A stretch of DNA of 64,000 bases, from the NCBI GenBank assembly GCA_027036135.1, contig JALVSY010000016.1, forward strand, positions 1-64,000, read 5' to 3'. Both the position numbers and the translations under genes were made by a program. The notes beneath the pieces were generated by a model that was not told the DNA's origin, made no database searches, and worked only from the letters and a program-made list of their open reading frames with translations. Below are positions 1 through 64,000 of this stretch, in pieces (within the stretch, counting starts at the first letter, position 1; each line of letters begins with the position of its first letter). This DNA is from Pyrodictiaceae archaeon (GTDB taxonomy: Archaea > Thermoproteota > Thermoprotei_A > Sulfolobales > Pyrodictiaceae).

Positions 1-126
1 GCAGAGAGGCTTAGCGGCTCTGCGTGTGATGTTGCATGTTTGAAGTTACACTCATGCAACATTAGCTTATATACTCTCAAGCCTCTCGAGCCCGTGACCC
101 GGGTTCAAATCCCGGCCGCGGCACCA
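1..126 (+). tRNA. 3' part of an intron-containing tRNA (5' exon outside window)
   Basis: The 3' exon ends in a T-arm (CCGGG, TTCAAAT, CCCGG at 99-115), an acceptor strand CCGCGGC (116-122), discriminator A and an encoded CCA (124-126). No matching 5' acceptor strand (GCCGCGG) lies in the window. The preceding ~85 bases behave as an intron: GAGAGGC at 4-10 can pair with GCCTCTC near 81-87, as expected for a splice-site helix, and a perfect 9-bp hairpin lies inside (30-38 with 53-61). The anticodon is not in view, so the isotype is not called. Confidence 0.8.
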
Positions 127-217
127 AACCCTTAACACAGTTTCCAATCCTTCATTGTTCTGTTCATCGTTGTCCGAGCATTATTAGCCATGTATGATGA
201 TGGCTTTGCTCGTCCAT

Positions 218-787
218 CTAGTTATCTAGTTTCCTCTTATTTGTATTATACCATAGTGCTAGTCCTAGTACTCCGCCAGCAGCTTCTAGGGCTGAAACGA
301 GTATTATGTCAAGGTCTCCGTGAAAGCTGTTGGTGAGTCTGGCTATTAGTGCTCCTAGTGGTGAAAGAATTTCGAGGAATATGAGTCCCTTGAGGACTTC
401 TTGTACTAGATTATTGTTGTTTGCTAGGCTTTTTCCCAGAAATAGAGCCGAAAGCCATATTGTTATGAGAGTTATGAAGGCTTGAGATGATTGGTCGGGT
501 TCAGCTAAGGCTATGTAAATTATGAAGATGGAGAGCATGACGGGGTAAAGAATGAAGATAGCTATGCTATAGAGTGTCTTGCCTTGTCTAGAGAATATTG
601 CTCCTAGGCCTGGTAGTAGTGTATAGATGAGTAAGAATACCAGGAAAGGTATGGCTAAGGTGGCGGAGACAAGTGTTAGTGGCAAGATGGCTAGAAATGT
701 GGCTAGGTAGGGGGTGCCGCTAATGCTGCCTGCTAGGAGTATCAATGTTCCTGCTACGAAGCATGAAAAGTGGAGATAGTCTTTCAC
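218..787 (-). CDS. Hypothetical multi-pass membrane protein
   Basis: I do not recognise this 189-residue protein. It is very hydrophobic, with about five or six predicted membrane segments, starting near residues 8-25 and ending near 160-178, and a short basic tail (NKRKLDN). No catalytic or metal motif is visible. It lies downstream of the FKBP gene on the same strand, but a 146-bp gap with a TATA-like stretch (TTAATATA on the minus strand, near 823-830) suggests its own promoter. Its role is unknown; it is probably an integral cytoplasmic-membrane protein. Confidence 0.6.
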   Translation of the reverse strand: MKDYLHFSCFVAGTLILLAGSISGTPYLATFLAILPLTLVSATLAIPFLVFLLIYTLLPGLGAIFSRQGKTLYSIAIFILYPVMLSIFIIYIALAEPDQSSQAFITLITIWLSALFLGKSLANNNNLVQEVLKGLIFLEILSPLGALIARLTNSFHGDLDIILVSALEAAGGVLGLALWYNTNKRKLDN

Positions 788-933
788 GAAAAGTGCCCAA
801 GTGGAAACAGGGTCATGAAATCCAGTATATTAAGCTATATGTAATATCGGTGATTTTGAAGCAAGATTGCAATGGTGTTAATTAAAAGGGTTATAAATAT
901 CTGAAGTGATTAGTATATGTGTCTGTGAAGCCT

Positions 934-1719
934 TTAGCTCTGAGCACTTGTTGTCTCTGCTTGTGCTGTCTCTGTACCTGTTTGTTTACCTTCTTGCTCG
1001 GTTTTCTCTTCTTGTTTCTTAGTCTCTAGTTTCACTGTCTCTACAAACTCTATTTCTTTTACTTCGTCTTTTAGGTATTTTGCGGCCTCTAGGACCACTA
1101 TGCGCTTGGCTACTTGTAGGTCTTGTATTCCGAGGGCTTTTTCGTTCATAATTACTCGTGCTTTCTTCTCCTCTGGTGTGTACTCTATCTTTACATCGTT
1201 CTCCTTGATTGATGGTAGTAGTCTTCTCAGAACGAGGTGTAGTAGTTTTTCCTCTGGTGCTTTGAGTACTTTTACTACTTTGATTTTTGCCTCAATCGTT
1301 CTTCCTGCTAGTGGATGGTTGAAGTCAACTACTACTCGTCCCCCCGTTACACTTCTTATTACTGCTAATTGGCCGTTTATTTCAACTACTTTACCTGGTT
1401 CCGGTACTACCCCGCTTTTTAAGAAGGCGTTGCGATGCATGATTTTTATCTTAGATGGGTCTCGTTTGCCAAAGGCGTCCTCGGGCGGTATTTCTATGGT
1501 TTTCTCCTGACCCTCATCTAGCTCTTTTAGTGCTTTCTCTAGCCCCGGTAATAGTCTGCCCTCGCCTACTATGACGAGTCTTGGTCCGTATCGTTCTCTT
1601 GGATCGTAGGTTCCTTCTTTCTTAGCCTCTTCCTCGCTTGTAGTGTCTACGAGTTTTCCTGTATCTTTCACTCTAAGAGTATATTCCACTAGTACGAAGT
1701 CGCCATCGTTTAGCGGCAA
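934..1719 (-). CDS. FKBP-type peptidyl-prolyl isomerase, SlyD-like
   Basis: Cytosolic prolyl cis-trans isomerase and folding chaperone of 261 residues. The N-terminal FKBP core begins with a GDFVLVEYTLRVKDTG-type strand and includes GEGRLLPGLEKAL and a PPEDAFGKRD segment. An inserted flap domain ends in the signature VDFNHPLAGRTIEAKI seen in SlyD-type FKBPs. The C-terminal ~100 residues are an archaeal extension ending in a Lys/Glu/Thr-rich tail. It is the last gene of a leftward NSUN, Nip7-like, FKBP cluster, with only 5 bp separating it from the Nip7-like gene. The context suggests a general folding role around RNA and ribosome factors, which is inference. Confidence 0.93.
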   Translation of the reverse strand: MPLNDGDFVLVEYTLRVKDTGKLVDTTSEEEAKKEGTYDPRERYGPRLVIVGEGRLLPGLEKALKELDEGQEKTIEIPPEDAFGKRDPSKIKIMHRNAFLKSGVVPEPGKVVEINGQLAVIRSVTGGRVVVDFNHPLAGRTIEAKIKVVKVLKAPEEKLLHLVLRRLLPSIKENDVKIEYTPEEKKARVIMNEKALGIQDLQVAKRIVVLEAAKYLKDEVKEIEFVETVKLETKKQEEKTEQEGKQTGTETAQAETTSAQS

Positions 1720-1724
1720 GCGTG

Positions 1725-2276
1725 CTACACCCCGCTTCTAAGGTACCAGCCAGCATCAATGATGTTTTGAATATAAATAGTGTTTTGGCGTCTTAGTAAT
1801 CGTCCCCAGCCCAGGGGGTCATGTAGCTGGCTTAGAACTAGTACATAGTTCTCCTTACATTTTGACGTCTTTATCTCTGCCACGTTTTCGCCGAATACGT
1901 CTCTACCGTAGAGGAATAACTTCTCGGCACGGGTATTAATGACGACGTACCCCCTTGGTGGCGGTATTTTGTTCTCTAAACGTATTATAGCTGCAAGACC
2001 GAGTAGTGGCACTAACTTTTCTCCTCTAAGTCTTGCCACGTGTATGCCCACAGTGAAGGGTGTTAGTCCCTTGTTCTGCATCGTGGAGAGTTCTTCAACT
2101 AGGTTTTTCCTCACTACGTATATGTCTATGTTGCGTTCTTTCTCTCTGCATACTAGCTCTCTATCTCTTAGGAGCTCTTCTAGGCTAAGTCCTAGGCACT
2201 CGCTGATAAACTTGTTTAGCGATACCTTTGTCTTCTTATTACAGTGCCCGTACTCTATGTTTTCCTTAGTTTGCAT
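1725..2276 (-). CDS. Nip7-like PUA-domain RNA-binding protein
   Basis: A 183-residue protein whose C-terminal half resembles Nip7/UPF0113 PUA domains: a LFLYGRDVFGENV segment matches the FLYG-H-V region of Nip7, followed by VLVLSQLHDPLGWG, which parallels the PLGFG strand, and an end like NIIDAGWYLR. In eukaryotes Nip7 binds pre-rRNA and works in 60S maturation; an rRNA or tRNA-binding role here is inferred. It overlaps the end of the NSUN methyltransferase gene by 22 bp, so the two are probably translated from one mRNA and may act on the same RNA. The N-terminal ~40 residues, with two cysteines and many lysines, are not assigned. Confidence 0.75.
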   Translation of the reverse strand: MQTKENIEYGHCNKKTKVSLNKFISECLGLSLEELLRDRELVCREKERNIDIYVVRKNLVEELSTMQNKGLTPFTVGIHVARLRGEKLVPLLGLAAIIRLENKIPPPRGYVVINTRAEKLFLYGRDVFGENVAEIKTSKCKENYVLVLSQLHDPLGWGRLLRRQNTIYIQNIIDAGWYLRSGV

Positions 2277-3298
2277 ATTGTGAAGCCCTCTGTGCGATGT
2301 AGGTGTGGGAAGAGGCGTCTACATCTAGCTAGGGAGGGGTCTGTTCTTAGGCCAGCATAGCTTGTTCTTCCGGGCTCTCCTGGTATGCGTGGTTGCTCTA
2401 TCTCGAAGTCTCCCCGTTTCTTAAGCAGTGTGTTGATAACGTACTCGTTTTCCTCGAAGCTCATGCTACAAGTCGCGTAGATTATTGTTGCGTTCTTCCT
2501 AGCTGCGCTAAGGGCTGCGTCTAGTAGTTGGAGTTGGAGATGGACTCTTGTGAGTATGTCGTCTATAGTGCGTGGCCTAGTCTTAGCAGGGTACGGTATT
2601 AGGCCTTCTCCACTACATGGTGCGTCGAGTAGTATTGAGTCAAATTTTCCCAGTCTGGGGACCTCTCGTGCATCCATGTTTATCGCTACTACGTTATCCA
2701 CGTGTAAGCGGCTTAGATTGTTCTTGAGAGCTAGTAGTTTTCTATTGTTTATGTCTAGCGCGATTATTTTTGCACGGTTATTGTGTTGTGCTATTTGTGT
2801 TGTTTTTATACCAGCGCCAGCGCACATGTCAAGTACCCTGTTGGCTTGTTCCGGTTCTTGTGCTAGTACTGCCAGCATTGAGGCTGGGCCCTGTATTGCA
2901 TAGAGCCCTAGCATGTACTCATGTAGTGCGCCTATTGGTATAGGTGTATGTTCAACGATTATGCCATAGGGTGTTGGCTTATACTCTTTTACTAAGAGCC
3001 CCTTGGCTTCTAGTCCCTTAATTAGTCTATCCCTAGTGGTTAGTAGCGTGTTAGTACGTATTGTTTTAAGAGGCTTTGTCTCCAGGATTTTTTCTAGATC
3101 ATTCATGGATAAGAGTTCGATGTATCTTGCTGCTTGGTGCACATGTATCCAGCTATACCTCGCGGTTATTCTCTCTGCTTTCTCTGCATTTTTCTCTATA
3201 ACCTTTGTTAGTGCTTTACGCAGGATGGCTAGCTCTTCGGTGAAGTTTTTTTGAGGCAATGTCTTCCCGTCTTCTTGGTGCTGATTAGTGACGCTCAT
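2255..3298 (-). CDS. NSUN-family RNA (cytosine-C5) methyltransferase
   Basis: SAM-dependent m5C methyltransferase of rRNA or tRNA (347 residues). The Rossmann motif I is DMCAGAG (about 158-164), motif IV has the conserved Pro-Cys (LDAPCSGEG, Cys near 228), and motif VI has the catalytic TCS (Cys near 277) followed by FEENEYVI, the standard two-cysteine NSUN arrangement. The N-terminal ~130 residues form the usual RNA-binding region, including a LRTNTL-like strand (IRTNTLL). The annotated ATG at 3298 lies inside the divergent NMN adenylyltransferase gene; an in-frame TTG at 3259 would remove the overlap and lose only non-conserved residues. The substrate cannot be decided from sequence. Confidence 0.92.
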   Translation of the reverse strand: MSVTNQHQEDGKTLPQKNFTEELAILRKALTKVIEKNAEKAERITARYSWIHVHQAARYIELLSMNDLEKILETKPLKTIRTNTLLTTRDRLIKGLEAKGLLVKEYKPTPYGIIVEHTPIPIGALHEYMLGLYAIQGPASMLAVLAQEPEQANRVLDMCAGAGIKTTQIAQHNNRAKIIALDINNRKLLALKNNLSRLHVDNVVAINMDAREVPRLGKFDSILLDAPCSGEGLIPYPAKTRPRTIDDILTRVHLQLQLLDAALSAARKNATIIYATCSMSFEENEYVINTLLKKRGDFEIEQPRIPGEPGRTSYAGLRTDPSLARCRRLFPHLHRTEGFTICKLRKT

Positions 3299-3818
3299 AG
3301 TTCGACGTGGCCTCTTCGTTGGGCGCTTCCAGCCTCCTCACTGGGGTCACATAGAGGTTATAAGGTGGTGCATGAGGCACGTTGATGAACTTATTATAGT
3401 TATTGGATCCGCTCAAGAAAGCCATACTATCAAGAACCCCTTTACAGCAGGAGAGCGTATAGAGATGCTTCGCCTCGCTCTCCGTGATTCTGGTATCGAT
3501 GTTTCCCATGTCTACTTGGTACCAGTACAAGATATTGCTATGAACTTTGTGTGGCCACGTTATATAGAGCTGCTTGTGCCTAGGTTCCAGGTAGTGTTCT
3601 CGCGTAACCCATTGGTAGTTAGATTGTTTAATGAATATGGCTACAGGATTATCGAGCCTCCTAGCTTTAGCAGGGATGAATATAGTGCAACTCATGTACG
3701 CAACCTCATGCTTAGTGGTAATGATGAGTGGAGAAGACTCGTTCCTCCGAGTGTTGCTAGCTATATTGATTCTATAAAGGGTGTTGAGCGTATACAGAGA
3801 ATAGCTATGAAAGACTAG
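3288..3818 (+). CDS. nadM: Nicotinamide-nucleotide adenylyltransferase (archaeal NMNAT)
   Basis: Makes NAD+ from NMN and ATP in the cytosol. The 176-residue length matches archaeal NMNATs (168-186 residues). The nucleotidyltransferase signature GRFQPPHWGH is at residues 12-21, GSAQESHT and NPFTAGER follow, and the C-terminal phosphate-binding motif reads YSATHVR. The start is GTG at 3288: it is the only ATG, GTG or TTG between the upstream in-frame stop (3282-3284) and the conserved GRFQ motif. This forces an 11-bp head-to-head overlap with the long form of the NSUN gene. Confidence 0.96.
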   Translation: MTLIVRRGLFVGRFQPPHWGHIEVIRWCMRHVDELIIVIGSAQESHTIKNPFTAGERIEMLRLALRDSGIDVSHVYLVPVQDIAMNFVWPRYIELLVPRFQVVFSRNPLVVRLFNEYGYRIIEPPSFSRDEYSATHVRNLMLSGNDEWRRLVPPSVASYIDSIKGVERIQRIAMKD

Positions 3819-3834
3819 TAGGAGGTGACCACGG

Positions 3835-4908
3835 TTGATAGTGATAGATGGTAGTATTGGTGAGGGTGGTGGACAAATACTGCGCACTTCGCTTGCTCTT
3901 GCAGCTCTGCTCGGCAAAGAGATAAGGATAATCAATATTAGGGCTAAGCGCCCTCGCCCAGGTCTACAAAGACAACATATGGTCTCTGTTCAGGCAGTTG
4001 CTGAGCTATCTGGTGCAAAGGTAGATGGCCTTCATCTAGGCTCAACAGAAATAGTGTTTAGGCCTGGAAGTATCCGGAGCGGTACTTTCAGGTTTAATAT
4101 AGGTACAGCGGGCAGTGTAACGCTAGTTATGCAAGCTATTCTACCTGTTATGGCATTTGCTCCTGGGCCTATTATTGTTGAGATACGTGGTGGAACTGAT
4201 GTACCGTGGAGCCCGCCAATAGACTATATGCGGTTTGTATTCTCTCACCTCCTTGAAAAATTCGGATTTAGCATAGATATTGTGGTAAGGAGGAGAGGAC
4301 ATTACCCTCGTGGCGGCGGAATAGTAGTAGTTAATGCACCTAACCCTCCACGCATGTTAAGAAGCGCTATCCTAAAGGAGAGAGGAGAGATTAGAGCCAT
4401 TGAGGGGCTCTCCCATGCGGTTCGGCTCCCGAGGCATGTTGCGGAGAGACAAGCTCGTAGCGCCGAGGAGTATTTGCGTAACAAGCTGGGCAACATACCT
4501 ATAAGGATAAATACTGAGTGGTATGAGCCGAGCCGTGACCCTCACTTGGGCCCAGGTAGCGGTATTGTTGTCTGGGCCTATACTAGGAACTCTATACTTG
4601 GTGGTGACTCGCTTGGAGCCAAGGGAAAGCGTGCAGAGGTAGTCGGACAAGAGGCGGCCCAGCGACTTTACGAAGATCTCATTACAGGTAAGGCGCTTGA
4701 TAGACATGCTTCTGATATGGTGCTTGTATATGCAGCTCTTGCTTGCGGCGAATCCATACTAGGCGGCTCTAGACTCACCATGCATGCATGGACAAATGTA
4801 AAGATACTCGAACAATTAATTCCTAATGTCAGGATAGAATTCATTGAAGGAGGTGAGTTAAATAAGTCATTCATTGTCAGGGTTAAGGGAATTTGTTTCC
4901 AGAGATAA
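3835..4908 (+). CDS. rtcA: RNA 3'-terminal phosphate cyclase
   Basis: Converts RNA 3'-phosphate ends to 2',3'-cyclic phosphates through a covalent AMP-histidine intermediate. The 357-residue protein starts with the signature IDGSIGEGGGQILRTSLALA, carries the RPGLQRQH segment, GTAGSVTLVMQ, and the C-terminal catalytic region MHAWTNVKILEQLIP with its conserved His. The TTG start at 3835 is supported by a strong ribosome-binding site (AGGAGGTGA at 3821-3829) six bases upstream. It follows nadM by 16 bp and probably shares its transcript. It could feed tRNA or rRNA processing, but the physiological target is not shown here. Confidence 0.96.
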   Translation: MIVIDGSIGEGGGQILRTSLALAALLGKEIRIINIRAKRPRPGLQRQHMVSVQAVAELSGAKVDGLHLGSTEIVFRPGSIRSGTFRFNIGTAGSVTLVMQAILPVMAFAPGPIIVEIRGGTDVPWSPPIDYMRFVFSHLLEKFGFSIDIVVRRRGHYPRGGGIVVVNAPNPPRMLRSAILKERGEIRAIEGLSHAVRLPRHVAERQARSAEEYLRNKLGNIPIRINTEWYEPSRDPHLGPGSGIVVWAYTRNSILGGDSLGAKGKRAEVVGQEAAQRLYEDLITGKALDRHASDMVLVYAALACGESILGGSRLTMHAWTNVKILEQLIPNVRIEFIEGGELNKSFIVRVKGICFQR

Positions 4909-4918
4909 CAAACTAGTT

Positions 4919-6040
4919 TTATGCATTATCTATGAAGAGCCATGGTGTGATCCTTTGTAGGCATAGATGAATGACTCTAATAAGGCTCTCTATATTCTTG
5001 CCAGTTAGCGCGGAAATCGGAATAATCTGGTCTATGCAAGTATGTTTAGAAACGAGTATATCTTGGATACTTTCTGAAACTCTTGTTAGAGCATCACTAA
5101 TATTTGCTATGTCGGTTTTATTGAATGCTATTATAAGTCCTATATCGCGTTTCCTAACTATATTATCATATATATCTCTTAGTAATGCTATTTGTTCGTC
5201 TATGTCTTGGACTCTTTCATCCGATGGGTCAAATAAATATAGAATGATATCGGGGAGCGAGCTTATGGCTGCAAGGGCTTTTCTCTCTATTTCATTCTGC
5301 TGTAATAGTGGCCTTTCCAAAATACCTGGAGTATCAACTACATAGAATTCTATTCCTTCGTGCCTTGTTTTTCCAACTATTATATTCTTAGTTGTAAAGG
5401 GATATGGAGCTACCTCTGGTTTTGCTGTCGATAAATGCCTAACTAGTGTTGATTTGCCGGAGCTAGGTATACCTGCTACAACTACTACTGGTAGCCCCTC
5501 AGATATAATGTGAGTGTGAAGTAGTTCTTGGTGCACTTTGCGCAGAACTTCAAGGTCTCTTTTAAGACGACGAACAACAGAAAGTATACGCCCGCTCCCC
5601 TCCCTTCTATAACGGCTCGCTTCTCGCGAATCCTGCGCGGACAGTACTAGTAACTTATACTCGTTCCAGAACTCACGTATAAGCTTAAGAGTTCTCCGTA
5701 CTCTTCTAAGTGAATTCTCATAGCTTATTCCCACGAAGTTTTCCACAAGTGCTCGGTGAAAATCACTCATCTCCTCTAGCCTGGGAAGTCTAGCTATTTC
5801 TCGTAGCCTAGAATATACCACATTAAATACAACTTCTAAGCGCTTTAGTTCAAGTTCTTTTTTCCCGTATAAACCTGGTTTTCTTTTCCTAATTTTGCGG
5901 TATCGTTCTCCAACTATTCTTACAATCTCGTCTGATGTATATACATATATGCGCCTAAGGGCTAAGACGGTGCTTACGAGCTTTTGAGCATTCTTATGTC
6001 TTTCTATCCAAGGAAGTTCTTGTATGCCTTCTTTCTGCAT
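4919..6040 (-). CDS. NOG1-family GTPase
   Basis: A TRAFAC-class GTPase of 373 residues related to NOG1, a large-subunit ribosome assembly factor. A ~180-residue helical, basic N-terminal region precedes the G domain: G1 GIPSSGKST (190-198), G3 DTPG (236-239), G4 NKTD (307-310) and G5 SAL near 344. The SSGKST P-loop is the NOG1 type. It is convergent with rtcA (10 bp between stops). A TATA-like box on the minus strand (CACTATTATAGG around 6070-6080) lies ahead of the ATG at 6040. A ribosome biogenesis role is inferred from the family. Confidence 0.9.
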   Translation of the reverse strand: MQKEGIQELPWIERHKNAQKLVSTVLALRRIYVYTSDEIVRIVGERYRKIRKRKPGLYGKKELELKRLEVVFNVVYSRLREIARLPRLEEMSDFHRALVENFVGISYENSLRRVRRTLKLIREFWNEYKLLVLSAQDSREASRYRREGSGRILSVVRRLKRDLEVLRKVHQELLHTHIISEGLPVVVVAGIPSSGKSTLVRHLSTAKPEVAPYPFTTKNIIVGKTRHEGIEFYVVDTPGILERPLLQQNEIERKALAAISSLPDIILYLFDPSDERVQDIDEQIALLRDIYDNIVRKRDIGLIIAFNKTDIANISDALTRVSESIQDILVSKHTCIDQIIPISALTGKNIESLIRVIHLCLQRITPWLFIDNA

Positions 6041-6120
6041 AGTAGGCTCCTCGTAGGGTTTACTTGGAGTTCACCCTATAATAGTGTCTATAGTATCACG
6101 ATGCCAATATTATTTTGGGG

Positions 6121-6327
6121 TTAATCTATGCATTTCAGCACATTTTTAACTACTCTCTTTATCCTGCTCCTCGATATATTGTATTTCCGAGAATAATATG
6201 ATATTAATGGATACTCTCCTTGTTTAATAGACTTAGCTATCTCTATCGCTAGGATCTTTAGATTGCCGTTTAGTCGGCGAACAAGTGTTGCCAAGCACTC
6301 ATTGTCCAATAATTCATTCTCATACAT
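6121..6327 (-). CDS. Small HTH-like protein paired with the zinc-ribbon gene
   Basis: A 68-residue protein that I do not recognise. The C-terminal half (about residues 40-64, ISYYSRKYNISRSRIKRVVKN) reads as a helix-turn-helix with a basic second helix. It begins 34 bp after the TFIIB-like zinc-ribbon gene on the same strand, so the two are probably cotranscribed. Together they supply a zinc ribbon and a short helical module as separate polypeptides, which is reminiscent of parts of TFB, but the HTH does not look like a cyclin repeat. Function unknown; a regulatory DNA-binding role is a guess. Confidence 0.55.
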   Translation of the reverse strand: MYENELLDNECLATLVRRLNGNLKILAIEIAKSIKQGEYPLISYYSRKYNISRSRIKRVVKNVLKCID

Positions 6328-6361
6328 GAGGATTGAGGTTAGCTTAGCTAAGTAATGAGGG

Positions 6362-6634
6362 TTAGTCTCTCTCAGTTTTTTTTGAAAGTTTTGTTGATAG
6401 AACTAGTTTATTGAAGTTGAAGTTTATTAGCTCTGTTTCTGTAATGGTATAACGTCTCTCAATGCCGGTTCTGGATGCTTTGTACACTTGTATGTTAACA
6501 GCAGTACAATCATACACAGCATCATCTATTACTGTTCCACAGTCCCTGCAGACAACAATCCCTCTATTATAATCTATGACTACGTTACTTGATCCACAGT
6601 AGGGGCACTTCCTTATATATCTTGTCAATAACAA
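6362..6634 (-). CDS. TFIIB-type zinc-ribbon protein lacking cyclin repeats
   Basis: A 90-residue protein with an N-terminal zinc ribbon: CPYC (residues 10-13), then VVCRDCGTVIDD (CRDC at about 29-32), which is the TFIIB/TFB ribbon pattern. The rest (about 33-90) is polar and has no TFB cyclin folds, so it is far too short for a full TFB of about 300 residues. The TTG start at 6634 follows AGGGAGA by a few bases, and a TATA-like CTTTTATCA lies upstream on the minus strand (near 6665-6674). It could recruit RNA polymerase or compete with TFB; neither is shown. Confidence 0.7.
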   Translation of the reverse strand: MLLTRYIRKCPYCGSSNVVIDYNRGIVVCRDCGTVIDDAVYDCTAVNIQVYKASRTGIERRYTITETELINFNFNKLVLSTKLSKKTERD

Positions 6635-6770
6635 TTATCTCCCTGTAACTAGTCATTATGCTTTCTTTTGATAAAAGCTAATAGAGATGGGTGTTCTATT
6701 CCTTGGCTGTGTCTTCGTTGAAACTATTCCTCTGTGGAAAAGAGGATAGCGTTTGTTGTTTAGGCAAAAT

Positions 6771-6780
6771 CATATTTATA
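6771..6780 (+). promoter_or_regulatory. TATA box of the psmB1 gene
   Basis: CATATTTATA lies about 40-50 bp upstream of the psmB1 ATG (6821). Transcription would begin near 6800-6805 and give a leader of about 20 bases with only a weak ribosome-binding site (GGGGCAAGAG). Confidence 0.5.
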
Positions 6781-6820
6781 CTGAATATTAGGCTAGGACT
6801 AGCCTTGGGGCAAGAGAATT

Positions 6821-7441
6821 ATGAGCTATCATGAATACGGTATAGGCGCAACAGCAGTAGGTGTTAGAGGAAGAGACTTTGTAATCCTTGGTGCTGAGAG
6901 ACGTGTCAGCTATGGTGGCTATGTGGCAAGTAAAGCTGGTAAGAAGGTCTATAAGGTAACTGATTATCTCGGCATGGCGCTTGCTGGGTTATTTGCAGAC
7001 ATCCAGGCTATAACAAAGATGCTAAAAGCGAACATTGATTATTACAATCTAGTAGTTGGCAAACGTATAAGTATTAGAGCAGCGGCGAAGCTACTAGCAA
7101 CAATACTGTATTCTTACAAATACTTCCCATTCTTCTCAGAGGTTCTGATAGGTGGAATAGATCTAGAAGGAGAGCCAAGATTGTATGTAATGGATCCTCT
7201 TGGCTCGCTCATTGAGGACGACTTTGCAGCTCTTGGATCGGGCGCCCCCATAGCAATAGGTGTCCTAGAAACACGATATAGCAAAGATATGAGAGTAGAG
7301 GATGCAAAGAAAATGGTTGTCGATTCCATAAGAGCAGCTATAGAACGAGACGCGTTATCGGGCGACGGCATAGATATCTTAGTAATAGTGCGCGAAGATA
7401 ATAAGGTAAAGGCTAAGGAGGAATCAATAAAGCTCTTTTAG
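6821..7441 (+). CDS. psmB1: Proteasome beta subunit, probably non-catalytic (Thr1 replaced by Ala)
   Basis: A 20S proteasome beta-type subunit of 206 residues. The usual mature N-terminus TTTVG aligns with ATAVG (residues 10-14), so the catalytic Thr1 is Ala10; Glu17 (in GAERRVS) and Lys33 (in AGKKVYKV) of the active-site set are kept. The prosegment is only nine residues (ending in Gly) and may never be removed. GSGAPIAIGV, the conserved glycine-rich loop, and GDGIDI near the C-terminus are present. Crenarchaeal proteasomes with one inactive and one active beta subunit are known from Sulfolobus; here the active partner is 2 kb downstream. It is likely structural or regulatory in a mixed beta ring. 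Confidence 0.92.
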   Translation: MSYHEYGIGATAVGVRGRDFVILGAERRVSYGGYVASKAGKKVYKVTDYLGMALAGLFADIQAITKMLKANIDYYNLVVGKRISIRAAAKLLATILYSYKYFPFFSEVLIGGIDLEGEPRLYVMDPLGSLIEDDFAALGSGAPIAIGVLETRYSKDMRVEDAKKMVVDSIRAAIERDALSGDGIDILVIVREDNKVKAKEESIKLF

Positions 7442-7546
7442 TACGTAATAATTAACTCTTTCATTCTCCGCGCCCTATATGGTGAACAAAACCTAGAATA
7501 AGGATGCACCAAATTAATTTCACTTTAATTGTGAGATGGAGGCGAA

Positions 7547-8329
7547 ATATTCACGCAGAAACATAGTCTCAACATAGATACGCTTATCCATATTCAAAAG
7601 AAAATATCAGAAAAAGCATTATCTAGCATTAAAGCCGGGTTATCGGGAACTCCGAGAACCGCACTGGGTCTTGATGCAGCGTATTCTAAGAGATATGGTG
7701 GTGTAGCAATAGCCGCCCTTGTTGACATAAGTAATTGTAATCTCATAGAGTATAGCGTCTCCATAGGTGAGCCTAAGCTAGAATACATTCCAGGCCTTTT
7801 GGCATTCAGAGAGGCAGCCCTATTTTATACAGCCATACAGAGGCTTAAACATCAATCCTATGATGTAATAGTAGTTGATGGACACGGGGTATCGCATCCG
7901 AGATACGCTGGTATAGCAACACATATTGGCCTCGCATTAGCTAAGCCATCAATAGGTGTCGCTAAGAAGAAGCTTTATGGAGTATTAAAAATGATCAGAG
8001 ATAGAGAATCGTGTCGCGACTTTCCATGCGTTATCGGAGAATTAATTGATAAGAAACGAAGTGATCTAGTACTGGCTTATGCAGTTATACCTAAGAGCAG
8101 AGATAAGAGTCCGATATATGTAAGCCCGGGTGCACATATCTCTCTAGATGATGCATATAGAGTAATATCGTCGATGCTTGAGAAGAGTCCATCAAAGCTA
8201 CCTTGTCCGACATACTATGCCGACAAGTTGTCCAAAAAGATAGCCAGAGGCCTAGACGCTGGCACGCTAAGCCCGCGCTCATTTAAGCTAAGAGCGTTGA
8301 GTACCCTTGATAAGTACCTAATTACCTAA
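7547..8329 (+). CDS. nfi: Endonuclease V (deoxyinosine repair), start codon unclear
   Basis: Cleaves near deoxyinosine in DNA during repair of deaminated adenine. Conserved parts are GLDAAYS (first catalytic Asp, codons from about 7667), EYIPGLLAFRE (Glu), VDGHGVSHPR (second Asp) and IGVAKKKLYG. The conserved reading frame is open from 7535, but there is no ATG, GTG or TTG before a TTG at 7799, which would remove the first catalytic Asp. A GGAGG at 7538-7542 points to a start at ATA 7547 or ACG 7553; an ATG at 7536 is in another frame and stops at once. It is either a rare start codon or a frameshift. The N-terminal coordinate given is a best guess. Confidence 0.85.
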   Translation: MFTQKHSLNIDTLIHIQKKISEKALSSIKAGLSGTPRTALGLDAAYSKRYGGVAIAALVDISNCNLIEYSVSIGEPKLEYIPGLLAFREAALFYTAIQRLKHQSYDVIVVDGHGVSHPRYAGIATHIGLALAKPSIGVAKKKLYGVLKMIRDRESCRDFPCVIGELIDKKRSDLVLAYAVIPKSRDKSPIYVSPGAHISLDDAYRVISSMLEKSPSKLPCPTYYADKLSKKIARGLDAGTLSPRSFKLRALSTLDKYLIT

Positions 8330-8364
8330 TTAGATAAGGGGTGATACAGCAATATACAACAGTA

Positions 8365-9411
8365 TTAGTCTATAACTCCGGTTATCCTTGCTAGTTGTTC
8401 AGCCGCTTTTTTGGTAAGCCCTGTCTCGCCGAGAATAGTATATCTCTCTGGCCTAATCTTATGTGCTATTGTAAGAGCTTCTATGATTATGTGATCCGGT
8501 ATACCGTAATCCCTAGCCTTGATCGGTATCCCTACTTTCTCAACCGTGTTTTTAACCCTTCTCCAGTCGCCTCCATGGAGGTACATCATCATTATCGTCC
8601 CAAGGGCCACTTGTTCCCCGTGAAGAGCTCTTCCCGGATATAGTACATCAAGAGCATGACTGAATAAGTGCTCTGATCCACTTGCAGGCCTAGTGGAGCC
8701 AGCTATACACATAGCAACACCGCTGCTCACAAGCCCTTCAACGAGTATCCTTATAGCCTCTTTGCTTCCACGCCCTATCTCGCCTGCGTACTCTATTATG
8801 TGACGAGCCGAGAGAAGAGCAAGCTTTGCTGCGTACTCTCCGTAATATTCGCCCTTAAGTCTATGTGCGAGCTTCCAATCACGTACAGCAGTAAGCTTAG
8901 CAATTAAGTCGCCAGCACCAGCCCTAACGAGACGCTTCGGAGCATCCGCTATAATGTCTATATCAGCTATAATGGCATAGGGTGTTCTAACCCTAATAGA
9001 GTAAGGCCTATTAAGCCCCTTCAACGAGACAAAGGGAGACACTATACCATCGTGAGAAGGACTCGTCGGCACACTAATCATGACTTTCTCAGTCTTGTAT
9101 GCAACGTATTTTGCTAAGTCTATCGACTTGCCTCCACCAAAGCCTATAACAATATCTGGTCGATATTCAGCCACCTCTGCTGCCAATTTCTCAGCAAAAT
9201 CCCTAGAAGGCGTTCTTGCAGTAAACACGCTGTACTCCTTTACCCTGCCTAGTGACTCTAAGAATACGTCAGAGTATTTTTTCCATACATTAGGCCCAGC
9301 TATTATAGCGACTGTAGGGCGCTCTTTTACATCAGTAACTACGCTAGATAGAGACTTAATAGCTCCATTGCCTACAATGACGTGTTGAGGAAGCATTATA
9401 TGATGAAGCAA
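8365..9411 (-). CDS. egsA: sn-glycerol-1-phosphate dehydrogenase
   Basis: Reduces dihydroxyacetone phosphate to sn-glycerol-1-phosphate, the backbone of archaeal ether lipids (NAD(P)H- and Zn-dependent, cytosolic). Recognisable parts are GFGGGKSIDLAKYVA (nucleotide binding), PTSPSHDGIVSP, and metal-ligand histidines in GSEHLFSHAL and LHGEQVALG. The frame is open to an ATG at 9480, but a TATA box sits at 9481-9491 directly before it, so that ATG would lie upstream of the expected transcript start. I therefore favour the TTG at 9411 (then LHHIMLPQHVIVG, which matches the family's usual N-terminus). It is divergent from psmB2. Confidence 0.93.
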   Translation of the reverse strand: MLHHIMLPQHVIVGNGAIKSLSSVVTDVKERPTVAIIAGPNVWKKYSDVFLESLGRVKEYSVFTARTPSRDFAEKLAAEVAEYRPDIVIGFGGGKSIDLAKYVAYKTEKVMISVPTSPSHDGIVSPFVSLKGLNRPYSIRVRTPYAIIADIDIIADAPKRLVRAGAGDLIAKLTAVRDWKLAHRLKGEYYGEYAAKLALLSARHIIEYAGEIGRGSKEAIRILVEGLVSSGVAMCIAGSTRPASGSEHLFSHALDVLYPGRALHGEQVALGTIMMMYLHGGDWRRVKNTVEKVGIPIKARDYGIPDHIIIEALTIAHKIRPERYTILGETGLTKKAAEQLARITGVID

Positions 9412-9480
9412 GGCTGCGTCTACACCCTTGCGGCAAGCGTACCCATTACTAAGAGTCACTATTTTAGTAACTGTACACAT

Positions 9481-9491
9481 GTTTATAAGTG
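9481..9491. promoter_or_regulatory. Shared TATA box between egsA (left) and psmB2 (right)
   Basis: GTTTATAAGTG reads as a TATA element in both directions (TTTATAAG rightward, CTTATAAAC leftward). Rightward, transcription would begin near 9510-9515, about 15 bases before the psmB2 start; leftward near 9455-9460, about 45 bases before the egsA start chosen here. It is the only good TATA-like sequence in the gap. Confidence 0.55.
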
Positions 9492-9529
9492 ACTCCGCAA
9501 ACTAGAGCCCTACATGGCTGAAAACATTG

Positions 9530-10189
9530 ATGCCTGCTAATACGCGGCTGCCGAGCCAGCACGACATAGAGGAGGTACTTAGGAAGACAGGCACGACGAC
9601 AGTCGGGCTTCGCTTTCGCGACTTTGTAGTGTTGGCGGCGGATAGGAGAGCTACAGCAGGGTATTATGTCGCGCATAAGCGTACTAGAAAGATAATCAAA
9701 ATATCAGACTATATGGCTATGACGACAGCAGGGCTTGTAGCAGACGCCCAGACACTAGCGGAGTGGCTTTCCCTCGAGGTTCAGCACTATATGCTAATTA
9801 ATAAAAAACGTATGAGTGTACAAGCAGCTGCCCAACTTCTTGCAACAATACTGCATTCGTCAAGATTCTATCCCTATATAGTCCAATTACTACTGGGCGG
9901 CTATGATACTGCGCCACGATTATATAGCATTGATTGGTACGGCGGAATAACTGAAGAGAAGTACGTAGTGACGGGCTCTGGTTCACCTACAGCAATCGGT
10001 GTTGTAGAAGATCAATATAGGGAGGACTTGAGCATCGAGGAAGCAGTTGATCTCGCAAAGAGAGCTGTAGCCTCCTCGATAAAAAGAGACGCTTTCACAG
10101 GTAATGGGATCAATGTAGTAGTAATAGGTAGGGGCTTCTTCAAGGAGTATAGCTTCAACCTCAAAGATATATTGAAAAGTAAGGTCTAA
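9530..10189 (+). CDS. psmB2: Proteasome beta subunit, catalytic
   Basis: The active 20S proteasome beta subunit: an N-terminal threonine hydrolase that degrades unfolded proteins inside the core particle. A 21-residue propeptide (counting from ATG 9530) ends in TG before TTTVGL, so autocleavage exposes the catalytic Thr. Numbered from that Thr, Asp17 (AADRRAT) and Lys33 (RTRKIIK) are present. GSGSPTAIGV and the C-terminal NGINVVVIG are typical. An in-frame TTG at 9527 is adjacent; the ATG is preferred. It pairs with the Thr-less psmB1 at 6.8 kb. Confidence 0.96.
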   Translation: MPANTRLPSQHDIEEVLRKTGTTTVGLRFRDFVVLAADRRATAGYYVAHKRTRKIIKISDYMAMTTAGLVADAQTLAEWLSLEVQHYMLINKKRMSVQAAAQLLATILHSSRFYPYIVQLLLGGYDTAPRLYSIDWYGGITEEKYVVTGSGSPTAIGVVEDQYREDLSIEEAVDLAKRAVASSIKRDAFTGNGINVVVIGRGFFKEYSFNLKDILKSKV

Positions 10190-10508
10190 AGCAGAACAAG
10201 TAACAGTCAAGTTTATCAAAAACTTTAAAAAGAGTTGATGAACGCTAGTTCATAGTGTTGGAGACGTAGAGTAAACAATATCATATAATATCATATCATA
10301 TATTAGCTTAAACGGACAAAAAGGATAATTATTTGGTCATGTGTGGCTGAGTCCCGGTTTTTCAGTACTTGTTATGTTAGTCATCTATGCTTGCGCCTGG
10401 TAATCTCTTAAGGATAATTACTGCACAAAGATTCGGACTCGACAAGAGGATGCAATTCATGTCTAAGCATCATTATTACGAATATGAAGACTATCACGTA
10501 TAAAACAA
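10190..10508. other. 319-bp intergenic stretch upstream of aCPSF1
   Basis: No gene is evident. A TATA-like ACTTTAAAAAG lies near 10220-10230, and an AT-rich run built from repeated ATATCAT units lies at about 10277-10304. I found no tRNA or box C/D and D pair at a plausible distance. Part of it may be a long leader or the missing N-terminus of aCPSF1, but no in-frame extension is convincing. Confidence 0.4.
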
Positions 10509-12509
10509 TTGTTAACTTCAGGATACGTTATTATGATTACTTGCCCTAGAGGTGTTAAAAAATTGTATAAAAGAAGTGAGTTAAAGAATATAGTAGGACT
10601 AATACTAGCACAACTAACTCCCCGAAATGTGCAAGTAACCAGAATAGAGTTTGAAGGCCCCGAAATAGCAATATATATCAAGAACCCTGATATCATAACA
10701 AAATACCCTGATGTAGCCAAGGATATTGCCAAAAAGCTAAAGAAACGAATAGTAATTCGAACAGATCCGTCAGTTAGAAAGAGTAAGAAAGAGACTGAGG
10801 AACTCATAAGGCAATTAGTGCCAGCTGAGGCGGGAATCAAGGGCATAGAATTCGATGACGTCCTAGGCGAGGTTATCGTAAAGGCTGAGAAGATAGGCTT
10901 GGTGTACGGAAAGAACCGTTCTATATATAATAAGGTCCTTGCTGAGACTGGGTGGAGACTAACCGCAGTTAGGGTACCACCTGTTGACCCAAGGGAGCTT
11001 GATACAGTAAACAAGATACTGCACTATACGCTTGAGCAAAGCAGTTACCGATTAAACTTCCTACGAGCAGCGGGAGAACGTATACATAGAGGAGTCATAT
11101 TAGAGAATAGATATGTACGAATAACAGCATTAGGTGGCTTCATGGAGGTTGGTAGATCTGCTATACTCGTAGAGACTAGTGAGAGTAAAGTACTTCTTGA
11201 TGTAGGCCTCAACCCGGGGTTTAATGATTATAGAATGTTTCCGCGCCTTGATATAGACCAGCTCAAGCTAGAAGAACTAGACGCAGTTGTCGTGACTCAT
11301 GCGCATCTAGACCACGTAGGCCTCGTGCCTTACTTGTTTAAATACGGGTACCGCGGCCCAGTTTATGTAACCAAGCCCACACGCGACTTAATGATTCTAC
11401 AACTGCTTGATCTACTTGATATAATGCATAGAAGTCATAGGGAGCCTCCATATACCCAGCTTGAAGTAAAGAAGATGCTGCTGCATACGATAACCTTGGA
11501 CTATGGAGAAGTAACTGACATTGCTCCCGATATAAAGCTAACCTTCTATAATGCGGGTCATATTCTCGGCTCAGCTATGGCGCATCTCCATATCGGTGAG
11601 GGACTTCATAACATAGTTTATACGGGTGACTTTAAGTTTGGAAGAACAAGGCTCTTAGACAAGGCGGACTATGAGTTTCCCCGCGTGGAGACCTTAATCA
11701 TGGAGAGCACCTATGGAGATAGAGACCAGCCCAGAAGAGACATGGCTGAACTTGAACTTATTAGTGTTATTAGCCGCACAATAGCCAGAGGAGGAAAAGT
11801 ACTAATACCAGCAATGGCTATCGGTAGATCACAAGAAATACTACTAGTATTAACTGATGCCTTTAACAGAAAATTATTGCCAGACGTTAAGGTATATATT
11901 GATGGAAGTATACCCGAGGTAACAGCAATACATCTCTCATATCCTGAACTCCTATCCTCAAAGATTCGTTCCAAAATACTCCAAGGCGCTAATCCGTTCT
12001 ATCATGAGAACATGGAAAAGGTAAAGAATAAGCAAATGAGGGAGGATATTGCTAAATCAAAAGAGCCTGCAGTAATAGTAGCTACATCCGGTATGCTGAA
12101 TGGTGGACCATCCGTAGAATATCTTAGACTCCTAGCATCAGATCCTAAGAACTCGCTAGTATTCGTTGGCTACCAGGCTAAGGGTACTCTCGGAAGGCGC
12201 ATACTTGACGGGGAAAGAGAGGTAACGATGATAGGTGAGGACGGTAAGCTAGAACTAGTAAAAATCAATATGGAGGTAAAGTACATTGAAGGTTTCTCCG
12301 GTCACTCAGACCGAAGACAACTACTAGCATTTCTTGCTAATATGAAGCCGAAGCCTAAGAACATTGTACTGAATCACGGAGAGCCTCAATCAATACTTAA
12401 CCTAGCCGAGACTATAAGGAGAAGAGCTGAGAACCTAGGTCTAGGACCCGATATAAGAGCATACACTCCTAGCGTGCTAGGATCTCTGTACTTGACCGGT
12501 ATAGCTTAG
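10509..12509 (+). CDS. aCPSF1 (FttA), KH-metallo-beta-lactamase-beta-CASP nuclease
   Basis: Archaeal CPSF73 homologue that cleaves nascent RNA at U-rich sites and terminates transcription. In the 666-residue protein, about residues 1-150 are the two KH-like domains (starting around LTPRNVQVTRIEFEGPE). The metallo-beta-lactamase motif HAHLDH is at 264-269, the Zn-ligand region NAGHILGSAM and YTGDFKFG follow, and the beta-CASP part includes MESTYGDRDQ, IPAMAIGRSQE, TSGMLNGGPS and the C-terminal GHSDRRQL and NHGEPQS. The annotated TTG start is uncertain because of the long leader. It is convergent with the PUA gene, with a 4-bp overlap of the stops. Confidence 0.95.
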   Translation: MLTSGYVIMITCPRGVKKLYKRSELKNIVGLILAQLTPRNVQVTRIEFEGPEIAIYIKNPDIITKYPDVAKDIAKKLKKRIVIRTDPSVRKSKKETEELIRQLVPAEAGIKGIEFDDVLGEVIVKAEKIGLVYGKNRSIYNKVLAETGWRLTAVRVPPVDPRELDTVNKILHYTLEQSSYRLNFLRAAGERIHRGVILENRYVRITALGGFMEVGRSAILVETSESKVLLDVGLNPGFNDYRMFPRLDIDQLKLEELDAVVVTHAHLDHVGLVPYLFKYGYRGPVYVTKPTRDLMILQLLDLLDIMHRSHREPPYTQLEVKKMLLHTITLDYGEVTDIAPDIKLTFYNAGHILGSAMAHLHIGEGLHNIVYTGDFKFGRTRLLDKADYEFPRVETLIMESTYGDRDQPRRDMAELELISVISRTIARGGKVLIPAMAIGRSQEILLVLTDAFNRKLLPDVKVYIDGSIPEVTAIHLSYPELLSSKIRSKILQGANPFYHENMEKVKNKQMREDIAKSKEPAVIVATSGMLNGGPSVEYLRLLASDPKNSLVFVGYQAKGTLGRRILDGEREVTMIGEDGKLELVKINMEVKYIEGFSGHSDRRQLLAFLANMKPKPKNIVLNHGEPQSILNLAETIRRRAENLGLGPDIRAYTPSVLGSLYLTGIA

Positions 12510-13000
12510 AGATTCTCAGCGAGTCTCCAATACTTATCCTGTAGATGATGAAGACATCGCGTAACTTTGCCCTTATCCATTTCCTCTATCTCGGCGCTGC
12601 TATAGAGAGCCTCATGTACAGCTAATGGTAATAATTTACTGGGCTCAACAATAACCACTATATCACCCTTATTGAAATCGCGGCTAATCCGGACTATCCC
12701 AGGCCTCATGAGGTTGGCGCCACGTGCAATCGGCATTACGGCTCCTTGGTCAACAACTATTGACGGTAACCAGTTGTAACCGCTCTTGAGGAGAAACTTT
12801 AGATGAGGTACTATTTTTCCCTCGATCTCTATGAATGCAGGCATATTATTAACTATGAATATTTTCACGTCATTTTCAACTACTACTTCGACTTTATCGT
12901 CCCTAGTTATGAGTTCTACTCCATAGAGCGATTTAATTGTTTCAATGAGTTTTTTCTTGTCTTTCTTAGATATTATCCATCTACGCACGTGTGTCACCAC
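12506..13000 (-). CDS. MCT-1-like PUA-domain protein
   Basis: A 165-residue protein with an N-terminal basic domain (RRWIISKKDKKKLIETIK) and a C-terminal PUA domain (GANLMRPGIVRI, NKGDIVVIVEP). The layout matches archaeal homologues of MCT-1/DENR-associated proteins, which bind tRNA or the small ribosomal subunit. The frame is open to 13111, inside the divergent LSm gene, but the GTG at 13000 gives the family-like start and removes the overlap. Function in translation is inferred. Confidence 0.82.
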   Translation of the reverse strand: MVTHVRRWIISKKDKKKLIETIKSLYGVELITRDDKVEVVVENDVKIFIVNNMPAFIEIEGKIVPHLKFLLKSGYNWLPSIVVDQGAVMPIARGANLMRPGIVRISRDFNKGDIVVIVEPSKLLPLAVHEALYSSAEIEEMDKGKVTRCLHHLQDKYWRLAENL

Positions 13001-13045
13001 TGAGGCTTGATAGTGCCCCTGGCTATTGGTGTGAAGAGGGAATGC

Positions 13046-13055
13046 CCTATAAATC
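13046..13055 (+). promoter_or_regulatory. TATA box of the LSm-L37e genes
   Basis: CCTATAAATC is 39-48 bp upstream of the LSm ATG (13094), giving an expected start of transcription near 13075-13080 and a short GC-rich leader (GGGGGCAGCGGT). Confidence 0.55.
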
Positions 13056-13093
13056 CCTAGGCACTGCCTCCCCCGTGTGCTGGGGGCAGCGGT

Positions 13094-13321
13094 ATGGCTG
13101 AGACAACGCACAAAATCCTATCAGAAAATATAGGAAATGTTGTGCTCGTCAAGCTGCGAGGAGCCAATGAGGTAAGAGGAAAGCTAAAAAGTTATGACCA
13201 GCACCTCAACATAGTGCTAGAAGATGCGGAAGAGATTTTCGAGGATGGACACACCCGTAAACTAGGCACAATAGTGATACGTGGGGACACAGTGCTCCTC
13301 ATATCGCCGGCACAAGCATAA
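13094..13321 (+). CDS. Sm-like archaeal RNA-binding protein
   Basis: A 75-residue LSm protein, the archaeal counterpart of Sm/Hfq rings, binding U-rich RNA. Sm1 has [27 protein letters not shown] and Sm2 has [16 protein letters not shown], both with the conserved Asp-His-x-Asn and Arg-Gly signatures. The gene is followed 22 bp later by rpl37e, a frequent archaeal pairing. Confidence 0.96.
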
Positions 13322-13343
13322 CAAGTGAATGAGGTGATATAGC

Positions 13344-13532
13344 ATGTCTAAGGGAACGCCATCCTTTGGCAAAATGAGCAAGAACTATACGCATATACGG
13401 TGCCCGAGATGCGGGAGACATGCCTACAACGTTGCTAAGGGTTACTGTGCTGCATGCGGTTATGGGCGTAGTAGGAGGCTTCGCCGATATTCCTGGATGA
13501 ATAAAAAGGTTAACAGGAAAAGGCTTCGGTAA
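13344..13532 (+). CDS. rpl37e: Ribosomal protein eL37
   Basis: A 62-residue large-subunit protein with a zinc ribbon ([10 protein letters not shown] at about 19-28, CAACGYG at about 34-40) and a basic C-terminus ([13 protein letters not shown]). It starts with the family-typical [11 protein letters not shown] good ribosome-binding site (GAGGTGAT) is seven bases upstream. It is cotranscribed with LSm. Confidence 0.97.
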
Positions 13533-13608
13533 GTAAGTCTACTAGATTTGTATTAACGCATATTAAGTTAGTAAGAACGAGCAGCCTCTGTTGTATAGGG
13601 GGAGAGTA

Positions 13609-13860
13609 GTGGCTAAACAGAAGAAGAAATTCAACATACTTGAGCACGAGCTTGTTCCTCGACATGAGATAGTTCCGCCGGATGAGGCTATCCGTATATT
13701 ACGAGAGCTCAATATTCGGCCGGAGCAGTTGCCCTGGTTGCGAGTAACCGATCCTGTTGCCCGTGAAATAGGAGCTAAGCCCGGGGACATAGTTAGGATT
13801 TATCGTAAGAGCCCCACGGCTGGAGAAATAGTTGTTTATCGCTACGTAGTTGGGTACTAA
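13609..13860 (+). CDS. rpoH: RNA polymerase subunit H (Rpb5 homologue)
   Basis: An 83-residue archaeal RpoH, equivalent to the C-terminal assembly domain of eukaryotic Rpb5: [35 protein letters not shown] and [17 protein letters not shown] are family hallmarks. The frame is open from a TTG at 13591, but the GTG at 13609 follows an AGGGGGA ribosome-binding site (13597-13603) and gives the usual length. First gene of the RNA polymerase operon. Confidence 0.95.
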
Positions 13861-13902
13861 GTTTGTATGAACAAGCATGCTTACATGAGGTGATGGTGTG
13901 TC

Positions 13903-16900
13903 TTGGCTGCTTCCTCTGAGGCTTTTCCCTCTGTCGAGGATAGATGGGTAGTTATGAAAGCATTTATAGATGAGTACGGCTTAGTAAGACAGCACATTGA
14001 TTCCTTTAATAGATTTGTTGAGAAGGAACTTAAACAGATTGTGAGAGAGTTTGGGCGCGTTGCGACCCCTCGAAGGTACTACGAGATAAGGATAGTTGAT
14101 GTTGAGCTAGGCGAGCCAATGGTAATCGAGAGTGATGGGGGAGAACACCCAGTAACCCCGATGGAGTGTAGAATACGTGACCTAACATACGCGGCGCCAA
14201 TCAAGGCGAAAGTAGTCGTAGTAGAGAATGGTGTGGAGCAGGAACCTGAGGAGGTAATTCTCGGCTTTCTCCCAATAATGCTACGCTCAAAGGCGGATCC
14301 GCTTGCTAGGTGCTTCTACGAGGGCGGTGATAGGGAGGAGTGCGAAAGAAGGCTTGTGGATGCTGGCGAGGACCCCAAGGATCCAGGAGGTTATTTCATA
14401 ATAAATGGATCCGAAAGAGTCGTTGTGATGCAAGAAGACCAGGCACTAAACAGAATCCTAGTTGGCAAAGCACGAGCTGGTACTGGTAGCGCGGTTTATA
14501 CAGCTAAGGTTATATCATCCCATGCTGGTGTAAGGTACCAGCTTATACTCGATATGCACAAGGATGGCACACTTCATGTATCGATGAGCAGGGCATTGAG
14601 CAAGATACCATTTGTAGTTCTTATGAGGGCCCTTGGCCTGGAGAGCGATAGAGATATAGTACTAGCGGTTTCACCCGATCCACAGCTGCAACAAATGCTT
14701 ATTCCATCCCTTGAGCAAGCTAGGGCAATAAACACGGTAGAGGATGCACTTGACTACATAGGTAGTAGGTTTAGAGAAGGTATAGGTAAGCCTAGAGAGC
14801 AGAGAATACGCATAGCAGAAAGAGTCCTTGACACCATACTCTTACCGCATATCGGCACCTCTCCTCAAGATAGGCTACGCAAGGCGCTCTTCCTTGGACA
14901 AATGGCTGCTAAGCTCCTTGAGTACGTGCTTGGACGAAGACCCGAGGACGACAAGGATCACTATGCGAATAAGCGTGTCCTCTTAGCAGGCGACCTCATA
15001 GCAATGGTATTCGGGATAGCTATGAGGACGCTTGTATATGATATTAGGCAGCAGCTAGAACGCTTGCGCGCGCGTGGACGTAGAATAACCGCTAGGATGC
15101 TAATAAGATCTGATATAGTTACTAACCGTATACGCGAGGCACTAGCTACAGGTAACTGGCCTGGGCAGAGAACTGGTGTAAGCCAGCTACTTGACAGAAC
15201 TAATTGGCTCTCAATGCTTAGTCATCTTAGGCGCGTGGTATCACAGCTAAGCAGGAGCCAGCCACACTTCGAGGCACGCGATGTTCATGGGACACAGTGG
15301 GGCAGGATATGTCCGTTCGAAACACCTGAAGGCCCTAACTGTGGCCTAGTAAAGAACCTTGCATTAATGGCCTACGTATCACCTGGTGCAGATGAAAGTG
15401 AAGTAGAGAAATTACTCTACAGCATGGGTGTCCGAGACGCTGTAGAGATCTTCAATGAGGTACGGAAAGCAGGCTATTACCCTCCAGAGCTAATGGCATG
15501 GAGCAAAGTGTTCCTAAATGGTAAACTAATAGGGTATCATCCTAAGGGCGAGGAACTAGTATACACTATACGTAAGCTCCGTCGCCAGGGTAAACTTTCA
15601 CCGTATATAAATGTAGCTCATTACAAGACTGAGCATATCAACGAGGTTCACATTAACACAGATCCCGGTCGTCTCCTGCGCCCCGTCTTCGTCGTTGAGG
15701 ACGGCAAACTAGTGTATAGGCCAGAGCATGCTGAGAAACTAAGGCGCGGAGAATGGCGCTTCAGCGACCTGCTTAGAAACGGTATTGTTGAGATGCTTGA
15801 CGCAGAGGAGGAAGAAAACACCTATATCGCATTAAATCCTCAAGATATAACCAAGGAACATACACATATGGAGATATGGCCCGCGGCTATAATGAGCGTT
15901 ACCGCCGCTACGATACCTTATGCTGAGCACAACCAGTCTCCACGTAATACCTATCAAGCAGCTATGGCTAAGCAGGCACTAGGTCTCTATGCCGCTAATT
16001 ATCAAATAAGAGTTGATACTAGGGGTCACCTTCTCCACTATCCGGAGAAGCCACTCGTGCAGACAAGAATGCTTGACGTAATAGGGTTCAACGAGAGGCC
16101 TGCTGGCCAAAACGTTGTAATAGCAGTGATGTCCTTCACGGGCTACAACATAGAGGACGCAATAATAATGAATAAATCCTCTGTTGAACGAGGCTTGGCC
16201 CGTTCAACGTTCTTTAGACTATACGCTACGGAGGAGAGACGATACTCTGGTGGCCTAAGCGACCGCATAGAGGTGCCGGAGCCGAGTGTTGAGGGCTCAA
16301 AACCCCCCGAGATGTACAGGAAACTCGATGCTGATGGTATTGTGAGCCCAGAGGTAGAGGTAAAGGGCGGCGAAGTACTAATAGGCAAGACTAGCCCGCC
16401 CCGCTTCATGGAAGAATATAGAGAGTTTGGAACAGTATCTGTTAGGCGCCGCGACACCTCAGTCACCATGAGGCATGGCGAGAAGGGCTTCGTTGACACA
16501 GTAATACTGACGGAGAACGTTGAGGGCTTCAAGCTAGTCAAGGTACGAGTAAGAGACCAGAGAATACCAGAACTCGGCGACAAGTTCGCTTCACGCCATG
16601 GCCAGAAAGGTGTCATAGGCCTCTTAATACCTCAGTACGACATGCCTTTCACGGAGGATGGGATAACACCCGACATAATCATAAACCCGCATGCATTCCC
16701 TTCAAGAATGACTCTCGGACAGTTATTTGAGACGATAGCGGGCAAATATGCTGCAATATATGCTAGGTTCGTTGACGGCACACCATTCGCAAAGGAGCCA
16801 ATAGAGAACCTTAAGATAGAGCTACTCAAAGCAGGCTATGCTCCCGATGGAACTGAGCTAATGTATGATGGTAGGACTGGCGAGATGCTGCGCAACCCGA

Positions 16901-17325
16901 TACTCATAGGAGTAGTCTATTACCAGAAGCTGCACCACATGGTTGCTGACAAGATGCATGCAAGAGCCAGGGGCCCCATTCAGATACTAACGAGGCAGCC
17001 AACGGAGGGACGCGCAAGGGAGGGTGGTCTACGATTCGGCGAAATGGAGCGCGACTGCCTCGTAGGCCATGGAGCAGCTATGCTCCTGCGGGAAAGAATG
17101 CTAGAGAGCAGTGACAAATACGTCATGTATGTCTGTGAACTCTGTGGCCATATAGCGTGGTTTGATAGAAACAAGCGGAAATACATATGCCCGATACATG
17201 GCGAGAATGGAAAGATATCAGCAGTGGTTGTCCCCTATGCGTTCAAGCTACTGCTACAAGAGCTTATGTCCATGTGCGTAATGCCTAGGCTGAGACTTGC
17301 CCCGAAGTATGAATGGAAGCCGTAA
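13903..17325 (+). CDS. rpoB: RNA polymerase subunit B, undivided
   Basis: The 1140-residue second-largest RNA polymerase subunit, in one piece rather than split into B' and B''. Catalytic-region motifs are clear: GTQWGRICPFETPEGPNCG, FTGYNIEDAIIMNKSS, GDKFASRHGQKG and the C-terminal clamp zinc finger CELCGHIAWF...CPIHG near residue 1085-1105. The TTG start at 13903 has GAGGTGATGG upstream. It lies 42 bp after rpoH and 23 bp before rpoA1. Confidence 0.98.
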   Translation: MAASSEAFPSVEDRWVVMKAFIDEYGLVRQHIDSFNRFVEKELKQIVREFGRVATPRRYYEIRIVDVELGEPMVIESDGGEHPVTPMECRIRDLTYAAPIKAKVVVVENGVEQEPEEVILGFLPIMLRSKADPLARCFYEGGDREECERRLVDAGEDPKDPGGYFIINGSERVVVMQEDQALNRILVGKARAGTGSAVYTAKVISSHAGVRYQLILDMHKDGTLHVSMSRALSKIPFVVLMRALGLESDRDIVLAVSPDPQLQQMLIPSLEQARAINTVEDALDYIGSRFREGIGKPREQRIRIAERVLDTILLPHIGTSPQDRLRKALFLGQMAAKLLEYVLGRRPEDDKDHYANKRVLLAGDLIAMVFGIAMRTLVYDIRQQLERLRARGRRITARMLIRSDIVTNRIREALATGNWPGQRTGVSQLLDRTNWLSMLSHLRRVVSQLSRSQPHFEARDVHGTQWGRICPFETPEGPNCGLVKNLALMAYVSPGADESEVEKLLYSMGVRDAVEIFNEVRKAGYYPPELMAWSKVFLNGKLIGYHPKGEELVYTIRKLRRQGKLSPYINVAHYKTEHINEVHINTDPGRLLRPVFVVEDGKLVYRPEHAEKLRRGEWRFSDLLRNGIVEMLDAEEEENTYIALNPQDITKEHTHMEIWPAAIMSVTAATIPYAEHNQSPRNTYQAAMAKQALGLYAANYQIRVDTRGHLLHYPEKPLVQTRMLDVIGFNERPAGQNVVIAVMSFTGYNIEDAIIMNKSSVERGLARSTFFRLYATEERRYSGGLSDRIEVPEPSVEGSKPPEMYRKLDADGIVSPEVEVKGGEVLIGKTSPPRFMEEYREFGTVSVRRRDTSVTMRHGEKGFVDTVILTENVEGFKLVKVRVRDQRIPELGDKFASRHGQKGVIGLLIPQYDMPFTEDGITPDIIINPHAFPSRMTLGQLFETIAGKYAAIYARFVDGTPFAKEPIENLKIELLKAGYAPDGTELMYDGRTGEMLRNPILIGVVYYQKLHHMVADKMHARARGPIQILTRQPTEGRAREGGLRFGEMERDCLVGHGAAMLLRERMLESSDKYVMYVCELCGHIAWFDRNKRKYICPIHGENGKISAVVVPYAFKLLLQELMSMCVMPRLRLAPKYEWKP

Positions 17326-17348
17326 TAAAGTCTATGAGGTGATTATTC

Positions 17349-21261
<3,913 letters not shown>

Positions 21262-21262
<1 letters not shown>

Positions 21263-21597
21263 TGAGCACAGTCCAGGTCGGTGATATTGAGAAGGAATTG
21301 GTGAATGCACTAAAGACCGGCAAAGTTGTCCTAGGTTCGAGGAAGACGCTGAAACTAGTTAAGCTCGGTAAGGCAAAGGCAGTAGTTGTTGCAGAGAATG
21401 CTCCGCCCGAGATACGCGACGACATAATCTACTATGCTAAGCTCGGCAATATACCAGTATATGTCTATCCTGGTACAAGCCTTGAGCTGGGAGCTGTTTG
21501 CGGAAAACCATTTACAGTTGCAAGCCTAGCTATCCTAGATCCCGGAAACTCCCGTATAATTGACCTCATAGAGGCTATACAGTCTCAAGAAGCGTGA
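21262..21597 (+). CDS. rpl30e: Ribosomal protein eL30
   Basis: A 111-residue L7Ae/L30e-fold protein of the large subunit. Family features are [32 protein letters not shown] and the glycine-containing [14 protein letters not shown]. The GTG start overlaps the rpoA2 stop by one base, so translation is coupled. Its position between rpoA2 and nusA is standard in archaea. Confidence 0.96.
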
Positions 21598-21633
21598 ACA
21601 AATCTAGATATGAACGGAGGTGTGTGAACGGGT

Positions 21634-22065
21634 TTGGCCAATATAAAGCTAACAGCTGAAGAAATGAGATATATGGCGTTACTCCAGGACCTAACAGGTG
21701 CAGTAGCACGCGATTGCATCATTGATGACGAGAATAACCGTGTAATATTCATAGTTAGGCCTGGTGACGCAGGCAAGGCTATCGGGCGTAGAGGCTCCAA
21801 TATTAATAGGCTCCGTCGTCTCCTCGGTAAAGAAATCGAGGTAATAGAGTATGCTGACACGTTAGAGGATCTAGTTAAGAACATATTCTCGCCAGCACGC
21901 ATACTCAATATCAGGCTAGTAAAGCGTAACGGCAGGAACATACTCTATGTAGTAGTGGATCCAGCTGATAAGGGTAAAGCGATCGGCAAGGGAGGCAAAA
22001 AAGTAGCGATAGCACGCATTGTCCTAAAGAGATACCACGATATAGACGAGGTAAAAATAAGATAA
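21634..22065 (+). CDS. nusA: Archaeal NusA (two KH domains)
   Basis: A short NusA of 143 residues with only the two KH domains and no S1 domain, as in other archaea. GxxG loops are visible as IGRRGSNI (about 48-55) and IGKGGKKV (about 114-121). It binds RNA and probably affects elongation. TTG start at 21634 with GGAGGTGTG upstream. It lies between rpl30e and rps12 in the conserved order. Confidence 0.95.
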
Positions 22066-22121
22066 GCCCCTCCCTCTACGTAACAGGCTACCGGGTAGGA
22101 CGAAGAAGAGGTGCCCTAGTC

Positions 22122-22565
22122 TTGGCGGGCAAGAAGTCGCCAAATGGGTTCTTCGCAGCACGTAAGCTTAAGCGTAAGAGACTAAAATTCCGCTGGAGCC
22201 AAAGAGAGTTCAAGATACGCATGTTAGGCCTAAAGAAGAAGTACGACCCACTTGAAGGAGCACCAATGGCTCGTGGGATAGTCCTTGAGAAGGTAGGTGT
22301 AGAGGCACGTCAGCCTAATTCAGCTGTACGAAAATGTGTAAGAGTACAACTAGTGAAGAACGGGCGCGTGGTCACAGCCTTCGTGCCAGGTGATGGCGGC
22401 CTCCTCGTAGTAGACGAGCACGACGAGGTACTCATTGAGGGTATTGGCGGCCCACGCGGCCGATCAATGGGCGACATTCCTGGTGTACGCTATAAGGTTG
22501 TAACAGTTAATGGTGTATCACTAAAAGCTATACTAGAGGGCAAAAAGCAGAAGCCACAGCGATGA
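22122..22565 (+). CDS. rps12: Ribosomal protein uS12
   Basis: The decoding-centre protein of the small subunit, 147 residues with the archaeal N-terminal extension. Conserved loops are [21 protein letters not shown] and FVPGDGG, with [15 protein letters not shown] near the C-terminus. TTG start at 22122, GAGGTGCCC upstream. rps7 follows only after a reversed DUF151 gene. Confidence 0.98.
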
Positions 22566-22604
22566 GACGATACAAATAGTTATTATTCCTATCTATTAAG
22601 TAAT

Positions 22605-23090
22605 TCATTCCTCGTTCTCGAAGGATTCTTGCTCATCAACAAGCCTCTTAGATACATAGATAGGCTTATCAAATAATCTTGCTAGGAATATTGCATGACT
22701 TGGCACCATTCTTCTCATCATGTATATTCCTCCTAGATTGAAACTAGCTTTCGCCGTATACAGGTAAGTATTATAGTCTATCTCGTCTATCACGACGTAC
22801 TCTAGCCTCTTTCCTAGTTCCTCGAAGAAGTTCCTCATATCAATTAGTATATCAAATACTGTTTCCCTCATACCAGGTAGGGAGGGTTCATCTTTCTGTC
22901 TCTCGATCTTGTTTAGTGCTTCAACTATCTCGAAAGGTACATTATACAATGTGAATTCTCTGCCATCCTCTAGCTCGAGGACTATAACAGGTATATTAGG
23001 GACGCTCGGAGTAATCATAGCGGTAACGTTACGTGCCTCTAACAGAATATCTGAGCCCTTTGGTGGAGGCAATTCTCTGCTCCTCCTCAA
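22605..23090 (-). CDS. DUF151 (bifunctional-nuclease-like) protein
   Basis: A 161-residue DUF151-family protein: IPVIVLELEDGREFTLYNVP resembles the family's substrate-facing N-terminal strand, and MVPSHAIFLARLFDKPIYVSK corresponds to the P-S-D-A-I-A-L-A helix, with PSHAI in place of the usual PSDAI. Some bacterial and plant members have nuclease activity; archaeal function is not established. The C-terminal tail is acidic. It is transcribed against the ribosomal operon and splits rps12 from rps7. Confidence 0.82.
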   Translation of the reverse strand: MRRSRELPPPKGSDILLEARNVTAMITPSVPNIPVIVLELEDGREFTLYNVPFEIVEALNKIERQKDEPSLPGMRETVFDILIDMRNFFEELGKRLEYVVIDEIDYNTYLYTAKASFNLGGIYMMRRMVPSHAIFLARLFDKPIYVSKRLVDEQESFENEE

Positions 23091-23203
23091 GCCCTTGCTA
23101 ATCTTATTCTCTGTATACCTTTATTTTCTCTAGTGTTGGAGGTGTAAGCGAGACCTAAATTTATTCCCGGGCGCTCGTGTAGCCCCCTGGGAGGGTACGC
23201 GGT

Positions 23204-23806
23204 ATGAGCGAGCTCCAGGAGCAAGTTCCAGGACTAGACCCTAGGAACATAAAGCTGTTTGGCAAGTGGAGCTTTGAGGGCATAGAGATACGTGACCCAA
23301 GCCTTAAGCGGTATATCTCGCTAAAACCAGTATGGCTCCCCCACACTGGTGGTAGGCACGAGCATAGACGTTTCGGCAAGTCAGAAGTACCCATAGTTGA
23401 GAGGCTCATTAACAGGCTAATGCATCCTGGGCGTAACATGGGCAAGAAGCATTTAGCGTACAACATTGTTAGACAAGCATTTGAGCTAATATATGTAAGG
23501 ACGGGAGAGAACCCGCTACAAGTCCTCGTCCGCGCAATAGAGAATGCTGCACCACGCGAAGACGTTACACGAATAATGTATGGTGGTATAACGTATTTCG
23601 TGTCCGTTGACGTAGCGCCACAGCGTAGAGTCGATGTCGCACTAAAGCACCTAGCTGATGGTGCTAGGATGTGTGCATTCAATAACCCCAAGCCGATAGA
23701 GGAGTGCTTAGCTGATGAGATAATCGCTGCTGCTCATGGCGATACACGAAGCTACGCTGTTAGAAGGAAGGAGGAGATAGAGAGAATAGCTCTAAGCTCA
23801 AGATAA
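23204..23806 (+). CDS. rps7: Ribosomal protein uS7
   Basis: A 200-residue archaeal S7, an assembly nucleator of the small-subunit head. Visible family features are [44 protein letters not shown] and the basic C-terminus [19 protein letters not shown] 23204 is preceded by GGGAGGG. A separate upstream TATA-like AAATTTATT (near 23156-23164) suggests it starts its own transcript after the reversed gene. Confidence 0.97.
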
Positions 23807-23840
23807 CCTCATATATCGCCTTGTATCTATTGTTTACTAA

Positions 23841-23850
23841 ACCTTTATAA
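23841..23850 (+). promoter_or_regulatory. TATA box of the EF-1alpha gene
   Basis: ACCTTTATAA is about 58 bp ahead of the start and is the strongest TATA-like match in the rps7 to EF-1alpha gap. It predicts transcription from about 23873 with a leader holding GGAAAGGGG. Confidence 0.55.
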
Positions 23851-23907
23851 GACTCGCTTTATAGAAGCACTTCTCCGGCAAGAAGGAAAGGGGTCTGGGT
23901 GAAGAAT

Positions 23908-25227
23908 ATGAGCCAGCAGAAGCCGCACCTCAACCTCGTAGTGATAGGGCACGTTGACCACGGTAAGAGCACGCTAGTAGGCCACCTACTATTCCGTCTA
24001 GGATTCGTTGACGAAAAGACTATCAAGATGCTAGAAGAGGAGGCAAAGAAGAAGGGCAAGGAGTCCTTCAAGTACGCGTGGCTACTAGACAAGCTAAAAG
24101 AGGAGAGAGAGCGCGGTGTAACAATAGACCTAAGCTTCGTCAAATTCGAGACAAAGAAGTACTACTTCACAATCATAGATGCCCCTGGTCACAGAGACTT
24201 CGTAAAGAACATGATTACTGGAGCCAGCCAAGCAGACGCAGCAATACTGGTAGTGTCGGCAAGGAAGGGTGAATTCGAGGCAGGTATGAGCGCCGAGGGC
24301 CAGACTCGTGAGCACCTAATACTCGCAAAGACTATGGGCATTGACCAGATAATTGTCGCTGTTAACAAGATGGATGCAACGGAGCCACCTTACAGTAAAC
24401 AAAGATATGAGCAAATAGTGGCAGTACTAAAGAAGTTCATGAAGGGCCTCGGCTACAAGGTTGACGAGATACCATTCATACCTGTATCCGCCTGGACAGG
24501 CGAGAACCTAATAGAGCGAAGCCCCAACATGCCATGGTACAATGGCCCAACACTAGTAGAGGCACTTGATAACTACATCAAGCCACCAAAGAAGCCCGTA
24601 GATAAGCCACTAAGGATACCGATACAGAACGTCTACGTGATACCCGGCGTAGGAACAGTACCAGTAGGCCGTGTAGAGACTGGTGTACTCAGAGTTGGTG
24701 ACAAGGTAGTATTCATGCCGCCAGGTGTGACCGGCGAGGTCCGCAGCATAGAGATGCACCATCAACCACTACAGCAAGCAGAGCCTGGTGACAATATAGG
24801 CTTCAACGTGAGAGGCGTCTCCAAGAAGGATGTAAAGCGTGGAGACGTAGTAGGTCACCTAGACAATCCGCCAACAGTAGCAGACGAGTTCACAGCAAGA
24901 ATCTTCGTAATATGGCACCCAAGCGCCATAACAGTTGGCTACACACCAGTCATACATGCGCACACTGCAAGCATAGCGGCAAGAATAGTAGAAATACAAG
25001 CAAAACTAGACCCAAGAACGGGCCAGGTAGTAGAGAAGAACCCACAGTTCCTAAAGATGGGTGATGCTGCTATAGTGAAGTTCAAGCCAATCAAGCCAAT
25101 GGTCATAGAGAAGTACAGCGAATTCCCACCACTAGGCCGCTTCGCGATGAGAGATATGGGCAAGACCATAGGTATCGGCGTAGTAATAGATATCAAGCCA
25201 GCAAAGGTAGAGATAAGAAAGAAGTAA
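23908..25227 (+). CDS. tuf: Translation elongation factor 1 alpha (aEF1A)
   Basis: The GTPase that delivers aminoacyl-tRNA to the ribosome, 439 residues. G1 is [10 protein letters not shown]3 DAPGHRDF, G4 NKMD and G5 SAW. I use ATG 23908 ([14 protein letters not shown]), which gives the usual N-terminus; an upstream in-frame GTG at 23899 is also possible. Codon choice is strongly biased, as expected for a highly expressed gene. Confidence 0.98.
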
Positions 25228-25410
25228 CGAGGAATCATTTTCCCACTACTCTTCTCTTCACGGCACAGAGGTGCTTAGGCATAGACAATTTTTACATAAT
25301 ACATAATTAGCTAACTCACTTCCATAAAACTTCTCACTACTCATTACATATATTCTATTCCTTGGGTTTGAGGCTATTAATCGCTGAAGTATAACAGAAA
25401 GTTGTTAAGG

Positions 25411-25420
25411 CTTTAATAAT
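25411..25420 (+). promoter_or_regulatory. TATA box of rps10
   Basis: CTTTAATAAT lies 41-50 bp upstream of the rps10 ATG (25461) and about 190 bp after the EF-1alpha stop. It implies a separate transcript for rps10 with a leader containing GGGGAGGAGAT. Confidence 0.5.
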
Positions 25421-25460
25421 CCCCAGGCCGATGATAGTTGAAGGGGAGGAGATAAGAGCC

Positions 25461-25769
25461 ATGGTGCAGCGCGCAGAGATAAGGCTATGGAGCACAAACG
25501 TTGATAACCTAAACATGGTTGTAGACCAGATAAAGAAGATAGCTCAGAAAGCAGGCGTTAGGATGAGAGGTCCAATTCCGCTTCCTACAAAGCGCCTTAT
25601 AGTACCGACGCTTAGGCTACCCCATGGCGAAGGATCTAAAAAGTGGGATAAGTGGGAGCTAAGAATACATAAAAGGCTAGTTATAGTAGATGCTGATGAA
25701 AGAGTTATGAGGCAAATAATGAGAGTTCGTGTACCCGAGGACGTCTACATAGAAATAAGGCTTAGGTAA
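25461..25769 (+). CDS. rps10: Ribosomal protein uS10
   Basis: A 102-residue small-subunit head protein: [42 protein letters not shown] and [19 protein letters not shown] are characteristic. ATG 25461 follows GGGGAGGAGATAAGAGCC; an upstream ATG at 25431 in frame would add ten residues that the family lacks. Confidence 0.97.
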
Positions 25770-25903
25770 CTAAGTAAGTGCTATAGATGCGGAAGAGCAA
25801 TGAATAGAATAGTACCATGTTTTGGTCCTTTCATATGAGTGAGTCTTATTTACAACCTATCCATCGCTCCACTATTAGATGGGGGTAGTGGCTTTTCCTG
25901 GGC

Positions 25904-25990
25904 GCCGGGGTGCCCGAGCGGTCTAAGGGGCCGGCCTTGAGAGCCGGTGGCCACACGGCCGCGCGGGTTCAAATCCCGCCCCCGGCGCCA
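25904..25990 (+). tRNA. tRNA-Ser (anticodon TGA)
   Basis: Acceptor GCCGGGG pairs with CCCCGGC. The anticodon stem CCGGC/GCCGG encloses the loop CTTGAGA with anticodon TGA at 25938-25940. A long variable arm (about TGGCCACACGGCCGC) marks a class II tRNA, the T-arm is GCGGG-TTCAAAT-CCCGC, the discriminator is G and the CCA is encoded (25988-25990). No intron. Confidence 0.97.
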
Positions 25991-26084
25991 CAATAATTCC
26001 TCTACATTGTTAACTTGCTTCTCTCACTTAGCATTGCTAAGCCGAATACTATTTTCTCGTCTAAGGCCTCTACTAGGAAACTAG

Positions 26085-26924
26085 GTGGTAGAGTTATTGT
26101 TTGAGCATGCCCTTGTAGGTGTTGATTTATCGAAAGTAAGTGATAGCCTTATCAAGTGGCTTGTAAGCCTTAAGAGTATTGAGACTAAGAGGCTTAGCCT
26201 TGTTTATGTGATTCCGCTTGAGCTTGTAGAGCATGTAGCTGGGTTCGCTGTTGATAAGTTATTATCGGAGCTAAGGAGGGAAGCATTAGAGAAGCTAGAG
26301 GAGTATTCGCGATTTCTTGAGTCAGAGGGCTTTCTAGTAGATTTCAAGGTTCTCGGACCAGCTGTTCCTGCTAAGAAGCTTGCGGAAGAGGCAGAGAAGC
26401 TTAGTGTTGACTATATTGTTGTTGCATCTAGGGGGCATGGATGGCTTAGGGAGCTATTAATGGGTAGTACTGTTGAAGAACTTCTCCGTATAACAACTAG
26501 GTCTGTTCTGGTCTCCAAGCCTTATAAGCGCAGGAAAGGAGAGAAGGTTGAGCTAACGGTGCCGCCAAACCCCTTCTCAGGTTTACCAGTTCTCGCGGCC
26601 GTGGAGTTCGATGAGTATCTTGACTCTGTTCTTTCATGTGGCGTAGAGCTTGCCAAGCGAAGCAAGGGAGAGCTAGTAATGGTTCATATAGTAGAGGATG
26701 GCGAGGACTTCTCTTATGCGAAGGAACGATTAGCTAGGCTGGCCCGCTCCATCAGCGGTGATGTTTCTGTGCGGTATGAGGTTCTTAGTGGGCGTCCCTA
26801 TAAGGTTATTGTTGAGCTTGTAGATAAGATGAAGGTGGGATTGGTCGTTATCGGTGGTAAGCCGGGTAGTGTATTAGAGTATGTTGCTAAGCGATCACCT
26901 GTACACATTTTTGCCTGTAAATAA
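26085..26924 (+). CDS. Tandem universal stress protein (UspA-like)
   Basis: A 279-residue cytosolic protein with two Usp folds. The first (about 1-150) begins FEHALVGVDLSK and has the ATP-binding-type VDYIVVASRGHGWLRELLMGSTVEELL; the second (about 165-279) has VGLVVIGGKPGSV but lacks the full G-2x-G-9x-G-S/T pattern, so probably only the first half binds nucleotide. GTG start at 26085. It is not obviously linked to the small proteins that follow (94-bp gap with a TATA-like AACTTTATTG near 26957). Confidence 0.88.
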   Translation: MVELLFEHALVGVDLSKVSDSLIKWLVSLKSIETKRLSLVYVIPLELVEHVAGFAVDKLLSELRREALEKLEEYSRFLESEGFLVDFKVLGPAVPAKKLAEEAEKLSVDYIVVASRGHGWLRELLMGSTVEELLRITTRSVLVSKPYKRRKGEKVELTVPPNPFSGLPVLAAVEFDEYLDSVLSCGVELAKRSKGELVMVHIVEDGEDFSYAKERLARLARSISGDVSVRYEVLSGRPYKVIVELVDKMKVGLVVIGGKPGSVLEYVAKRSPVHIFACK

Positions 26925-27018
26925 GTCTCTATATTCTGTTCCATAATATTGCACAAAACTTTATTGACCCCTATTCTAGTACTACTGTAAGCGGAGATTA
27001 GGAGAGAGGTGATAGTGC

Positions 27019-27270
27019 ATGGTATGGGGATGGAGAGGTAAGGGTTGGGGATGGAGAGGAGGATGGAGTGGACCCTGGCCAGGAAATGGTCCATTTAGCT
27101 ACCTACCGCCATGGCTGAGACCAGGATGGCTATTTGGAGGACGAGGCGCTTGCTGGCGGCTCTACGGTATGCCTGGCTGGATTTACTGGGGCCTATATCG
27201 GTACCCAGTACCCTATTATCCGTATTGGCCTCGCTATCCTTACTACCCGGTATACCCGCCATATTGGTGA
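27019..27270 (+). CDS. Trp/Tyr/Pro/Gly-rich small protein
   Basis: An 83-residue protein of striking composition: the first third repeats Gly-Trp-Arg units (GWRGKGWGWRGGW), and the last third is Tyr-Pro-rich (YPYWPRYPYYPVYPPYW). Acidic residues are absent. ATG 27019 has an excellent ribosome-binding site (GAGAGGTGAT) seven bases upstream, so expression is likely. It resembles DUF5320-type small archaeal proteins in composition and in having a DUF134 regulator nearby, but no residue-level family motif is certain. Function unknown. Confidence 0.7.
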   Translation: MVWGWRGKGWGWRGGWSGPWPGNGPFSYLPPWLRPGWLFGGRGACWRLYGMPGWIYWGLYRYPVPYYPYWPRYPYYPVYPPYW

Positions 27271-27289
27271 TCTGCTAAGTGGTGAAACA

Positions 27290-27550
27290 ATGTACTACGT
27301 TCCATGGTGGCCTAGAAGGCTAAGATGGCCGCCTATACTCTATATACCAGTATACTATCCCTATCCACCACTTTTACCACCATATTATCCGCCATACTAT
27401 CCGCCGAGCCCAGAGGATGAGCTACAATTCCTAGAACAGTATAAGAGATATCTAGAGGACGAACTCAAAAGCATAAAAGAGGAACTAGAAGAAGTTGAGG
27501 CAAGAATAGAGGAGCTCAAAAGAATGCTAAGTAAGCGATCCCCTCCCTAG
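27290..27550 (+). CDS. Tyr/Pro-rich protein with C-terminal coiled coil (DUF5320-like)
   Basis: An 86-residue protein. The N-terminal half is Pro/Tyr/Trp-rich (YYVPWWPRRLRWPP, PPYYPPYYPP) and the C-terminal half is a heptad coiled coil from about residue 42 to 80 (LEQYKRYLEDELKSIKEEL...). I use ATG 27290, 19 bp after the previous stop and preceded by GTGGTG; a longer frame from 27134 overlaps the W-rich gene and is not credible. Aromatic N-terminus plus coiled coil fits DUF5320-like proteins. Function unknown. Confidence 0.7.
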   Translation: MYYVPWWPRRLRWPPILYIPVYYPYPPLLPPYYPPYYPPSPEDELQFLEQYKRYLEDELKSIKEELEEVEARIEELKRMLSKRSPP

Positions 27551-27634
27551 CTCATCAACCAGTTTTTCGACGAGCGACTCATTACTTCATGCTTTAGGTT
27601 TGCAAGAAAAGTGGTAAAGCTTGTCTAGAGATCC

Positions 27635-27985
27635 TTGTCTGTTCTTGTAAGGCTGAGTATCTTGCCTCGTCGTCGCCGCATGCGGCAGAGACGTGGATGC
27701 TGGATAGCCGAGAAACCACCATGGCTTCCTCCTATGAGTGGTAGAGAGACCGTGTTCGTTCCTGTGAGCAATGACTCTAGTACTGCCTCGGAGAAAGAAC
27801 CTGTTATATTATACCCGGAGGAGGTTGAGGCCTATCGCCTAGTATATCTTGAGGGGAGAACACAGGAAGAGGCTGCTAAGTTAATGGGTGTGTCAAGGGG
27901 TGCTTTGTGGCGTCTGCTCTACAGTGCACGGCGAAAGATAGGATTGGCTATCGTTCAGCGAAGGCCTCTTATTGTCTTCTCCTAG
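27635..27985 (+). CDS. DUF134 HTH regulator
   Basis: A 116-residue protein of the DUF134 family: after a basic N-terminus and a variable linker, it has YPEEVEAYRLVYLEGRTQEEAAKLMGVSRGALW (split here only for description: EVEAYRLVYLEG, then an HTH QEEAAKLMGVSRGALWRLL) and SARRKIGLAIV. These match the sigma-4-like HTH of DUF134. The C-terminal metal-binding tail of many members is missing. It follows the two aromatic proteins and is a candidate regulator of them. Confidence 0.82.
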   Translation: MSVLVRLSILPRRRRMRQRRGCWIAEKPPWLPPMSGRETVFVPVSNDSSTASEKEPVILYPEEVEAYRLVYLEGRTQEEAAKLMGVSRGALWRLLYSARRKIGLAIVQRRPLIVFS

Positions 27986-28060
27986 GCTAGCTGCGTTACC
28001 TAATAAAGCGTGTTATTCCGCTGAATATACCTACACGGGATAGTGTGGGGTAGTGATGCC

Positions 28061-28333
28061 ATGCCGCGCATACGAGTAAAACTTGTATCGCTGCTACGGG
28101 AGGCAGTAGGTGGCGCGAGCGAGCTAATCCTTGAGATCGATGAGGGTGCAAAGCTGAGTGATGTATTGAGGCACTTGTTCGAGAAGTATCCTCGCCTGGG
28201 AAAACTAGTTGAAGATTTATCGAGAAGAGGACTTGATGTATTATTTGTCTTGAATGGGAAGGAAACTAGTCTCAGCGCAGAGATAAAAGATGGCGATGAA
28301 CTAGTAATATTACCGCCAGCTTCTGGAGGCTAA
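28061..28333 (+). CDS. MoaD/ThiS-family ubiquitin-like protein
   Basis: A 90-residue beta-grasp protein ending in Gly-Gly, the thiocarboxylate-forming C-terminus of MoaD, ThiS and archaeal SAMPs (LPPASGG). It may donate sulfur to molybdopterin or thiolated tRNA, or modify proteins. ATG 28061 (MPRIRVKLVSLLREAVGG) is preferred over the in-frame GTG/ATG at 28043-28060. Its stop overlaps the convergent PEBP gene by 4 bp. Confidence 0.9.
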   Translation: MPRIRVKLVSLLREAVGGASELILEIDEGAKLSDVLRHLFEKYPRLGKLVEDLSRRGLDVLFVLNGKETSLSAEIKDGDELVILPPASGG

Positions 28334-28959
28334 CGCTCATAAACACCGTAAAGAATGCCATAGGTTACAACATGTCCTGCTATGGCCTTGAAAAGCTCTT
28401 TGGGTTTCATGGCTGGCGGGAGCTGTATTTTCGCGTCAAGTCCTAGTACTAGGAATATGTAGCGATGTTTACTCCCACGTGGTGGACAGGGTGGCCCATA
28501 CCCTATTCTGCCATAGCTATTTACTCCCTGGGCTCCAAGGCCCTTGATTATCGGTACAGGCGGTAGCGCCTCGGGTATCACTACCCTTGCTGAGGCTGGT
28601 ATATTGTAGAGAAGCCAGTGATAAAATACGCCTCCAGGGGCATCTGGGTCATACATTACTAGCACTAGTTCCCGTACACTAGGAGGTATACTACTTATTA
28701 CTAGGGGCGGCGAGGTACCTGCTCCATCGCATGTGTAGCGAACAGGTATTAATGATCCATTCTTTATTGCTGGCGAGCCTATGTTTATCAACTTGGGTTT
28801 GTTTTCCACGATGGCTGGCAAAGGCAATGGGGCAGCCCTATGTCTACGCGTGTTAAAATAAATAAGGCTCGTAGCTATAATAGCTAAAACAAGGAGTAGT
28901 GCAAGGTACAAGATAATACGTTCATGCTTCACTTTATCCCCGAGAATAACTGGGGGCAT
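28330..28959 (-). CDS. PEBP/RKIP-family protein with N-terminal membrane anchor
   Basis: A 209-residue protein: a membrane segment at about 14-33 (IILYLALLLVLAIIATSLIY), then a phosphatidylethanolamine-binding-protein domain with RYTCDGAGTSPPL, YDPDAPGGVFYHWLLYN and GYGPPCPPRGSKHRYIF, the ligand-pocket motifs. The orientation suggests an extracytoplasmic domain tethered to the membrane. Ligand and role are unknown; bacterial/archaeal members are sometimes protease-inhibitor-like. Confidence 0.88.
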   Translation of the reverse strand: MPPVILGDKVKHERIILYLALLLVLAIIATSLIYFNTRRHRAAPLPLPAIVENKPKLINIGSPAIKNGSLIPVRYTCDGAGTSPPLVISSIPPSVRELVLVMYDPDAPGGVFYHWLLYNIPASARVVIPEALPPVPIIKGLGAQGVNSYGRIGYGPPCPPRGSKHRYIFLVLGLDAKIQLPPAMKPKELFKAIAGHVVTYGILYGVYER

Positions 28960-29002
28960 AGAGGAAGATAAGGATTAGTATCGTCATAGCCGGGTGCTAT
29001 GT

Positions 29003-30319
29003 ATGAGCATTAGGGGAAGAGTGTACATAGAGACATATGGGTGTGCTCTTAACTTTGCTGATACAGCCCTTATGAAGACCACGTTGGCAAGACATGGCTA
29101 CGAGGTAGTTAATGAGCTTGAAAAAGCCGATGTGGTTATCATTAATACTTGTACTGTTCGCCTAGATACAGAGGAAAAGATGGCCAAGAGAATACGCATG
29201 CTCAGCGATTATGCGGAGAAGCATGGTAAGAGATTAATAGTTGCGGGGTGCATGGCAACAGCGCAGCCATATAAAGTTAAGAAGCTAGCTCCACATGCAG
29301 TACTAGTATCGACATACAATGCTCACCGCGTAGTCGAGGCCATAGCGAAAGGCATCGACTTATTAGAGGAGCCAAGTACTCCGAAGACTCTCTTTACGCC
29401 AGACCCGAGGGCCATGCAGAGAGGACGTATAGCAGAGATACCGCTCGCCGACGGCTGTCTAGGTGACTGTTCTTTCTGTATAACGAAGCTTGCTAGACGC
29501 CGTGTATACAGTAGACCGATAGACCAGGTAGTCAAGCTTATAAGGCAACTGGTGAGGAGAGGCGTTGTAGAGATTAGGCTCACTGGTCAAGACGTGGCAG
29601 TTTATGGGATTGATATCGCTGGGCGAAGATTATTACCAGAGCTAATGCACAAGATAGCTGAGCTACCTGGCAACTTCATGGTAAGAATAGGCATGATGAG
29701 CCCTGACCAAGTTGAGCCTATTCTTGACGATTTCATAGAGGCTCTTCGACACCCCCGGTTCTTCAAGTTCGTCCATCTGCCGGTACAAAGCGGCGACGAT
29801 AATGTACTAAGGATAATGAAGCGGAGATATAGCGTGGATGAATACAAATCCATAGTGAGAGAGATTAGAGCAAAGATACCCGGGGTCATGATAGCCACTG
29901 ATATAATAGTTGGGCATCCAGGCGAGGACGAAGAAGCATTCATGAACACCGTGAGACTCGTAGAGGAGCTTAGGTTTGAGCGCGTACACCTAGCTCAGTA
30001 TACCCCTAGACCCCGGACAGTAGCAGCAGGTCTCCCACAAGTACCGGATCCCGTGAAGAAACGGCGCTCAAGGCTACTCGGCGAAATAATTATGCGTATC
30101 GGGCTAGAGGAGCACAAACGCTACATAGGGTCCCGTGCCAGGGTACTAATCGTCTCACGTGGTGAAAGAGGAGGACTCGATGCGAAGCTATTTAATTATA
30201 TGCCAGTAATTCTTCCCGAGCACAGCGCTAGACCTGGTGAATGGTGCGATGCCGAAATAATAGATGCCACGTGGTATGATTTACGGGGCAGAGCCCTTGA
30301 CTGCGACGAGCAAAGCTAA
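29003..30319 (+). CDS. tRNA methylthiotransferase (MiaB/CDKAL1-like radical SAM)
   Basis: Radical-SAM enzyme that adds a methylthio group to t6A37 of tRNA (e-MtaB class, inferred from archaeal context). The N-terminal UPF0004 domain binds the second cluster (Cys in YGCALN, NTCTV and AGCMA). The radical-SAM Cys triad is CLGDCSFC, and a C-terminal TRAM domain follows from about residue 375 (RYIGSRARVLIV). ATG 29003 gives the usual start; an in-frame ATG/TTG at 28994 adds three residues. Its 3' end overlaps rpiA. Confidence 0.93.
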   Translation: MSIRGRVYIETYGCALNFADTALMKTTLARHGYEVVNELEKADVVIINTCTVRLDTEEKMAKRIRMLSDYAEKHGKRLIVAGCMATAQPYKVKKLAPHAVLVSTYNAHRVVEAIAKGIDLLEEPSTPKTLFTPDPRAMQRGRIAEIPLADGCLGDCSFCITKLARRRVYSRPIDQVVKLIRQLVRRGVVEIRLTGQDVAVYGIDIAGRRLLPELMHKIAELPGNFMVRIGMMSPDQVEPILDDFIEALRHPRFFKFVHLPVQSGDDNVLRIMKRRYSVDEYKSIVREIRAKIPGVMIATDIIVGHPGEDEEAFMNTVRLVEELRFERVHLAQYTPRPRTVAAGLPQVPDPVKKRRSRLLGEIIMRIGLEEHKRYIGSRARVLIVSRGERGGLDAKLFNYMPVILPEHSARPGEWCDAEIIDATWYDLRGRALDCDEQS

Positions 30320-31049
30320 ACAAGTAGCTGCCCAGGAGGCAGCCACACTAATAGCTGAGCGCTTGCCAAGGCTAAGTCGCCTCGGCGTTGGAACCGGGTC
30401 AACAGTTAAGCTTGTCCTTGAGTACTTGCTCTCTGATGAGGAGCGTAAGCAACTATTAATGGAAAAGGATATCTATGTTTCGAGCCTCGACACATTCTTC
30501 ACCCTACGTCGTCTCGGCCTTAAACCGAGCCTTTATCCACCAAGGAATGGCCTAGACCTATACTTTGACGGAGCCGATGAAGTAGCAATTAGTGAGAAAG
30601 GAGACTGCGGTATCATAAAGGGAAGAGGCGCTGCCCTTACAAGAGAGAAAATACTGGCCTACAATAGCCGAGAGGTTATCATAGTTATTGATGAATCCAA
30701 GCTAGCACACAAGCTGGGAGAACACAATAAGCCTTTACCAATAGAGGTTGTTCCTATCGCAGCTGATGCTGTACTAGCCTTTCTAGAGTCAAGAGGAGTA
30801 AAAGCAGTTCTTAGGGATGAGTGTAAGTGCAGAGATGGCCCAGCAATAAGCGATAACTACGGCTTAATAATAGACTCGTGGCCCTGGGGCATATATTCTC
30901 TCAAGGATTTCATAGAGGAGCTTGAGAAAGTACCTGGGGTAATTGAGCACGGTTTTTTTGGCGGCTTCGTCGACCAAGTAGTAGTTGGCTATAGTGATGA
31001 GGCGAGGATACTCAGATGCAGAAGAACGAGGAGGAACCCCGCCCTATAA
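30264..31049 (+). CDS. rpiA: Ribose-5-phosphate isomerase A
   Basis: Interconverts ribose-5-phosphate and ribulose-5-phosphate. Signatures are LGVGTGSTVKLVLEY (phosphate loop), FDGADEVA and IKGRGAALTREKI, with VPIAADAVLAFL and a C-terminal VPGVIEHGFFGGFVDQVVVG. The ATG at 30264 overlaps the methylthiotransferase gene by 56 bp; a TTG at 30297 starts at MTATSKAKQ and gives a more usual length (250 residues). The last 34 bp overlap the SWIM gene. Confidence 0.95.
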   Translation: MPRGMIYGAEPLTATSKAKQVAAQEAATLIAERLPRLSRLGVGTGSTVKLVLEYLLSDEERKQLLMEKDIYVSSLDTFFTLRRLGLKPSLYPPRNGLDLYFDGADEVAISEKGDCGIIKGRGAALTREKILAYNSREVIIVIDESKLAHKLGEHNKPLPIEVVPIAADAVLAFLESRGVKAVLRDECKCRDGPAISDNYGLIIDSWPWGIYSLKDFIEELEKVPGVIEHGFFGGFVDQVVVGYSDEARILRCRRTRRNPAL

Positions 31050-31453
31050 GGAGTACTCCGCTAGCAGCACTAAGAGAGAACATATTGAGAATAAGCGAGG
31101 TGCCACCATCCTCCGCTAAAAGCGCTGTAAGAGAGCTCAAGGTTGTCCGGATTTCCCAGGCCCCCCTCGAGCTATGGGTAGTAATGGGCAGAGAAAGTGA
31201 CTATCTAGTAATACGAGGAACTTATTGCAGCTGTCCTCACTTCGTCATACGCGTAGTAAACGGTGAGACGACAATGCCTTGCTACCACCTAGTAGCGGTG
31301 GAAATGGCTATAAGGCAGGGAAGATTCCACGATCTCTCCCTGAGCCTTAGCAAGGACGAGCTCCAGGACATAGTTCTCGAGGTACTAGCTGGATCGCGGT
31401 CTACAACTCTTCGTAGAAAGCTCTACATGCTAGGTAGGAGAGAAGAGGGATAA
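31016..31453 (+). CDS. SWIM zinc-finger protein (Sws1-like candidate)
   Basis: A 145-residue protein with a SWIM motif: Cys71-x-Cys73 (TYCSCPHF), then Cys89-x-His91 followed by x-x-Ala (CYHLVA). The CxC...CxHxxA form is that reported for Sws1, the partner of Rad51 paralogues, and for archaeal homologues. Outside the finger it has a beta-rich N-terminal half and a helical C-terminus. A role in homologous recombination is therefore possible but inferred; no RadA paralogue is adjacent. It overlaps rpiA by 34 bp. Confidence 0.7.
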   Translation: MQKNEEEPRPIRSTPLAALRENILRISEVPPSSAKSAVRELKVVRISQAPLELWVVMGRESDYLVIRGTYCSCPHFVIRVVNGETTMPCYHLVAVEMAIRQGRFHDLSLSLSKDELQDIVLEVLAGSRSTTLRRKLYMLGRREEG

Positions 31454-31550
31454 ATAGACCCAGTAACAACTAAGCATCTCACGGCCCAAGAGATGCGTAG
31501 CTAGTAGGTCGCCTAGCCTAACCCCCTAGCAATAACCGGGTTGGAATACC

Positions 31551-32453
31551 TTGAGTAAGCCCGTCGAGATAGAAGAGAAAGAGATACTTGACAAGATGAC
31601 GCAGCTCCGTGAGGAAATAAAGAGGCTTAAAGAACAACGCTATGCCCTAATAGATGATGCTCGTAGACTGCGGCAACAGAGAAGAATGTTGATAGAGAGG
31701 GCTAGGCAGCTCCGTGACGAAATAAAGAGGCTCCGTGAGGAAAGAAAGAAGCTTGTTGAGCAGGTGAGAAGCCTCAGGCAGCAGCGTCGCGAGATACTCG
31801 AGAAACTTAGAAGCGTTGTAAACGAGATAGAGGAGCAGAAACGAGTTGCGGCCGAGTATAGGCCCCTGGCTAGAAAGAGCATTAATGCTATCCGTAGAAG
31901 AATAGAGGAGCTCGAATGGCGTCAACAAACTAGCGTCCTCACGCCGGAGGAAGAGAAAGAGATAATAGATGAAATAGTTCGTCTCGAAGCCCTTCTCCAG
32001 AAAGCGATGGAGGCTAGGAAGTACCTGCAAGAACTCACAGAGAAACGCGCCGAGCTTTATGGTCTGAGGCTCCAGATTAGGAGCATAGGCCAGGAGATAA
32101 GGAGTGTTAGTGAGAAGATAAGCAAGCTTGATGAGAGAATTGGTGCACTACGTTCTCAGCTAGACGAAATTAGCCCACAAATAGATAACATAACTAAGCA
32201 ACTTGAAGACTTATCAGCAAAGATAGAGGCGTTGCGAGAGGAGATAAATAGAAAGGTGCAGGAACTCAGAGAGCTTAGCGAGAGGCTCAAGGAGCTCCGG
32301 CTCGGCCAGGAGAAGGAGAAAGCCCTTCAAATCTATGAGGAGAAGAAGCGTAGGATAGAGGAGAAACTAAAGAAGGGCGAGCCATTAACTCTTGAGGAAC
32401 TGCGGCTGCTCTACGCTACGAGCCCTGATGAACTCGAGGAAGAATCAGAATGA
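31551..32453 (+). CDS. Long coiled-coil protein
   Basis: A 300-residue protein that is almost entirely heptad-like and rich in Glu, Arg, Lys and Leu from about residue 10 to 260, with repeated units LREEIKRLKEQR, LRDEIKRLREER and LRQQRR (about 20-85). It has no membrane segment or catalytic motif and ends in an acidic tail. TTG start at 31551. It overlaps the DUF373 membrane gene by 4 bp, so the two are coupled; a membrane-linked scaffold is one possibility. A 7-bp hairpin (GCATCTC/GAGATGC, 31474-31496) lies in the leader. Confidence 0.75.
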   Translation: MSKPVEIEEKEILDKMTQLREEIKRLKEQRYALIDDARRLRQQRRMLIERARQLRDEIKRLREERKKLVEQVRSLRQQRREILEKLRSVVNEIEEQKRVAAEYRPLARKSINAIRRRIEELEWRQQTSVLTPEEEKEIIDEIVRLEALLQKAMEARKYLQELTEKRAELYGLRLQIRSIGQEIRSVSEKISKLDERIGALRSQLDEISPQIDNITKQLEDLSAKIEALREEINRKVQELRELSERLKELRLGQEKEKALQIYEEKKRRIEEKLKKGEPLTLEELRLLYATSPDELEEESE

Positions 32454-33550
32454 CTAAGAGAGTCCTGGTAGTAGCTATAGATATAGACAATGACCTTGGC
32501 CGTGCAGGGATAAAGACACCCATAGTTGGTAGAGCCATGGTTCTAGAGGCGGCTACTCGTTTTGCTCTCTACGACCCTGAAGACTCTGATGCCAACGCTC
32601 TTTTTGCAGCGGTAAAGATAGCTGATGAAATGAGGCTAAAGGGCTACGATGCAGAGCCAGCAGTAATTGCTGGTAGCGAGCTTGGCGGTGTTGACGCAGT
32701 AATAGAGGCTCGTAATCAGCTTGAAAAACTAGTAGCAGAGTACAACCCAGACGGAGTAGTCGTCGTCACTGATGGCTCAGAGGACGAGTCACTTCTCCCA
32801 GCTATATCCTCTATAGTACCCATAATCGCTGTTAGGCGAATAGTAGTAAAGCAGCATAGGGGTGTTGAGGAAACCTATATGCTCCTCATAAGATACATAC
32901 AGAAGGCGCTAACGGAGCCTCGCTTCTCCCGCCTATTTCTCGGCGTACCCGGCATAGTACTCGTGGTGTTCTCCTCCCTAGCCCTCCTAGGCATGCTTCG
33001 CCAAGCAATTCTTGTCGGCCTCTTAATCGCGGGCCTGGCTATGATGGTTAGGGGCTTTGATATGGAAGAAAGAATAATACAGGCATTAACAGAGACACCA
33101 GTAACAATAGTGGCCTACTCTACAGCGGGTGTTACAGCACTAATAGCAATAGTGCTCATCGTGTCACAGCTGCATTCTCATACAACGTTGACTCCTCAGC
33201 TACTAGCAAGCCTTGTCCGCAACGTTACAAGCCTCATAGGCTTCTCCGCGAGCATAGCTATACTTGGTCACGCAGCTTCCAAGTTTGTTTCTGGCAAGCT
33301 CAAGCTCTATCGCGAAATAGTCGCCTTGACCCTCGTTATCGTGGCGGTAGTCCTACTGGATACGGTTGCCTCCGCTCTCCAGCAAATGGAGACCATGTCT
33401 ATATCAGAGTTCATGCAAGCCCTCGCGTCTAGCGGGTTCGGCCTCTACGCAATAGTATCAGTTGTTGTGGTAGCCGTGGTATGGAGAGGAGCCAAATCCC
33501 TCGAGAAGCTTATCGCCCAAACCTCCTCTCGCGCTTCTGATAAGAAATAA
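32450..33550 (+). CDS. DUF373 membrane protein
   Basis: A 366-residue archaeal DUF373 protein. The N-terminal cytosolic domain (about 1-150) has VVAIDIDNDLGRAGIKTPI, SDANALFAAVKIADE and VVVTDGSEDESLLP. About six membrane segments follow from residue 164. Function is not established in any organism. It is translationally coupled to the coiled-coil gene (ATGA overlap), and its 3' end overlaps the convergent prenyltransferase gene by 41 bp. Confidence 0.88.
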   Translation: MTKRVLVVAIDIDNDLGRAGIKTPIVGRAMVLEAATRFALYDPEDSDANALFAAVKIADEMRLKGYDAEPAVIAGSELGGVDAVIEARNQLEKLVAEYNPDGVVVVTDGSEDESLLPAISSIVPIIAVRRIVVKQHRGVEETYMLLIRYIQKALTEPRFSRLFLGVPGIVLVVFSSLALLGMLRQAILVGLLIAGLAMMVRGFDMEERIIQALTETPVTIVAYSTAGVTALIAIVLIVSQLHSHTTLTPQLLASLVRNVTSLIGFSASIAILGHAASKFVSGKLKLYREIVALTLVIVAVVLLDTVASALQQMETMSISEFMQALASSGFGLYAIVSVVVVAVVWRGAKSLEKLIAQTSSRASDKK

Positions 33551-34250
33551 TCGCGCGGTACAGCTCCGCCTCGTCGAAGTCTGGCCAAAGCTTCCTAGTG
33601 AAGTACAGCTCTGTGTATGCTACGTGGTATAGGAGGAACCCGCTGAGGCGTAGCTCTCCCCCGGTTCGTATCAAGAGGTCTGGCTCCGGGAGCCAGCCGA
33701 GGGGCATGAGCTTCCTGAACCCGTTCTCATCAATACCGTTCATCGCTCGTGTAGTGAGCAGCTTGTTAATAGTATCTATTATCTCCCATCTCCCACCGTA
33801 GCACGTCGCCACTGCTAGTATGTGGGGAGAGTTACTAGCAGTAACCTCGTTGATGTAGTTAATCCTATCAACGAGCCAGTCTGGTAGCAGCGAGAAATCC
33901 CCGACGAAGTATACACGTACACGCCCCTCCCTTACCCTCTTATCAGCGAGCAAGTCGTCAACAGCGTGCGACAACAGTTTATGAATAGCGGCTAGCTCGT
34001 CCCGGGGCCTCCTAGTACAATTCTCCCGGGAAAGCGCATAGAAAGTAACATAGTCAACCCCGAGATCCCAGAGATAATCAAGAGTCCTCCTAGCAACCTC
34101 ATAGCCCCTAAAATGCCCCATGTACACAGGTAACCCGTGCCGACGAGCCCAGCGCCTATTACCATCAGGTATAATAGCGACGTGAACCGGCAGCCTCCCC
34201 AGGTCTATTCTTCGCCTAAGCAGCTTCGTAGTGAAAATTCCTAGCACCAT
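33510..34250 (-). CDS. uppS: cis-Prenyltransferase (UPP synthase family)
   Basis: Condenses isopentenyl diphosphate onto allylic diphosphates to make the long polyprenyl carrier used in N-glycosylation. In 246 residues: HVAIIPDGNRRWARRHG (active-site Asp-Gly-Asn-Arg-Arg), FRGYEVARRTLDYLWDLGV, FYALSRENCTRRP and the C-terminal DLLIRTGGELRLSGFLLY with the Arg-x-Gly-Gly-x-x-Arg/S motif. Its end overlaps the convergent DUF373 gene. Confidence 0.94.
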   Translation of the reverse strand: MVLGIFTTKLLRRRIDLGRLPVHVAIIPDGNRRWARRHGLPVYMGHFRGYEVARRTLDYLWDLGVDYVTFYALSRENCTRRPRDELAAIHKLLSHAVDDLLADKRVREGRVRVYFVGDFSLLPDWLVDRINYINEVTASNSPHILAVATCYGGRWEIIDTINKLLTTRAMNGIDENGFRKLMPLGWLPEPDLLIRTGGELRLSGFLLYHVAYTELYFTRKLWPDFDEAELYRAIISYQKRERRFGR

Positions 34251-34409
34251 GGCTTCACCAAGTACTTCTCAGCAGCCTCCCCCCTGCAGCTCCTCGGTAG
34301 GTACTCTGTATAGCATTCTGGTAAATGTCTTATCTAGATGATATCCAGTGGCTATAGGCAAGTTTGGTTATGAACTCGCCTATTCACCTAAATTAAAAAT
34401 AGTGCTATC

Positions 34410-34856
34410 CTAGAGTGGTGGAACTGGTTGTTCAGCACCACATGCCTCGCATACCAGTACCCATGTTTTTCCTCTCTTCTCAAGCCTTGTATCCGGTGCT
34501 CCACATGTTGGACATATCACGTAGGTCTTTACGAATCTCTGTAACAGGTTATTGAGAGTAGCAGTTGATACCTTCACGTTAATGGTAAGCATGCCGTTTT
34601 CCTCGTCGTAGTTACCACTCGCGCCTAGCTCGCGTAGTAGATACCTCATTACTATTCTGGGATCGCGTCGCATAACATCTGCTATCTGCTTGAAGTTCCT
34701 TATGATAGTCTTGTTGCCAACACGCTCCACTATAAGCCTCGGTAGCTCAAATCGTGACGCCTTAGCTCCCCGTGCCGGTAAGCGCTCATAAAGACGCCTA
34801 AGCAAATAATCATAATCGTATAGGAGCTTTACCGCGTCGTCATGCTTAGCGCTCAT
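34410..34856 (-). CDS. aif2b: Translation initiation factor 2 beta subunit
   Basis: A 148-residue aIF2 beta: YDYLLRRLYERLP, the central fold with NFKQIADVMRRDPRIVMRYLL, and a C-terminal zinc ribbon CPTCGAPDT...CEACGAEQ. It forms the initiator-tRNA-binding complex with alpha and gamma subunits, which are not in this window. The neighbouring DUF424 gene is divergently transcribed from a gap of 74 bp. Confidence 0.96.
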   Translation of the reverse strand: MSAKHDDAVKLLYDYDYLLRRLYERLPARGAKASRFELPRLIVERVGNKTIIRNFKQIADVMRRDPRIVMRYLLRELGASGNYDEENGMLTINVKVSTATLNNLLQRFVKTYVICPTCGAPDTRLEKRGKTWVLVCEACGAEQPVPPL

Positions 34857-34930
34857 CTTTTGTCTCCCTCTTAGCTCTTCAAGACGCTTAAAGATTAATA
34901 TTTATAGATGGCTCACTCGCGCTCAGACTT

Positions 34931-35257
34931 ATGGCAGGAAGCATGTCCGAGGAACCAATGGTGTATATGAAGATCTATGAGACACAAGGAGAGAAGCTAA
35001 TAGCTATATGTGATAGTGACCTCTTAGGGAAAGTGTTCAGGAGTGGAAAGCTAGTACTCCATGTTGATAGGAACTTTTACGAGGGCATTCTGGTACCATT
35101 AAGTGTTGCTATGGAGCGGGCGGAGGAGGCAACAATACTGAACCTTGTAGGAGAGAATACTATAAATGCAGCTATTAGGAAGGGGCTAGTACACCCCGAT
35201 GCCGTGATAAGAGTTGAGGGAGTTCCTCATGCGCAGTCTGTAAGGATTCTTTACTAG
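34931..35257 (+). CDS. DUF424 protein
   Basis: A 108-residue DUF424 protein: MKIYETQGEKLIAICDSDLLGK and the central VLHVDRNFYEG, with NLVGENTINAAIRKGLVHPDAVI near the end. The family is archaeal, often beside aIF2 genes, and lacks an established role. A TATA-like ATATTTATAG (34899-34908) about 25 bp upstream indicates that ATG 34931 is used in an essentially leaderless message; an ATG at 34943 is an alternative. Confidence 0.86.
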   Translation: MAGSMSEEPMVYMKIYETQGEKLIAICDSDLLGKVFRSGKLVLHVDRNFYEGILVPLSVAMERAEEATILNLVGENTINAAIRKGLVHPDAVIRVEGVPHAQSVRILY

Positions 35258-35537
35258 GAACTCTGCTAGTGTTTACGCTCTTGCCATACAATATATTAAG
35301 TGGGTTCTGGCCGTACCATTCGCTATAAAGGGTCTCTCTTAGTACCTTTTCTACAAAAACAGCTCGCTGATGCCCGAGGCCGAGTACATGTTCTATGTAT
35401 TCGTGCATGAAGCTCTCGTCCAGGAACCATTCTACTTCGTCCTCTATTTGAATCCATCTAATATTAATGAATATTTTATTCTTCTTGAACCATGCTGCTG
35501 CATCATCGTCCTTTGCTACTATTATTACATCGGCCAA
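35175..35537 (-). CDS. Hypothetical protein with HEYIEH motif
   Basis: A 120-residue protein that I do not recognise. It opens with a Rossmann-like strand (ADVIIVAKDDDAAAWFKKN) and has MHEYIEHVLGLGHQRAVFVEKVL around residues 43-66 (HEYIEH, then GHQR). This could be a metal site, but it is not a canonical HExxH protease motif. Its last ~83 bp overlap the DUF424 gene on the other strand, so the true C-terminus is uncertain. It would otherwise leave more than 600 bp empty, and the composition is protein-like. Confidence 0.5.
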   Translation of the reverse strand: MADVIIVAKDDDAAAWFKKNKIFINIRWIQIEDEVEWFLDESFMHEYIEHVLGLGHQRAVFVEKVLRETLYSEWYGQNPLNILYGKSVNTSRVPSKESLQTAHEELPQLLSRHRGVLAPS

Positions 35538-35878
35538 GCCTGGCCACCACGCAGTATCCTATACATATCCGGGGGTTTAAAACACATTTAGGAACAATTG
35601 TCTGGAAATAGATTTGTAAATTAAGTTGGGGTTTACCATAGTTTAGGTGAGTCGCGTAGCCCTAGTAGCGCCCAGCCTGGCCGAAATCACTTCTATCAAG
35701 GGTAGTACCTAGTCCAACGAGTAGCTTGCCCTGGCTCGGAAATACTAAGAAGAAACATCCCGGATCTTTTCTCTCCATTCGTGCCTTGTTTAAGACAAAT
35801 CTAGTGCTTCAGGGACTGTTTGTATACAAGGCTATTTCTACCCGAGACCGCACAAGAATACTATCCTGGAGATAATCT
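35538..35878. other. 341-bp intergenic stretch
   Basis: No gene seen. It contains two similar short stretches, CGGCCAAGCCTGGCCAC (about 35531-35547) and GCCCAGCCTGGCCGAAATC (about 35668-35686), the first an imperfect palindrome. I see no tRNA, box C/D pair or strong hairpin. It may be a decayed gene or the long leader of the PAC2 gene. Confidence 0.35.
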
Positions 35879-36645
35879 TTGGCTGGGATAGTATATGAGG
35901 AGAGTCTTGATGGATTAACCCTAATGGAGTACATTGAATTCGAGCTACGTAAGCCAAGCTTCTTCGTCCTGGGCTTGCCAGATACTGGGCTAGTAGGTGT
36001 AATATCTGCGAATCATATCGTTGAGAGCATGGGGCTAAAGGAGGTTGCTGGTATAGATATCGAGGCGCTTATGCCACCTGTGGCTGTTATATCGAAGGGC
36101 GAGGTTCGGCCCCCCTCCGAATCTATGCTAAGGACAATATAATGGCACTTACAGCTGAAACACCAGTACCAGCGAGCGTTATCCCACTCTTAGCCAGGCT
36201 ACTAATAGACTATGCTATACGTAAGGGTGTAGACTACATAGTATCCATAGTCGGGATAGCATCGCCGAACAGGATAAACATGGATAAGCCACATGTATAC
36301 TGGATAGCAAGCAATGAAAAAGCAAAGGAACTGGCCTCTAAACTAGGCATAGAGGTGTTCAGTAGCGGATACCTTGTAGGACCTTATGCACTCATACTAA
36401 AGCAGGCCATAAGGAAAAGAGTCACTAACCTGGTACTATTAGCGGATGCCTATGTAGAGTTCCCAGATCCAGAAGCAGCAGCCAGCGTATTAACAGTACT
36501 GTCAAAAGCGATCGGCACTGAGATCGATGTTAAGAAACTGCTTGAACAAGCAGAGATGATCCGCGTAAGAATGAGAGGACTCATGAAGAAGACTAAAGAA
36601 GCTATGGCTGAGATGGGTGGGCCAAGTCCAGTTCTTTACGCATAA
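35879..36645 (+). pseudogene. PAC2-family proteasome assembly chaperone, frameshifted at a C-tract
   Basis: The first frame (35879-36141) encodes the N-terminal PAC2 part (FFVLGLPDTGLVGVISANHI, then a stop at 36139-36141). The second frame, read from before 36112, continues PLRIYAKDNIMALTAETPVP, the expected PAC2 sequence, to the stop at 36643-36645. The shift falls at 36110-36115, a run of six C; one extra C, or a -1 slip on CCC CCC, joins the frames into a ~255-residue protein. A C-tract sequencing or replication error, or programmed slippage, are both possible. The family assists 20S assembly, matching the two proteasome genes in this window. Confidence 0.85.
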
Positions 36646-36668
36646 GCAGTTAGCTGGGGTGTGTCGCT

Positions 36669-37088
36669 ATGAGCTTCGAGGAGATTAAGAAAAGAATAGA
36701 GAGGATACACAAGAGGATAATGGAGGAGATAGAGAGGAGTTTCGAAGAAGCAACGAGTATGAGCTTATTCCAGCAGGGAAGCATGAAGCCCCTCTATACA
36801 ATATACCAGCGCCCCGATGCCTATGTAGTACTAGTTGACCTAGCAGGAGCCGATACTTCATCACTTGAGGTAAAAGCTACAGAGAATAAGCTCATCATAA
36901 GAGCCTCTCTTGAGAAGGAGGTAAGATTCAGCGATATCTACGGAACCGTGGTTGGAGAAGACATAGTATTTCATGAATACGAGCACGAGATTCCATTACC
37001 GCCTGACGCCGACCCGTCTAACATAAAGTACAATATCAGGCCGAACAAAATAGTTGAGATAATTATTCCGCGGAAAAGATCATCTTGA
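36669..37088 (+). CDS. Hsp20/alpha-crystallin small heat-shock protein
   Basis: A 139-residue ATP-independent holdase. A helical N-terminal region (KKRIERIHKRIMEEIE) precedes the alpha-crystallin domain, including YQRPDAYVVLVDLAGADTSS, VKATENKLIIRASLE and IPLPPDADPSNIKY, ending in an Ile-Ile-Ile-Pro (EIIIPRKR) I-x-I-like tail. ATG 36669 follows the PAC2 gene by 23 bp, so they may be cotranscribed. Confidence 0.93.
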   Translation: MSFEEIKKRIERIHKRIMEEIERSFEEATSMSLFQQGSMKPLYTIYQRPDAYVVLVDLAGADTSSLEVKATENKLIIRASLEKEVRFSDIYGTVVGEDIVFHEYEHEIPLPPDADPSNIKYNIRPNKIVEIIIPRKRSS

Positions 37089-37143
37089 ACCGCTAAGATT
37101 TTTACACTATTCCTAATCTTTTCGCGGACTGGGGAGACAAGCC

Positions 37144-37302
37144 GTGACAACCTATGAAGGCCTAGTTGAACGCGATGAGAAAGGCTATTTGATACGCCTA
37201 CCAGATGAGCTGGTAGCTAATATTCGGTGGCGTGAAGGAGACAAGGTAAAAATAGAGATGAGCGAGTGGCGTGGAAGATTAGTAATAGTTGTGTATAAGT
37301 AA
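37144..37302 (+). CDS. Small AbrB/SpoVT-like protein
   Basis: A 52-residue protein, too short for most gene callers: GTG start at 37144, ending VVYK at 37302. The body has GYLIRLPDELVANIRWREGDKVKIEM, an AbrB swapped-hairpin pattern (strand, LP, helix-like, W-x-x-G-D-x-V). It lies 55 bp after Hsp20. DNA binding or a non-DNA-binding scaffold is possible. Confidence 0.7.
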   Translation: MTTYEGLVERDEKGYLIRLPDELVANIRWREGDKVKIEMSEWRGRLVIVVYK

Positions 37303-37338
37303 GTACCTAGCTATGCCACAAGTGTTTTTAGTAACAAG

Positions 37339-37770
37339 CTATTTCTCTTCATCACTTAGGTTCCAGGGCTTTCCTTCTCGTAGTATTTTCTCGGGTAGCT
37401 TATCCTGGTATCTTCTAAGGAATTTGAGATCTTCTTCCTTCTTCCGTAGATTATCAGGTAGCATTCGTGGTATCTCATCTATTATGGGGTACCATCTTTT
37501 GCAATTTGGGCAGTAGAGTACGCCAGTAACTACTTCTACCTTTAAGCACTCCTCGCAGGGAGTATTGCCGTCTACCTCTTCTATTTTCTTTCCTATGGGT
37601 GTTTGCAAACGATAACAATAGAGCTCGCAGAGGGGCGGCTTATACTTTTTCAGCAGCTCCTTAATCTGTTCCTCCCGCTCTGGATACACTCTTTCCTCGA
37701 TAACGTATAGCTCCAAGGGGAAATGCTTACACATGGGGCACGCCGCCAGATCCATGAACCGGTACTTCAT
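37339..37770 (-). CDS. Trm112-like zinc protein
   Basis: A 143-residue Trm112-family protein, the small zinc-containing activator of methyltransferases: N-terminal [14 protein letters not shown] (CxxC) and a second [21 protein letters not shown], the family hallmark. An extra CEEC pair lies between. Its start overlaps the glmM stop by 4 bp, so the two genes are coupled on one transcript, though no functional link is known. Confidence 0.88.
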
Positions 37771-39164
37771 GCCGTACCCAGCCTCCGAGCCTTCTCAGCC
37801 AGCTCCTCGGCTAATTGTCTAGCTTTCTCCGGGGTCCTTGCCTCAACCATTATTCTAAGCACGGGTTCTGTACCGCTTGGCCTCACTAGGAACCAGTAGT
37901 CCTCCTCGTCGACGCGGATACCGTCAACTGTTACTACTCGTGCGCCCCTTGATTTATACTCGTTTATTAATGCCTTTACTACCTCTAGCGCCTTATTCCT
38001 AGGCATAGGTATCTTCGTCTTAACTGCATAGTATCTCGGGAGCTCGTTGAATAGTTCTGATGCAGTCTTCTTCTCACGGGCCATCATCTCAAGGAAAAGC
38101 GCGAGCGTCATGCCGCCATCGCGTGCCAGGAGGTGAGGAGGATATAGGAATCCACCATTCTCCTCAAACCCGGCAATGCCGCCATTCTCGAGCAGGCTAT
38201 AGGCTATGTTTATCGAGCCTACGGGGGTCCAACGAACCTCTACGCCAGCTTCTCTTAGATACTCTTCTACTAGCCGGCTACTAGAAACCGCTGTGTATAT
38301 AACTCTAGGCACATTTTGTGTCAGTTTGTGCTCAGCTATATACCTTGAGAGCAACGCTCCTGTACGATCCCCCCACCATACCTCGCCTTTCTCATCAATG
38401 AAGATGGCTCTGTCCCCGTCGCCGTCGTGTCCGACTCCTAGGTCTAGACCTAGCGCTTTAACCACGTTAGCTGCTTCTTTTAGCGAGCTAGGTGTAGGCT
38501 CGGGCTCTCGATAGGGCTGTGTCGATATGTTACAAGCCAGTGTGTAAGCTTTGACTCCGAGGATTCTTAGAATCTCTGGCGTTGTAAGTGAGGCGACGTT
38601 ATTGGTGCAGTCAACTAGTACGCGGAAGCCGCGAGAACGTATAAGGTTCTTATCAACTTTCTCAATTACTCCACGAATATAAGTGCCTAGTACCTCGTCG
38701 TCTATGCGTACTTTGTCGCGTATCCTTGTCCAAGGTGTTAGGCGGAAGCGTTCCTCGAAATATATTTGCTCAATCTTCTTCTCGGTCTCTCTATCAATCT
38801 CTATGCCCAGAGAACTTATCACCTTTATACCATTGTACTCCGGTGGATTATGGCTAGCAGTAACAATGACGCCAACATCGTAGCCACGTTCCTTTACAGC
38901 ATATTGTATAGCAGGAGTCGGTGCATACCCCTCTACCCCGGCCTTATAGACCTCAGCGCCGCCGGAGAGGAGACCAGCTATTACCGCGTTCATTATCATC
39001 TCGCCACCAGCCCTTCCATCGCGGCCTACTAGTACGCGAATACCCTCGCCATACTGTGAGGCGATTGCCATGCCTAACTTAAGGGCTAGAGTTGGTGTAA
39101 GCTCCTTGTTTAATATCCCGCGTACCCCGTCGGTTCCAAATAGCTTACCCAAGGATATATGCAC
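37767..39164 (-). CDS. glmM: Phosphoglucosamine mutase / phosphohexomutase
   Basis: A 465-residue alpha-D-phosphohexomutase. The phosphoserine loop TASHNPP has Ser near 104, the metal loop DGDGDR is at about 247-252, the sugar-binding FEENGG near 335 and the C-terminal RPSGTEP near 435. Substrate choice (glucosamine, glucose or mannose phosphate) cannot be read with certainty; GlmM is favoured by FGTDGVRG at the N-terminus. The ATG at 39164 or a TTG at 39152 are both plausible starts. Confidence 0.92.
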
Positions 39165-39244
39165 CCAGGTAGATGTTTAGTAGACCAGCCACCTATACTT
39201 GGAAATACTGCTGTAAAGTAAAAGAGTTCCCCTTCACCCTCTCT

Positions 39245-40306
39245 ATGGCTCTATCTTGGCGAGCATTGTTGGGGTTCCTCGAGAACATCTATGGGCGTAG
39301 TCCCCGCTGTGTACTAGTATTATCAACTGGTGGCGGAGGGGATGTAGCAACAGCTCTTCTCTATGCGAGGATGGCTTCCTTGGAGAATGCTAGGGCAGTG
39401 ATACTGGCTCTCCCCTGGGAGCGATATGTTAAGGATCCTTGTCCCGGGCCAATCGAGTTCAACTCATTAATAGGAGTAGAGATGCTGAGCTACACCGCGC
39501 TGGCTAGGTATGAGTGCTTAGCGGAGCGCTGCGCACGAGTCTTTACGCCAACCGTGTGCAAGGCAGCTAGGCTCAGCGCTGCGGCAATTCCCGTCTATAT
39601 ACTCGATGGCTGGGGCGGCGAACTCGGTATACGTAGGGGTATAGAAGAGGTAGCCGGTATCCATGGATGTGAAGCAATACTAGCAGTTGATGTTGGAGGA
39701 GACGTACTAGCCCAGGGATGCGAGGAGAACCTATGGAGTCCTCTTGGCGATTCCCTAGGTCTTGCAGCAGCCGTGAGTACAGGGCTTGATACCAAGCTCT
39801 TGGTTCAAGGTCTTGGCGCTGATGGGGAGCTTAGTGAGGAAGAACTCTTACGTATAATAGCTGGCTTAGCACGGCGAGGTGCACTTGTATGGAGTAGGGG
39901 TATTAATAGAAAGGAGCTACAAGTGCTAGAAGAGATAACGAGTTATATCCATACAGAAGCTGGGCGAATACCTATTCTAGGCTTTCGTGGCTACTTCGGT
40001 GAGCACCGTATACGCGGCGGTACTCGTAGTGTTAGCGTGGATATCTATAAGACATGTGCAGTTATACTTGAGGCCGAGCCTGTCTACGAGCTCTCTTTAC
40101 CAGCACGCTTGGTTAGAAATACTGCTAGTCTTGAGGAAGCGCATCGTCGTCTAAACGATGCAGGCATATATACAGAGCTAGACCTCGAAATCGACCTGCA
40201 CAAGATAATAGAGCTTGACGAGCTATCTCCAGGCAAGGTAATAGAGGTAAGAAGGAATGGTAGAGCTAGGCTACCCCCGTGCAAGAATACTATTAACAAA
40301 CGATGA
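39245..40306 (+). CDS. DUF1152 protein
   Basis: A DUF1152-family protein, about 353 residues from ATG 39245 (MALSWRALLGFL). Its conserved opening is VLVLSTGGGGDVATALL, a nucleotide-binding-like glycine loop, followed by SWRVILALPWERYVKDPCPGP-type sequence and ILDGWGGELGIRRGI. An in-frame ATG at 39173 would add 24 atypical residues. Function is unknown. It overlaps surE by 50 bp. Confidence 0.85.
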   Translation: MALSWRALLGFLENIYGRSPRCVLVLSTGGGGDVATALLYARMASLENARAVILALPWERYVKDPCPGPIEFNSLIGVEMLSYTALARYECLAERCARVFTPTVCKAARLSAAAIPVYILDGWGGELGIRRGIEEVAGIHGCEAILAVDVGGDVLAQGCEENLWSPLGDSLGLAAAVSTGLDTKLLVQGLGADGELSEEELLRIIAGLARRGALVWSRGINRKELQVLEEITSYIHTEAGRIPILGFRGYFGEHRIRGGTRSVSVDIYKTCAVILEAEPVYELSLPARLVRNTASLEEAHRRLNDAGIYTELDLEIDLHKIIELDELSPGKVIEVRRNGRARLPPCKNTINKR

Positions 40307-41084
40307 TGGAGCTGATAGCCCGGGGCTCCGCCTACTATACGAGGCTGTGCATGATCTAGGAGAAGTAAAGATAATTGTGCCCGAGGCCTCGCGGAGCGCT
40401 TGTGGACATGGAATGACGCTTCATAAACCCATCAGAGCGAGACGAGTAACTCTTTGGGGAAACATAGATGCGCTAGTAATTGATGGCTTACCAGCCGATG
40501 TGGTCTACATAGCGCTCAGCGAGAGCAAACCTAGCATAGTTCTTTCGGGAGTAAATATGGGGGATAATACTAGCCTGCAATCCATACTAGCGTCGGCAAC
40601 AATAGGTGCTATTATACATGCAGCGCTGAACGATGTCCCTGGGATAGCATTCTCGGCAGACACCAGGAGCGTGGAAGATTTTGAACTACTCGTGAAGAAC
40701 CATGGCAATTTCATTAAGAAGATTATACGTGGCTTAGTAAGCCTCGTGTTCAGTAAGGAGTTACCTCACCAAGTTAAAGCTCTCAGCGTTAACTTTCCAC
40801 GCTCTATAAGAGCAAGAGAGATAGCTATTGCTAGGCCAGCGAAGCTACGCTTCAAGCAACTAGCTAAGCCCGTAAAAAGTACAAATAATGAAACTTATTA
40901 CAGGATAATCGGTATTCCAGTTAGCACTCAGGGAGACAATGATGTGGCAACGCTTCTCGAAGGAAGAGTAGTTATTACACCAATCTGTATAGAGAGCTTA
41001 TTCTTCTGTGACTCCAATCTATACATGCATTTAGTCAAACTGATCAGAGACCGTGCTCTCTCAACGAGCCAAGTCTTTAACTAG
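40257..41084 (+). CDS. surE: 5'-nucleotidase SurE
   Basis: Divalent-metal 5'/3'-nucleotidase (275 residues) that dephosphorylates nucleoside monophosphates. Signature is ILLTNDDGADSPGLR (about 11-25), then PEASRSACGHGMTLH and LSGVNMGDN. ATG 40257 makes a 50-bp overlap with the DUF1152 gene. The C-terminal part contains VSTQGDNDVATLLEGRVVITPI, as in the family. Confidence 0.95.
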   Translation: MVELGYPRARILLTNDDGADSPGLRLLYEAVHDLGEVKIIVPEASRSACGHGMTLHKPIRARRVTLWGNIDALVIDGLPADVVYIALSESKPSIVLSGVNMGDNTSLQSILASATIGAIIHAALNDVPGIAFSADTRSVEDFELLVKNHGNFIKKIIRGLVSLVFSKELPHQVKALSVNFPRSIRAREIAIARPAKLRFKQLAKPVKSTNNETYYRIIGIPVSTQGDNDVATLLEGRVVITPICIESLFFCDSNLYMHLVKLIRDRALSTSQVFN

Positions 41085-41104
41085 GAGCGATGCGGTCAAT
41101 GATT

Positions 41105-41183
41105 ACTAGGGGTGGTGGCCCGGCGGACGAGATGAGCCCCGGTCTCGGGGCGATATGGCGCCGGGTCCGACCTCGGGTACACA
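41105..41183 (+). ncRNA. GC-rich structured RNA candidate (H/ACA-like)
   Basis: An intergenic segment far richer in G+C than its surroundings. A 7-bp stem CCCGGCG/CGCCGGG (41120-41126 with 41159-41165) encloses an apical 6-bp stem GCCCCG/CGGGGC (41136-41141 with 41146-41151) flanked by GA on both strands (41134-41135 and 41152-41153), as in a kink-turn. An ACA (41179-41181) lies 13 bases past the main stem, and a weaker lower stem ACTAGGGG/CCTCGGGT (41105-41112, 41171-41178) closes it. This is the layout of a one-hairpin archaeal H/ACA guide, but the pocket is not ideal. Confidence 0.4.
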
Positions 41184-41227
41184 TCCGGTCTCAGTTAACA
41201 AGGGAAGATCCCCGAGGAGCATGATTA

Positions 41228-41443
41228 TTGTCGCGTTGCTCTATAATTGCTAAGGATATAAGGATACTAAAGCAGCTCGATCTAGATGAATGTAGCGACG
41301 TCTGCCCAGTGGAGGCGCTAATAGTGACTAGTGATGGCGTCAGAGCCGAGCCGTCAAGGTGTCTTGTCTGCCTAGCTTGTATGGCTCTCTGCGGCCCCGA
41401 TAAAGTTATGATTATTAGTGACTGGGTATGTACAGAATCGTGA
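41228..41443 (+). CDS. Small [4Fe-4S] ferredoxin-like protein
   Basis: A 71-residue protein with one complete cluster pattern, CLVCLACMALCGP (C-x2-C-x2-C-x3-C), and an earlier CSDVCP that could supply the remaining ligand pair of a second, incomplete site. Electron transfer or a structural cluster. TTG start at 41228. It is followed 31 bp later by the degenerate amidohydrolase. Confidence 0.7.
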   Translation: MSRCSIIAKDIRILKQLDLDECSDVCPVEALIVTSDGVRAEPSRCLVCLACMALCGPDKVMIISDWVCTES

Positions 41444-41474
41444 AACAAAAGAGTGCCTTCTCGGCTCATTAACA

Positions 41475-42512
41475 ATGATCGCGGTTGCGAGGAGCGAGGC
41501 ACGTATGGGTATAGCCACTCTCTTTGTTGACGTATACATAGTTAATAGTAACGGTAGCATAATCGGGCCTGGCTACGTAAGGGTATCAGATGGTGTTATC
41601 AGTCATATCGGTATTGGCGAGCCACCGGAGGAGGCGCAACTAGCCGAGCTTGTCCTAGGCGGTCGCGGGAGATTACTTTATCCTGGTTTTGGCGCGGCCC
41701 TTGTCTATCCCGAAACTTATATACTCAGAGACTATATAAATGGGGATGGCCTGCCTGATAAGAGTATACTAGAATGCATTAAGGAGATGAATGAAGAAGA
41801 GGCTTACTATTCATCACTTATGGCTTTCTATGAGATGAGTCTAGCCGGGTATACACGAGTAACTGCGCTAAGTCCTCACCCGAGTGCCGTGGCGCGTGCT
41901 CTAAAGGAAGCTGGGCTGGTTGGCGCAGTCCTAGCACTAGTAGAGGATGCTAGCAAGCTGAAAGACTTTTCAGGGCTAAAGCGGGACATGGGTAACGAGG
42001 TTGTCCTCGGAGCTGCTATCACTAGGCCAGTGTCTAGCGAGGTTCTCATAGAGGGCATTAGGTGCATAGTAGAAGATAAGTGTAATATTTATTGTAATGA
42101 CAGAATCATAGTGCCTTTTGGATGCGAGGGAGAAGGTATTATTGCACCCGTTTACCCTTTTGTTACACCCTCGCAAATTATGCAAAAATATCGTGCCCAG
42201 GGCCTCTTGTCACTAATCAGGGACGCGCATAGACTAATTAGTAAGGATTATGCTCCCCTAGACAAGGGAGCAAGGGCACATATAGCTGTCTACGATGTAA
42301 GTGAGCCTCCCTCCTGGATAGGGCCCTTAGAACTAGCATCGCCCTACATGTTGACCCCACTTGCAAGAGCCGAGACACTGGTATCTGAGGGCCGGTTAGT
42401 AATTGATGGTGGTGAACACTTATTCCTCGGCCCGGAGGCTTCTGAGAAAGCAATGGAGGTTCTTGGGGATGTGAGGCGCAGGTGTAGTAAGCGTTTGAAC
42501 AAGGTTTGGTGA
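41475..42512 (+). CDS. Amidohydrolase-like protein lacking metal ligands
   Basis: A 345-residue protein with the beginning of an amidohydrolase: VDVYIVNSNGSIIGPGYVRV, VSDGVISHIG and RLLYPGFGAALVYPET, where PGF-x-x-x-H-x-H should supply the first metal ligands; here that stretch reads PGFGAALVYPE, with no His. The later histidines and the terminal Asp of the family are also not evident. It may be a binding or regulatory protein descended from an enzyme. An in-frame start at 41418 would overlap the ferredoxin gene. Confidence 0.6.
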   Translation: MIAVARSEARMGIATLFVDVYIVNSNGSIIGPGYVRVSDGVISHIGIGEPPEEAQLAELVLGGRGRLLYPGFGAALVYPETYILRDYINGDGLPDKSILECIKEMNEEEAYYSSLMAFYEMSLAGYTRVTALSPHPSAVARALKEAGLVGAVLALVEDASKLKDFSGLKRDMGNEVVLGAAITRPVSSEVLIEGIRCIVEDKCNIYCNDRIIVPFGCEGEGIIAPVYPFVTPSQIMQKYRAQGLLSLIRDAHRLISKDYAPLDKGARAHIAVYDVSEPPSWIGPLELASPYMLTPLARAETLVSEGRLVIDGGEHLFLGPEASEKAMEVLGDVRRRCSKRLNKVW

Positions 42513-42553
42513 AGCGGTCTTATTAAAAATAATAGGCGGTCCGGGGGCGGTTC

Positions 42554-42949
42554 CTATTCCAGGTTTCTCGAAGTCACGCCTCTCTCTATCCGCCTAGCTC
42601 TGAGGGCCTTCACTATATAGTTGAAGGCGCTGTCGGGATCGGTGTGCTTGCCGCAGCTATAGACATCAACTGTAGCGAAGCGGTACTCTGGCCAAGTGTG
42701 AATAGTTATATGGCTCTCAAGGACTATTGCTACTACGCTAACACCTTCTCCTATCTTCCAGCTCTTAACATCTAGCAAGGTCATGTTTCCTATATTTGCT
42801 GCCTCAATAACTATCTCTCTAAGCTTCTCCTCGTCTCTAAGGATATTAGAGTCACACTCGTAAAGATTACCGTAAACATGGCGACCGTATACCTTTGGCT
42901 CCCTGCTTAGCGCCAAAGTCTCCATGTTTCTTAGTGTCGCTGCTTCCAT
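42554..42949 (-). CDS. speD: SpeD-type pyruvoyl decarboxylase (S-adenosylmethionine or arginine)
   Basis: A 131-residue proenzyme that self-cleaves at a Glu-Ser bond to make the pyruvoyl cofactor: [12 protein letters not shown] holds the site (Glu-Ser-His). [15 protein letters not shown] and VDVYSCG are conserved. In Crenarchaeota one SpeD paralogue decarboxylates S-adenosylmethionine and another arginine; the [13 protein letters not shown] start could be either. It feeds polyamine synthesis. A ribosome-binding site GGAGGTGG is directly upstream. Confidence 0.9.
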
Positions 42950-42976
42950 AGAACCACCTCCGCTTTTAGGGGGGTC

Positions 42977-42986
42977 ATATTTATAG
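42977..42986 (-). promoter_or_regulatory. TATA box of speD
   Basis: On the minus strand this reads CTATAAATAT, 28-37 bp before the ATG at 42949. The predicted transcript starts only a few bases before GGAGGTGG, so the leader is very short. Confidence 0.6.
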
Positions 42987-43232
42987 CCTTTAAGAGTTAC
43001 CCCCGGGGTCTTGAAGAACTCATATTGCTAAATTTATTGCTAGGAAGTACCAGATTCCCTGCTCAGCACTAGATATTGTTCATTACTCTTTCTCGAAGAG
43101 GGTGAAGCCTTATAATCCTCAGGCAATGTAGTTGCAGAGACCTCTACGAGGCTCTCGGGGATAGCTCTAATTATGTTTAGGAAACATTAACCCGTTCTAG
43201 CTCGGAGCCTTGTCTGGGCGGGGACGATACTT
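42987..43232. other. Intergenic stretch between speD and the phosphorylase gene
   Basis: Nothing coding is visible. A TATA-like GCCTTATAATCC near 43108-43120 on the plus strand may be the promoter of the nucleoside phosphorylase, implying a leader near 90 bases. No tRNA or box C/D pair found. Confidence 0.35.
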
Positions 43233-44021
43233 ATGCAAATATTTACGAAGACGAGCAAAGGCGATGTATCAAGCCATGCTCTTGTAACGAGCCTTGAGGA
43301 GGTCTATGAGGGAGCCCTTAGTTACTTAAACGATGTTGTTGAGCGCACTGGTAGGCCCGGGTTCCGAGTAGCTACTGGTGATTTCCATAAGTCACGTATA
43401 ACGGTGGTCCTTCACCCTATTGGGCCCTCGGCGCTCGCTATATTGCTTGAGGAGCTAGCCCGGCTGGGTACTGATGTTGTGTTGTATCTTGATACTGCTA
43501 CGGCTCTGCTACCAAGGATAGAGATAGGTAGTGTGATTCTCGCTACTGGCGCTATAAAGGGGGATGGAGTCTCTAAGGCGTATGCGCCCTTAGAGGTACC
43601 CGCGATACCGAGCCATGAACTCTTCCACCATGTACAGCAATCGCTTGAGATACACGATGTCAAGACGTTTACGGGAATTGTATGGAGCGTGGACACGTTC
43701 TACCTAAATGGCGGCTTCATGGAGAACTATATAAAGACGTATAGCAGGATAGCAGCGGCAATGGATATGGGCACAGCCACATTATTCACCGTATCCATGG
43801 TTCGGAAGCTTCACGCAGCATCAGTACTAGTAGTTGAGTCAAGCGTGCCTAAAGGCGTTGAGCGTGGAGCTCTCTACTCCGAGGAAGAGACCTATGAATC
43901 ACTTCACAAAAAAGTATTTGATACAATTGATCGCCTAATAAAGCCATTATTAGAGGCACTCGCTCTTCACATGGAGCACGTAAAGGTCTCCAGGCCAGCT
44001 ACTGTGGTAGAGCCAGCCTAG
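43233..44021 (+). CDS. Nucleoside phosphorylase family protein
   Basis: A 262-residue purine-nucleoside/uridine phosphorylase-like protein: VVLHPIGPSALAILLEELARLG, IGSVILATGAIKGDGVSKAYAP and, in the base-binding region, MDMGTATLFTVSMV where active members have an M-E-T-A-A-L-F motif. The Glu of that motif is Asp here, so substrate or activity may differ. It acts in nucleoside salvage if functional. ATG 43233. Confidence 0.85.
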   Translation: MQIFTKTSKGDVSSHALVTSLEEVYEGALSYLNDVVERTGRPGFRVATGDFHKSRITVVLHPIGPSALAILLEELARLGTDVVLYLDTATALLPRIEIGSVILATGAIKGDGVSKAYAPLEVPAIPSHELFHHVQQSLEIHDVKTFTGIVWSVDTFYLNGGFMENYIKTYSRIAAAMDMGTATLFTVSMVRKLHAASVLVVESSVPKGVERGALYSEEETYESLHKKVFDTIDRLIKPLLEALALHMEHVKVSRPATVVEPA

Positions 44022-44056
44022 TAGCACCTAATGATCTATTAGTAAGGTGAGTAACC

Positions 44057-44284
44057 ATGGCTAGGGATAATGTTTTTCGCCTAATAGACGAGAGCATGAG
44101 TATCCTAGACTACATAGAGAGGGAGGTAGGAGAAATAGCTAAGAGCAGTTCACGAGACGAGCCGCCAAGCAAGGGCACCGTCTATTCTTTGTACAGCCTG
44201 GTCGTTAGGCTCAGAGATAAGATATCGGAGCTAAGAGCAGAGATATACAGGGACTACACAGAGTCTAAGTGCAGCAACGACTGA
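44057..44284 (+). CDS. Small hypothetical protein, helical
   Basis: A 75-residue acidic helical protein that I do not recognise. It has no cysteine pair or HTH; residues 5-35 and 45-68 read as two helices, the second with a heptad (LVVRLRDKISELRAEI). ATG 44057 has AAGGTGA six bases upstream, which supports translation. It is followed 12 bp later by a membrane-protein gene and is likely cotranscribed. Confidence 0.6.
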   Translation: MARDNVFRLIDESMSILDYIEREVGEIAKSSSRDEPPSKGTVYSLYSLVVRLRDKISELRAEIYRDYTESKCSND

Positions 44285-44296
44285 GGCATAAAAGCC

Positions 44297-44959
44297 GTGA
44301 AAGGCACTCCTAAGAAACCCCTATATATAGGCCGTTCAATCTCTAATGCAGCTAGTTTCATTGCTGCCCTTCTCTTCGTACTCATAGTATTCTACTTATA
44401 CTCCTACGGCGGAGAAAAGGGCATCGCCCCGCTCTTATCCCTATGGATTATATACTCGGGAATTGTTGCCTCTTCCATTTACCCGCTCATAAAGTCCTAC
44501 TACTCTGCAACACTAATGCTTATCCATGAATACAAAGTAGGATTGACACGGCCACCTTTCAAACCTCTTAGCGCTATAGCAGTTGTTCTCGCCGCTCCAT
44601 TCACAGCCCCCCTAGTTATTGCCTCTATGAATCATTGGTTGCTTAACGTAATAGAAAGGATCGCTGCGAGAACAAGTATAAGCGTAGAGGAAGTGGCGAG
44701 GGAACTACCTGCATCAATTACCTCGCTAAAACCCTTCGTAATTAGTACAGCTATCCCGATTCTCCAGCCAATAGCGCTGCTCTACTCCTGGCGACAGTTC
44801 CAGTTAGCTCTCTGCGGGCTCTTGAGAGTCCTTACCCGTAAAGGTCTTTGGGACAAGCCATGCACGCCTGATTTCATAGAAATAATGATCTGGGCCCAAC
44901 CTAACAACCTGGCCCTCAACTCTAAGCTCCTCTCTGAAAAGTGGAGCATCAAGGACTAA
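44297..44959 (+). CDS. Hypothetical membrane protein
   Basis: A 220-residue protein with four or five membrane segments (about 15-35, 42-65, 90-110, 145-165 and possibly 172-190). No family recognised. GTG start at 44297. Its last 156 bp lie opposite the end of the convergent Dph6 gene, an unusually deep tail overlap, so either its C-terminus or that of Dph6 is coding on both strands. Confidence 0.6.
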   Translation: MKGTPKKPLYIGRSISNAASFIAALLFVLIVFYLYSYGGEKGIAPLLSLWIIYSGIVASSIYPLIKSYYSATLMLIHEYKVGLTRPPFKPLSAIAVVLAAPFTAPLVIASMNHWLLNVIERIAARTSISVEEVARELPASITSLKPFVISTAIPILQPIALLYSWRQFQLALCGLLRVLTRKGLWDKPCTPDFIEIMIWAQPNNLALNSKLLSEKWSIKD

Positions 44960-45517
44960 GGTCTCGGCTTCCCCCCCTTCAAAGGCCGGATTGAATCCGT
45001 AGCGCTTGGCACGAGTTATTATATCCTCGACCAAGTCCTTGTCAAGGACTCGGCCAACAATCCAGCTCGGTAAGCCATACGCTTGCACGCTAACCACCAT
45101 TACCTTGAAATCATCTCTCACAAGGCTCCTCATATACTCCTCTTGGTCGATGCGCCAGAGAGGAGTAAATATCCTCAGCCCAACCTCCTCGGCCGCGGAA
45201 GCAAACCTAAGCCTCTGACAATCACTAAGCAACGCACCCGATACAACTGCTTCACAGCCACGAAGCCGTGCTTCTCTAAACACATTTACAAGTGCAGCCT
45301 CCTCGTCTCTCCCCGCTCGGAGCCTTACGAGTCTTAGCCGAAGCGCTTGCGCCTGTAGCTCCACTAGCCCCGTATACGGGTAATGGAATAACAAGCTATC
45401 CCAGCCACGAGACGGCTCAAGTGTTAGTGCGCAGCAAAGCCTAAACCCATGGAGAACAGCCCAGTGCAATGCATACATGCTATCCTTGCCACCGCTTAGC
45501 ATAGGGCAGGCAATCAT
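44804..45517 (-). CDS. dph6: Diphthine-ammonia ligase-like PP-loop ATPase
   Basis: An ATP-PPase (237 residues) related to Dph6, which amidates diphthine on aEF2. The PP-loop SGGKDS is at residues 9-14, and the family motif FNPAFEGGEAETLVLDAPLF lies at about 180-200. Cys residues in the N-terminal third are spread and not in a clear cluster. The 3' end overlaps the convergent membrane gene. Diphthamide formation is the likely but not proved role. Confidence 0.88.
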   Translation of the reverse strand: MIACPMLSGGKDSMYALHWAVLHGFRLCCALTLEPSRGWDSLLFHYPYTGLVELQAQALRLRLVRLRAGRDEEAALVNVFREARLRGCEAVVSGALLSDCQRLRFASAAEEVGLRIFTPLWRIDQEEYMRSLVRDDFKVMVVSVQAYGLPSWIVGRVLDKDLVEDIITRAKRYGFNPAFEGGEAETLVLDAPLFREELRVEGQVVRLGPDHYFYEIRRAWLVPKTFTGKDSQEPAES

Positions 45518-45609
45518 CCTTACCAGCCACTCAGTGCCACGAGGCCTCTCGCTCCTCGTGGCTGTTATCTATCCACCCCCTTTCTAGAACATTTGTAGGG
45601 TAGTAGAGG

Positions 45610-48600
45610 GTGACTCGATCCAAGAAGGGAGCTAGCAGGACTATAGCAAGCCTAAGGGCGCTAGGCTACGAGGTTGTATTCTGGGAGGAAGAGGGCGAAG
45701 AACCCGAGCAGGTCGATACAACGTTTTCCGAGGTAGTGCCGGAGCTGGTAGGTCACGAGAAGGCAAATTTCCGCCTCTACCGTCACCAGTTCGAGACGCT
45801 CCATGCCCTCGAGAAAGGATACAATGTGATACTGACAGCGCGCACCGGATCCGGGAAGACTGAGGCATGGGCCCTCGCCGCTCTTCGAAACAATTGGCGA
45901 GTACTCGCCATTTATCCAACCCTGGCGCTTGCAGCAGACCAGATTAAGAGGCTTGAGAGCTACTACGAGGGAACAGGTAAGGGGAAAGTTATCAGAGTTG
46001 ATAGACCAAGTCTCGGAAAAAAGCAAGGTGATAAGCTACTAAAGGAACTTGCTACTACGCGCCTCGTGGTAACTAACCCTGCCTTCTTGTTAGCAGAGCT
46101 AAAAAGAATGGCTCTTGCGCCCAACCGGGCCATCTTGGAGGATTTCCTGGCAAGCATAGACCTGGTAGTGGTGGACGAACTAGACTTCTATGGTCCTCGT
46201 AGCGCGCACCTCATACTAGCAATGCTAGATATAATTTCCAAGTATATAGCCGCAGGGCCTCCACGCGTAGTAATATTGTCCGCGACACTTGGCAACCCAG
46301 ATGAACTAGCGTCACTCTTGACAAAAATTACTGGCAGAGAGACAAGGATCATACAAGGTAAGCCGTTCAAGACACCTAATCGCACCATAATAGTGCTTGG
46401 TAAGGGTGTTGACGCGCTCCTCAATTACATAAAAGCATACTCAAGCATAATAGCATCGAGGGCTAAGTGGATACTCGATATAGCTTATGATGAGGAAGAG
46501 TTTCGCGAACACATCTACGAGATCTACGAAGCACTCGAGGCCATAGGTCTTAGGCCTCCAAGGCCGGGAATGGATCATGTCGAAGTACTTCGCGCTATCC
46601 TTGAGTCGGCGGAGGAGGGTATGGTCACACTAGTATTTACGCGGAGCATAAGGATGGCGGAGAAACTATACCGCTCGCTACTTGAGCGCCTCCCACCAGG
46701 TAAGAGGGAGAAGGTGAGAGTACATCATCACCTTGTCTCGAAGAGCCTTAGGGAGCGCATAGAGGACGAGGCACGTAGCGGAAAGATACAGATGATAATA
46801 ACTGTGAGGACTCTTGCCCAGGGAATAGACATAGGTAATGTAAACCGAGTAGTCCACGTTGGTCTACCAATAGATCTACGCGAGTATATGCAGAGAGAGG
46901 GTAGAAAGGGTAGGCGCAAAGACATAGGGGTCTCTGAGACAGTGATTATCCCATCTGGTCTCTGGGACAGAAAGCTCCTCGAGGCAGGTAGCTCTGCTCT
47001 AAGAGAGTGGGTAAGCCTTCACCTAGAGAAACTCTACATTAACCCGGAGAACACTTATGCAGCTATATTCAAAGCCCTATGGAAGCTGCTACGAGGAGTA
47101 CAGCTAGGAAGAGACGAGGTAGAAGCACTTGAGCGTTTCCGCCTCGTAGAGACATATTCTACCCTTGCTGGCGAGCGGCTAGGGCTCAGCGATAAAGGGA
47201 GAAGATTCTGGAACGACATAGGTTTTTACGAGCATGGCCCGCCCTATGGTTATCGCAAGGTACTGATTCGACACGGCGAGGAAAAGCTGCTTCGTGGCGA
47301 GGAGGTTTCTCACCGAGATGCTGTAGAGAAGTATCAGCCCGGCGTCTATGATGCTATGACAGAGGCTCTTGTTGTACGCATCGAGCCACGAGCGCTCCGA
47401 GTATATGAGGAGTACCCCGAGGAGGCTATTGAGGAGTATGAATGGCTTACCCGGGCCTACTATCGCTACGAGGATGTAAAGAAAGCATGGGGGGAACGAC
47501 CATCGTTCAGCGATGACTTGCGCTATGGAAGGATAGGAACCTATGTACTGCTAAACGTTCAGGCACCATTAAATGGCTTCGGAGAGCTAGTAGAGGAGCC
47601 CGTTGACGTTGAGTGGCTCGTTGAGAGTCGCCGTCCAAGGCTCTCGTCTTCTCGTGGCTCGGTAAGAGTATACCATGAAATGGCATCCATAGAGCTCAAT
47701 GCACCCGTTGCTGGAAGGTACCGCGACTATACATATGGCTATGTATTCGAGGCGCCGGGTGATATCTCTGCCGAGGATATAAGGCTCGGACTAGCAGTTC
47801 TCATAGTGTATTTGAGGCTCAGCAAGGAGTACGCTATACCCCTAGGCCTCTTATCTTATCGTGTTGTTAGCGCGGGTTCCATGAAGCTGATCCACCTATG
47901 GGAGAGGGAGGCAGCTGGCCTGCTAGCTAGGATAGATTGGCTAAGCGTTGCACGTGACGTTGAAGAGGCGAGGCTTCCCGGCATTAGCATCCCTCTTGTA
48001 GCGGCAATAGATCCTGTGTCAGCACTGAGGCTTATGAGGGGCGAAGTATCATTGCGGCAAGCGACACGGCTAGCAGCGAGGGTTGCACGCATTCTCGCGG
48101 GTAGCCTAAGAGCCAGGATCAAAGGCCTCGAGATAGAGTATCCCAGGCCGAGTCCAAGACATGGGCTAGCAGCGATATATGCACTATACGAGACCCTAAG
48201 CACCGAAAAGGGCAGCTACGTGGTAACAGCGCTCGCGAGCTACGATGGAGACAAGGTAGAGACAGCGAGTCTCTCAGCACCTTTATCCCTAGATGCCTCC
48301 TCAAAGATATCTCAGATCGTCTTAAGTCACCTAGACAAGCTCCTTAGTAGGAAGATGCGCATAGGCTACTATGGTAGCGAGCAGCGCAACTTACTGCTAA
48401 GACTACTATCGGCAAGCTATAGCGGGGTAATGGTGCTTCGCGGCGCCGAGGCAGAGGGACTACTAGTTGATGTAGCGCAGCTAGCAGGCGAGAAACTAGG
48501 CGATACACCAATCCTCACTTACCTAGAGCCAGGTATTAGGAAGGCGCTTGAGAAAGTAACACGGGCGAAAACCCGTAGAGACATAAACGTCCTCGAGGAA

Positions 48601-48696
48601 GCCTTCCGCGAAGCAGCATCACTAATGGCCAAGGCTATCTACAAGCTATTCCTCGCCCTAGAGAAAGGAGTCATAAGGACTAGCAGAGAAGAGTAA
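45610..48696 (+). CDS. Large SF2 helicase with a DELD box
   Basis: A 1028-residue ATPase with motif I TARTGSGKTEAW (Walker A about 77-84), motif II DELD (189-192) in place of DEAD/DEAH, motif III SATLGNP, and a second RecA domain with TVRTLAQGIDIGNVNRVVH and motif VI QREGRKGRR. A ~500-residue C-terminal region has no recognisable module, and the protein is neither Hel308 nor an Lhr type by these motifs. It is probably a DNA or RNA translocase. GTG start at 45610. It overlaps the convergent CitG-like gene by 17 bp. Confidence 0.85.
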   Translation: MTRSKKGASRTIASLRALGYEVVFWEEEGEEPEQVDTTFSEVVPELVGHEKANFRLYRHQFETLHALEKGYNVILTARTGSGKTEAWALAALRNNWRVLAIYPTLALAADQIKRLESYYEGTGKGKVIRVDRPSLGKKQGDKLLKELATTRLVVTNPAFLLAELKRMALAPNRAILEDFLASIDLVVVDELDFYGPRSAHLILAMLDIISKYIAAGPPRVVILSATLGNPDELASLLTKITGRETRIIQGKPFKTPNRTIIVLGKGVDALLNYIKAYSSIIASRAKWILDIAYDEEEFREHIYEIYEALEAIGLRPPRPGMDHVEVLRAILESAEEGMVTLVFTRSIRMAEKLYRSLLERLPPGKREKVRVHHHLVSKSLRERIEDEARSGKIQMIITVRTLAQGIDIGNVNRVVHVGLPIDLREYMQREGRKGRRKDIGVSETVIIPSGLWDRKLLEAGSSALREWVSLHLEKLYINPENTYAAIFKALWKLLRGVQLGRDEVEALERFRLVETYSTLAGERLGLSDKGRRFWNDIGFYEHGPPYGYRKVLIRHGEEKLLRGEEVSHRDAVEKYQPGVYDAMTEALVVRIEPRALRVYEEYPEEAIEEYEWLTRAYYRYEDVKKAWGERPSFSDDLRYGRIGTYVLLNVQAPLNGFGELVEEPVDVEWLVESRRPRLSSSRGSVRVYHEMASIELNAPVAGRYRDYTYGYVFEAPGDISAEDIRLGLAVLIVYLRLSKEYAIPLGLLSYRVVSAGSMKLIHLWEREAAGLLARIDWLSVARDVEEARLPGISIPLVAAIDPVSALRLMRGEVSLRQATRLAARVARILAGSLRARIKGLEIEYPRPSPRHGLAAIYALYETLSTEKGSYVVTALASYDGDKVETASLSAPLSLDASSKISQIVLSHLDKLLSRKMRIGYYGSEQRNLLLRLLSASYSGVMVLRGAEAEGLLVDVAQLAGEKLGDTPILTYLEPGIRKALEKVTRAKTRRDINVLEEAFREAASLMAKAIYKLFLALEKGVIRTSREE

Positions 48697-49522
48697 CCGA
48701 GTCACCTATAACCAAGGACTCGAATAAGCGACGTGCCAGCGCGTTAACAACTATATCAGCTATAGCACCGGGGCCTGCCTCGCCTAGTTCCTCGTAGAGC
48801 CTCCTAACAGCTCCCTCATCTCCCTGGTAGGCTTGTAGCCATAACTCCCTGTAACTTCTTCCCTTTTTCCTCTTCAGCAAGAAGTCGTCCAGCATCCATG
48901 CAAGCAGATACGTTGTCTTCTCAACTCCCGCAGCTAAGCACTGTGTCTCCCTTAGTACAGGTAAGGCTACGCCGAGGCTGAACTCCATCAGCCTAGCAGC
49001 ATCGCGTAGAACAACGTCGTATAGAGACGCGGCCTCTGCGAGGCTGTCGAGCCCTATGCTGATAGAGACTTGTTTCTGTGATGCATCTGGTAACCCAGCC
49101 CAGGATAACCGACCAAGATAGCTAGGCCTAAGCATGTACAACGCGTCATAGAAGTACTTAGCTCCCCTAGGCCCACACAGTCCTAGCAGAGTTCTCGTAG
49201 CGCCCATAACGTGCTCTAAGCCTGGCTCTCTCAGCTTCTCGTAGGAGTACCCAAGACCAGCAGCCTGCAAGGACAGCAGAAGCAGGGAGCCTAGTCCAGG
49301 GTTCCCCCATCTACGCATGGAGCGTACTGCGCGAAACCAGCATCCGCACCAATCACTGCGGTTCTCGTGAGCAGCCCTTGCGCCGTCTCTGCAGCTGCAG
49401 AGACAAGCCTCGTAAGCCAGCGGCGCTAGCGCGGCAAAACCTAAGGGGTCTAGGTCCTTACGGGGCTTCTCGAAGCTAGATAACCCGGGCCTAGGAACAG
49501 CTGCATCCACTATCACGGCCAT
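48680..49522 (-). CDS. CitG/MdcB-like triphosphoribosyl-dephospho-CoA synthase homologue
   Basis: A 280-residue member of the CitG family: VDAAVPRPGLSSFEKPRKDLD is the family's ligand loop, GNPGLGSLLLLSLQAAG matches the N-G-x-T/P-L-G helix, and GPGAIADIVVNALARRL is the C-terminal signature. CitG makes the prosthetic-group precursor of citrate lyase, but archaeal members have no known substrate and no citrate-lyase genes are here. Several cysteines cluster at about 41-60. Confidence 0.8.
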   Translation of the reverse strand: MAVIVDAAVPRPGLSSFEKPRKDLDPLGFAALAPLAYEACLCSCRDGARAAHENRSDWCGCWFRAVRSMRRWGNPGLGSLLLLSLQAAGLGYSYEKLREPGLEHVMGATRTLLGLCGPRGAKYFYDALYMLRPSYLGRLSWAGLPDASQKQVSISIGLDSLAEAASLYDVVLRDAARLMEFSLGVALPVLRETQCLAAGVEKTTYLLAWMLDDFLLKRKKGRSYRELWLQAYQGDEGAVRRLYEELGEAGPGAIADIVVNALARRLFESLVIGDSVTLLC

Positions 49523-49563
49523 GCTGCAGGCGTGTGCAAAAGCCTTACAAGTATTGAGTTGTC

Positions 49564-51246
49564 TTACTTTCTCTCCCAGACGAGTTCACCACCAACTATT
49601 GTTGCATTAACTTGTATCCTGGGCAAATGCTCTGCATCAACACCCAGGGGATCGTCTGAGAGGAACACTATGTCGCCGTAACAGCCTGGCTCAAGGCACC
49701 CAGCCCTGGGCTCACCGAGCACTTGGGCCGAGCCAATAGTATAGAGATGCAACGCTGTCTCAACATCAAGTGCCTCGTCACTACTATAAGCTAGTAGTGC
49801 TCCCCGCGTAACAGCTGCGTATACGCCTTCGAGCGGGTTAATGGGCTCCACGGGAGCATCGCTAGAAAAACCAAGCAGTACTCCCTTTGAGAGCATGGTG
49901 CGGAAGGGGTAAAGCCACCTAGCTCTCTCAGCTCCAAGCCTATCGGCAGCCCACCAGTCGCTAACCAGGAACCTGGGCTGAGCAGCAACCCTCACACCAA
50001 GTACAGCCAGCTTCTCAATAATGTCCCTCGGTGCAAGACTAGCGTGCTCTATACGACACCTGCAACCAGCCATCTCGTAGCCGCGGAGAGCCTCGAGAAT
50101 CGCCGCATCACCTATAGCATGGGCGGCAACGTCTAATCGCCACTCTCTAGCCTTCCTAGCTAGGGAATAGACCTCCTCTGCTCTTAACAGCTGTCTCCCA
50201 AAGTTATGCTCGTCATCGCTATAGGGTTGGCGAAGCCATGCAGTCCTGGCCCCGAGGCTACCATCCATGTATATCTTTACGCCTGTTATGCGGAAACGTG
50301 CGCCGCCAAACGAGGGAACGAAGCCAGCCTCGTAGAGTTTCTCGAAAAGACCTCTAGACAAATAAACACGCAGCCTCGGAGCCATTAACCCACTATGCCA
50401 GGCCATTAGCAGGCCCCTCAGCGCATGCTCCTCAACATCCATAGCGCCAGCCATCGTCACCCCATTTCGAATAATCTCGTTCATACCCTCAACAACTAGC
50501 CTAAGCGCATCAAGACTACGAACAGCCTCATGATAAGCCCGCTCAGCAAGCTCCTCATATACTATCCCAGTAGGCTCATCATTGCACCCCCTATCAACTA
50601 GGGGGGAATCAATTCCAAGATACCCAAGAATCTCCATAGCACGTGTATTCAGGACAGCCGCGTGGCCACATACACGCATAAGCACGATAGGCTTGTCGGG
50701 GACAACCTCATCAAGGTCGAACCTAGTAGGCCATGTACCAAGCTTGTCCTGGTCCCAGCCACGCCCAATAACCCAGCCATTAAACCTCCTAGCGCCCTGG
50801 GCAACACGTCTCAGCATCTCTTCAAGACTCTCAACATCGTTTAGCTTAATAGAGTACTTGTAAACACCTATGCCTTGTACGTGAAGATGTGCATCAACAA
50901 ACCCAGGAACACCGATACTATCGAACTCCATTACACGTGGTCTACCGCAGCCGATGGATTGTGCAAGACTCCTACCTATTCTTGCAGCCTCGGTAGCGTC
51001 GCCGGCATAGATGACATAGTCGCCGAGCACAGTGATGGCCTCAGCAAACCTGGTTGGGCGAAATGATGTATAGATTCTCGGTGCTTTAATAACAACAGGG
51101 CACTCGGCAACCAAGCATATAGCCCCACTAATAGATACTATGACAACCCCATATTTTATAACTAAAACGTGGCACTCTGTAAATTGTAAAGCTCCTGGGT
51201 TAGAGCCTAGGCGCCGATATAAGGGGGTAAGTACTGCGCTAATCAT
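49564..51246 (-). CDS. YtcJ-type amidohydrolase
   Basis: A metal-dependent amidohydrolase of the family-3 (YtcJ/NfdA) type, about 540-560 residues. The first metal site is PGFVDAHLHV, followed by WVIGRGWDQDKLG (a family signature), VCGHAAVLNTRAM, KIYMDGSLGARTAWL, HAIGDAAI and FSSDAPVEPINPLEGVYAAV. The substrate is unknown; N-substituted amides are cleaved by relatives. The ATG at 51246 may be upstream of the true start. Confidence 0.9.
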   Translation of the reverse strand: MISAVLTPLYRRLGSNPGALQFTECHVLVIKYGVVIVSISGAICLVAECPVVIKAPRIYTSFRPTRFAEAITVLGDYVIYAGDATEAARIGRSLAQSIGCGRPRVMEFDSIGVPGFVDAHLHVQGIGVYKYSIKLNDVESLEEMLRRVAQGARRFNGWVIGRGWDQDKLGTWPTRFDLDEVVPDKPIVLMRVCGHAAVLNTRAMEILGYLGIDSPLVDRGCNDEPTGIVYEELAERAYHEAVRSLDALRLVVEGMNEIIRNGVTMAGAMDVEEHALRGLLMAWHSGLMAPRLRVYLSRGLFEKLYEAGFVPSFGGARFRITGVKIYMDGSLGARTAWLRQPYSDDEHNFGRQLLRAEEVYSLARKAREWRLDVAAHAIGDAAILEALRGYEMAGCRCRIEHASLAPRDIIEKLAVLGVRVAAQPRFLVSDWWAADRLGAERARWLYPFRTMLSKGVLLGFSSDAPVEPINPLEGVYAAVTRGALLAYSSDEALDVETALHLYTIGSAQVLGEPRAGCLEPGCYGDIVFLSDDPLGVDAEHLPRIQVNATIVGGELVWERK

Positions 51247-51294
51247 TACTCGGTAACTTGAGGACTCAGTACCAATAAATCAAAGTCGCGGTGC

Positions 51295-52347
51295 TTGCCA
51301 TTGCCGCTCTGTATAAGATGTGGTAGAGAAGTACACTACTTGGTTGACGGGCGTTTATGCCCAGAGTGCTATCTAGAACTTTATGGTTTTGGTAAGGCGC
51401 CAAGTGAGATAACAGTAACAATATGTCCTCGTTGCGGGAGCTATAGGTTCCAAGGGAACTGGTACCCCTCTCCCGGCGGGATTGAGGATGTTGTAGCTCT
51501 CGTGTTCCAAGCTGCATTTAAGCCAACAGAGCATACAGAGTACTATCGAGTAAGCAGGGTAGAGATAGACTATGAGAACAATAAGGCGATAGTCACTGTT
51601 ACTGGGAAGCTGAGGGGCGATACAAAGGAGAGATCAGCGACGTATGTCACGCGGCTCATAATAAAGAAGCAATTATGCCCAACCTGTCTAAGAAAAGCCT
51701 CTGGGGCGCCATCAGCTATAATACAAGTTAGGAGCTATTACGGGAAACTAGGCGAAGAAGAACGACTAGCTGTTGAAGATCTGCTAGGAAGCCTTGATAC
51801 AGGTCTACAAGACGCGATAATATCAACTAGCGAGCTCCGCGAAGGCATTGACATAAACCTACTAGACCATAACGCGGCTCGAGTCATAGCAAATAGATTT
51901 AGAAGCCGACTAGGCGCCCTTATCAAGGAGAGCCATAAGCTAATAACGCAGCGCCGAGACGGGAGAAAAGTAACGAGACTCACACTCTCAGTCCGGCTTC
52001 CCTTCTTCGCACCTGGGTCACTAGTTGACTATAAGGGCTCACTTGCAAGAATAGAAGACATAGACAAAGGATACGTGCTACTAAGACCGCTAGGAACTAA
52101 GAAACTGCGCAGACTCAGAGTAGAAGAAGCATGGCGCGTTCTCAGCGAGCCAAAAGAGCTAGAGAAAACCAATGTGGTAGTAACAGCGCTTGAGCCTGGA
52201 TGGGTACATGTACAAGAACTCAGCGGCGCCTATAACTATCTAGAGCTACCACGCTCAGATATCATACTGGAGGGTGATGTTAGGCCGGGAAAAGATGCGC
52301 TCCTCATAAAATTCCGGGACAAGTACTATATAATCCCACGTGACTAA
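51295..52347 (+). CDS. nmd3: NMD3-like ribosome export/assembly protein
   Basis: A 350-residue archaeal NMD3. The N-terminal zinc-binding region has LCIRCGREVHYLVDG, LCPECYLELY and ICPRCGSYRFQG, and a further CPTC follows. In eukaryotes NMD3 takes the 60S subunit out of the nucleus; in archaea it is expected to bind late large-subunit particles. TTG start at 51295. It lies 48 bp from the divergent amidohydrolase. Confidence 0.92.
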   Translation: MPLPLCIRCGREVHYLVDGRLCPECYLELYGFGKAPSEITVTICPRCGSYRFQGNWYPSPGGIEDVVALVFQAAFKPTEHTEYYRVSRVEIDYENNKAIVTVTGKLRGDTKERSATYVTRLIIKKQLCPTCLRKASGAPSAIIQVRSYYGKLGEEERLAVEDLLGSLDTGLQDAIISTSELREGIDINLLDHNAARVIANRFRSRLGALIKESHKLITQRRDGRKVTRLTLSVRLPFFAPGSLVDYKGSLARIEDIDKGYVLLRPLGTKKLRRLRVEEAWRVLSEPKELEKTNVVVTALEPGWVHVQELSGAYNYLELPRSDIILEGDVRPGKDALLIKFRDKYYIIPRD

Positions 52348-52392
52348 ATAAAACCCTCAGCTAGAGGGACATAATTCACGCTAACCCACGAG

Positions 52393-52734
52393 CTACATAA
52401 CGCCGTGAACTTCTCGTATCCTCTGCCTCTCCTCCTCAAGCTTCTGGAGCACTCTCTGAACCTTCTCCTGAGGCAGCTCCTCCTCCCTATCCCTCCTATC
52501 ATCAATAGTCACCAACGTAACTATCCTCGTCACACCCATGCTATAGAGCTCGTCGTGAATCTTCCGAACAATGACCCCGATCTCGCTTAGGTCACGTACC
52601 TGGACAACAGTATTATCAGGGGTAACAATGGGCTTATACCCATTCTCCTCGAGCAGGGCAACGACCCGCGCAATATACCTGGAAAGGCTTGTACCAACAC
52701 CAACTGGTATAACCTTTATAGAAACCGTTGGCAA
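52393..52734 (-). CDS. UPF0045/MTH1187-like thiamine-binding-type protein
   Basis: A 113-residue ferredoxin-like-fold protein of the MTH1187/YkoF type: VSIKVIPVGVGTSLSRYIA, NGYKPIVTPDNTVVQV and LYSMGVTRIVTLVTIDDRRD. Relatives bind thiamine or its pyrimidine, but a ligand for this one is not known. The last 30 residues are a charged helix. Confidence 0.88.
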   Translation of the reverse strand: MPTVSIKVIPVGVGTSLSRYIARVVALLEENGYKPIVTPDNTVVQVRDLSEIGVIVRKIHDELYSMGVTRIVTLVTIDDRRDREEELPQEKVQRVLQKLEEERQRIREVHGVM

Positions 52735-52845
52735 CCAGGAACCCCGAATACTATAATTAGGATAACAACCCCGGCTAAAAAGAAGACCCTGGACAATGCT
52801 TAAGAAGTATTCTTATAGACAGGTGGCACCATCACCTCCGTAAAC

Positions 52846-53021
52846 ATAAATATAGATAATCTAGCCGATACTGGATAAATGTAGTGGTGTCCCATGCTGA
52901 CTACAGCCGAGGCCGAGCCCCTCCGAGGAGAGGGGATATGCGGTACAACACCTAGGCTGAGCTTCTCTCCCTCCTTCTGTAGAAGGGCCTGAGAGCAGGA
53001 GAGCTGGGCAGCAAATCCAGC
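52846..53021 (+). promoter_or_regulatory. Promoter and GC-rich leader of the winged-helix gene
   Basis: A TATA-like ATAAATATAG (52846-52855) predicts transcription from about 52878, leaving a ~140-base leader that is GC-rich. It holds a 6-bp hairpin CCCCTC/GAGGGG (near 52918-52935) and a second nested one, CTCTCC/GGAGAG around an inner CCTTC-TGTA-GAAGG (about 52965-53005). Such structure before a regulator gene could be regulatory or a separate small RNA. No C/D boxes found. Confidence 0.3.
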
Positions 53022-53579
53022 GTGCTCGGAGACGTAAAGGTTCTTGCCGCAGAGGTGGCGGATAACAAGCGCCTACTAGCAATGATGCTCTACCTCTCCA
53101 CGGGCGCGAAGGCGGTCAAGGATGTCGTGAGCCTAAGGGTCTACGAGGCTGGGAAGGTAAGGGTCAAGAAAAGGGTCAAGGAGCGGGTCGAGAAGCCCTG
53201 GGGCACCACCTACGACGATGTAGAGAAAGAGGTTCTAGAGGAACAGTGGAGCTACTACCCGTTGCCCCAGTCCACGGCTTATCGCATACTGAAGAGGCTT
53301 AGGGAGCTAGGCCTGGTAGAGGCCTATAGGGGGCTCGATTACCGTAAGCGCTACTATAAGCTCACAGAGCTCGGTAGAAACGTGGCGGAGAAACTTAAGG
53401 AGCTCCTCATAGAGAAGCTGAAGACAGTCGCTCGCATAGAGAACGGCAAGTACCTAGTAACAGAGAATAAAATAGAGGAGACAATAAGGCTCGAGGCCAG
53501 CCTCGTAGCCGAGGCCCTAGGCTTGAGGAAGGGTGAGACCTATGGCAAGACATACTACGTGGTACCGAAGAAGGTTTAA
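53022..53579 (+). CDS. Winged-helix transcription regulator
   Basis: A 185-residue protein. The middle (about 85-130) is a winged helix: PLPQSTAYRILKRLRELGLV is the recognition part and YRKRYYKLTELGRNVAEKL the wing, resembling PadR/MarR-like plasmid and virus regulators. The N-terminal ~70 residues and C-terminal ~50 are unassigned; the C-terminus repeats a KTYYVVPKK strand. First canonical start is GTG 53022, but the ribosome-binding site is weak. It opens the accessory islet. Confidence 0.75.
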   Translation: MLGDVKVLAAEVADNKRLLAMMLYLSTGAKAVKDVVSLRVYEAGKVRVKKRVKERVEKPWGTTYDDVEKEVLEEQWSYYPLPQSTAYRILKRLRELGLVEAYRGLDYRKRYYKLTELGRNVAEKLKELLIEKLKTVARIENGKYLVTENKIEETIRLEASLVAEALGLRKGETYGKTYYVVPKKV

Positions 53580-53601
53580 CAATAAGCCGCGTTTGCCCCC
53601 A

Positions 53602-53820
53602 GTGACTCGCTGCGAGCTCTGCGGTAGGAGCTTGTTGTGCAGGGAGCGCTACCACGTAAAACTAGTGCTCAAGAGAGGCCCGCTCAAGGGCACCGTGTTC
53701 AAAACTCTCCATGTCTGCAAAGAATGCTTAGCAAGGATTAGGGCGGATAAAGAGATAGCGAAAAAGTTCAAGCTGAGGTACTACAAGATGAAGATGCTAT
53801 GTCCCCGTGGCCTCGCCTAG
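53602..53820 (+). CDS. Small zinc-finger protein
   Basis: A 72-residue basic protein with two CxxC pairs, CELCGRSLLC at its start and CKEC at about 43-46, consistent with a treble-clef or zinc-ribbon finger of the kind found on crenarchaeal plasmids and viruses. GTG 53602 (or TTG 53593) is preferred over the long frame from 53533, which overlaps the previous gene. Its 3' end overlaps a convergent gene by 24 bp. Confidence 0.6.
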   Translation: MTRCELCGRSLLCRERYHVKLVLKRGPLKGTVFKTLHVCKECLARIRADKEIAKKFKLRYYKMKMLCPRGLA

Positions 53821-54123
53821 GTGTTGCTCGGCCTGCTTCTCCACAACTTTCCTAAGGGTGTCGTATGCCGCCTTGTACCATCCATCTATCTCCCATGATG
53901 TGAACCTATACTCGGCCTCTACCTCGCTTAGCCAGTCAGCTATTATGTCGACCAGCTTGTCGTCCACGAGCCCCGCCTTCTTAGCCTCGTAGAGTAGCTG
54001 CAACACCTTGCTCAAAGCCTCGTATGCCGCCTTCGCCTCGACATAGGCCAATACCCTGGGAACAAAATCTGGGTCCACGCTCCTACCAGCCACGAGATCA
54101 AATACATGAACCCACTCCACCAC
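53797..54123 (-). CDS. Hypothetical helical protein of the islet
   Basis: A 108-residue all-helical, acidic protein that I do not recognise. It contains LVDIIADWLSEVEAEY, similar to the ILADWLLGEIDKKEAL stretch of the islet's 64-residue protein at 54603, perhaps a shared motif. GTG or GTG-GTG start at 54123 with AGGGGTGG upstream. It is divergent from the AbrB gene across the operator region at 54150-54185. Confidence 0.55.
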   Translation of the reverse strand: MVEWVHVFDLVAGRSVDPDFVPRVLAYVEAKAAYEALSKVLQLLYEAKKAGLVDDKLVDIIADWLSEVEAEYRFTSWEIDGWYKAAYDTLRKVVEKQAEQHLGEATGT

Positions 54124-54149
54124 AAACCACCCCTCTGGCTGGTTCTCCG

Positions 54150-54185
54150 ATTCTGTTCAGAATCTGAGCAGACTCAGATATAAAG
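54150..54185. promoter_or_regulatory. Two abutting palindromes and a TATA box between divergent genes
   Basis: ATTCTG-TT-CAGAAT (54150-54163) and TCTGAG-CAGA-CTCAGA (54163-54178) are perfect inverted repeats that share one base, followed at once by ATATAAAG (54178-54185). The rightward gene (AbrB-like) would start transcription near 54205-54210, with the palindromes just upstream of its TATA box, and the box read leftward could serve the hypothetical gene. This is the layout of an operator for a dimeric repressor. Confidence 0.6.
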
Positions 54186-54238
54186 CTTTCTTCCCTTACT
54201 CTACTCTGAAGCTGGGTAGAATAACCTTGGCGGGTGTT

Positions 54239-54400
54239 GTGAGGCTAAGAGCTAAGCAGACTAAACCAGGATATCATAGCTACGAGATTACCCTGCCAAA
54301 AGACCTTGTAGAGCTCCTAGGCTGGCAGCAAGGAGACAAACTAGTAGTCGAGCTCCACGAGAAGAGTGGCAAGAAGGGATTATTCATCTACAAGCCCTAG
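54239..54400 (+). CDS. AbrB/SpoVT-like DNA-binding protein
   Basis: A 53-residue protein: GYHSYEITLPKDLVELLGW then QQGDKLVVELHEK, the swapped-hairpin AbrB pattern (strand, LP, helix, W-x-x-G-D-x-L). GTG start at 54239, or an in-frame TTG at 54227. Too short for most callers. It lies directly downstream of the paired palindromes, so it may autoregulate. A second AbrB-like gene lies at 37144, but their N-termini differ. Confidence 0.7.
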   Translation: MRLRAKQTKPGYHSYEITLPKDLVELLGWQQGDKLVVELHEKSGKKGLFIYKP

Positions 54401-54407
54401 GAAGGGC

Positions 54408-54484
54408 GGCCCGCGGGGATGATGAGCGCGGCAGGATCGGATCCGTGAAGAGCGGACTTAACGCTGACCCTGAGCCCGCGGGCC
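54408..54484 (+). ncRNA. C/D-box small RNA with an unusually long terminal stem
   Basis: The element is bounded by a perfect 10-bp inverted repeat GGCCCGCGGG/CCCGCGGGCC (54408-54417 and 54475-54484). Box C ATGATGA is at 54419-54425, box D' CGGA at 54438-54441, box C' GTGAAGA at 54445-54451, and box D CTGA at 54464-54467, with a second CTGA at 54470-54473 beside the stem. Guide regions of 12 bases (54426-54437 and 54452-54463) have the standard archaeal length, and the region is much richer in G+C than its flanks. It likely directs 2'-O-methylation; targets not searched. Confidence 0.8.
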
Positions 54485-54602
54485 ATTTAGTATGGGTAAT
54501 GGCACAGTCGCGGATAAGCTTACCGCTGCGTAGGGACCAGCGAGCCAAGAGATAAACTAGTAGCTGAGAACGTGGATTATCTCCTATACGCGGAGTTGGG
54601 CC

Positions 54603-54797
54603 GTGGATGCTACTGTGCTCCCCCGAGCAGCTAGAGAGCTACGAGAAAAACACAACGACATAGCCAGGCTATTCTACAAAGCCCACCTCGAGGGCAGAGG
54701 CGATAAGGCATCCATGATCCTCGCAGACTGGCTACTAGGCGAAATAGACAAGAAGGAAGCACTAAGAAAACTAAAACAACTCCTAGGAGAAGAATAG
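54603..54797 (+). CDS. 64-residue helical protein
   Basis: A 64-residue all-helical protein that I do not recognise, with ASMILADWLLGEIDKKEALRKLKQLL in its second half. GTG start at 54603. It follows the C/D-box RNA by ~120 bp and precedes the ribbon-helix-helix operator. Its ADWL motif recalls the helical protein at 53797-54123. Confidence 0.5.
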   Translation: MDATVLPRAARELREKHNDIARLFYKAHLEGRGDKASMILADWLLGEIDKKEALRKLKQLLGEE

Positions 54798-54821
54798 AAA
54801 CAATAAGCTAGCCCATTGTTA

Positions 54822-54850
54822 TATAGAGGCCAACTAGTCCTCTATAGAGG
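54822..54850. promoter_or_regulatory. Operator-like palindrome ahead of the RHH gene
   Basis: TATAGAGG (54822-54829) and CCTCTATA (54839-54846) are an inverted repeat, and the second half belongs to a perfect 12-bp palindrome CCTCTATAGAGG (54839-54850). A further half-site CTCTATAG lies at 54873-54880. The repeated CTATAGAG core fits a ribbon-helix-helix dimer array. A TATA-like GTTATATAG at 54818-54826 overlaps the first half. Confidence 0.55.
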
Positions 54851-54899
54851 GGTATGGATTCTTCTTGGAGAGCTCTATAGCCTTATATATGGGTAGTGG

Positions 54900-55169
54900 G
54901 TGGTGCCTTCCTACTACAAGGGTAGGCGTAGCTACTGTTTCTGGGTGGACGAGGACCTGTTCATAGAGCTGGATAGGGTTGTCGAGGAGATGGGCTACAG
55001 GAGCCTATCCGAGTTCTACAGGGAGCTAACCAGGGAGATTGTAGCGAGCTACAAGGCAGTACGTAAATTTGGCCTCAGGGGCCAGGAAGCCAAGCCATTC
55101 GTATTCGAGTACGTGAAGGAGAAGCTACTAGGCATGCTCAAGGCAAAGAAGAGGAGAACACAGCGCTAA
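54900..55169 (+). CDS. Ribbon-helix-helix DNA-binding protein
   Basis: An 89-residue RHH protein: a basic strand (RRSYCFWVDEDLFIELDRV), then helix-turn-helix-like RSLSEFYRELTREIV, as in CopG/MetJ-fold regulators from crenarchaeal viruses and plasmids, and a basic C-terminus (KAKKRRTQR). GTG start at 54900. It probably binds the CTATAGAG sites just upstream and represses itself, which is inference from position and symmetry. Confidence 0.8.
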   Translation: MVPSYYKGRRSYCFWVDEDLFIELDRVVEEMGYRSLSEFYRELTREIVASYKAVRKFGLRGQEAKPFVFEYVKEKLLGMLKAKKRRTQR

Positions 55170-55306
55170 GCAGCAGAGTTAGCTTAACTACCTGAGCCCC
55201 GCACCCGATGAACTCTCATTCAAGCTCCTCTTGGCGAGGCATTCCCGCCTGTCAGGAGAGGCTATCTACGCGTTAACCACAAATTAGACTCCACAAGTAC
55301 TCCCAA

Positions 55307-55563
<257 letters not shown>

Positions 55564-55824
55564 ATCCCTCCGTTGCGGGAGGGTCTCCACTTGTAGAAGA
55601 CCTAGCTATGGGGTTCTGGTTTATATGCTTTGGTCCTTCTCTTGGTGGGACTCGTTTCCCTTGTTCTATTGTTTCCTCTACGAGGCTGGGGATTAGGATT
55701 ATATAGGGAGCAGTGGGTGTGTCTCTCGTAGCGGATGTAGGTGGCTGTTTGAGTCCGCCAGCGCGACTAGTAGTGTGCCAGCTCGGTTTAGAAGCGCTGG
55801 TCTCTTGTGGGGTGAGGCGTCTCG
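55564..55824. other. Intergenic stretch with the tRNA-Ala promoter
   Basis: The tRNA promoter on the minus strand is GCATATAAAC (55619-55628), giving a ~30-base leader with a 6-bp hairpin CCCTCC/GGAGGG (55566-55571 with 55578-55583). On the plus strand a TATA-like ATTATATAGG near 55698-55707 may serve the NusA-like gene or a small structured RNA (GCGGA/TCCGC hairpin near 55750). No ORF here is supported. Confidence 0.4.
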
Positions 55825-56349
55825 GTACAGATACCACTTGATTACGTCTGTGTTAAGAGTGGCGTCCTATGTCCTCGCTGCCAGAGCCTTATTGATACGG
55901 GGGCTGTCCAAGAGTTCGAAGTCGATATTATGAGGGCATTGATAGAGCTTGAGGAAAACGAGGGCATGCAGATACTGAAGAAAGCAACCTATTACAAGTC
56001 ATACATGATTGGTGACGACTTAGTGATTATAGTGATGGATCTCGGTGTTGGTACTAGTGTACCGGTGTTTAGTAGATATGCAAGACAGATAGAGCAAAAG
56101 CTTAGAGAAAAACTAGGTAAGCGGGTAAAGGTTATACCACGTGCCAATGATGTTCGTGGTCTCGCTATGCACCTCTTATACCCAGCACGGATACTTGGCG
56201 TGAACACGCTTTGGTTACCCGATGGCAGCATCGAGTACGTTGTGCGGATACCCCGAAGCGATGCTAGGAGGCTCAGCAAGCACAAGGAGATGTATGAGAA
56301 AATATTGTCAGAGATACTCCGAAAACCAGTTAGAATAAAGTCCACGTAA
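55825..56349 (+). CDS. NusA-like KH protein with N-terminal zinc motif, no canonical start
   Basis: A conserved archaeal protein resembling NusA-type KH proteins, about 175 residues. The frame holds IPLDYVCVKSGVLCPRCQ, a Cys motif typical of this family's N-terminus, upstream of the first ATG at 55930. The frame is open from 55816 with no ATG, GTG or TTG before 55930. A ribosome-binding-like GGGGTGAGG (55809-55817) would place the start at GTA 55825 (nine bases after GGTGA) or ATA 55831. Starting at 55930 would delete the cysteine motif. RNA binding, perhaps in transcription or ribosomes. Confidence 0.75.
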   Translation, partial: VQIPLDYVCVKSGVLCPRCQSLIDTGAVQEFEVDIMRALIELEENEGMQILKKATYYKSYMIGDDLVIIVMDLGVGTSVPVFSRYARQIEQKLREKLGKRVKVIPRANDVRGLAMHLLYPARILGVNTLWLPDGSIEYVVRIPRSDARRLSKHKEMYEKILSEILRKPVRIKST

Positions 56350-56358
56350 GCTGCGTCA

Positions 56359-57528
56359 CTATAGCCCATCGGGTATTTTTACTAATTCTCGTAGAACAAT
56401 GGTAGCATACTCGCCTGGGCCTAGCTCGAAGAATAACAATACTACTTTGTCTCCCAGCACTCTGGCACCTAGATGCTTGGGAAATAGAGCTACTGGTCTC
56501 CAATAGGGCTTCACTCTACCTATGACTGGGAATGGCTTCTCCAATGCATTCTTGCTAAGCCCTACGTGCTCGATTACGTATTCTAGGATTCTGCGTGCTT
56601 CCCCATCTATTCCTAATCGATACCCTATCCCAGGGACGAGGGCAAGAGGTGGGCTTGTTTTTCCTCGCTCACCCTTTATGGGCTCATTTAGCCCGTAGCC
56701 CTTCTCTATCCTCAGGGAGAGATAGAGATTGAATAGGTAAGCTTGTAGTGCTGATGCATAGAGTGACAAGATTTTACGAGAAAGCCCTGCTACATAGTCT
56801 CTCGGGCTACGAGCTTTTCTTACTAGAAGGGACTCGTAGAGAGCACTACCGCAGCCCCGCCACCTTCTTAGCCTGCATAGCTTATTCCCACTGCTCTCAT
56901 CAGGATACGGAGAGTTTAAAAGTTCATCAAGATAGCTAATTAAGTCTCGTGAAAGGAGAGCGAGTCCTAGGAGATGTGTATTCGGTCTCCGTGTTCCGAA
57001 TCTTTGGTATCCATAGTAATTTGGCAGCATCTTTCCTTTAAGCTTATTTATTCTCTCCATGGTTTCTTCGATATTGCCTAGTGGTTCGAGGATTATCCAG
57101 AACTTGTTGCCTAGTGGTGGTTGTTCTTTACACTTCTCGCTATAGCCTACTAGCCTTGCCATTACAGAGCCTTCTCCAAGTCGTAGAAATGCTGGATGCT
57201 CGGCATCGTGTCTGCATGGTATGCAGACGTATTGTAGCGTAGTGGCCTCCGTGTCCTTTAGCCCGAAGAAAAGCGGCTTCCCCATGGCTATGGTTCGTAA
57301 AGCCCTCTTGAGTAATGATACTGCTTGGAGACTTGGTTTCCCCCGTTTAACCAGGGCATAAACACAATATCGTGCCCGCTGTCTCTGAGGAAGTATTGGT
57401 GGCTCCTCGCCGACAATGAAGCATCTTTCTCTTGGTCTACAAATCCTTGCTATGGCTGGGCCGCTAGTCACTCTATACCATAGGCCGAGTAGTCTATCTA
57501 GGCTCCATGGCGACAAATATGTATCCAA
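56359..57528 (-). CDS. truD: tRNA pseudouridine synthase D
   Basis: Makes pseudouridine (position 13 in bacteria) in tRNA. The 389-residue protein has the TruD catalytic motif FFGLKDTEATTLQ (Asp in GLKD) and NYYGYQRFGTRRPNTH. The central insertion domain (about 190-300) and C-terminal VALFPKHLGARV follow. It is convergent with the NusA-like gene (9 bp between stops). Confidence 0.93.
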   Translation of the reverse strand: MDTYLSPWSLDRLLGLWYRVTSGPAIARICRPRERCFIVGEEPPILPQRQRARYCVYALVKRGKPSLQAVSLLKRALRTIAMGKPLFFGLKDTEATTLQYVCIPCRHDAEHPAFLRLGEGSVMARLVGYSEKCKEQPPLGNKFWIILEPLGNIEETMERINKLKGKMLPNYYGYQRFGTRRPNTHLLGLALLSRDLISYLDELLNSPYPDESSGNKLCRLRRWRGCGSALYESLLVRKARSPRDYVAGLSRKILSLYASALQAYLFNLYLSLRIEKGYGLNEPIKGERGKTSPPLALVPGIGYRLGIDGEARRILEYVIEHVGLSKNALEKPFPVIGRVKPYWRPVALFPKHLGARVLGDKVVLLFFELGPGEYATIVLRELVKIPDGL

Positions 57529-57573
57529 TTCCTTGCACGCTCGTCGCGGACTATCTAAGCTTGCCCGGAATAA

Positions 57574-57951
57574 TCAGAAGAGCTTGAGCCTACCAGTCAC
57601 CTTGTCAACTAGCGAGCTGGGTGCTGGGCCAACAGCTATTGCGGTAAGCGTGCCAGGAGGTAGCTCCGTGAGCCCTGCATCCCTTATCAGTGACGCTGGT
57701 AGCCCTAATCGTCGTGCTTCCTCGAAGAGTCTGAGTAGCTCTTGCTCACTATTAGCTCTAAGCACGACCTTTTTCTGCCTCTCTTTTCTCCAGTCACGGA
57801 GCCACTTGTGCCAAGTAGTATTAGTGGAGTCTATAATGAGTAGAACCGCCTCCACAGCTGCATGCGCAGCCTGGGCCGCTGCTTTTCCCTTGCTCATCTT
57901 TATGTCGCTTCTAAGCACTATTGATTGCTTATACTCGCTCAAGTGCTCCAT
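57574..57951 (-). CDS. pth2: Peptidyl-tRNA hydrolase 2
   Basis: A 125-residue Pth2 that frees tRNA from prematurely released peptidyl-tRNA. Signatures are SIVLRSDIKMSKGKAAAQAAHAA, the catalytic-Lys and -His region, and LIRDAGLTELPPGTLTAIAVGP. ATG 57951. Together with truD and dph6 it adds to the translation-quality set of this window. Confidence 0.96.
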   Translation of the reverse strand: MEHLSEYKQSIVLRSDIKMSKGKAAAQAAHAAVEAVLLIIDSTNTTWHKWLRDWRKERQKKVVLRANSEQELLRLFEEARRLGLPASLIRDAGLTELPPGTLTAIAVGPAPSSLVDKVTGRLKLF

Positions 57952-58055
57952 GCTTCTCCGCCTCTCAGGATACCGTGGCTCACCAAGTGGCTCTGAGAAG
58001 CATAAGTCTAATAATTAGGCCTCTTATCAGTTCTGCCCGGGGGTGCTAGGGTAAG

Positions 58056-58271
58056 GTGGCGCTGAGCCTAGAGGTTCCGCGCAAGCCCAGCATAGTTGAG
58101 GCTACAAAGCTACCAGTTTGCACGAGTTGTGGTAGGCCAATACCGCCGTGGGAGAAGGCAGTAGCATTTGTCTGCCCGAACTGCGGCGAAGTAGTGATTT
58201 GGCGCTGTGCTCGCTGCAGGAAGATGGGCGTACCCTATAAGTGCCCCAAGTGCGGGTTCGAGGGACCCTAG
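58056..58271 (+). CDS. Small zinc-ribbon protein (DUF1610 type)
   Basis: A 71-residue protein with four CxxC-type half-sites, [32 protein letters not shown] and a final [11 protein letters not shown], forming two zinc ribbons, as in small archaeal zinc-finger proteins. Often found beside aEF1 beta. GTG start at 58056. It runs 27 bp ahead of the aEF1 beta start. Confidence 0.85.
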
Positions 58272-58297
58272 AACTAAGGCTTGGAGGCGGGAACACG

Positions 58298-58576
58298 ATG
58301 GCTAAGGTCCTAGTAGTGGTATCGATTTACCCGTCAAGTACTGATATAGATCTAGACCAGTTAGTGGAGAAAATAAAGGCAAAACTTCCCAACGACTATA
58401 ACATTGCTAAATATGATAAGGTACCTATTGCCTTCGGGCTTAATGCTCTCAAGGTCTACTTCGTTATACCGGAGGAGAGTGAGGGCGGTACCTCAAAACT
58501 AGAGGAGCTACTCCAAGGCGTTGAGGGTGTTGAGGAGATAGAAGTAGAAGCTGTTCATAGAATATCCGAGTACTAA
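58298..58576 (+). CDS. ef1b: Elongation factor 1 beta (aEF1B)
   Basis: A 92-residue nucleotide-exchange factor for aEF1A: MAKVLVVVSIYPSSTDIDL opens the ferredoxin-like fold, IAFGLNALKVYFVIPEE and GVEEIEVEAVHRI follow. ATG 58298 has TTGGAGGCGG upstream; the in-frame start at 58241 lies inside the previous gene and is not used. Confidence 0.95.
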   Translation: MAKVLVVVSIYPSSTDIDLDQLVEKIKAKLPNDYNIAKYDKVPIAFGLNALKVYFVIPEESEGGTSKLEELLQGVEGVEEIEVEAVHRISEY

Positions 58577-58714
58577 CGTAATCAGAGTCTTTTCGAATAG
58601 CTCTCTGTATAACATTTTTATTTATGTACTCATAGCCCCTTATTAAACCAGTCCTGCATCTCTCCGTCTTAGAAAAGACTACATAGATAAACCGCTAGGG
58701 TTCTTGCATACTTT

Positions 58715-58813
58715 ATGGGCTCAAGAGACCCTAGTATACCTAGGCGTAGGCGTATACCTAAATTAGGCGCTAAGGGTGTTACCGTAAGGAATAAGGCTCG
58801 TAGAGCTAGGTGA
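58715..58813 (+). CDS. Possible 32-residue basic protein ahead of CDC48
   Basis: ATG 58715 to TGA 58813 encodes a very basic peptide (PSIPRRRRIPKLGAKG at about 6-21, then TVRNKARRAR). Ten of 32 residues are Arg and three are Lys. The stop is 7 bp before the CDC48 ATG, and its last bases supply AGGTGA for that gene. Size and composition recall small ribosomal proteins, but I cannot match a family. It is too short for routine gene callers. Confidence 0.4.
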   Translation: MGSRDPSIPRRRRIPKLGAKGVTVRNKARRAR

Positions 58814-58817
58814 GTAA

Positions 58818-61031
<2,214 letters not shown>

Positions 61032-61220
61032 CACGCATCTAGCTACTCGGCCGGTACTAGTGAATAGGGATATCATTTTTCATTTGTCCTAGAGACGACC
61101 CTTACTTTGGTAAATGAATCTCATAACTGCGCCTCTCTAGTCCCTAATTCATCCTATCTCTTAGTCAGTAGCCTCGATAATGAACATATCCGTATTGGAG
61201 CAGAGGAGGCGGGATGTATT

Positions 61221-61454
61221 ATGAGTATAAATGGGTGGAGAAGTATACCACTATACTATGCTATAGTGGAAGAGCTTGAACGAAGAGGTGGCAGCGCAAA
61301 GGATATCGACATATACCGTGCTCTTAGAGACAAGTATGATTTATCTTTCTCAGAGTTCCTCAAGGAGTTAATGAAGCTAGAAATGCACGGTGTTATTCGT
61401 GTCGAGGTTCTTAAGGAGAATCTTAGGAATATTGAGCTTATAGCCAAGCCTTAA
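61221..61454 (+). CDS. Small winged-helix protein
   Basis: A 77-residue protein with a winged helix: [39 protein letters not shown] and a hairpin [21 protein letters not shown] 61221 is preceded by GGAGGCGGG; the frame from 61107 adds 38 unlikely residues. Conserved crenarchaeal proteins of this size are known, but I do not recognise a name. Confidence 0.7.
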
Positions 61455-61492
61455 GAAGCAGTACTTGTTTGAGCATATACCTGGGGCTAGCC

Positions 61493-62548
61493 GTGGGCGT
61501 TAACATAAGGGAAATAATCCCGCCTGAGGCTATAAAGACAATAGATCTTCCGTTCCTCAAGTACAAGGTAGTTGCTATCGATGCCTATAATGCTCTTTAT
61601 CAGTTCTTAACTGCTATAAGGCAGCCAGACGGCACACCCCTAATGGACTCAAAGGGCCGTGTCACAAGTCATTTGAGTGGACTCTTTTATCGAACAATCA
61701 ACCTCGTTGAGAACGGCATAAAGATTGTGTACGTGTTTGATGGGAAGCCGCCGGAGATGAAGTATACTGAGATAGAGCGCAGGAAGAAGGTGAAGTCAGA
61801 GGCTGTTAAGAAGTACGAGGAGGCGATAAAGCGCGGCGACCTAGAGGCCGCTAGGAGATATGCCCAAATGGCTTCAAAGCTTACCGAAGACATGGTGCAA
61901 GATGCCAAGAAGCTTCTCGAGGCAATGGGTATACCGTATGTACAAGCAAAAGCAGAGGGCGAGGCACAGGCAGCATACATGGCCAGAAAAGGTGATGCAT
62001 GGGCAGCAGCGAGCCAGGATTACGATTCCCTTCTCTTCGGCGCACCAAGGCTTGTAAGGAACCTGGCAATCACGGGGAGAAGGAAGCTTCCACGCAAGGA
62101 CGTCTATATAGAGGTTAAGCCAGAGCTAATAGAACTCAACACACTCCTCAAGGCACTAGGTATTACACGTGAGCAACTCATAGCCATAGGTATACTCGTT
62201 GGCACAGACTATAACCCGGACGGTGTAAAGGGGGTAGGCCCGAAGACCGCGCTCAAAATGGTAAAAGCTCACAAGGACCCAGTAAAGCTTCTACAAAGCT
62301 TACCAAGGCACGAGTTCCCTGTAGACCCGGTAAAGATATACGAGTACTTCCTCAATCCTCCAGTAAATACTGATTATAAGCTAGAGTGGCGGGAACCCGG
62401 CGAGAAAAAAGTATTCGAGATACTGGTCGAGGAGCACGACTTCAACCCGGAGCGGGTAAAGAATGCCCTAGAGCGCCTCAAGAAGGCCTATCGGGAGCAT
62501 ATAAAGGGTAAGCAAACAGGGCTTGACGCCTGGCTAAGGAAACGATAG
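61493..62548 (+). CDS. fen1: Flap endonuclease 1
   Basis: Removes 5' flaps in Okazaki-fragment maturation and repair. In 351 residues: [72 protein letters not shown] and a C-terminal PCNA-binding box QTGLDAWL. I use GTG 61493 ([11 protein letters not shown]) rather than the upstream TTG 61469. The small winged-helix gene precedes it by 38 bp. Confidence 0.96.
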
Positions 62549-62571
62549 AGCCAACTATGCTTAAAGGGATT

Positions 62572-63261
62572 TTAGTACTCGTGGAGATGCCACCCGTACT
62601 CTCCTACTAGAGGTACGAAGAGGACAGGTATCGTAGGCTTTACTTTTATCTCACCATTCTCCTTCTTCTCAACAATGTACAGTACTTGTGAGTAACGATC
62701 ACCAACGGGTATAACCATTTTGCCCCCGGGGCGAAGCTGGTCTATGAGAGGCTGAGGTATATCCGGTGCAGCAGCTGTTACAATTATTCTATCGTATGGA
62801 GCCTTCTCCGGGTACCCCTTTGTGCCGTCCCCCACAATGACGGTGACGCGGTCAGCGTAGCCTGCCCGCCTAAGATTCTCCTGCGCCCTCTTAGCAAGCT
62901 CTGGTATACGCTCAATGCTGTAGACATGCCCCCACTCCTCCCTGGGTGCATCACTCGGCGCTACCATCTCTGCTATAACTGCTGCATGATAGCCAGAGCC
63001 AGTCCCAACCTCAAGCACCTTCATCCCAGTGTCAAGGTCAGCGTACTCGCACATGAGAGCAACCATATGGGGCGCACTAATCGTTTGGCCATGGCCTATG
63101 GGGAGCGGCGTATCCTCGTAAGCTAAGTATCTCAAGTCATCTGGCACAAACAACTCTCTCGGTACACGAAGCATTGCCTTCATTACCTTCTCCGACCTTA
63201 TATACCCTTCCTCAACGAGACTCCTAACTAGGCGTCGCCTAAGCTCCTCAAATCGCTGCAT
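62572..63261 (-). CDS. pcm: Protein-L-isoaspartate O-methyltransferase
   Basis: Repairs isoaspartyl residues in damaged proteins. In 229 residues: [45 protein letters not shown] (SAM motif I) and [27 protein letters not shown] 63261; 17 bp separate it from the divergent DUF371 gene. Common in hyperthermophiles, consistent with heat damage to protein. Confidence 0.95.
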
Positions 63262-63278
63262 CGGCAGACCTTATCCCC

Positions 63279-63863
63279 GTGATGTCTAGGAGGGCATTAC
63301 TCTTCTTAACGCTTAGCTCACATAAGAGCATCGCGATAATGGATGTTTATGTGGCGGACTCTGCCTTGGCGCTGACTCTGTTGAGATGTAGGGGTCATCC
63401 CGACGTACAGGTATCGCATCCAACAACACTTGAGCTCGAAGAAGAATCATTCCTAACAATACGAGGCGACTGTATAGTATGTATTGAGTGTACCGGTGCA
63501 GACGAGCTTCGTAAGCTTGCAGCGGGGAAGGGGCTCGTAAAGCTCTTCATAGTAGCAATGAATCCTTTCCTAAGTCCTTACATAGCCTATGCTATTGTTG
63601 ATGGTTTTCTCCCAGCTAAGCAGCCTAAGAGGCTCATTGTGAGGAAGAGTACTCATCGAGAAAACAGCGTCATTATCTGCTCATCGCTTAGCGCTTTAGA
63701 GCTGCCTAGCGACTTAAGGAAACTGCTTAGGAGCAATTATACCAAGTGCTATGCATTACTCGTCTCCTCTACCCTCGGCGGCGACGTCGACGCGGTATAT
63801 GAACTTGCGGGGTGCATAGTCAAGGACGCGAGTAGCGCTAATGGAGCCGGGGACAAGGTTTAA
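63279..63863 (+). CDS. DUF371 protein
   Basis: A 194-residue DUF371 protein: RGHPDVQVSHPTTLELEEES is the opening motif and LTIRGDCIVCIECTGADEL the second, typical of the family. No role is known. The start (ATG 63279) could instead be the ATG at 63339, which removes an N-terminal stretch not usual for the family. Its 3' end overlaps a convergent partial gene. Confidence 0.82.
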   Translation: MMSRRALLFLTLSSHKSIAIMDVYVADSALALTLLRCRGHPDVQVSHPTTLELEEESFLTIRGDCIVCIECTGADELRKLAAGKGLVKLFIVAMNPFLSPYIAYAIVDGFLPAKQPKRLIVRKSTHRENSVIICSSLSALELPSDLRKLLRSNYTKCYALLVSSTLGGDVDAVYELAGCIVKDASSANGAGDKV

Positions 63864-64000
63864 GGCCTCCTCTCGTGTCCGTGCCACGACATACACGTGG
63901 ATAATGCATCCCTGTGGGCTACAGAGCCTATGGGCCGTGTCGAGGAATTCTGTTGAGCTATGAGGGAGGTTCATTATAATCCTTGTAAAAACTGGTCTAA
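63756..64000 (-). CDS. 3' part of a probable tRNA (guanine-N1) methyltransferase (Trm5-like)
   Basis: The minus strand carries an open frame from the window edge: RIIMNLPHSSTEFLDTAHRL then GCIIHVYVVARTREEAL, matching the Asn-Leu-Pro motif and the following strand of Trm5, which makes m1G37. The 5' two-thirds lie beyond the window. The final ~35 residues (RKFIYRVDVAAEG) overlap DUF371 by 108 bp. An ATG at 63974 is internal. Confidence 0.75.
   Translation of the reverse strand, partial: RPVFTRIIMNLPHSSTEFLDTAHRLCSPQGCIIHVYVVARTREEALNLVPGSISATRVLDYAPRKFIYRVDVAAEGRGDE

Follow-up and report, generated by a model that had tools for sequence, protein, structure and literature searches.

Archaeal C/D box sRNA genes commonly lie 3' of an open reading frame, a position described as lacking a promoter of its own (PMC7994747). 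The closest described systems are those of Dennis et al. 2015 (PMC4644070), where the passages concerned report that guide modules duplicate and recombine within an archaeal genome. The examples in those passages are duplicates within one species, presented without a mobile-element context, and they include the Methanopyrus kandleri groups sR39/119/88 and sR56/103, related sRNAs that have one guide in common and differ in the other. In mammals, according to the passage on Weber 2006 in PMC7994747, snoRNA retroposons are a comparable case, in which genes for guide RNAs spread in the form of mobile sequence and become diverse. The same 2021 review stated that mobile features of archaeal C/D genes remain to be discovered (PMC7994747), and our search of open-access text turned up no description of an archaeal virus that carries a C/D guide.

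In this study, we analysed a 64,000-nt stretch of DNA from a heat-loving archaeon of the Pyrodictiaceae (the window), which contains a C/D box sRNA gene among accessory genes. The sRNA is like those in the passages of Dennis et al. in its boxes, two guides, 16S targets and signs of duplication with guide-module exchange, whereas its family differs from them in having a 10-bp GC stem as scaffold and copies that lie in a provirus or beside integrases (PMC4644070). Unlike the M. kandleri groups as presented there, the syntenic copies of two congeners have kept the scaffold here but differ in both guides. In contrast to the mammalian retroposons as summarised in PMC7994747, spread here appears tied to site-specifically integrating DNA elements and not to retroposition. 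We consider it quite probable that the window encodes a dual-guide C/D sRNA directing 2'-O-methylation of 16S rRNA, and that it belongs to an accessory mobile family carried on elements that integrate at tRNA genes.

Architecture of the sRNA

The gene extends from stem to stem over positions 54408-54484 of the forward strand, on which all its elements are read. The 5' strand of the terminal stem (GGCCCGCGGG, 54408-54417) is the perfect complement of the 3' strand (CCCGCGGGCC, 54475-54484), with 10 of 10 pairs, in agreement with the initial annotation. This stem brings together boxes C and D, which lie near the ends, while D' and C' are internal and near each other. Box C (ATGATGA, 54419-54425) fits RUGAUGA. 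Box D' (CGGA, 54438-54441) departs once from CUGA, and a related fragment (L121) has CTGA at this place; box C' (GTGAAGA, 54445-54451) follows after a 3-nt gap, departs once from RUGAUGA and is kept in the copies with 12-nt guides. With the first CTGA (54464-54467) taken as box D, the D' guide (GCGCGGCAGGAT, 54426-54437) and the D guide (GCGGACTTAACG, 54452-54463) each span exactly 12 nt. Every box and both guides were thus recovered where they had been annotated.

The full C/D'/C'/D pattern occurred once when both strands of the window were scanned, and not at all in 200 mononucleotide shuffles. No Rfam C/D family matched the sRNA at the gathering threshold. Across the ten copies described below, the terminal stem was paired in 99% of cells, and at one stem position four copies have G-C in place of C-G, both partners having changed; this covariation is modest evidence, because the remaining pairs hardly vary. 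Its architecture, together with the conservation of the stem and a pair of in-register complements to 16S, makes 54408-54484 very likely a C/D box sRNA, and the activity predicted from sequence is that of an ordinary C/D methylation guide.

The initial annotation had also described two CTGA boxes competing for the D position. Both are present as sequence, the second at 54470-54473, but their competition was not borne out. A guide set by the second CTGA would have an 18-nt spacer, its best rRNA match covered only 7 nt (in 16S), and no match of at least 7 nt to 23S was found. The second box is also not conserved: some copies have lost or changed it, among them the same-guide copy of G014, from which it is absent. 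The first box, in contrast, is intact in 8 of the 10 copies and altered in two. We therefore rejected the second CTGA as the guide-defining box. In one copy (C30p) the first D box reads CCGA and the second box abuts the stem, so the choice of box may have shifted there.

Predicted targets in 16S rRNA

Because the genome bin of the window is without 16S, we took 16S from three relatives with complete genomes (G014, G004 and G007). The search for rRNA complements to 54426-54437 and 54452-54463, which the initial annotation had proposed as a check, showed that both guides match 16S over 10 pairs. For the D' guide, CGGCAGGATC (54429-54438) forms 10 contiguous Watson-Crick pairs with 16S 10-19 (GATCCTGCCG) at the 5' end, a run counted with the adjoining C54438, into which the pairing continues. 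For the D guide, CGGACTTAAC (54453-54462) forms 10 contiguous Watson-Crick pairs with 16S 1044-1053 (GTTAAGTCCG), the target being given as GUUAAGUCCG. The fifth nucleotide is paired in both duplexes, and the predicted sites at this position are U15 for the D' guide and A1047 for the D guide; the latter corresponds approximately to E. coli A1092, by anchor counting. The predicted duplex energies were -19.8 kcal/mol (D' guide) and -16.6 kcal/mol (D guide). An alternative fit of the D guide, to 16S 829-840 (11/12, one mismatch, -15.4 kcal/mol), would place the site at A833.

A run of at least 10 Watson-Crick pairs to 16S was attained by 0.3% of random 12-mers from the window, and both guides have one; shuffled versions of the D' and D guides reached a run of 10 in 1.1% and 0.3% of cases, respectively. 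Methylation of 16S at the predicted sites is likely. The same D' guide to the 16S 5' end also occurs in a C/D sRNA of another archaeal family (L350, G097:C49:16366) that is otherwise different in sequence, suggesting a recurrent methylation target. Matches to GGACTTAAC...CTGA were also seen in other genomes, and those outside G000 (the genome of the window) and G014 had no C/D boxes on inspection; they are therefore no proof that the D guide is conserved.

A patchy family with variable guides

The contig of the window is part of a 2.2-Mb genome in 40 contigs (G000), whose p97-type ATPase has its best matches in Pyrodictiaceae genomes. DNA and covariance-model searches identified ten long-stem copies of the sRNA in three Pyrodictiaceae genomes: four in G000, three in G002 and three in G014. 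The G000 copies comprise the window sRNA (contig C16), a 97% identical copy on C2 and an inverted pair on C30. The same searches found no long-stem copy in the complete genomes G004, G011 and G005; weak covariance-model matches in G007 and G012 were rejected for want of clear boxes. The family thus combines a constant scaffold with a patchy distribution and guides of several types.

The guides for U15 and A1047 (type A) are found in the window, C2 and G014:200495 copies. At the locus of G014 that is syntenic to the window (G014:2145135), the U15 guide is shared and the D guide fits 16S CGGCAACGAGC near 1052. A third D guide is common to G002:C23 and G014:589697 and matches 16S 1341-1352 at 11/12 in G002. 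The minus-strand copies on C30 and on C297 of G002, which come after AbrB paralogues, have D' guides that fit 16S around position 1024. On each of these contigs, two convergent copies lie ~180 nt apart, an arrangement kept in both genomes (L115:8003-8353, G000:C30; L116:2699-3051, G002:C297), near tRNA-Glu(TTC) and, on C30, alongside a VapBC-like pair.

Comparison of the window sRNA with its syntenic copy in the congener G002 showed that the guides are identical at 9 of 24 positions and the scaffold at 52 of 53. The flanks at this locus agree at 126 of 170 nt on the AbrB side and 282 of 312 nt on the downstream side. The AbrB side of G002 resembles the C30 paralogue, which suggests recombination between copies at separate loci. 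The AbrB-like gene of G002 differs too and is C30-like, so exchange of a whole cassette is possible and a swap of the guides only is uncertain.

Association with integrative elements

In G014, which belongs to another genus, a guttavirus-like provirus of 14,569 bp (~14.6 kb; G014:C1:188878-203446; L417, L118) harbours the type A copy. The provirus is bounded by 56-bp perfect repeats, one of which begins inside tRNA-Glu(CTC) (188850-188927), the other lying at 203391-203446. G011 and G005 have the empty site, with an intact tRNA-Glu between conserved flanks and no insert. The provirus encodes an SSV-family integrase (phrog_5127, E=7e-9) whose stop codon is 37 nt before the sRNA. About ten of its proteins are collinear with those of Aeropyrum pernix ovoid virus 1 (APOV1; Betaguttavirus, Guttaviridae; HE580237), for example at 55% over 672 aa (a 683-aa protein) and 48% over 321 aa, and its genes include a DnaA-like ATPase and a glycosyl-hydrolase-99-like gene. 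The integrase gave no tblastn match to APOV1. Direct repeats at a tRNA gene, an integrase and empty sites in relatives indicate that this copy is cargo of an integrative element, and APOV1 homologues in consistent order together with the SSV-type integrase mark the element as a Guttaviridae-like provirus. We regard the provirus-borne copy as solid comparative evidence. A pattern scan of APOV1 itself revealed no C/D sRNA, whereas the provirus has one directly after the integrase.

The window sRNA follows a 57-aa AbrB/MazE-like gene (54227-54400, forward strand; PF04014, E=7e-6) whose stop codon is 7 nt before it, and the two are probably co-transcribed. Related AbrB-like genes lie upstream of sRNA copies at four other loci. 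On a reading of the sequence only, a TATA-like element (GATATAAAGC, 54177-54186, forward strand) precedes the gene. A near-palindrome (GCGGATAAGCTTACCGC, 54510-54526) on the 3' side of the sRNA is recognisable at the other AbrB-linked copies and in C2. A 20-nt repeat (AGAATCTGAGCAGACTCAGA, 90%) occurs at 54159-54178, just 5' of the AbrB-like gene, and at 52100-52119, and is a possible operator.

An N-terminal fragment of an SSV-type integrase, int(N), lies 0.8 kb from the window sRNA (55277-55549, forward strand; PF07935, E=3e-6; phrog_5127, 6e-4). It extends into tRNA-Ala(GGC) (55487-55563, reverse strand), which lies at the edge of the islet and is a probable integration target. The fragment is kept in G002 and G014, and the islet is common to both. 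No second att site for the islet was detected within the window. SSV-type integrases carry the recombination site inside their own gene, which is split upon integration (PMC8371274), and we therefore read the islet as most probably an old remnant. Between the sRNA and the fragment, 54603-55169 contains two small ORFs without a significant Pfam match; this stretch is present in G002 and absent from the syntenic G014 locus.

A wHTH gene precedes the C2 copy by ~34 nt. The 12.7-kb contig on which this copy lies also carries tRNA-Ser and an SSV-type integrase (PF16795, 7e-20; 31% to SSV2), and a second att site was not found on it. A CRISPR-like array (repeat GCTCTTAGTCTTGCTTATTTTAAAC) is located at the end of this contig (L114:12481-12742, G000:C2). 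The link to mobile elements is accordingly stronger than could be seen for the initial annotation: int(N) lies at tRNA-Ala, the C2 copy shares its contig with an SSV-type integrase, and a same-guide copy lies in a provirus.

We also searched viral sequences. The exact scaffold had no match in IMG/VR viral contigs. Degenerate scans of IMG/VR gave 27 full-pattern matches, which were rejected, as visual inspection showed no terminal stem and their matches to rRNA were all short; none of the loci retained from other degenerate scans had the full C/D'/C'/D pattern. BLAST of the sRNA against phages returned chance matches only.

Discussion

Boxes, guides, rRNA complementarity, copies, provirus, att repeats and empty sites were read directly from the DNA; the pathway that we propose from them is conditional. 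The window sRNA would be co-transcribed with the upstream AbrB-like gene, trimmed, and bound by L7Ae, Nop5 and fibrillarin, and the particle would direct 2'-O-methylation of 16S at U15 through the D' guide and at A1047 through the D guide, with A833 as a possible second target of the latter. In the family, a single long-stem scaffold would be combined with different pairs of guides, directed for the most part at 16S. Integrative elements inserting at tRNA genes, including the guttavirus-like provirus, would carry it, element remnants such as the window islet would retain copies, and guides may be exchanged by recombination between copies. Several observations weigh against this reading: D' is CGGA and not CUGA, the first D box is altered in two copies, the targets were located in the 16S of relatives, the scaffold was not found in IMG/VR viral contigs or, by pattern, in APOV1, and the window islet is a remnant in which no second att site was detected.

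The most serious competing explanation is that this is an ordinary chromosomal C/D sRNA gene that often duplicates, its presence in the provirus and next to integrase fragments being incidental hitchhiking with no role for the element. The passages cited from PMC4644070 document that guide modules duplicate and recombine inside one genome, the sites predicted in 16S are conserved and ordinary, and 3 of the 10 copies have no integrase within the flanks examined. However, all three type A copies are associated with SSV-family integrase genes or fragments, and the family is patchy and was not found in complete congeners. We therefore consider this explanation plausible but the less probable one. 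Position after a gene raises a different possibility, in which the main function of the GC-rich stem and the K-turn would be that of a 3' UTR element for the preceding gene (an mRNA stabiliser, a terminator or an L7Ae-controlled switch) and the guides would be secondary. The short distances to the AbrB-like (7 nt), integrase (37 nt) and wHTH (~34 nt) genes agree with it, but such a location is common for archaeal C/D sRNAs (PMC7994747), and a 3' UTR role does not demand two 10-nt matches to rRNA; we judge it improbable.

It is more improbable still, and in our view hardly credible, that the copies are a MITE-like DNA repeat with GGCCCGCGGG as terminal inverted repeats and incidental C/D boxes. 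The copies are indeed multiple and short with perfect inverted ends, and the C30 and C297 loci each hold two in inverted orientation. Against this, the 12-nt guides are in register with rRNA targets and the boxes are retained in almost all copies; guides that vary while boxes stay fit an RNA function. Homology also extends beyond the stem in several copies, and there is no obvious target-site duplication. A methylation guide on integrative elements remains our preferred reading. A further proposal, which we put forward tentatively and think rather doubtful, is that archaeal viruses and integrative elements bear interchangeable C/D guides that would redirect host methylation to chosen 16S sites, reprogram or stabilise ribosomes in infection, and spread and swap guides among hyperthermophiles; a selected viral role of the sRNA is only a hypothesis.

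Archaeal C/D guides evolve fast although rRNA is conserved. A guide RNA inside a provirus of defined ends whose site is empty in relatives, together with scaffold-sharing copies that bear other guides, makes the question of mobility directly testable. It raises the questions of whether mobile elements seed and exchange guides and whether viruses mark host ribosomes. These findings suggest that mobile DNA may transport tools that chemically mark the ribosomes of its hosts.
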